Notes under the pieces: model-generated
Databases searched by the model: none
Seen by the model: the letters and a program-made list of their open reading frames with translations, nothing else
Told to the model about the DNA's origin: nothing
Shown: positions 1-24,978 of the stretch, piece after piece
Layout of the letters: the number at the start of each line of letters is the position of its first letter
Numbering within the stretch: position 1 is the first letter of the stretch
IMG/VR virus record: IMGVR_UViG_3300010368_000100
Coordinates: 1 to 24,978 of that record
From: a virus
Reading direction: 5' to 3' (one strand)
Length of the DNA stretch: 24,978 nucleotides
Translations under genes and position numbers: made by a program

Positions 1-1
1 A

Positions 2-580
2 GACCCTGACAGGATCGTATTATTCATGTCCGACATTGACGAGGCGGAAGCCCTTGCTTTGGAAGAGTGTCTGATCATCCAATATGGAAGGATTGATATT
101 GGCACCGGAAAATTATATAACAAGACCAATGGTGGTGAGGGTATATCCGGATATCGTCATACGGATGAGACCAAGCACCGGATGTCCAAATCTCACACCG
201 GTGTTCCGAAGAGCCAGTCCCATAGGGATAATATTTATTGGGCCACTGTGGGTGAGAATAATCCAATGCATGGAAGATTGCACACGGATGAGACCCGAGC
301 AAAGATGTCGGCAGCCCACACCGGAACCACTAAATCACCCGAAACAAGGTCAAAGATGTCGGCTGCTACCTCCGGTGAGAATAATCCAATGTATGGCCGG
401 AGATATAAGAAAACCAGAGATTCGATTAAAAGGTCTGCCCGGGCTCATATGAAGTGCTGTGAAATTGATGGTGTGTTATATGGTTCTGCCAAAGAAGCTG
501 CGAAAACTCTTGGTGTTGGATACAGCACTGTCACCGCCCGATTAAAGAATGTCAAATTCCCGGAATGGAACTTTGTATAA
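2..580 (+). CDS. GIY-YIG/NUMOD3 free-standing homing endonuclease, 3' part (5' end off the window)
   Basis: This is the C-terminal part of a Seg/Mob-like DNA endonuclease. The frame is open to the left edge, so the internal ATG at 26 is probably not the start; the GIY and YIG strands must lie outside. Numbering from that ATG, residues 1-40 look like the end of a GIY-YIG domain: the helix with the likely catalytic Glu (ALEECLIIQYGR, about E13) and the conserved Asn of LYNKTNGGEG (N32). Next come NUMOD3-type DNA-binding repeats: RHTDETKHRMSKSHTG (44-59), a closely similar HTDETRAKMSAAHTG (86-100), a degenerate KSPETRSKMSAATSG (103-117) and two ENNPM(H/Y)GR motifs. The end (about 146-175) resembles a NUMOD1-type helix-turn-helix. 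It is the only plus-strand gene, converges on gp23 and shares the terminator region with it. Such genes are mobile and often sit beside conserved phage genes. The family is clear; the cut site is unknown. Confidence 0.85.
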   Translation, partial: DPDRIVLFMSDIDEAEALALEECLIIQYGRIDIGTGKLYNKTNGGEGISGYRHTDETKHRMSKSHTGVPKSQSHRDNIYWATVGENNPMHGRLHTDETRAKMSAAHTGTTKSPETRSKMSAATSGENNPMYGRRYKKTRDSIKRSARAHMKCCEIDGVLYGSAKEAAKTLGVGYSTVTARLKNVKFPEWNFV

Positions 581-611
581 AAAAAAGAGGCCGGAAAAAT
601 CCGGCCTCTTT
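579..611 (-). terminator. Intrinsic terminator after major capsid gene
   Basis: There is a perfect 8-bp stem, GAGGCCGG (587-594) with CCGGCCTC (601-608), around a 6-base loop, extended by three A-T pairs. Read on the minus strand it is followed by a run of eight T (586 to 579), the classic rho-independent layout. It starts about 25 bases after the gp23 stop codon and so ends the capsid transcript. On the plus strand the same stem is followed only by TTTC, so it would end the endonuclease transcript less well. The endonuclease stop codon (578-580) lies inside the A/T run. Confidence 0.9.
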
Positions 612-634
612 CAGTATAGCTAAGTCTTTGAAAA

Positions 635-1957
635 TTAACCCAGAATGTTCTCAACTCTGAATATGCGAAAGAATTTATTCGACCGTGCATTACCGATACC
701 GTTTTGCGGAGTTGCCTCGGCGAACGGATTGGCGACCATGCCGTAGCGGGTCTTGAATGCCATGATCTGGCTAAGGTTAGCCGGGTCAGTGGCACGCAGT
801 TGCGTGAGCGGAACGTATGGGCAGTAGAAGATACCGGCATCGAAAGGATGCGACCCACGATAACCAACACAGGCATAGTCAACGACCGCATATGGATCGA
901 TGTACACCTTGAGCCAGCCGTTAAGAACGCCAGCAAACGTGTTGCCAGTGTCGTCAACTTTCAGGCCACCCGACTTCATCTCAGGAGTGTAATCAAGAAC
1001 ACCGGCCATGCGCAGGGCAGAGGCAACGTTCGAGGAACACAGGATGAAGTTACCACGGCCACGACGAGTGTCTTTGGCAACGGCATTGGCTTCAAGCTCA
1101 AGCTGCAGAACCATACCCTTGATACGCTCAGCTGACCAGCGGCCATCGGCATCGGCAGTCAGGTTGAACACGCCGGGAACGGCTACGTTTGCAGTCTGGG
1201 CTCCACGTTTCGCACGGGAGGTGATTGTACGAATCATCTCACGGTTGATTTCAGCCAGAATTTCAGGGGCAAGGATGTTTGCCAGTTCGGCATCGGCATC
1301 CAGACCGTGAATGGCCTTGAGGTCTTGGAACAGCTCAAGCGAATAGTTGGCCTTCAATTGGCGGGACACAGCAGTGACGCTGGTCTTTTCGATTGAGAAA
1401 CCCATTTCGCCGTAGGTATCACCCTCTGCCGTGGCAGTGGACATACCGGTGCCGAAGCCGAAGTCATCAGCGAGGTCATCGCCAGTGCCAGCGCCGACGA
1501 GTGATGTAGGCGTACCGCCATCATTCGAACCAGCAGCACCCAGAAGAGACGAAGGATCGCCACCGTGGATACCAGCACCCGAGAAATCGGTGTCAGCTTC
1601 GTTGAAGAGAGCTTCCGTACCGGACATCGAGGTGTAGCGTGACTTCATTGCGAAGATCAGGCCGACTGGACCGTTCATAGGCTGGACACCAGCAAGATCG
1701 AATGCGATCAGGTTAGGCATTGCCCGACGAACGAGGGAGATAAGGATCGGGTCCCAGTTGGCAACGCCAGCATTGGACACGGAGTTGGTTGGAACTGCTT
1801 CGTTCAGTGAACGATCAGCCCGCATGGCAACTTCTTGGTTTTCAAGAACCTGTGCAGTTACCGTCTTGCGGTAATGATCGCCAATGGCCGGAGCGGCATC
1901 AGCATTGAGGACCGGAGCCCACTTTTCGACCAGAAGGTCGGTTGAAGTCATAGACAT
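635..1957 (-). CDS. 23: Major capsid protein gp23
   Basis: This is the main shell protein of the T4-like head, 440 aa (T4 gp23 is 521 aa; cyanophage-type versions are shorter). The N-terminal part has the typical gp23 layout: a removable peptide, then NWDPILISLVRRAMPNLIAF at about 67-86 and VQPMNGPVGLIFAMKSRY just after. The prohead protease normally cuts after (L/I)-x-E; the best site here is L51-N-E53 before A54, which would leave a mature chain of about 387 aa. The chosen ATG at 1957 has GGAAAG nine bases upstream; Met3 is a weaker alternative. It is the last gene of the 68-like/21/22/23 unit, lies 24 bases after gp22, and is followed by a strong terminator. No separate late promoter is seen directly upstream, so the nearest one is that at 4324-4331. 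The identification is firm. Confidence 0.97.
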   Translation of the reverse strand: MSMTSTDLLVEKWAPVLNADAAPAIGDHYRKTVTAQVLENQEVAMRADRSLNEAVPTNSVSNAGVANWDPILISLVRRAMPNLIAFDLAGVQPMNGPVGLIFAMKSRYTSMSGTEALFNEADTDFSGAGIHGGDPSSLLGAAGSNDGGTPTSLVGAGTGDDLADDFGFGTGMSTATAEGDTYGEMGFSIEKTSVTAVSRQLKANYSLELFQDLKAIHGLDADAELANILAPEILAEINREMIRTITSRAKRGAQTANVAVPGVFNLTADADGRWSAERIKGMVLQLELEANAVAKDTRRGRGNFILCSSNVASALRMAGVLDYTPEMKSGGLKVDDTGNTFAGVLNGWLKVYIDPYAVVDYACVGYRGSHPFDAGIFYCPYVPLTQLRATDPANLSQIMAFKTRYGMVANPFAEATPQNGIGNARSNKFFRIFRVENILG

Positions 1958-1981
1958 TTTGTTTTTCTTTCCAGTATGGGT

Positions 1982-3478
1982 TTAGCTAAGGTTTCGGTCT
2001 CGGGTAATTTGCATTGCTTTCAGATAGCCGCTCATCGATGATGAGAGGTCCTGATCGCCATTACCTTCGTTCAGGTTTTCGACCAATGGGTCACTAGGTG
2101 CCTTCGAGGTCTTGGTATTGCCATTGCCAAAGTGGGTTTCTTTCAGACGATTGATCGACACTTCAAATTCTGCGTTGTCCGTATAGTCCACGGACTCAGC
2201 AAGCTTTTGTAGCTTTGATGTCTGGTTCACGCTCAGATCGAACGATGCTTCCGAGATAATCTGGTTGCGCTTCAACTCAACATTTTCCTTGCGGATTGCG
2301 AGAGCTTGGCGAGTAACCTTCTTGATTTTCTCATCCTTGGCTGCTACAGTAGCTTCCAATTGTTCCACCATGTCGATTTTGCCTTCTGGCACTTCGACGT
2401 GATGCTCTGTGAATACCTGCCGGATACCTGCGACAAACGAGTCGGACAGTTGGGTGGCAGCACCTTCACGGATTGCGATCTTGTTCTCTTCGAAATAGTT
2501 CTCTGTGACATAGTCCAGATACTCATCGACCCGAGAAATTAGAGCCTCTTCTTGATGTTCAATCTCTTCCGAGAGTGCCAACGAGAATTGAACTTCGATA
2601 TCTTCTGCGATCAAATTGATCTTTGCAGCGACGGCTGCTTCGAAGATTTCAGTTGCCGCAGCAAGGAATTCTGGTGAAAGCGTTTCATCGATTTCATGCA
2701 GAGCCGCAACTTCGTCCGATAGATCGATCTCAATTGCTTCCATTGCCTTAAGCTTGACATTCTTGCCCTTGAACGATGCATCAACCAGCTTGTTGTTTTG
2801 GTTCATGTAACGCTGCACCAGACCAAGAATTGCCTTGGCTTGTGGCAGGCTGTATTTGGTTGTCTTGTTGCCCGCAGCCTTGACGGAATTAACCGAGTCA
2901 GCCGTGGTAACAAACTTGTCGGCGCCGGTCGAGACAGCACGCTTAGGAAGCTTTGTAGCCTTCTTTGCGCTGTTTTCAGGAGCCACTTGGGCACCATCTT
3001 GTCCAGCCGGAGCATTCAGAGTTTGCATTTTCCCATCCCATGAGGAAGGATCAGCAGATTCGCCAAACATGTCTTCGTCTTCGTCATTTCTAAATTCGAC
3101 TTCGACATCATCGTCGCCTTCATCGGAAAATTCGTCACCGTCTTCTTGGCCCAGTTCATCAGCACCGACTTCATCGTCACCCTCAACACCGGCAATAGCC
3201 GCAAGTTGGGATAGGAGGTCTTCGATCTGATCGATCAGGCCAGCGGCATCGCCATCGTCTTCGCCTTCGAGATCGTCCTCGTCGCTAACGGATTGCCCGT
3301 CAACAGCGCCTTCATCATCGGAAATGCCTTCGGCATCGTCCAGTTGATCAAGGTCGGAAATCTCATCTTCATCATCGAGATCGACGCCGGATACACCTGT
3401 ATCGGAATCGGCCCCAAAGATGTCAACATCGGCTTCGTCATCCACATTCGGATTGCGCTTATGTGCTCTAGGATTCAT
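1982..3478 (-). CDS. 22: Prohead core scaffold protein gp22
   Basis: This is the main internal scaffold of the prohead, on which gp23 assembles and which gp21 then degrades. At 498 aa it is much longer than T4 gp22 (269 aa). Residues about 13-147 are extremely acidic and low in complexity (runs of D and E with G, S, A), probably disordered. A short basic stretch follows (KKATKLPKR). The rest is mostly helical, with coiled-coil character around the segment DMVEQLEATVAAKDEKIKKV. The C-terminus, SMSGYLKAMQITRDRNLS, resembles the conserved end of gp22 proteins. It lies between gp21 (14-base gap) and gp23, the T4 gene order. The call rests on context, composition and the C-terminal motif. The acidic N-terminal extension is the unusual feature. 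Confidence 0.9.
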   Translation of the reverse strand: MNPRAHKRNPNVDDEADVDIFGADSDTGVSGVDLDDEDEISDLDQLDDAEGISDDEGAVDGQSVSDEDDLEGEDDGDAAGLIDQIEDLLSQLAAIAGVEGDDEVGADELGQEDGDEFSDEGDDDVEVEFRNDEDEDMFGESADPSSWDGKMQTLNAPAGQDGAQVAPENSAKKATKLPKRAVSTGADKFVTTADSVNSVKAAGNKTTKYSLPQAKAILGLVQRYMNQNNKLVDASFKGKNVKLKAMEAIEIDLSDEVAALHEIDETLSPEFLAAATEIFEAAVAAKINLIAEDIEVQFSLALSEEIEHQEEALISRVDEYLDYVTENYFEENKIAIREGAATQLSDSFVAGIRQVFTEHHVEVPEGKIDMVEQLEATVAAKDEKIKKVTRQALAIRKENVELKRNQIISEASFDLSVNQTSKLQKLAESVDYTDNAEFEVSINRLKETHFGNGNTKTSKAPSDPLVENLNEGNGDQDLSSSMSGYLKAMQITRDRNLS

Positions 3479-3492
3479 TGTATTTCCTTTTC

Positions 3493-4134
3493 TTAATCTT
3501 GAGACATTCCAGAGAGGAACTGTCTCAAGCTATTAAGCTTTCGAGTCATAAGTTCAGTCTCCGTTTCTTCTTCAATGCGCTTAGCTTTGAAAATCCCATC
3601 GGTGTCCTTGGCCCACTCCACGCCTTCCATAATCCCATTAACAAATGCGTTATGCGCTGAGGGGTCTTGAACAATATCGACGGTATTCAAAAGGAAGTCA
3701 TTTCCAACGTAGGAAACACCCTCCTGCTGCGTAAGGCTGCCCATACCACGACTTGAAACGCCTAGTTGGACACCACCTTCAAGAAGACCTTGGACGATCT
3801 TCCCACACGGGGTATTCAATACTAGGGCTTTTCCAATCACATCATCACCTTTCCATGAAAGTTCCATGATGCGATGGGAAACTCTGTCCATATTGATGGT
3901 CGGGCCTTCGGGGTGATCTAGTTCACCAACAGCTCGACCAGTACGGACTTGATTTGTATTATATGCGTCAACCGCAGATTCTAGAATACTCTTCTTGTAA
4001 ACACGGCCATTGCGGTTCTTCTTCTCGGCTTGCATAAACACGCCTTCGATGTAGAACTTCTTTTCGCCAGACTTAGCGTCATTCTCGGTCAAGACCTCGA
4101 TGCCACTATTCATATGTTCACAGATTAGTTTCAT
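3493..4134 (-). CDS. 21: Prohead core protease gp21
   Basis: This is the serine protease that matures the T4-like prohead. It cuts gp23, the scaffold and itself after (L/I)-x-E sites. Its 213 aa match the family size. The conserved blocks are all visible: FYIEGVFMQAEKKNRNGRVY (27-46), GELDHPEGPTI (70-80) with the likely catalytic His74, LGVSSRGMGSL (124-134) with the nucleophile Ser127 or Ser128, and VDIVQDPSAHNAFV (152-165) with the likely Asp157. The start codon overlaps the stop of the small core gene upstream (ATGA), which suggests translational coupling. The tail after about residue 185 is charged and probably lost on self-cleavage. The identification is firm. Confidence 0.95.
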   Translation of the reverse strand: MKLICEHMNSGIEVLTENDAKSGEKKFYIEGVFMQAEKKNRNGRVYKKSILESAVDAYNTNQVRTGRAVGELDHPEGPTINMDRVSHRIMELSWKGDDVIGKALVLNTPCGKIVQGLLEGGVQLGVSSRGMGSLTQQEGVSYVGNDFLLNTVDIVQDPSAHNAFVNGIMEGVEWAKDTDGIFKAKRIEEETETELMTRKLNSLRQFLSGMSQD

Positions 4135-4301
4135 TTCGGTGCGATCTTTGCAAATAGCTCTTGTGCGACGTCAACACGGACGTCATGCATTCTGTCTGCG
4201 CTCTTTTCCAAATGAATTTCAGTGAAGGTGCGCTCGGCATCCTCGAACTGCTCTTTCTGGATGAAGCCAATTAGCTCCCGAACTTGTTCACGATTTGACA
4301 T
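4131..4301 (-). CDS. Small prohead core protein (gp68-like), 56 aa
   Basis: This is a short gene that a 60-residue cut-off would miss. It runs from an ATG at 4301 to a TGA that overlaps the gp21 start. A good Shine-Dalgarno sequence (AAGGA, about seven bases before ATG) and a perfect late-promoter element 22 bases upstream support it. The product begins MSNREQVRELIGFIQKEQFE and ends with VDVAQELFAKIAPK. The pattern (an N-terminal helix, a middle E-x-H/M-x-x-K helix, a final VAQELF) matches the tiny core proteins coded just before gp21 in cyanophage-like T4 relatives, usually labelled gp67/gp68-like. Its likely role is in the internal core that fixes head length. Existence is well supported; assignment to gp68 rather than gp67 rests on remembered family patterns. 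Confidence 0.8.
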   Translation of the reverse strand: MSNREQVRELIGFIQKEQFEDAERTFTEIHLEKSADRMHDVRVDVAQELFAKIAPK

Positions 4302-4323
4302 GTGTTATCCTTGTTTATGCAAA

Positions 4324-4331
4324 TATTTATA
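4324..4331 (-). promoter_or_regulatory. T4-type late promoter TATAAATA before the head genes
   Basis: The minus strand reads TATAAATA, the exact T4 late -10 element recognised by gp55-type sigma with the sliding clamp. It contains the TAA stop codon (4329-4327) of the 698-aa gene. Transcription would start about 4317, leaving a leader of about 16 bases with the AAGGA ribosome site of the 56-aa gene. It would drive the unit 68-like, 21, 22 and 23 down to the terminator at 579-611. Confidence 0.8.
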
Positions 4332-6423
4332 GTGATTTGATTTTCTGGGAATACTGTTTGAATGACTCAAGTGCAGCGCTGTGCACCTTCCCGGTCACGG
4401 CATGATAGACAAGCTCAACAGCATCTCGATTAGTAACATGGGTGCCAGCCTCGCCCTGAAAAAGGAATGTGGCCAGAGCCTCGATTTCAGCGGTCTGCTC
4501 AAAAGTTGCACTACCCATGTGATAGGTATCAAACCCAGAATTGGATGGCACCCAATCCAGAATGTCACCCAGAGTATCACTGAGCGGTCGTGGATTATCG
4601 TCACCACCATCGTAATCATCAATGGCGTCCCGAATATTTCCACGGTGCGCTTCGAATTTGATGTATGATGATTGGGTTGGGTACTCTTCCTCAAAGAATG
4701 ACGAGAAGTGCCCGCCTATGGAGCCCACAGCAAGCCCGACATATTCGTGATAGGCGGCCCTGAACCGTTCTTCAAATACCCAATCAGGCACCCTGAATTT
4801 GGTACGTTTGACAATCTGTTCGATGATGTGAGATTTAGCTTCCTCATCGTCAATGAATTCGAACTCTTGTCGGCCCATAACAGTCGGAAATTTTTTGGCG
4901 AGGGCGGCGTTGAGCTTCGCATCGTTCTTGCGCAGTGCCTGTCCCACAATCGTTTCAGAAGCATGTTTCACGCTGAAATGTTCATGATAGAATGGAAAAA
5001 TATCCGCCTCGAAGTCAAGTGGCCCGCTCTCATTCGCCGGGATTTCCAGCATCTCGCCCAGTCGCATGATATCGTCATGCGATGGATTGCTCCCGTGCTT
5101 CTTCTCCGATCTCACAACGATGTCATTGAGCATATTTTGGATGTCATCCGAGACTTCTGACATAAGGTCTTGGCAATCGAGGGTGGTTTCCATTACAATG
5201 AAATCTCGGTTCACAGACTCGATGGAATTATTGTTGAGATACACTTCGGTGCGAAGCCATGTCTCGAATTCATCCGCAACATCGGAGTCCCCACCGGCGA
5301 TCCATCTGTCCACGATGGGCGCCCCGTTTGTCTGGAAATCAAAGTCCGGCTTCCCGGCCATGATTTCCTGTTGCTGGTCTTCTGTGAAGTCTTCCCATGT
5401 CCAATTTTCCTCAACAACCCATCGTGGATCGCCCATGCCCCGGATGCCCCGTAGAAGCATCAAGTCAACCAAATATTTCCCATACTTTTCGGCGACGGGC
5501 TTCTTGTTTCCTCGGCCTTTTATTTCACCGATGATACCGCCATCCTCCTTGATCACGGTCACATGTGGCATGCGCCACCGGTTTCCTGTTGCGTCTGTTT
5601 TCATTGTGCTGAGTGATATGAGAATATCGTCACTATTTTGCCGGGGTTCATTTCCACAATGTCCCATGGCCTCTTGTTCGGCACTACAATATGCCTTATC
5701 CGTGGACACCCACGCCATCTTTTTATCGGGGTATTCTTTGAGGACCTTTACGTCATTCTCACCCTCAAGCTTGATCCAGCCTTTCCATGTCGCATTATAT
5801 GCATTCTCAAGTGCATTATGGAGCATGCCGTATGATAGTGATGGATCGAATGTGATGGCATCAACCGCAACCACACCAGCCTTGGCAAATTTCGACAGAC
5901 TGTTGATCTCATCGGTCAGACGCTCAGTTCCGGAATGCCAGAATAGCAAGCGGATGGTATTCCGATATGAATCTTCACCCATGGCCTTCTGCATTTTGCG
6001 AGAAAATCCATACTGCAGGATGAACCCCAGTGCCTTTACGACTCTTTCATTCTTTTCGATGGTATAGCCGCCGGACATCCCGCCAATCGCATCCCGCATC
6101 GCAATAGCAAGAAATCCAGATTTCAGATATTTGACGGCCCAGACGATTTGATCTTCTTTGGGAAATTTTAGCTTGAGAGACTTTGTCTGGGCATCCAGCC
6201 ATGTTCGATTCATTTCGAGTTTGCGAGTAAGCTCTTTCACGTTCCCTTCGCTGTTGGTGGCATCTCCACCACCCTGTTCCAGATAGTTGACAATTTTTCG
6301 AGCAAGGACCGGTGCAGAGTCGATGTCGGCCATCATCTGAGGGATATTGGCAGCTTCCGAGAAGAATGCCATTTGCCCGCTCTGCATGATGGCAGATATT
6401 TCACGAAGCAAGTTGTCGGACAT
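4327..6423 (-). CDS. Unknown 698-aa protein with PcfJ-like motif, between portal and protease genes
   Basis: I do not recognise a named T4 gene here. T4 has only the small genes 67 and 68 at this place. The most distinctive segment is about residues 235-325: W-V-S-T-D-K-A-Y-C, then MGHCGN (His255-Cys256), then ILISLSTM, MPHVTVIKEDGGIIGEIKGR, and GRGNKKP (around Gly305). This order (HC(G/V), SLR/SLS, P-x-x-T(V/I), G-x-I-x-(Q/E)-I-(K/R)-G-(K/R)-G-N) resembles the core of PcfJ-like proteins, a family first named in conjugative plasmids and of unclear function. The rest is rich in acidic and aromatic residues, without a signal peptide or membrane segment. The start overlaps the portal stop codon (TAATG), so it is translationally coupled to gp20 and expressed late. 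It may be a head-internal or injected protein, or a processing enzyme, but that is inference. Confidence 0.6.
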   Translation of the reverse strand: MSDNLLREISAIMQSGQMAFFSEAANIPQMMADIDSAPVLARKIVNYLEQGGGDATNSEGNVKELTRKLEMNRTWLDAQTKSLKLKFPKEDQIVWAVKYLKSGFLAIAMRDAIGGMSGGYTIEKNERVVKALGFILQYGFSRKMQKAMGEDSYRNTIRLLFWHSGTERLTDEINSLSKFAKAGVVAVDAITFDPSLSYGMLHNALENAYNATWKGWIKLEGENDVKVLKEYPDKKMAWVSTDKAYCSAEQEAMGHCGNEPRQNSDDILISLSTMKTDATGNRWRMPHVTVIKEDGGIIGEIKGRGNKKPVAEKYGKYLVDLMLLRGIRGMGDPRWVVEENWTWEDFTEDQQQEIMAGKPDFDFQTNGAPIVDRWIAGGDSDVADEFETWLRTEVYLNNNSIESVNRDFIVMETTLDCQDLMSEVSDDIQNMLNDIVVRSEKKHGSNPSHDDIMRLGEMLEIPANESGPLDFEADIFPFYHEHFSVKHASETIVGQALRKNDAKLNAALAKKFPTVMGRQEFEFIDDEEAKSHIIEQIVKRTKFRVPDWVFEERFRAAYHEYVGLAVGSIGGHFSSFFEEEYPTQSSYIKFEAHRGNIRDAIDDYDGGDDNPRPLSDTLGDILDWVPSNSGFDTYHMGSATFEQTAEIEALATFLFQGEAGTHVTNRDAVELVYHAVTGKVHSAALESFKQYSQKIKSL

Positions 6424-8216
6424 TATCGTGTTTCTTCCTCTTCACCGAGATCGGTATCAGTTTCTGCGTCCGCACCAAGTTCGGTAGCTGCGCCCTCTGG
6501 ATCGTCCAACGGAACTTCATTCTCGTCAGGTAGGTCTTCGCCCATTCCCGGATCGCCGAGATCGCCTTCGAACCCGCCGCCCTCTGGACCCGGACCCCCG
6601 CCGCCTTCAAGATCGGCATCATCCGGATTCGGAAGGCCGTCATTGTTGAGGGCTTCTCCACGGATTTGGTGCTTAATTTCCTTGATCTGCTCTTCGGATT
6701 GGTGTAGGATATGGCGCCGGATATACTCTTTCGAGAAATATGTGCCTTGGTGTTCCTTCGCCTCATTGAGGGTCTGGATGCGTTCACGCAGAATTTCAGC
6801 TTCCTTCAATTCAGAGAAGAAGTTGTCCCGAGCATAGTCAAACATGATCTCCTCGCCCAAGTCTTCCCATTCCTCACTCGTAAGAATGCCGGTAAGGATA
6901 AGCTGGTTGCGCAGGAGCTGCTTGAATAGTTCCGCAAACTTTGTGCGAAGCTGATCGATGAATTTCTGAAACTTGACTTCGTCCCGATTGATTTCGGTCG
7001 AACGCCCGAGCGAGAAGCCGGACTCATTATCCAGACGGCTCATGGGCACATTCATGGAATTGAGAAGCTGCTTCTTGAAATACAAGATGTCTTCGATCTC
7101 GCCAAGGTTTGTACCACCCGGTAGATTGGAAACCTGTGCACCGCCGCCGGTTGATGTGCGAGGCAGCCAGAAGTCTTCGAGCATATGCATGTGCTTGCGG
7201 TCGCTGGTAACATCACCGGTCGCCGCATCATATGTGAGCTTGTTGCGATATTTCGCCATCAGCTGTGACATATACTGTTGACCCGCAACCTTTGACATGT
7301 CGCTGACGTCAACCGAAAAGATGCGCCTCTCGGGTGCACGGGCGAGTCGATAGATGACAAGTGAATCTTCCATCATCCGGAGCTGGTTAATCGCCCGGAG
7401 AGATTTATGCAGATATGACAGATTGTATCGACGGGTTTGATCCATGATCCCGGATGTGATATAGGCAACCGAGTCCTTCGCAATTTTCAGGCCGTTGACA
7501 GCCGAACCACCGCCGCCCTGTCCCATCCCCATGGAGCCGCCGCCTTGCGATGATGAGCTTCCGGTGAAGCCGTCATCCGAGTAGATGAAATATTCGTCCC
7601 ATCCAGAGATGAGCTTAGCGCCGGTACGAGCATCTTGCTCCTCAACGACTTCCTTGACTTTCTGGATTTTCAGTGGATTGATTGGGCGAATTTCCTGAAT
7701 GCCACGCTTGGGGTTGTTCAGGTCGATCACAATGTGATATGCAAGGCGGGCATCGATATACCAGCGCCGAAAGATTTCGTGTCCATTCTTTCGAAAGTTC
7801 ATGAGGCGCATGATCTTCTCGAACTCATCAACAATCTTCTTCTTGACACCATCCGATAGATCGGTATGGTCAAGGTTTAGGGTGATCGGCATGTCATTAT
7901 CATTGGCGACAATCGCCTCACTGATAATCTCTTCGATTGCCCGGTCAGTTTCTGGATGCATTGCTGCATTCCGGTATTTTACGATCAGGTCCCGCTCACT
8001 CTGGAACTGGTCTCCTCGAACATCAAGGGTCTGCCCGGTAAATCCACCGGCAGTTGTGATGATCGCAGATTCAGTCTCCTCATGTGGAGGGACAAACGAC
8101 ATGACCTTTGCGTCAGCCGGATCGTCATTATGCGCACGGATTTCGTGTCCGAATAGGGTGAAGCCCTTGAGCTGACGCTTTTCTTCTTCGGTTTGTGGTA
8201 CATTTGGAGATAGCAT
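6423..8216 (-). CDS. 20: Portal vertex protein gp20
   Basis: This protein forms the dodecameric ring at one head vertex through which DNA enters and to which the neck attaches. It is 597 aa against 524 in T4. Typical portal blocks are present: MHPETDRAIEEIISEAIV near residue 86, the wing/stem region with DSLVIYRLARAPERRIFSVD, QYMSQLMAKYRNKLTYDAAT, the LEDFWLPR block followed by GGTNLGEIEDILYFKKQLL, and MNVPMSRLDNESGFSLGRS. A Gly/Ser-rich insert (SSSSQGGGSMGMGQGGGGS) lies at about 218-236. The last 60 or so residues are a Gly/Pro/Asp/Glu-rich, very acidic tail that T4 gp20 does not share to this extent. A ribosome site (AGGT, eight bases before ATG) is present. A C(UUCG)G hairpin separates it from gp19. 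Its stop overlaps the start of the 698-aa gene. Confidence 0.95.
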   Translation of the reverse strand: MLSPNVPQTEEEKRQLKGFTLFGHEIRAHNDDPADAKVMSFVPPHEETESAIITTAGGFTGQTLDVRGDQFQSERDLIVKYRNAAMHPETDRAIEEIISEAIVANDNDMPITLNLDHTDLSDGVKKKIVDEFEKIMRLMNFRKNGHEIFRRWYIDARLAYHIVIDLNNPKRGIQEIRPINPLKIQKVKEVVEEQDARTGAKLISGWDEYFIYSDDGFTGSSSSQGGGSMGMGQGGGGSAVNGLKIAKDSVAYITSGIMDQTRRYNLSYLHKSLRAINQLRMMEDSLVIYRLARAPERRIFSVDVSDMSKVAGQQYMSQLMAKYRNKLTYDAATGDVTSDRKHMHMLEDFWLPRTSTGGGAQVSNLPGGTNLGEIEDILYFKKQLLNSMNVPMSRLDNESGFSLGRSTEINRDEVKFQKFIDQLRTKFAELFKQLLRNQLILTGILTSEEWEDLGEEIMFDYARDNFFSELKEAEILRERIQTLNEAKEHQGTYFSKEYIRRHILHQSEEQIKEIKHQIRGEALNNDGLPNPDDADLEGGGGPGPEGGGFEGDLGDPGMGEDLPDENEVPLDDPEGAATELGADAETDTDLGEEEETR

Positions 8217-8240
8217 GAATATTACCTATATAGCGAGGGT

Positions 8241-8260
8241 GGGCGGGCCGAAGCCCGCCC
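8241..8260 (-). other. C(UUCG)G hairpin between gp19 and gp20
   Basis: Read on the minus strand, GGGCGGGC-TTCG-GCCCGCCC forms a perfect 8-bp, all-GC stem closed by the extra-stable cUUCGg tetraloop. It begins four bases after the gp19 stop codon and ends about 24 bases before the gp20 ATG. No U run follows, so it is not a standard terminator. Such hairpins are known in T4 intergenic regions. The likely roles are to protect the 3' end of the abundant gp19 message from exonucleases, or to reduce read-through into gp20. Confidence 0.8.
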
Positions 8261-8264
8261 GTCA

Positions 8265-8789
8265 TTATTTAATTTCAGACCAGCTGATATAGCGGAACTG
8301 ACATGTGAACTCTTCGATAGAGTCGCCGCTTTCATTCGCCAGCGCAATTTCGCTGATGGCGGTTGGATACGCACCGATCATCTTGTAGCGTTTGAGGACA
8401 GTTTCACTGTCCAAATCAAGCTGTTCGACAACCAGATCAGAAAACCAATTCTGGACATCCACTGTGGATGCATTTGTCGTATTGTCATTGATACCATCGG
8501 ACCATGCAATCAGAGCATCCCTGACAGAAAAGTTCGTGTCATTGATGACAGTGATGGACCATGGTTCAAAGGTCTTGTCGCCGGGCCAGTATGTCTGGCG
8601 ACCCCGGAACGGGACCGTGATTTCACCGAGCGTTACGCCCGGGAGGGAAGCGGCCTTCGTCATGAACGATGCAAGCTCAGTGTCTCCGTTCACATAACCC
8701 GGGAAGGTCAATAGAACTCGGAACCGGTTAGGACGAGCGCCACCTCCCGTGAACTTTGCTTTGAAGTTGTTTACGTCATTGGTTGCCAT
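8265..8789 (-). CDS. 19: Tail tube protein gp19
   Basis: This is the subunit that stacks in hexameric rings to form the inner tail tube, through which DNA passes. Its 174 aa are close to T4 gp19 (163 aa). Recognisable pieces are GARPNRFRVLLTFPG near the start, FMTKAASLPGVTLGEITVPF, RGRQTYWPGDKTFEPWSITV in the middle, and the C-terminal strand EFTCQFRYISWSEIK typical of tube proteins. It follows gp18 after six bases and precedes the portal gene, as in T4. The strong hairpin after its stop fits the need for a large amount of this protein. The identification is firm. Confidence 0.95.
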   Translation of the reverse strand: MATNDVNNFKAKFTGGGARPNRFRVLLTFPGYVNGDTELASFMTKAASLPGVTLGEITVPFRGRQTYWPGDKTFEPWSITVINDTNFSVRDALIAWSDGINDNTTNASTVDVQNWFSDLVVEQLDLDSETVLKRYKMIGAYPTAISEIALANESGDSIEEFTCQFRYISWSEIK

Positions 8790-8795
8790 TTTGGA

Positions 8796-10487
8796 TTATC
8801 CCGCTGTAAGTTCGTTGAAGTCTGCGCCGGTACGTGTCGCCACGAAGTTCAATCGGATGTAGTTGATCGAGTGGGCAGGCTTGATGTAGATATCGCCGAC
8901 GAATTCATTGCGGTCGATCACATCTGGTGTGTTGTTGGTTGCATCACATACGACCCGGAAATCCGTGATACCCCGGCGGCCCTTGACAGTCCGGAGGAAT
9001 GGTTCCACCAGATTGAGGAAGTTTGCCCGAGTGAACTCATCATTGAATTCGAACAGCGTATCCTCGGCAGCAATCGCAATCGACTTTTCAAGCACGATAA
9101 AGAGCCTGCGGACATTGATCCGGTCGAAAGCCGATGGACGGCCAAGCTTGGTCTTGTCACCCATCAGGATCGTACCACGACCCGGGTGTGTAACGATTGG
9201 GTTGACACCGGCCTTGTAGAGTGTATCCCGATCAGTCTTGGACGGATTGTAATACAGGGATGTTACACCACGTAGTTGTCCACGATTGAAACCGGCTGGG
9301 GAATACCAAGACCCATATGTGCGATCCGTTTCGGCCATAATTCCAGCCGTTGAGGAGCATGCCGGTACGTTGATATACTGGTCATTGTATTTATCATAGA
9401 CCTTGAGACGTCCGGAGTCGGCAATGCCATATCCGCCAGACCATGTATCCATGAATGTCTTGATGGCCGCAGCCGTGAGATCGTCAGCAACCGGTGAGAT
9501 GATCGCAACCGCATCCTTACGGGCCGCCGCAATTGCGACGATGTATGCCGCAATGGTTGTGGCTGATGCGCTCGGAAGGTCTGGTGCAATCAACAGAGAG
9601 ACGTCCACAGTGGCCGAGTCCGCAAATAGGTCCCAGCCCAGTTCAAATTCAGTTGCGGTCAGTGTTGAGCTGTCTACGCCCGCTGTGAGTGATGTTGTGA
9701 TGGCACCGCCCGCAGGAGTAACAGCGTAATCGGAAGCGCCGGTGGCAGCGGTCCCGCCATTGGCCATATTGGTTGCATCATTGGCACCGAAGCGAATGTA
9801 CTTGGATGTTGCATTGATGACGTCAGCGTAATAGATGCTCGATCCATCTTCACTCTTGGCATCTGATGCCTGTGACAGGAACGGATACACTTCCAGAATG
9901 GCACCAGCGGTGCCAGTAAATATACCATCCTCATCGATCACCGCAACATGGACTTCATCGTTGCTCGAACCGAATTTGGCAGCGTATGCAGATGTGCCGG
10001 TTGGTGCATCAAAGTTAGCCTGATATGCCCAGCTACCAAAGTTGGTGAGCGTGGTTGATGCATCGGTCTTGAAGCCGAACAGAGAGACCTTGAGTGAATT
10101 GCCGAGAGTGCCGGGATAGCGTGCGGTCCATAGACCAACGTTTGCGAACACCAGAGTTTGGGCATCGTAATTCGTGTCATTCTTGACGACAAGAGTTCCA
10201 TCGCCACCGGCATTGGCCGTAACGGCGTTCAGCATGGCACGGGCAACTCGTAGGTCACGAGAATATTTGAGAAACATTGCAGCGGTGTGGAAATCGACCG
10301 AGGTCGCAGCTGTTGGTGCGCCGAATTTCGATACAAGATCGATCTCAGACTCAACGGTTACGATTTCTTCGACCGGACCCCAGCGGAAATTTCCGACATA
10401 GGCGCCAGTCGATGCGCTTACTGCGGGGATGGTGGTAGTGTTAACGATCTCAGTGACCTGAACACCCGGAGAGACTTGAAAGCTCAT
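8796..10487 (-). CDS. 18: Contractile tail sheath protein gp18
   Basis: This is the sheath subunit that contracts on infection. Its 563 aa are somewhat shorter than T4 gp18 (659 aa), through smaller variable outer domains. The N-terminus (VSPGVQVTEIVNTTTIPAVS, then GAYVGNFRWGPVEE and a DLVSKFG motif) is typical of gp18. The C-terminal part holds the conserved core: RGQLRGVTSLYYNPSKTDRD, NPIVTHPGRGTILMGDKT, FDRINVRRLFIVLEKSIAIA, FVGDIYIKPAHSINYIRLNF. The middle (about 120-300) is Thr/Ala/Ser-rich and probably surface exposed. It is preceded by a consensus late promoter and a leader of roughly 110 bases, the longest in the window; GAGGA stands about ten bases before the ATG. Confidence 0.96.
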   Translation of the reverse strand: MSFQVSPGVQVTEIVNTTTIPAVSASTGAYVGNFRWGPVEEIVTVESEIDLVSKFGAPTAATSVDFHTAAMFLKYSRDLRVARAMLNAVTANAGGDGTLVVKNDTNYDAQTLVFANVGLWTARYPGTLGNSLKVSLFGFKTDASTTLTNFGSWAYQANFDAPTGTSAYAAKFGSSNDEVHVAVIDEDGIFTGTAGAILEVYPFLSQASDAKSEDGSSIYYADVINATSKYIRFGANDATNMANGGTAATGASDYAVTPAGGAITTSLTAGVDSSTLTATEFELGWDLFADSATVDVSLLIAPDLPSASATTIAAYIVAIAAARKDAVAIISPVADDLTAAAIKTFMDTWSGGYGIADSGRLKVYDKYNDQYINVPACSSTAGIMAETDRTYGSWYSPAGFNRGQLRGVTSLYYNPSKTDRDTLYKAGVNPIVTHPGRGTILMGDKTKLGRPSAFDRINVRRLFIVLEKSIAIAAEDTLFEFNDEFTRANFLNLVEPFLRTVKGRRGITDFRVVCDATNNTPDVIDRNEFVGDIYIKPAHSINYIRLNFVATRTGADFNELTAG

Positions 10488-10612
10488 TTAGGATTTATCC
10501 TCTTTTTATTTGGAAAATTACAAGGGACATTATATGGGTATTCACAATCACATGTATTTAGTAAACCCGAGCATTCTCGCATTATGATGAGGATCACCTA
10601 TTCTATTTATAC
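10488..10612 (-). other. Intergenic leader of gp18 (125 bp)
   Basis: This is the longest non-coding stretch in the window. It is AT-rich and contains the late promoter at its gp17 end and the GAGGA ribosome site at its gp18 end. The minus strand also holds a TATAAT hexamer (inside CCCATATAATGTCCC), without a convincing -35 box. A small CGAG-AATG-CTCG hairpin and a GGAT-AA-ATCC mini-palindrome next to the ribosome site are too short to claim as regulators. No open frame is seen. Confidence 0.5.
10604..10611 (-). promoter_or_regulatory. T4-type late promoter TATAAATA before gp18
   Basis: The minus strand reads TATAAATA, one base after the TAG stop codon of gp17 (10615-10613). It matches the T4 late consensus exactly. 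Transcription would start near 10597 and give a leader of about 110 bases before the gp18 ATG. It would drive the 18-19-20-698-aa unit. Confidence 0.8.
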
Positions 10613-12292
10613 CTAGAACATGTAGTCATCGCCGTCTTTGGTCTCCCGGGCCGCATGGATATCCCAATCATCGAATACGGCTTCGACTCTCCATTGCAGA
10701 TTTTCGTGCTGCTTGGGGTCCCACACATCCATAATGTCCTCGTACATTTCTTCGTCCAGATATCCAAGAAGCGGAACTGTATGGCCGGTCAACTCGGCCT
10801 GTTCTGCACCGAGCATGTCCCGGAGCTTTCCGGTGTGCATGTCACCAAACATGTTCGTATCTGTGAACCACGATAGCATGACGATGCACATGACCATATC
10901 GTCATGACACCCCTTCCGGGCCGCAAATGACCCGTTCTTGGCCTCGAATACTCGTAGCTCTTCAATGGTCTGTTGATCCACCAGAGTGAGCTTCCGTTGC
11001 TCGATCATATCTTTCATGTTGGAACAGCCGATGCGCTTGACCTTCTGGGTCATTTCCAGCCCCATGGATCGACCATTGGCCACCCGGCTTGAGAACATGT
11101 ATGGGTATGACATGTCGTAATACAGAATCTTGTATACAACCTCTCCCATGTTGGCTTCCACAATAATGTGAGCCTCATTATATGCCATGGCGGTCTTGTA
11201 GATAAGATTTGGGAAGATCAGCGGAGAAACTGTGTTGTTTCTATAGGTGGCAACCTGCATGAAGGGCTCCACCGAAATATCAAATACCGAGAATGTGGAA
11301 TAGTCTTGTCCTCGTCCCTTTGATACATCAACAGTCATGATATATTTGTGATCGGGGTCTGGTTTTGCGAATATATTAATGTCTTCGTGCTTGGCCACCG
11401 GTTCTGCTGGTGACATAGTTAAAAGATGATCCATGGAGATGAGGGTTTTGCTTGTTTGGCCGAACCCGTTTCCGAATTCTTGATCAAATTTCTTTTGCCC
11501 AATATTTCCAATTGTCATTTCCTTCCATGCTTCGTCCCTATCCGTGACATCCCACCAATCGACCCGGAATGGAGCGAATGTGTTGCGCTTTGAGATAGCG
11601 TCATCATAGAGCTTATAGAATTGGTTGTTGATCCCGTTCGGCGTCGATACAATGATGATCTTGCCGGTCTTGGTCGATGAGATGATCGGGTAGTTCGACT
11701 CATAGAACTCCTCGTCATCCTGCACGAATGCGAACTCATCACAGAAGATCAGAGATGCGGTCTTGCCCCGGGCACCGTCAGAGCTTGTTGCGACGGCTTC
11801 GATGATCGTATCCGTATCGAACTCGATCAGGGTCTTGTTGAGTGCCTTACAGCCCGGCTGCAGGAAGAATGGAAGGTTTTCGAGCGCACGTTGAATACGG
11901 CGCATCATCTCCTTGGCGGTGTCCAGTTTATTGGCCGCAATGAGGACGTGTTCGCTGTTATTGAACAGCGCAAAATGTAGGAGATATCCAATAACACCGG
12001 TGGACTTCCCGGACTGGCGACATGCCAGCATGATGCTGAATCGATTGTCCTTGAAATGTTTGAACATTCGGGACTGGTATTCATATGGCACAAAGTCAAC
12101 CAGCCCGTGATCGAGATGAATGATCTTCACATAATTTTCAACGAAATATTCACATGACGCTTCGCACTTTGCGTATTCGTCTAGCTCCCACTGTGTCCAT
12201 ATCTGTTGAACCCCCGAGTGCTTGATCCGGTGGTTCTGCATATAGCTTCGAAGATTATGGGGATTCTGTGGGCACTTTGTCGTCAGTTTCAT
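10613..12292 (-). CDS. 17: Terminase large subunit gp17 (packaging ATPase-nuclease)
   Basis: This is the motor that cuts concatemeric DNA and pumps it through the portal. From the chosen start (559 aa; T4 gp17 is 610 aa) the ATPase domain has Walker A ACRQSGKST (90-98), Walker B SLIFCDEF (180-187) with the catalytic Glu, and the coupling motif STPNG (216-220). The RNase H-like nuclease domain shows its three acidic clusters: TVDVSKGRGQD (Asp322), IIVEANMGE (Glu379) and GCHDDMVM (Asp464). I chose the ATG at 12292 because GGAAG lies six bases before it. An ATG at 12316 would add eight residues but has no properly spaced ribosome site. Either start overlaps the end of gp16. The identification is firm. 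Confidence 0.97.
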   Translation of the reverse strand: MKLTTKCPQNPHNLRSYMQNHRIKHSGVQQIWTQWELDEYAKCEASCEYFVENYVKIIHLDHGLVDFVPYEYQSRMFKHFKDNRFSIMLACRQSGKSTGVIGYLLHFALFNNSEHVLIAANKLDTAKEMMRRIQRALENLPFFLQPGCKALNKTLIEFDTDTIIEAVATSSDGARGKTASLIFCDEFAFVQDDEEFYESNYPIISSTKTGKIIIVSTPNGINNQFYKLYDDAISKRNTFAPFRVDWWDVTDRDEAWKEMTIGNIGQKKFDQEFGNGFGQTSKTLISMDHLLTMSPAEPVAKHEDINIFAKPDPDHKYIMTVDVSKGRGQDYSTFSVFDISVEPFMQVATYRNNTVSPLIFPNLIYKTAMAYNEAHIIVEANMGEVVYKILYYDMSYPYMFSSRVANGRSMGLEMTQKVKRIGCSNMKDMIEQRKLTLVDQQTIEELRVFEAKNGSFAARKGCHDDMVMCIVMLSWFTDTNMFGDMHTGKLRDMLGAEQAELTGHTVPLLGYLDEEMYEDIMDVWDPKQHENLQWRVEAVFDDWDIHAARETKDGDDYMF

Positions 12293-12665
12293 CGGATACT
12301 TCCGAGTAATCAGCATCCTTGATGCGATCTGCTTCGGCTTTCATCAGCTTGAGTACGTCTTCGGTAGAACCCCTGAATGCGATTTGGGGATTCGCCGGGC
12401 CATCCAATTGTTTGGTGCGCCCGGCCTCTTTTTCTATAACCTGCATTTTTCTTTGAGTATCAACAAGTTTGTCATTGACATCGGCCATGTTCTTTATGAA
12501 CGCAGCCATGACAGAGTATGCCTGTGGGTGCTCCGTTTCCTTCGTCAAGGTGACGAGGTCCGGAAGCACTTCCATGCCAGACTTTAGAAGTTCATAGTAT
12601 ACGAACCGGCTATATTTGTAATCATCAACCTGATCATTAGCCGGATTTCTCTCTTCATCGTCCAT
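12255..12665 (-). CDS. 16: Terminase small subunit gp16
   Basis: This is the regulator of packaging that recognises DNA and stimulates gp17; T4 gp16 is 164 aa. From the ATG at 12665 the product is 136 aa. Its layout matches gp16: a short acidic N-terminus (MDDEERNPANDQVDDYKYS), a long central helical part with coiled-coil heptads (about 35-90: VMAAFIKNMADVNDKLVDTQ and onward), then IAFRGSTEDVLKLM, comparable to the 'VFxGSPTELM' segment of T4 gp16, and an acidic tail. A TTG start at 12689 would add eight residues and overlap gp15; the ATG just after the gp15 stop (TAACATG) is simpler. The ribosome site is weak (GAAGA), which suggests coupling to gp15. The function rests on position and this motif. 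Confidence 0.88.
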   Translation of the reverse strand: MDDEERNPANDQVDDYKYSRFVYYELLKSGMEVLPDLVTLTKETEHPQAYSVMAAFIKNMADVNDKLVDTQRKMQVIEKEAGRTKQLDGPANPQIAFRGSTEDVLKLMKAEADRIKDADYSEVSDETDDKVPTESP

Positions 12666-12666
12666 G

Positions 12667-13443
12667 TTAATCTTCGCTATCAAATCCAAATGTATTCGTT
12701 ATATCTATAGTATGAGCGTCGTCACGATCAGCTGATTGTGGATTAACCGCCGCCGTCTTGGTCAAATATGTCTCAGATGTATCGGTATCCCGGATGTTCA
12801 CGATTGCGGTCTTGATGACCTCGACGTCCTGATCAATCCGGCCATACACATTGATAAGCATATCAAATGATAGGGAATATACGATCAAACGCCGCTCGCC
12901 CATATCACCGGAATACTGATCGTCCTTTGAAATGCCCTGCAGTCGAATGGTGATCTCGTCTACAATCTCGTCAACACCCGCAACCGGCTTGATCTTGATC
13001 CCAAGTGAAGGTTTGAAATACGGGATGATCTGTTCCAAAATCTGTAGAACTTCGTCCTGATTGCGAGACATGATCGAAAGCTCGAACGGGATGATGTATG
13101 GCGCCGGAGCCCAGACCCGGGCACCAAAGCTAGAACCCGCCGTTGTGGATGCGAGCACCTGATAATTCTGTTTGGCCTTTTGGCGCTCGGCATCATACAG
13201 CGGTGCATCTGCCTCAAATGACATGCGTGGAAGCTTGATCGCAACCCGGTCAGCTGTCAGGTCTTCCCGCTCGGTCGCCCGCTCGATATATTTCTGGCGA
13301 GGGCCGTATGCAATCGGAACCTTCTTCTGATTTGAATATCCACCGGTGCCGTTCTTGCGGGCAACATATATGTTATCGAACATGGTGCCGAATACAGCAA
13401 CACAGGTTCTGATCGTCTCGTTATAATAGAATGCACCGATCAT
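12667..13443 (-). CDS. 15: Tail completion / sheath stabiliser protein gp15
   Basis: This is the terminator protein that caps the finished tail and joins it to the neck. Its 258 aa are close to T4 gp15 (272 aa). The N-terminal block FYYNETIRTCVAVFGTMFDN with IYVARKNG, followed by KVPIAYGPRQKYIERATERE, is the conserved gp15 signature. RMSFEADAPLYDAERQ and the P-APYIIPFELSIMSRNQDE segment are also typical. The start overlaps the gp14 stop (TAATG), so the two are probably translated together. It sits between gp14 and gp16. The identification is firm. Confidence 0.94.
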   Translation of the reverse strand: MIGAFYYNETIRTCVAVFGTMFDNIYVARKNGTGGYSNQKKVPIAYGPRQKYIERATEREDLTADRVAIKLPRMSFEADAPLYDAERQKAKQNYQVLASTTAGSSFGARVWAPAPYIIPFELSIMSRNQDEVLQILEQIIPYFKPSLGIKIKPVAGVDEIVDEITIRLQGISKDDQYSGDMGERRLIVYSLSFDMLINVYGRIDQDVEVIKTAIVNIRDTDTSETYLTKTAAVNPQSADRDDAHTIDITNTFGFDSED

Positions 13444-14285
13444 TAGAATGCCTCTCCGAATGGATTGGACGAGTCAAAGATCGCCTCGTGCGCTTCATCT
13501 GTAATCACGGTGTTCGCCCCATAAAGGGTATCCTTGATTGCGACATCCACAACGCCTCTGGTCAGCAAACTCTCGTCCGATGTGATGTCGATCCCGGCCA
13601 CGAATAGACGGAAGTCCTCGACCGATGATCCGACATGTGTGACGGTCAGCTCATTGCCCACAATCGATATGACTTCACCGGTGACAGTAGCGCCGGTTTG
13701 AACCTGTGTAACAGTCTCGCCGGTCGTGAATGCACCCGAGGAATCCAAAACCAAAACCATTGTACCAGAGCTTTCAATACCAGAGGTGTCCACACCATCA
13801 ATGTCGAGGTCTTCGTCATTGTATTCGAAGAGTGAGATGCGCAATTTATAGACCGGGAGGTTCATCAGCTGATAGAATGGCTCTTCATGCTCAATGGTGG
13901 TGATTTCGAATAGGGCATGAGAGAATGGCACGTAAATGAGGTCGCCTTCTAGCGGCCTGATCATGCCTGCGGGCGTGCCGATATCGGCCAGCCATCTCGC
14001 CCTCGAAACGACAAGAGTTCCTTCGTCCCGAATTTCAATACCGAACTTCTGGAATAGCTCCTGCCCTTCATAGCCCGCAACATTCTCGACATACATCTCG
14101 ATAGGGTATGACTCCTCGAACGATGATGAGATGTCCTCGCCCAAAAGAAGGTCCATCCGAACCTTTTTGCGGGGAACATATATCATGTCATTGCCATACA
14201 TCTGGATGGCCTCAATGACCAAATCCTCGTATAGAGCCTGTTCGGTCGCAAATCCAGCTGTTGAAAAGTATGAGTTGGTCGCCAT
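13443..14285 (-). CDS. 14: Neck protein gp14
   Basis: This is a head-completion/neck protein that with gp13 closes the packaged head and makes the tail-joining surface. Its 280 aa are near T4 gp14 (256 aa). The N-terminal signature YFSTAGFATEQALYEDLVIE, followed by AIQMYGNDMIYVPRKKV, is that of gp14. Residues about 160-250 contain a Thr/Val/Gly-rich insert (TGETVTQVQTGATVTGEVIS) of the kind seen in cyanophage-type gp14. AGGG stands some eight bases before the ATG. It lies four bases after gp13 and overlaps gp15. Confidence 0.94.
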   Translation of the reverse strand: MATNSYFSTAGFATEQALYEDLVIEAIQMYGNDMIYVPRKKVRMDLLLGEDISSSFEESYPIEMYVENVAGYEGQELFQKFGIEIRDEGTLVVSRARWLADIGTPAGMIRPLEGDLIYVPFSHALFEITTIEHEEPFYQLMNLPVYKLRISLFEYNDEDLDIDGVDTSGIESSGTMVLVLDSSGAFTTGETVTQVQTGATVTGEVISIVGNELTVTHVGSSVEDFRLFVAGIDITSDESLLTRGVVDVAIKDTLYGANTVITDEAHEAIFDSSNPFGEAF

Positions 14286-14289
14286 TATA

Positions 14290-15036
14290 TTACCCTATAA
14301 GAAAATCGATAGGTGTCTTGTACTTTGTATTTAGCTCTTCTTCCAATCGTGTGCGATCCTCAATACCCATCTGCAGGATCGAAGAGCCCTCGAATGTCAC
14401 GCCACCGACCGTTTGAACGCCGCCGAACTTGATAAGGTTCCGGCCCCATTGAACGGTCAGGAGTGCGACCGCATATTTCTTGAGCCAGCGATCATTCCAC
14501 ATCTCGGTCACGTCTTCATCGACCTTGGCATATGCCTTGATCAGGATGTAGTTTCCGACCGTGACATCAGTGGCCCAGTCAATATCCAGATACAGCTTCT
14601 TGCCATGCTTATTGTAGCGGAAGCCCACCTCTCCGTTAAGAAGATCATTCAGCATGCTGACATACTGCTTTGTCTGGACATACGACTGCATGCCGCCCAT
14701 CTGCTCAAGCTCTTTCACGAGCTGCAGGTCAATCTGAAAGCGGAAATCAAGCAGACTGGTTCCGAACTGGGATGCCCCGAGATCAAAGACGCCTGTCATG
14801 TAAATGATGTTGTCCGGGATAGTGATATAACCATTTGTCACATCATCTGCCGTCACGACATGCTTGACATACAGCTCTTCTGAGCCGTCCATATGATTTT
14901 CAACAAACATCTGAACAGCATCATCAATTCGGTCATCAATATGATCTTCCGTTGTATTGATGTTCAGAATGCCATCACCAAGTTCCCGCAGGCAGTATGC
15001 CCGGAATGATGCTCTGTCTGTGACTGGCGTTGCCAT
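14290..15036 (-). CDS. 13: Neck protein gp13
   Basis: This is the head-completion protein that binds under the portal. Its 248 aa are shorter than T4 gp13 (309 aa) and resemble the cyanophage-type form. Family features visible are: a start like SFRAYCLRELGDGILNINTT, DHIDDRIDDAVQMFVENHMD with G-E, YITIPDNIIYMTGVF, and the C-terminal block QWGRNLIKFGGVQTVGGVTF followed by RTRLEEELNTKYKTPIDF. Its ATG overlaps the stop codon of the tail fibre gene (TAATG), so fibre and neck are probably made from one message. Confidence 0.94.
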   Translation of the reverse strand: MATPVTDRASFRAYCLRELGDGILNINTTEDHIDDRIDDAVQMFVENHMDGSEELYVKHVVTADDVTNGYITIPDNIIYMTGVFDLGASQFGTSLLDFRFQIDLQLVKELEQMGGMQSYVQTKQYVSMLNDLLNGEVGFRYNKHGKKLYLDIDWATDVTVGNYILIKAYAKVDEDVTEMWNDRWLKKYAVALLTVQWGRNLIKFGGVQTVGGVTFEGSSILQMGIEDRTRLEEELNTKYKTPIDFLIG

Positions 15037-18000
15037 TACTTGCGTTCCAATCTAGCCACTTTGGCCTCAAGTTCTTTGATAGCCTCGATCAGAAGCGGTA
15101 CAAGCTTCTCGTATGAAACCGTCTTGTTTCCACCGTCATCCTCATGTACCACTTCTGGCATGACCTTCTCAACGCTCTGGGCCGTGACGCCGACTTGGCG
15201 CACGGTCGAAGCAATGCCAATCTTTGCGGCCTTGTCATTCCAGTAATAATACATGGTGTCGATGGACTTCAATTTGTGAAGCGCACCGATGATATCGCTG
15301 TCCTTGGTCTTAAGGCGGAGATCAGAGTATGCCGTGATGTTTCCGGTCGCCGTGAAGTCACCGGTTGATGTGGCAAATGTGTATCGGGTGGTGGTCCCGT
15401 CTCGAATAATGAAGTCACCGAGATTGATATCCAGATATTGATGCGACCCGTTGTGGAACATCTCACCATCAGCCGACGATCCGAACTCAATGATGTCGGA
15501 GTCGTTGAGTCGAATACCGGCGTTGAATGTGATCTTACTTGTGGCCGTGTCGGCGGCATCCGAGCGCAGGAAGCTTCCTGCACCAATGCCACTCAGGCTA
15601 CCGGCACTCACCGAAAGCCCGTTCACAAACGCCTGTGTCACTCTAGCATCAATCGCAGCGTTCGCCCGGGTTGCTGTGTAATAAAGGTTCGTACCCTCGC
15701 CCAGATTTGTGGTCGAGAATGCGGTCATATCAACAGAGATTGCGTCAGCCGCAACCGTGATGCCGGTCCCCGCACCGATGTTAATCGTGAGGGCACCGGA
15801 GGTGCCGCCGCCAGTCAGACCAGAACCTGCCGTCACACCTGTAACGTCGCCGGTGTTGGTGGTGTATCCTTTGGAATTGATCAGGTCATCAACAGCCGCT
15901 GCCGTCATGAGAATCGAGTCCACATCGGCGAATGCATCTGTGCTCAATTGAACAGCACCCGCCGCCATCATTGCGACCGTGATTTCAGGAATACGAGCTA
16001 CATCAAATACACCGGTTGTAACCTTGCTGGCAGCAAGGGACGGGATGCGAGCATCGACAAATGTGCCCGATGTGATGATCGACGTTGGGAGTGATGGGAT
16101 ACGAGCAACGTCGAATGTGCCAGATGTGGTCTTGCTTGCCGCCAATGCTGGGATGCGAGCATCTAGAAAAGTGCCGGATGTGATGTCGGTGGCAACATGT
16201 GTATGAGAAGCTGTCGCAAATGCAGCTGCTTCTAGACCATCCAGAAGATCGGCATTAAGGCCGGTCCCGGGACCATCGTTTTGCTCGGACCATATTTTAT
16301 AGTTGACGCCACCCGAGCGATAATACATACCGGTCGTGCTGTTCCAAATGATATCACCATTTGCGGTCAAGGCGGTCGTGGCATTTGATGTCAAGCGCAA
16401 ATAGCTGAGATCAGCCCGGCTTGTTGTCAGGCTGATTGTACCGGCTGTTAGCTTGCTCGCCGCCATATCGGAGATGCGAGCATCGGCGAACGTACCGGAC
16501 GTGATGATAGATGCCGCCAGTGATGGAATACGGGCCGTCGAAAACGTACCGGACGTTACATCAGCCGCAGCATGAACGTGAGATGACGGTGTGAATGTTG
16601 ATGGAACGCCGGTTAGGTTGGCCCATGCAAGATAATAGCTGCCGTGCTGACCGTCGAGTTTGTCCGCATCAAATGCATTCCCGGCACCACTATCGGCAGT
16701 GGTCAGGATGCGGGTATATGTCGATCCGTCATTCGTAAGCTGCCAATAATCAGACGCTTCGTTCCATAGAATGGATACGTTTAGAGAGGTCCCCCGCTCA
16801 ATCTCAAATCCACCATTTTGTGAAGGCGTTCCGGTCACATCACTATTCAGCGTGATGATGTTGTCGCTGATAAGAACGGTCTCGGTATTAACAGTTGTTG
16901 TCGTACCATTTACCACCAGATTTCCGGTGATCGTTACATCGGATGTAAAGGTTTCGGCGACATCTGTTCGAGCGATATTGACAAGCTGGACACCATCAAG
17001 CAAGTCAGCATCAAGCCCAGAACCGGACCCCATGTTTCCCGGGTGGAAAACCTCGGAACCCGCAATGTTCAGCGTACCGCTTCCGGTCAGGGAGATATCA
17101 AAGGCCGAGGTCACATCCTTGTAGAATGTGATGCCCGCATTTGCGAATGCGGCAATTGACGCTGCGGATGCGACCAGTGTGATTGTTGACGATGTGAAAT
17201 CGACCCGTTCACCTGATCCATTATGAAGGGAGCCGGTCGTTGCTCCGAATACGAAATCAGATGCGGTCGCAATACCGCTTGCAGTCATGGTGCCGGTCAC
17301 CGCAACATTCGTCTTTGCGCTGATCAGAGCATTTTCGATTTGAAACTTGTTCGATGTTGCGTTGTCGTCTATACCAAGCGAGGTGAACCCACCGGCGTCG
17401 ATTGTCAGACCGCCCGAGAATGTCGCTAGGCCGGTGACATCAAGCGTACCCGAAAGCGTTGCGTTCGTGAATGCAACGGTCGCACCAGTTTGCAGGCCAT
17501 ATACGTAATTGATTGCCGCAACAAGATTGTTGTCATTGGCGCCCGAGATGCCAGCATCCAAATTGGATAGCAGCCCGACCCGATAGTGCAATGCCTCGAC
17601 CGTCGCAACATCAGCTGTCGCTTCATTCGTGGGGGTGGTGCCTGTCAGGGCCGTGACGGATGCCGCACGATTGGTGTTATCGGATTGTTGAATCGTATAT
17701 GCGTTGTTGAGGGACACCGCAATGCTTGCGCCTTCGATTGCATCGTTGATCGTGGCCAGAGGCCCGACCCGAGTATCAAGGGCGTTATGGTTGCTTTCCA
17801 GCTCATTGATGGCAGCGGCATGTGTCGTTGCTGATGTTGTCAGAGCGGTGCCGGGAGCAATCTTTGCAAGATATGCGTCGTAGAACGTATCAAGGCTCGC
17901 TGCAACGGATGTGCCCGACCTGATATCAACGTGGATGAGTGATAGCGTTCCGACAAGCGTGTTCAGCGTTGCAATGCCGGACGTGTTGGTGTTGATCTCG

Positions 18001-18638
18001 CCGTGTAGCTCATTGACCGCACCTGCAAGAGCTGTTGCGGTTGTATTAAGTGCCGTGCCATGGCCGGTGAATGTCGAGTATTTTGTATCAACCGAGTTGA
18101 TGGCAACGATGACATCAGTATTTGTCAATCCGGCATTGAGGCCGGACGCCAGATTGCCGATCAGGTTTTCGAACTTCGTATCAACCTTGCCGACCGCAAT
18201 GGTCAGAACCGCATCCTGAATATCAGCGGCCAACCCGGTTGGCGTCCCGACTTTTGTATTCAGGGTGTTGTGTTGAGATTCAAGCTCATTGATGGCACCG
18301 GACGTTGTCTGAGCAACGGTGGTATATGAAGTTCCGGGTGCTAGAAGCGTATCATAAGCAGTGTAGAATGTGTTGAGACCGGCAACGATAGACACGCCGC
18401 CCAAATCGCCGTCCATGGACGCCAGTAGCCCGGCACGGGCATGTATGGCATCGATAGTCAGGGCATCTTTCTGGACGTCATTGCCGGGGGTTGTCCCGTG
18501 CAATTCATTGAGAGCCGCTGAGAGGTCAGTGGCAGTGGTGTAGAGGGTGCTGATATCTCCGACATCCGCAGCTGTCAGATTATAGGTCTGAAAGAACTGC
18601 TCAATGGTATCGGTGTATGTTACGCTTCTATCGGCCAT
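15036..18638 (-). CDS. Tail fibre with C-terminal S74 self-cleaving chaperone domain
   Basis: This is a 1200-aa, Thr/Ser/Ala-rich adhesin, likely a trimer. The N-terminal 400 residues hold imperfect repeats of the form 'A-x-x-x-AINELES-x-HN-x-L-x-x-R/K-V-G'. The middle shows pieces common to fibres (DADLLDGVQL, DADKLDGQHGSYY, SHVHAAADVTSGTF, SHTHVATDITSGTF) and 18-residue tandem repeats. Residues about 1100-1200 are a Peptidase_S74 intramolecular chaperone: AYSDLRLKTKD, where Ser1105 is the expected cleavage serine, then YYYWNDKA, VGVTAQSVEKVMPEVV, VSYEKLVPLLIEAIKELEAK. In this family the domain folds the trimer and is then released, here leaving about 1104 residues. AGGAAA lies seven bases before the ATG. 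The start overlaps the 63-aa gene and the stop overlaps gp13. It is likely the main host-range determinant; the receptor is unknown. Confidence 0.9.
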   Translation of the reverse strand: MADRSVTYTDTIEQFFQTYNLTAADVGDISTLYTTATDLSAALNELHGTTPGNDVQKDALTIDAIHARAGLLASMDGDLGGVSIVAGLNTFYTAYDTLLAPGTSYTTVAQTTSGAINELESQHNTLNTKVGTPTGLAADIQDAVLTIAVGKVDTKFENLIGNLASGLNAGLTNTDVIVAINSVDTKYSTFTGHGTALNTTATALAGAVNELHGEINTNTSGIATLNTLVGTLSLIHVDIRSGTSVAASLDTFYDAYLAKIAPGTALTTSATTHAAAINELESNHNALDTRVGPLATINDAIEGASIAVSLNNAYTIQQSDNTNRAASVTALTGTTPTNEATADVATVEALHYRVGLLSNLDAGISGANDNNLVAAINYVYGLQTGATVAFTNATLSGTLDVTGLATFSGGLTIDAGGFTSLGIDDNATSNKFQIENALISAKTNVAVTGTMTASGIATASDFVFGATTGSLHNGSGERVDFTSSTITLVASAASIAAFANAGITFYKDVTSAFDISLTGSGTLNIAGSEVFHPGNMGSGSGLDADLLDGVQLVNIARTDVAETFTSDVTITGNLVVNGTTTTVNTETVLISDNIITLNSDVTGTPSQNGGFEIERGTSLNVSILWNEASDYWQLTNDGSTYTRILTTADSGAGNAFDADKLDGQHGSYYLAWANLTGVPSTFTPSSHVHAAADVTSGTFSTARIPSLAASIITSGTFADARISDMAASKLTAGTISLTTSRADLSYLRLTSNATTALTANGDIIWNSTTGMYYRSGGVNYKIWSEQNDGPGTGLNADLLDGLEAAAFATASHTHVATDITSGTFLDARIPALAASKTTSGTFDVARIPSLPTSIITSGTFVDARIPSLAASKVTTGVFDVARIPEITVAMMAAGAVQLSTDAFADVDSILMTAAAVDDLINSKGYTTNTGDVTGVTAGSGLTGGGTSGALTINIGAGTGITVAADAISVDMTAFSTTNLGEGTNLYYTATRANAAIDARVTQAFVNGLSVSAGSLSGIGAGSFLRSDAADTATSKITFNAGIRLNDSDIIEFGSSADGEMFHNGSHQYLDINLGDFIIRDGTTTRYTFATSTGDFTATGNITAYSDLRLKTKDSDIIGALHKLKSIDTMYYYWNDKAAKIGIASTVRQVGVTAQSVEKVMPEVVHEDDGGNKTVSYEKLVPLLIEAIKELEAKVARLERK
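15976..16196 (-). repeat. 18-residue (54-base) tandem repeats in the fibre gene, downstream block
   Basis: Four to five consecutive copies encode the pattern SGTF-x-(D/V)-ARIP-x-L-x-(A/T)-S-(K/I)-x-T, for example SGTFLDARIPALAASKTT and SGTFVDARIPSLAASKVT. The bases differ between copies, so the repeat is kept at the protein level. It resembles the short phage tail-fibre repeats that form a shaft. Confidence 0.8.
16440..16565 (-). repeat. 18-residue tandem repeats in the fibre gene, upstream block
   Basis: Two more copies of the same 54-base unit are present (SGTFSTARIPSLAASIIT, SGTFADARISDMAASKLT), directly after an HVHAAADVT motif. About 80 residues separate this block from the downstream one, and each block is introduced by an H-x-H motif plus 'DVTSGTF' or 'DITSGTF'. 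This suggests duplication of a whole fibre module. Confidence 0.75.
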
Positions 18639-18819
18639 CTGTGAGTTTCCTAATTGCCTCTTCTAGTGCATCAACTCGATCCAGCAAGTCTTGATGCTCT
18701 CTACTCTTTTGCTGTATTGCCTGCATTCGTTTTCGGGCGACCGCATATGCATCCTTGTTTGTATTAAGGACTGCGCCATCCGAATTTCTGGCCAAATCTG
18801 GAAAATCACGTACTCTCAT
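18628..18819 (-). CDS. Small coiled-coil protein, 63 aa
   Basis: This is a short charged protein. The N-terminal half (RDFPDLARNSDGAVLNTNKD, AYAVARKRMQA) resembles small proteins seen near structural genes of many T4-like phages, where an '(A)-(I/L)-(I/L)-N-T-(N/D)-K-x-x-Y' motif precedes a coiled coil. The C-terminal half, DLLDRVDALEEAIRKLTDGR, has a clear heptad pattern. The gene overlaps the tail fibre start by 11 bases and so is coupled to it; it might be an assembly partner or a fibre or baseplate adaptor. A CATAAATA late element ends only five bases before the ATG, and no ribosome site is obvious. Coding status is likely but the function is unknown. Confidence 0.7.
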   Translation of the reverse strand: MRVRDFPDLARNSDGAVLNTNKDAYAVARKRMQAIQQKSREHQDLLDRVDALEEAIRKLTDGR

Positions 18820-18824
18820 GTGTC

Positions 18825-18832
18825 TATTTATG
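18825..18832 (-). promoter_or_regulatory. T4-type late promoter CATAAATA before the 63-aa/fibre genes
   Basis: The minus strand reads CATAAATA, one base from the T4 late consensus. It contains the TAA stop (18830-18828) of the 689-aa gene. Its last base is five bases before the 63-aa ATG, so a transcript starting about six bases downstream would begin at or near that ATG. It would serve the fibre, 13, 14, 15, 16 and 17 genes. Confidence 0.6.
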
Positions 18833-20897
18833 TGCTCAGAGCGATTGCCCGGAAATCTTTTATTCTTGGTACACTTGATGTATTCGATGATGTGAACACG
18901 ATCTTGATTTGGAATGTGTTGAAGTCATCCAGACTGTCAATCGTGTACACATACTCCCGAAATACGTTCGGGTCATCATCCGTTTGGATGGCCTGATCAA
19001 TGACTGCGAGCGTCCAATCCGTCTGGGATAGGGGTGCATCGGAGCCGGATGCGATGGCCTTGTAATAGACATCGATATATGATCCGCTCGGGCGATTAGC
19101 TGCCATGAGCATCTTGATGCCGACCGCTGCCTGTTCAAGGGTGATGGCCCGGAACACATGCTTTGCAAGGGAGCTTCCGCTGATGGGATCGGTTTCGGAC
19201 ACAAAGTTTGCGGGCTCGTTATAGCCGTCGAGGTCTGGCGTTGCGGATTGCCTGTCGATCCGGTTGCCGATGAGAGACGCAGACAATCTGGATAGATCGA
19301 TAACTGGCGAAATCAAATCGGATGTTGTGGAGAGGCTTGCTTCGAATGCAAGAGACTTCTCTGCCGACATGTTCACACTCTCGTTGATCGTTGATCCAAC
19401 AGTGCGAGGGTTGATGAACTCGATATTGTCATTCACAGATACGGCCTCGTATGATGCCGATTTTGCATATGGGGTTTCATCACCCGCAATTGATTGCCCG
19501 GTCGTGGTCTTGACCGCCCATTGGGCAACCGCCCCGGAAAGGATCATTTGATTGACATTCGGGAACATCAAATCGAATGTGTGATTTTGAGTGGCCTTAC
19601 CGGTTTGCACCGATGTGCCGGACGTTGTTGATGTCCCGCCAGTAGCCGTGATCGTATATGAATCGGCGTCATCACCGTCCACAATTACATGGGTTGTATT
19701 CAGATATGTATCGGCGATGCCATGGTTTGTGGTGAGCCCCGAAAGGGTTACGGATGAGTCAGTGAACATACCATGGTTTTCGTGATACACCCGCACAGTC
19801 GGGCTGGCCTGTATATTCAGGACTTCGATCAGCGTGATGGGCTTCCGGCGAAGGGCGGCCTGTTCAAAATATGCTGTGCCGGTCGAACCCGCACCGAATG
19901 CTGCTCGCTTGATCCGGAACATCATGTCCCGGGACTGATCCGGAGTCCATGTGGTGCCGTTCTGAGACTTGAACAGTGATCCAAGCGACGGCTGCTTCAT
20001 GATCCGCTTGGTGGTTGAGCCGACAACATACTCTTCGGTTGCGGCTGTCCATGCGGTATAGTCATCAGACTCTGCCAGCAGAACCAGTGCGTATTCCGTG
20101 AACCCATTCAGATATATCGGAACATCAAACGCAACGTTTGTAATCGAGGCGTCGGTTGCTGTTGACGGAGATGCATGTGCATTGACATCTGCGGGTAAAA
20201 CGAACTTCACCGCCCCGGGGACCGGCGATCCTGTTGGAAGGCCATTTTCCATCGGACGAATTTGAACCTGTAGCGGAACCGTTGCAGATTTGGTAGCCAT
20301 GAAAATGTCTACCGATGTCACGAATGCGCCGGTCTGTCGCTCGATCACAAATGATTGTGCCAGAGGATCGATTCTGCGTACCGTCACGGGCAGTTCTGGT
20401 GGCGGTGGTAGGATGGTCGTGATTGTGGTCTCACGGGTCTCTAGCGTGCCCTGTGCGGTGTATGCAGCGAATGCTTTGGAGATCGAACTTGCATCGGTTG
20501 TTGCTGCAGCATCCCGAACCTTGAATTCACGGCGGCCAGCTCGGAAGCGGAGTGCCGATGTGTTTGGAATGAAGAATGTCCCTGTGATCACGCCATCGCC
20601 ATCCGAGATGAGCGCCGATGATCCGCTTGGATGTGCGGACAGTGATGCACTATCCTCATCCTCTAGATCGGCGTCCACATCGGACATCAGCTGAAAGGCC
20701 TCTTCCCGGCACCAGTCGCTCACATCGACATTCGCAAAATACGGGGTGTGCTCCAAATTAGGCAGCAGACCCTCAATCTTGAAATACACCTTACGAGACC
20801 GCATAAACGGTAGCAGCACCACAGTCAATGTGCGGGTTGTCGTTGTCCGACGAATGCCGCCCGGTAGATTGATTATAGTTGTGACGGGAGTCAACAT
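18828..20897 (-). CDS. Virion structural protein (baseplate/fibre), C-terminal half of a DUF4815-type protein
   Basis: The product is 689 aa. The N-terminus (VVLLPFMRSRKVYFKIEGLL, PNLEHTPYFANVDVSDWC) and the middle (DPLAQSFVIERQTGAFVTSV, QIRPMENGLPTGSPVPG, YALVLLAESDDYTAW, SLGSLFKSQNGTTWTPDQ) match what I know as the C-terminal part of very large single-chain structural proteins of cyanophages. The end (about 560-689) looks like a beta-rich domain with SGSYIDVYYKAIASGSDA. Here this part is a separate gene, in the same frame as the upstream DUF4815 gene with only TAA-TAC between them. GAGGT lies seven bases before the ATG, so separate initiation is plausible. It probably acts at the baseplate rim or as a fibre attachment. 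The exact role is inferred from family and position. Confidence 0.75.
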   Translation of the reverse strand: MLTPVTTIINLPGGIRRTTTTRTLTVVLLPFMRSRKVYFKIEGLLPNLEHTPYFANVDVSDWCREEAFQLMSDVDADLEDEDSASLSAHPSGSSALISDGDGVITGTFFIPNTSALRFRAGRREFKVRDAAATTDASSISKAFAAYTAQGTLETRETTITTILPPPPELPVTVRRIDPLAQSFVIERQTGAFVTSVDIFMATKSATVPLQVQIRPMENGLPTGSPVPGAVKFVLPADVNAHASPSTATDASITNVAFDVPIYLNGFTEYALVLLAESDDYTAWTAATEEYVVGSTTKRIMKQPSLGSLFKSQNGTTWTPDQSRDMMFRIKRAAFGAGSTGTAYFEQAALRRKPITLIEVLNIQASPTVRVYHENHGMFTDSSVTLSGLTTNHGIADTYLNTTHVIVDGDDADSYTITATGGTSTTSGTSVQTGKATQNHTFDLMFPNVNQMILSGAVAQWAVKTTTGQSIAGDETPYAKSASYEAVSVNDNIEFINPRTVGSTINESVNMSAEKSLAFEASLSTTSDLISPVIDLSRLSASLIGNRIDRQSATPDLDGYNEPANFVSETDPISGSSLAKHVFRAITLEQAAVGIKMLMAANRPSGSYIDVYYKAIASGSDAPLSQTDWTLAVIDQAIQTDDDPNVFREYVYTIDSLDDFNTFQIKIVFTSSNTSSVPRIKDFRAIALST

Positions 20898-20900
20898 GTA

Positions 20901-23837
20901 TTATACCTCGTTAAAATCTAGTGGAGAGTTTCGGTTGAACCCACTCACGATATTCGGCGCCCCTGCCCAATTCCAGCGCCAGTTATCCCAGTTGCCGGTT
21001 TGAGTTGGGTTGATCGCTCGGGTTTCCTGCACGCCAACCAGATTGGTATCCGTTTCAACATCACGCCATTCATCCGTTTCGGGCGAAAGGGTAATGCCTC
21101 CGGTATTCGTAATCACAGAATATGGATTGACATTGATTGCGCTGGACGCAAGACCCTGTGAAACTTCCACAACCTCGGTGTAATCAAGCATCAGGAAGTC
21201 GCCCTTCCGAACAATACCGGAAGATGCAGACCCGTCAGTTGCGGATGCTGTATATACCAGCCGTACATTGTATTCCTTGAAGCCCGGGCGAACCTCTCCT
21301 GCCAGTGGATCGATAGCTGCTCGATACTCGCTGTTCTTGAAATCTGCGAATGCATGGCTGTTGAAATTGTCAACAAAGAACCCGGACTTGAAGCGGTTAT
21401 TTCCCGACGCATCAAGAACTTCCAATGATTGTGTATTCACCTCAAGCGCACTCAGGGTTGCGAACTCTTCGATGCGATCCATCCGAGCTTCGATCAGGCC
21501 GATATCCCGCATGGTGTATCGCTTGTTTTCGATGAATGATGTGTTAATGTCTGACACCGAAACGGTCCCGGGGTTCACATTGATCGTATAGATGCCCATC
21601 GCATTCGCCGGGGTTTGGCCGGGTTGTGGCTTGAGCGAAGGGTTTCCGGCGACAAGGCCGAACTGTCCATTTGAGTCGATATAGAGGGTGTCAATCCGAG
21701 GAAGATAATAGCTCACATCCGATTGGATGGTTTCATTATTCTCTGGAATTTCGTTGATGGATGACACGGTAGAGGCTGTGTATTTTGGACGGAAATCGAA
21801 TGTATCCGATAGGCGAACCTTCGTGCCATCCGCAAACGTGTGGATGGGGATATCACCATAATCGAATTCACCGAGCCCGATGAATGAGTTATATGAATCC
21901 ACATTGAAGTAATCACCCGCACCGTGTGCGAAATATCTATAGGTGACCTTGACATTCCCGGCAGGCGCAACAGCACCGGCACGCAGAAGTAGCTGGCCCT
22001 TTGCATAGAAATTGTCACGCTGCCCGCCGTCCAGTGTGTATCGGCTGGTGATGTCTGCATCCGCATCATCAACATCCTTCACTGAGACCAGATCATAGAT
22101 GTCATAATGGATCAGCGAAACAACATCAGAGCCGTCCGGTGTCAGGGCGGTATCTGTGACGGTCGTTAGAGTTTTGGTGCGATTCGAATTGGTGACGGTC
22201 GTTTTGTCCACGAATGCAATGAATGTATGGGCTGTTGTCGCCGTCAGGCCTGATACAAGAATGGTCTGTGATCCAGAGCCACCGTATGAGGCCGATCCGG
22301 TGACAATGGCGCCGGTGTCATTCCGGAACACAATCCATTCACCGGTATTCGCCCATGTTACGGTTGCTGATAGGGTGTCCAGCGTGACATCCCCGGACCC
22401 GTCCGTAGTATCGACTTCATGTCGAATGACCCGGGCCGAGATATCCGTGATCGCCTTGATGCGAGCGTGTGGAATTTTGAATATAAGGCTGTTCTTGTCT
22501 GTGTCATACATGATCGCATTGTTGACAGTGTCTGCATTAGTTTCATCAATGGTAGTAGCTGTCAATGCAGTGCCAGTAATAGTTCTAATAACATTGAATG
22601 CATATCCGGAGTTCATCACAACACCGAAGAGATACAGTCTATAGATCGCACCAGTTTCAAGAGCGATAGAACGTAGTCTTGCAGTTCCTCGGATAGTGCC
22701 ACCGCTATCCTTCAAAGATACAGATTCGAACGTGTCTAGGCCCGGCGCACCAGTAAGTGCATTTACCCGAACATAGTTGCCGTGATATGTGGATGTCTTT
22801 GAGTTGTTCTTGATTGCGGTCGTCAGGGCTTTATCTATGTCTATGCTAGACGCCTGTGGTTTGTCCACAAGGAACCCCCGGACATATGCCCGACCCGGAT
22901 CAATCGCAAGGGTGAGCTTGGTGGCATCACTCGCATGTGCGGATGGAGATACGATGAATGGATCGACGGTATAATTTCCGGATTCATCATAGGTCCGGCG
23001 AGCCATCTCTTCGCCGAGGATTGCATATGTGGAGCGGGTGACCTGCTCGACAATCTCGGCATCCTTGATGGTCACAAGCGTGAAGTAATCTTCACCAGCG
23101 CTGACATCAGTTTTGTCGATCAGGGTCAGCGCAAATTTCAGGCGATCAGCCCCCGGTGCATTCAGGTTGTTTGTGCCGTTCGCATTGTCGAGGAGTGTTG
23201 CGTCTGTGTCGGATGTGACGATGGTTTCCGCAACCGTAAGGCCGAGTTCAATCGTGCCGGTTGGAATGCCATATTTCTCGACAATGAGTGATTGACTGGT
23301 CGCAACCGCAAAGTAGCCCCGGACGAAATACACGCCCTTTTGGAGATCAACCTTTGTTCCGGTGCCTGTTCCGGATGTTGAAACGGTGTACGATCCCGAT
23401 GTCGTGTCCGGATTTGTCCATGTGATGGTCTCGCCATCTTGGAACCGTCCACCGGTCCCACCACCACCACCCGTGTATCGAACGTAGAGGGTAGCAGGAT
23501 CGCCACCGTCAACAGCAACGGACTGGATAAGGGTTGCGGTCAGATTGGACTGCGTCGGGCCCACCAGTGTTGCGCCTGACACCACTGCACCTAGTGATGC
23601 ATCATCAAGCTTCACATACTCGTAATTGGTATCAATGGATGCGCCACCCGGAACAACCATAGAGCCTTCCAAAAAGATATTCTGCCCAAATCTAGTGATC
23701 TGGTTCTGTAGAATAGTCTGCATCTGTGTAAGCTCACGGGCCTGCACGGCTCGACCGCCCCTGAACAGAAGCCTGTGGTATTGTTTATCTTCGTCATAGT
23801 CATCGAAGTACGGGGCAACTGTTGTATTGACGGCCAT
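20901..23837 (-). CDS. DUF4815-type virion structural protein (baseplate/fibre), N-terminal half
   Basis: The product is 978 aa. The N-terminus TVAPYFDDYDEDKQYHRLLF with GGRAVQARELTQMQTILQNQ and ITRFGQNIF is the signature of the DUF4815 family, found beside baseplate genes in cyanophage-like T4 relatives. Further typical parts are KGVYFVRGYFAVATSQSLIV, DPGRAYVRGFLVD, RTYDESGNYTVDPF, FDYGDIPIHTFADGTKVRLS with DTFDFRPKY, and the RYTMRDIGLIEARMDRIEEF segment near 790. The end (DEWRDVETDTNLVGVQET, GNWDNWRWNWAGAP) stops just where cyanophage homologues continue into the domain coded here by the next gene. A CATAAATA element and an AGGAAAA ribosome site precede it. The role is structural, at the baseplate or its fibres. 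It sits two genes after gene 8. Confidence 0.85.
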   Translation of the reverse strand: MAVNTTVAPYFDDYDEDKQYHRLLFRGGRAVQARELTQMQTILQNQITRFGQNIFLEGSMVVPGGASIDTNYEYVKLDDASLGAVVSGATLVGPTQSNLTATLIQSVAVDGGDPATLYVRYTGGGGGTGGRFQDGETITWTNPDTTSGSYTVSTSGTGTGTKVDLQKGVYFVRGYFAVATSQSLIVEKYGIPTGTIELGLTVAETIVTSDTDATLLDNANGTNNLNAPGADRLKFALTLIDKTDVSAGEDYFTLVTIKDAEIVEQVTRSTYAILGEEMARRTYDESGNYTVDPFIVSPSAHASDATKLTLAIDPGRAYVRGFLVDKPQASSIDIDKALTTAIKNNSKTSTYHGNYVRVNALTGAPGLDTFESVSLKDSGGTIRGTARLRSIALETGAIYRLYLFGVVMNSGYAFNVIRTITGTALTATTIDETNADTVNNAIMYDTDKNSLIFKIPHARIKAITDISARVIRHEVDTTDGSGDVTLDTLSATVTWANTGEWIVFRNDTGAIVTGSASYGGSGSQTILVSGLTATTAHTFIAFVDKTTVTNSNRTKTLTTVTDTALTPDGSDVVSLIHYDIYDLVSVKDVDDADADITSRYTLDGGQRDNFYAKGQLLLRAGAVAPAGNVKVTYRYFAHGAGDYFNVDSYNSFIGLGEFDYGDIPIHTFADGTKVRLSDTFDFRPKYTASTVSSINEIPENNETIQSDVSYYLPRIDTLYIDSNGQFGLVAGNPSLKPQPGQTPANAMGIYTINVNPGTVSVSDINTSFIENKRYTMRDIGLIEARMDRIEEFATLSALEVNTQSLEVLDASGNNRFKSGFFVDNFNSHAFADFKNSEYRAAIDPLAGEVRPGFKEYNVRLVYTASATDGSASSGIVRKGDFLMLDYTEVVEVSQGLASSAINVNPYSVITNTGGITLSPETDEWRDVETDTNLVGVQETRAINPTQTGNWDNWRWNWAGAPNIVSGFNRNSPLDFNEV

Positions 23838-23856
23838 TGTGTTTTCCTAGTATTCT

Positions 23857-23864
23857 TATTTATG
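23857..23864 (-). promoter_or_regulatory. T4-type late promoter CATAAATA before the DUF4815 gene
   Basis: The minus strand reads CATAAATA and contains the TAA stop (23862-23860) of the 161-aa gene. It lies 19 bases before the ATG at 23837. A start about six bases downstream gives a short leader carrying AGGAAAA. It differs from the T4 consensus only in the first base. Confidence 0.65.
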
Positions 23865-24345
23865 GACGAACATTAATGAAGTAGTTCTTCCAATTATCTT
23901 GAAAATATGGAAAGAACATTCCATTACATTCCGAAATTATGATACCAGCATCAAACGGGTCTCGGCCAATGAATGCAACTGTGCTGTGTTCCGGGAAGTA
24001 TTTTCCCATTCCTCGGCGACATCGTTTCCCGATCACATGGCATAGAGCACGAACTGCACATTCATTCTGCTCTACATCATCAAACTTCTTTAGTTCAGTT
24101 TCAGGAAGAGCCTTAATGGCATCATCAATAACTGATCTACATTCACCTTCTGACATATAATCGTCCATATTTAGGTGAGCACGTTCAATAGAAAATGCCA
24201 TTATGTTCGTAGGGTCAACCGATTCATTATCGGATGGCCCAAAGAGCGCTTCCGAACTCGAATCCATGGATGAGTACCTCGGCTGAATGTAGAACACCAT
24301 AGGGTCCTCGGGCTTGGCTTCCTGCTTTGGTAGATGGTCAAACAT
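23860..24345 (-). CDS. Unknown protein, 161 aa, between gp8 and the DUF4815 gene
   Basis: I do not recognise this gene. It starts at 24345 with a good ribosome site (AAAGGA, about eight bases before ATG) and lies 18 bases after gene 8. The product is soluble and mildly acidic. An N-terminal Ser/Asp-rich part (about 1-50) is followed by a helical middle (DDYMSEGECRSVIDDAIKAL and beyond) and a C-terminal part rich in Cys, Phe, Tyr and Gly: ECAVRALCHVIGKRCRRGMG, AFIGRDPFDAGIIISECNGM, FFPYFQDNWKNYFINV. Five Cys are visible, without a clear zinc pattern. Codon use looks more AT-rich than that of its neighbours, which may point to later acquisition. It sits where T4 carries baseplate genes 9 and 10, but shows no likeness to them. 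Confidence 0.75.
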   Translation of the reverse strand: MFDHLPKQEAKPEDPMVFYIQPRYSSMDSSSEALFGPSDNESVDPTNIMAFSIERAHLNMDDYMSEGECRSVIDDAIKALPETELKKFDDVEQNECAVRALCHVIGKRCRRGMGKYFPEHSTVAFIGRDPFDAGIIISECNGMFFPYFQDNWKNYFINVRP

Positions 24346-24363
24346 ATTATATTTCCTTTGCGA

Positions 24364-24978
24364 TTAATACTGCAAAACCGCCTTCAAATCTTCTGTCTGA
24401 TCAATAGCCCGGGTGACGGCCACACGGTTTTCGATTGATAGAATGGTCCCGGAGTATTTATCGAACTCGCCCGGGTTGTTTGCATCATCTGCGTTGCCGT
24501 CGATGGCTCCGGTTGACAGTCCATCACCGGTCAGAGCATCAGAATCATTGAAGTCAACAAATCCGGTTACCTGTGTTTGGTGGTAATACACCCGCTCAGT
24601 GGGGGCGTCATAATAATCGATGATGGCCTTTGCGCCGGATGTTCCGCCTGTGATGACATCATCAAGAACCCATGTACCGGCAGCCGATACAATATGGTAT
24701 TTCAGGGCAAGGCCGGTCGTATCAACAAATGCACCCTGCGGGCTTCCGACATCGAGTGGGTTCTTCATGATGAGAACCTGACGATAATTATTCGCTGGAA
24801 TGAAGTCGCCATTAAATCCATCAGCCGGATTTTCATCACCCTCAAGCAGGACATGGTACATCAGATAATATGCATTGAGTTCGACAATTGGATCGTATCC
24901 AAACCCACCCTTGATGGCCGTGAATTTCACATCCATCGTTGCGGCATCGCCCGCAGTTGTTACGGCTGTGACTGCAGC
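24364..24978 (-). CDS. 8: Baseplate wedge protein gp8, C-terminal part (5' end off the window)
   Basis: The frame is open through the right edge: 14 further codons lie upstream of the Met at 24936 (ending in TAGDAAT). The gene is therefore cut by the window and 204 codons before the stop are seen (T4 gp8 is 334 aa). The segment AIKGGFGYDPIVELNAYYLM with a following 'LEGDE' and NNYRQVLIMKNPLDVGS matches the C-terminal domain of gp8 (G-x-G-x-(D/N)-P-x-x-ELxAY/GY, then RQ/RKIxxIxNP). After it comes a beta-rich domain with VTGGTSGAKAIIDYYDA and the C-terminal SIENRVAVTRAIDQTEDLK, like the 'EN R.(P/V).R...Q.E..K' end of gp8. The protein is part of the baseplate wedge. The call is good though partial. 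Confidence 0.82.
   Translation of the reverse strand, partial: AAVTAVTTAGDAATMDVKFTAIKGGFGYDPIVELNAYYLMYHVLLEGDENPADGFNGDFIPANNYRQVLIMKNPLDVGSPQGAFVDTTGLALKYHIVSAAGTWVLDDVITGGTSGAKAIIDYYDAPTERVYYHQTQVTGFVDFNDSDALTGDGLSTGAIDGNADDANNPGEFDKYSGTILSIENRVAVTRAIDQTEDLKAVLQY

Follow-up and report, generated by a model that had tools for sequence, protein, structure and literature searches.

The gene inserted between the portal and prohead protease genes of this viral DNA (gene X, encoding the 698-aa protein P0001) specifies a distant homologue of the PcfJ proteins. With modest confidence, its product is best explained as a late-made effector that would be packaged in the head and ejected, carrying a PcfJ-like and probably GNAT-like domain. 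The window, i.e., the whole stretch of DNA that was analysed, measures 24,978 bases and comes from an uncultivated virus. The gene, its operon position, its homology to PcfJ and the enrichment of targeting N-termini and late promoters over its family were all computed directly.

Read on the minus strand (4327-6423), like all the neighbouring head genes described here, X forms an uninterrupted frame of 698 codons. Its ATG, preceded by a ribosome-site-like AGGAAG, shares one base (6423) with the stop codon of the gp20 portal gene in a TAATG overlap (gp20, 6423-8216; PF07230 (Portal_T4), 2e-162). On the other side lie a gp67-like core ORF of 56 aa (4131-4301), which overlaps the start of gp21 and matches the gp67-like ORF of the related locus L082 (E 0.001), then the gp21 prohead protease, the presumed processing enzyme (3493-4134; PF03420 (Peptidase_S77), 4e-40), the gp22 scaffold (1982-3478; PF25623, T4_CASP, which also confirms the neighbours) and the gp23 major capsid protein (635-1957; Gp23 match). 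This last carries one gp21-type site, LNE/A, at residue 53 (the slash marks the cut). Genes 18, 19 and 17 and those of the tail sheath stabiliser, neck and baseplate are found upstream of the X-portal pair. The base composition of X does not look foreign (GC 0.488 and GC3 0.536, inside the range of its neighbours), and the window contains no second member of the X family. Just beyond gp23, on the opposite strand (26-580, plus), a homing-endonuclease-like ORF carries four NUMOD3 motifs and an I-TevI DNA-binding domain.

The first-pass annotation had described a 698-aa gene coupled to the portal gene by TAATG and lying between the portal and protease genes, which the ORF and its neighbours confirm. 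All the motifs that it had picked out around residues 235-325 were found: MGHCGN (253-258), SLS (270-272), MPHVTVI (285-291) and GEIKGRGNKKP (299-309). The invariant form of the first, AMGHCGN, covers residues 252-258 (5650-5670, minus strand). Its placing of the gene in the late unit is also supported, on the basis of the T4-type late promoters. The window contains just two copies of the T4 late-promoter core TATAAATA, where 0.3 would be expected, both on the minus strand: before gp18 (10604-10611), upstream of the 18-19-20-X unit, and overlapping the end of X (4324-4331), ahead of the gp67-like ORF and genes 21, 22 and 23. This placement indicates that X closes the 18-19-20-X late unit. The second promoter would drive the 56-aa gp67-like ORF and then 21-22-23, and X lies at the seam between two late units. 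With these two promoters and its coupling to gp20, X is predicted to be expressed late.

A survey of the 20-21 interval bears on the role of X in the head. Among 80 related loci, gp20 and gp21 are both readable in 63, where a median of 437 bp (216-3627) separates the portal stop from the gp21 start, versus 2288 bp in the window. X is absent from all 63. The interval exceeds 600 bp in nine of them; several of these accommodate additional, unrelated genes, for instance one of 451 aa in L078, five in L079, and collagen-like and leucine-rich-like ones in L072. Since X is absent and unrelated genes are present, this interval can be viewed as a tolerant slot and close relatives as able to assemble heads without X, whose role in assembly is therefore unlikely to be essential. 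Between gp20 and gp21, L072:2385-5557 and L079:2538-5804 carry further large cargo in the form of collagen-like, leucine-rich-like and fibre-like genes. A replacement of the core genes by X was considered and dropped, as a separate gp67-like ORF is kept beside gp21; in the same way, X does not correspond to gp67/gp68, the small, acidic core component encoded between 20 and 21, being 698 aa long with the gp67-like ORF separate. It is improbable that X is a morphogenesis factor, i.e., a portal-associated or core protein helping to build or size the head or to seat the DNA. The translational coupling to the portal gene, the long helical N-terminal region of the predicted structure and the relatives adjoining gp21 or portal genes (L086, L098) would fit such a factor, but its absence from the 63 loci, the retained gp67-like ORF and the relatives of giant phages, which are scattered, multi-copy and in many cases separated from the portal by tens of kilobases or more, argue against it. 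The absence from related loci and the mostly portal-distant relatives likewise count against the first-pass suggestion of a part in capsid building.

The homology to PcfJ is distant and well supported, at a level that does not reach Pfam-threshold membership. The plasmid PcfJ proteins retrieved for comparison included that of pCF10; eight genuine ones were used, three of which were scanned and confirmed as PF14284. Aligned by hhalign with the PcfJ domain, a profile of 77 X cores matches over 77 columns with a probability of 91.9% (P 6.9e-7), against 0.1% for the reversed-profile control. In a Foldseek search of BFVD, the top match of the X model is a protein equal in length to SCTP-2 gp31 (735 aa), followed by several PcfJ-like proteins of phages; these latter are found at E 8e-4 to 6e-3 (prob 0.72-1.0) with low global TM-scores, so that the likeness of fold is limited to the core. 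P0001 has no PF14284 match over Pfam's gathering score, and only two of 54 relatives reach PF14284 (best E 0.1). Thus, the PcfJ likeness proposed at first pass holds in profile-profile and fold comparisons and not in the Pfam search. Large proteins encoded beside X genes in L088 and L164 match PF14284 at 0.04-0.07. No literature on PcfJ function was found. On Enterococcus-type plasmids (L190-L193), PcfJ is coupled to anti-CRISPR genes of the AcrIIA9 (PcfK) family, which gives a hint of a role of PcfJ in counter-defence. No PcfK/AcrIIA9 partner is present beside X, whose neighbours are gp20 and gp67-like/gp21.

The core of X probably has a GNAT-like fold, according to the predicted structure. 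The AlphaFold model built on a 67-sequence alignment has a mean pLDDT of 84, with the core above 90 (pLDDT 36 for a single-sequence run). Residues 214-366 form the conserved core domain (5326-5784, minus strand), whose best structural alignments are with acetyltransferases of the GNAT type: HAT1 (Z 6.6), ESCO2 (6.3) and MYST enzymes (about 5). Such enzymes dominate its structural match list, and a best Z of 6.6 should be read with the reserve that values below 8 are compatible with a mere common arrangement. The order strand-helix-three strands-helix-short strand fits the GNAT topology, and the invariant KGRxNxKP segment would lie at the strand-helix turn where GNATs bind the CoA pyrophosphate. 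No sequence match of X to GNAT families was found, and Foldseek of the model against the PDB returned nothing at E 0.001.

Sequence searches of Pfam, PHROGs, NCBIfam, PADLOC and the PDB with P0001 gave no match, and the only hit in 50,697 annotated phage records came from Salicola phage SCTP-2 (gp31). A direct protein scan of viral contigs with X found no close relative. A DNA scan of IMG/VR for AMGHCGN picked up 103 stretches. Clear relatives are encoded in about 90 of them and follow the pattern W..L....C..E..AMGHCGN...ILSLR...PHLTFI..GEMKGR.N.KP..YHPYI..LL. Protein patterns found no family match in bacterial genome contigs, and a motif scan covering 84,980 genomes of bacteria and archaea yielded 30 places, with strong members encoded in L282 and L284 only; this indicates that the clade is essentially viral. 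Many relatives are carried by contigs of 200-560 kb, sometimes as tandem genes or in several copies within one genome (L105, L128, L143). Among 50 contigs tested, 25 encode a T4 portal and 24 an S77 prohead protease. A second subgroup (KPNRHWFGLGVG...; L101, L102, L115, L121) has repeat C-termini (LRV/HEAT, phrog_20647), one member with a NUDIX N-terminus; the L101 contig yielded neither a T4 portal nor an S77 protease.

The genes surrounding these relatives are varied. Some relatives directly precede gp21 (L086) or terminase (L093, L103). Those nearest to P0001 (L130, L145, L150) are coupled to, and come after, a gp15-like tail sheath stabiliser gene, which raises the possibility of a tail or baseplate component; this is very improbable, given that other members lie by head genes or elsewhere and that no tail domain was recognised in X. 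Some members are parts of larger proteins. For example, polyvalent proteins of 2975 and 3087 aa (L221:1800-10724, in a 332-kb contig, and L237:3546-12806) combine three or four ART-PolyVal domains, GNAT and one or two X domains with nucleoside deoxyribosyltransferase or 2'-5' RNA ligase domains, and L123:2941-5742 fuses a head maturation protease-like N-terminus to an X domain and HEAT repeats.

The packaging reading draws on the N-termini of the family. T4 brings its internal proteins and Alt into the prohead core by means of short N-terminal propeptides that are removed by gp21; this protease cuts after L/I-X-E, and the capsid-targeting propeptides are 10-19 residues long (PMC9026906). N-termini such as MRAKEFLLE/AQNYEAMF, MNFKQWLLLTE/S and MIKFEEYFNILNE/S are found in the X family. 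The motif [LI]xE[AGSNTVQ] occurs within residues 5-32 in 47 of 78 members, against 91 of 555 other ORFs from their loci (P 2e-15). TAAATA, the core of T4 late promoters, lies at most 40 nt upstream in 29 of 78 versus 106 of 555 (P 4e-4). Both P values count family members as independent although they are related. The reverse-complement control of TAAATA is flat (5/78 versus 32/555). Furthermore, in 27 of 82 members the cleavage site is followed after 2-9 residues by a conserved Y..MF-type motif, against 0.8 expected in shuffles. Capsid-targeting-type N-termini are borne by 20 of 25 members from protease-positive contigs and by six of 13 from large protease-negative ones, a modest difference (p 0.04); some members lacking the S77 protease also lack a targeting N-terminus, and these were counted against packaging. 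NUDIX and amidoligase enzymes are among the neighbours of X genes with similar N-termini. Two small ORFs of X-carrying loci (L084:4445-4957, L113:1157-1888) also have capsid-targeting-like N-termini, with LYHGA/VYHQT motifs reminiscent of ADP-ribosyltransferases and no Pfam match.

For P0001 itself, alignment with its nearest relatives (L150/L130/L145) places the equivalent of the family site at FFSE/AANIPQMM, that is F-S-E/A at residues 21-24, which is non-canonical in having F where gp21 prefers L/I. The candidate propeptide, deduced from this alignment and the family pattern, would cover residues 1-23 (MSDNLLREISAIMQSGQMAFFSE; 6355-6423, minus strand). A canonical LLRE ends at residue 8 (L-R-E, 6-8), a match of a kind that roughly one control ORF in four also has. 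From these comparisons, the packaging case appears good for the family and suggestive for P0001. The main rival is that X is an intracellular late protein, or a selfish cargo gene hitchhiking in the variable slot of the late operon, that is not in the virion. The variability of the 20-21 slot in relatives (L072, L079, L078) and the only partly canonical propeptide of P0001 agree with it. It is rather unlikely in view of the family-wide enrichment of targeting N-termini and late promoters, the cleavage motif at a fixed position and the polyvalent and head-protease fusions.

Packaging and ejection, as well as an enzymatic activity and its target, are what we infer for X from this body of evidence. 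Under the favoured explanation, X would be head cargo encoded by the last gene of the 18-19-20-X late unit, its N-terminal propeptide would place it in the prohead core, and gp21 would cut off this propeptide during maturation. Mature X would then be ejected with the DNA, as T4 IPI-III and Alt are. In the new host, its core domain, a PcfJ homologue with a probable acyltransferase-type fold, could modify or bind a host target, the most likely outcome being that a defence is blunted or metabolism is redirected early in infection. Many relatives from giant phages have, judging by their sequences, the look of cargo that would be packed into the head and carried into the host cell. Among the roles proposed at first pass, an injected protein is thus favoured by the family N-termini, the late promoters and the polyvalent members.

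PcfJ-like proteins are spread over plasmids and phages and have no established function. The X family ties their fold to a probable head-packaged cargo in giant T4-like phages; it adds a phage-specific clade with a testable role to a known fold, and supplies a predicted fold and invariant residues. More tentatively, the AMGHCGN clade could be a phage-specific, GNAT-derived enzyme domain sharing ancestry with plasmid PcfJ, within an effector module "delivered with the DNA" that would be common to conjugative plasmids and giant phages and loaded into T4-type heads through capsid-targeting propeptides.

Like PcfJ-like proteins (PF14284; those of pCF10 and phages), X has a core in the order HC motif, R strand, T/E strand, G+xN loop and helix. 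Unlike PcfJ (HCVxS...QxxGxxN), its clade has AMGHCGN...GEMKGRxNxKP...YHPYI, and X, with its 698 aa, differs at both termini and lacks the AcrIIA9/PcfK partner. With T4 IPI-III and Alt, it shares late genes and, within its family, N-termini resembling capsid-targeting propeptides ending in L/I-X-E; however, it has no recognised sequence relation to the mature proteins and is much larger than the IPs, and its packaging is a prediction from sequence. Polyvalent proteins of phages and conjugative elements are delivered with the DNA (PMC5512222, whose main text does not name PcfJ). L221 and L237 resemble them in linking X domains to ART-PolyVal, GNAT and nucleotide-acting domains, whereas P0001 has one recognised domain only. 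Gp31 of Salicola phage SCTP-2, unlike X, lies about 50 kb from the portal gene, but this 735-aa protein has its core in common with X (32% over 149 aa), an N-terminus MRLNNLFE/S, TAAATA upstream and T4-like head genes in the same genome, and SCTP-2 is a cultured phage that allows a direct look at packaging and processing.
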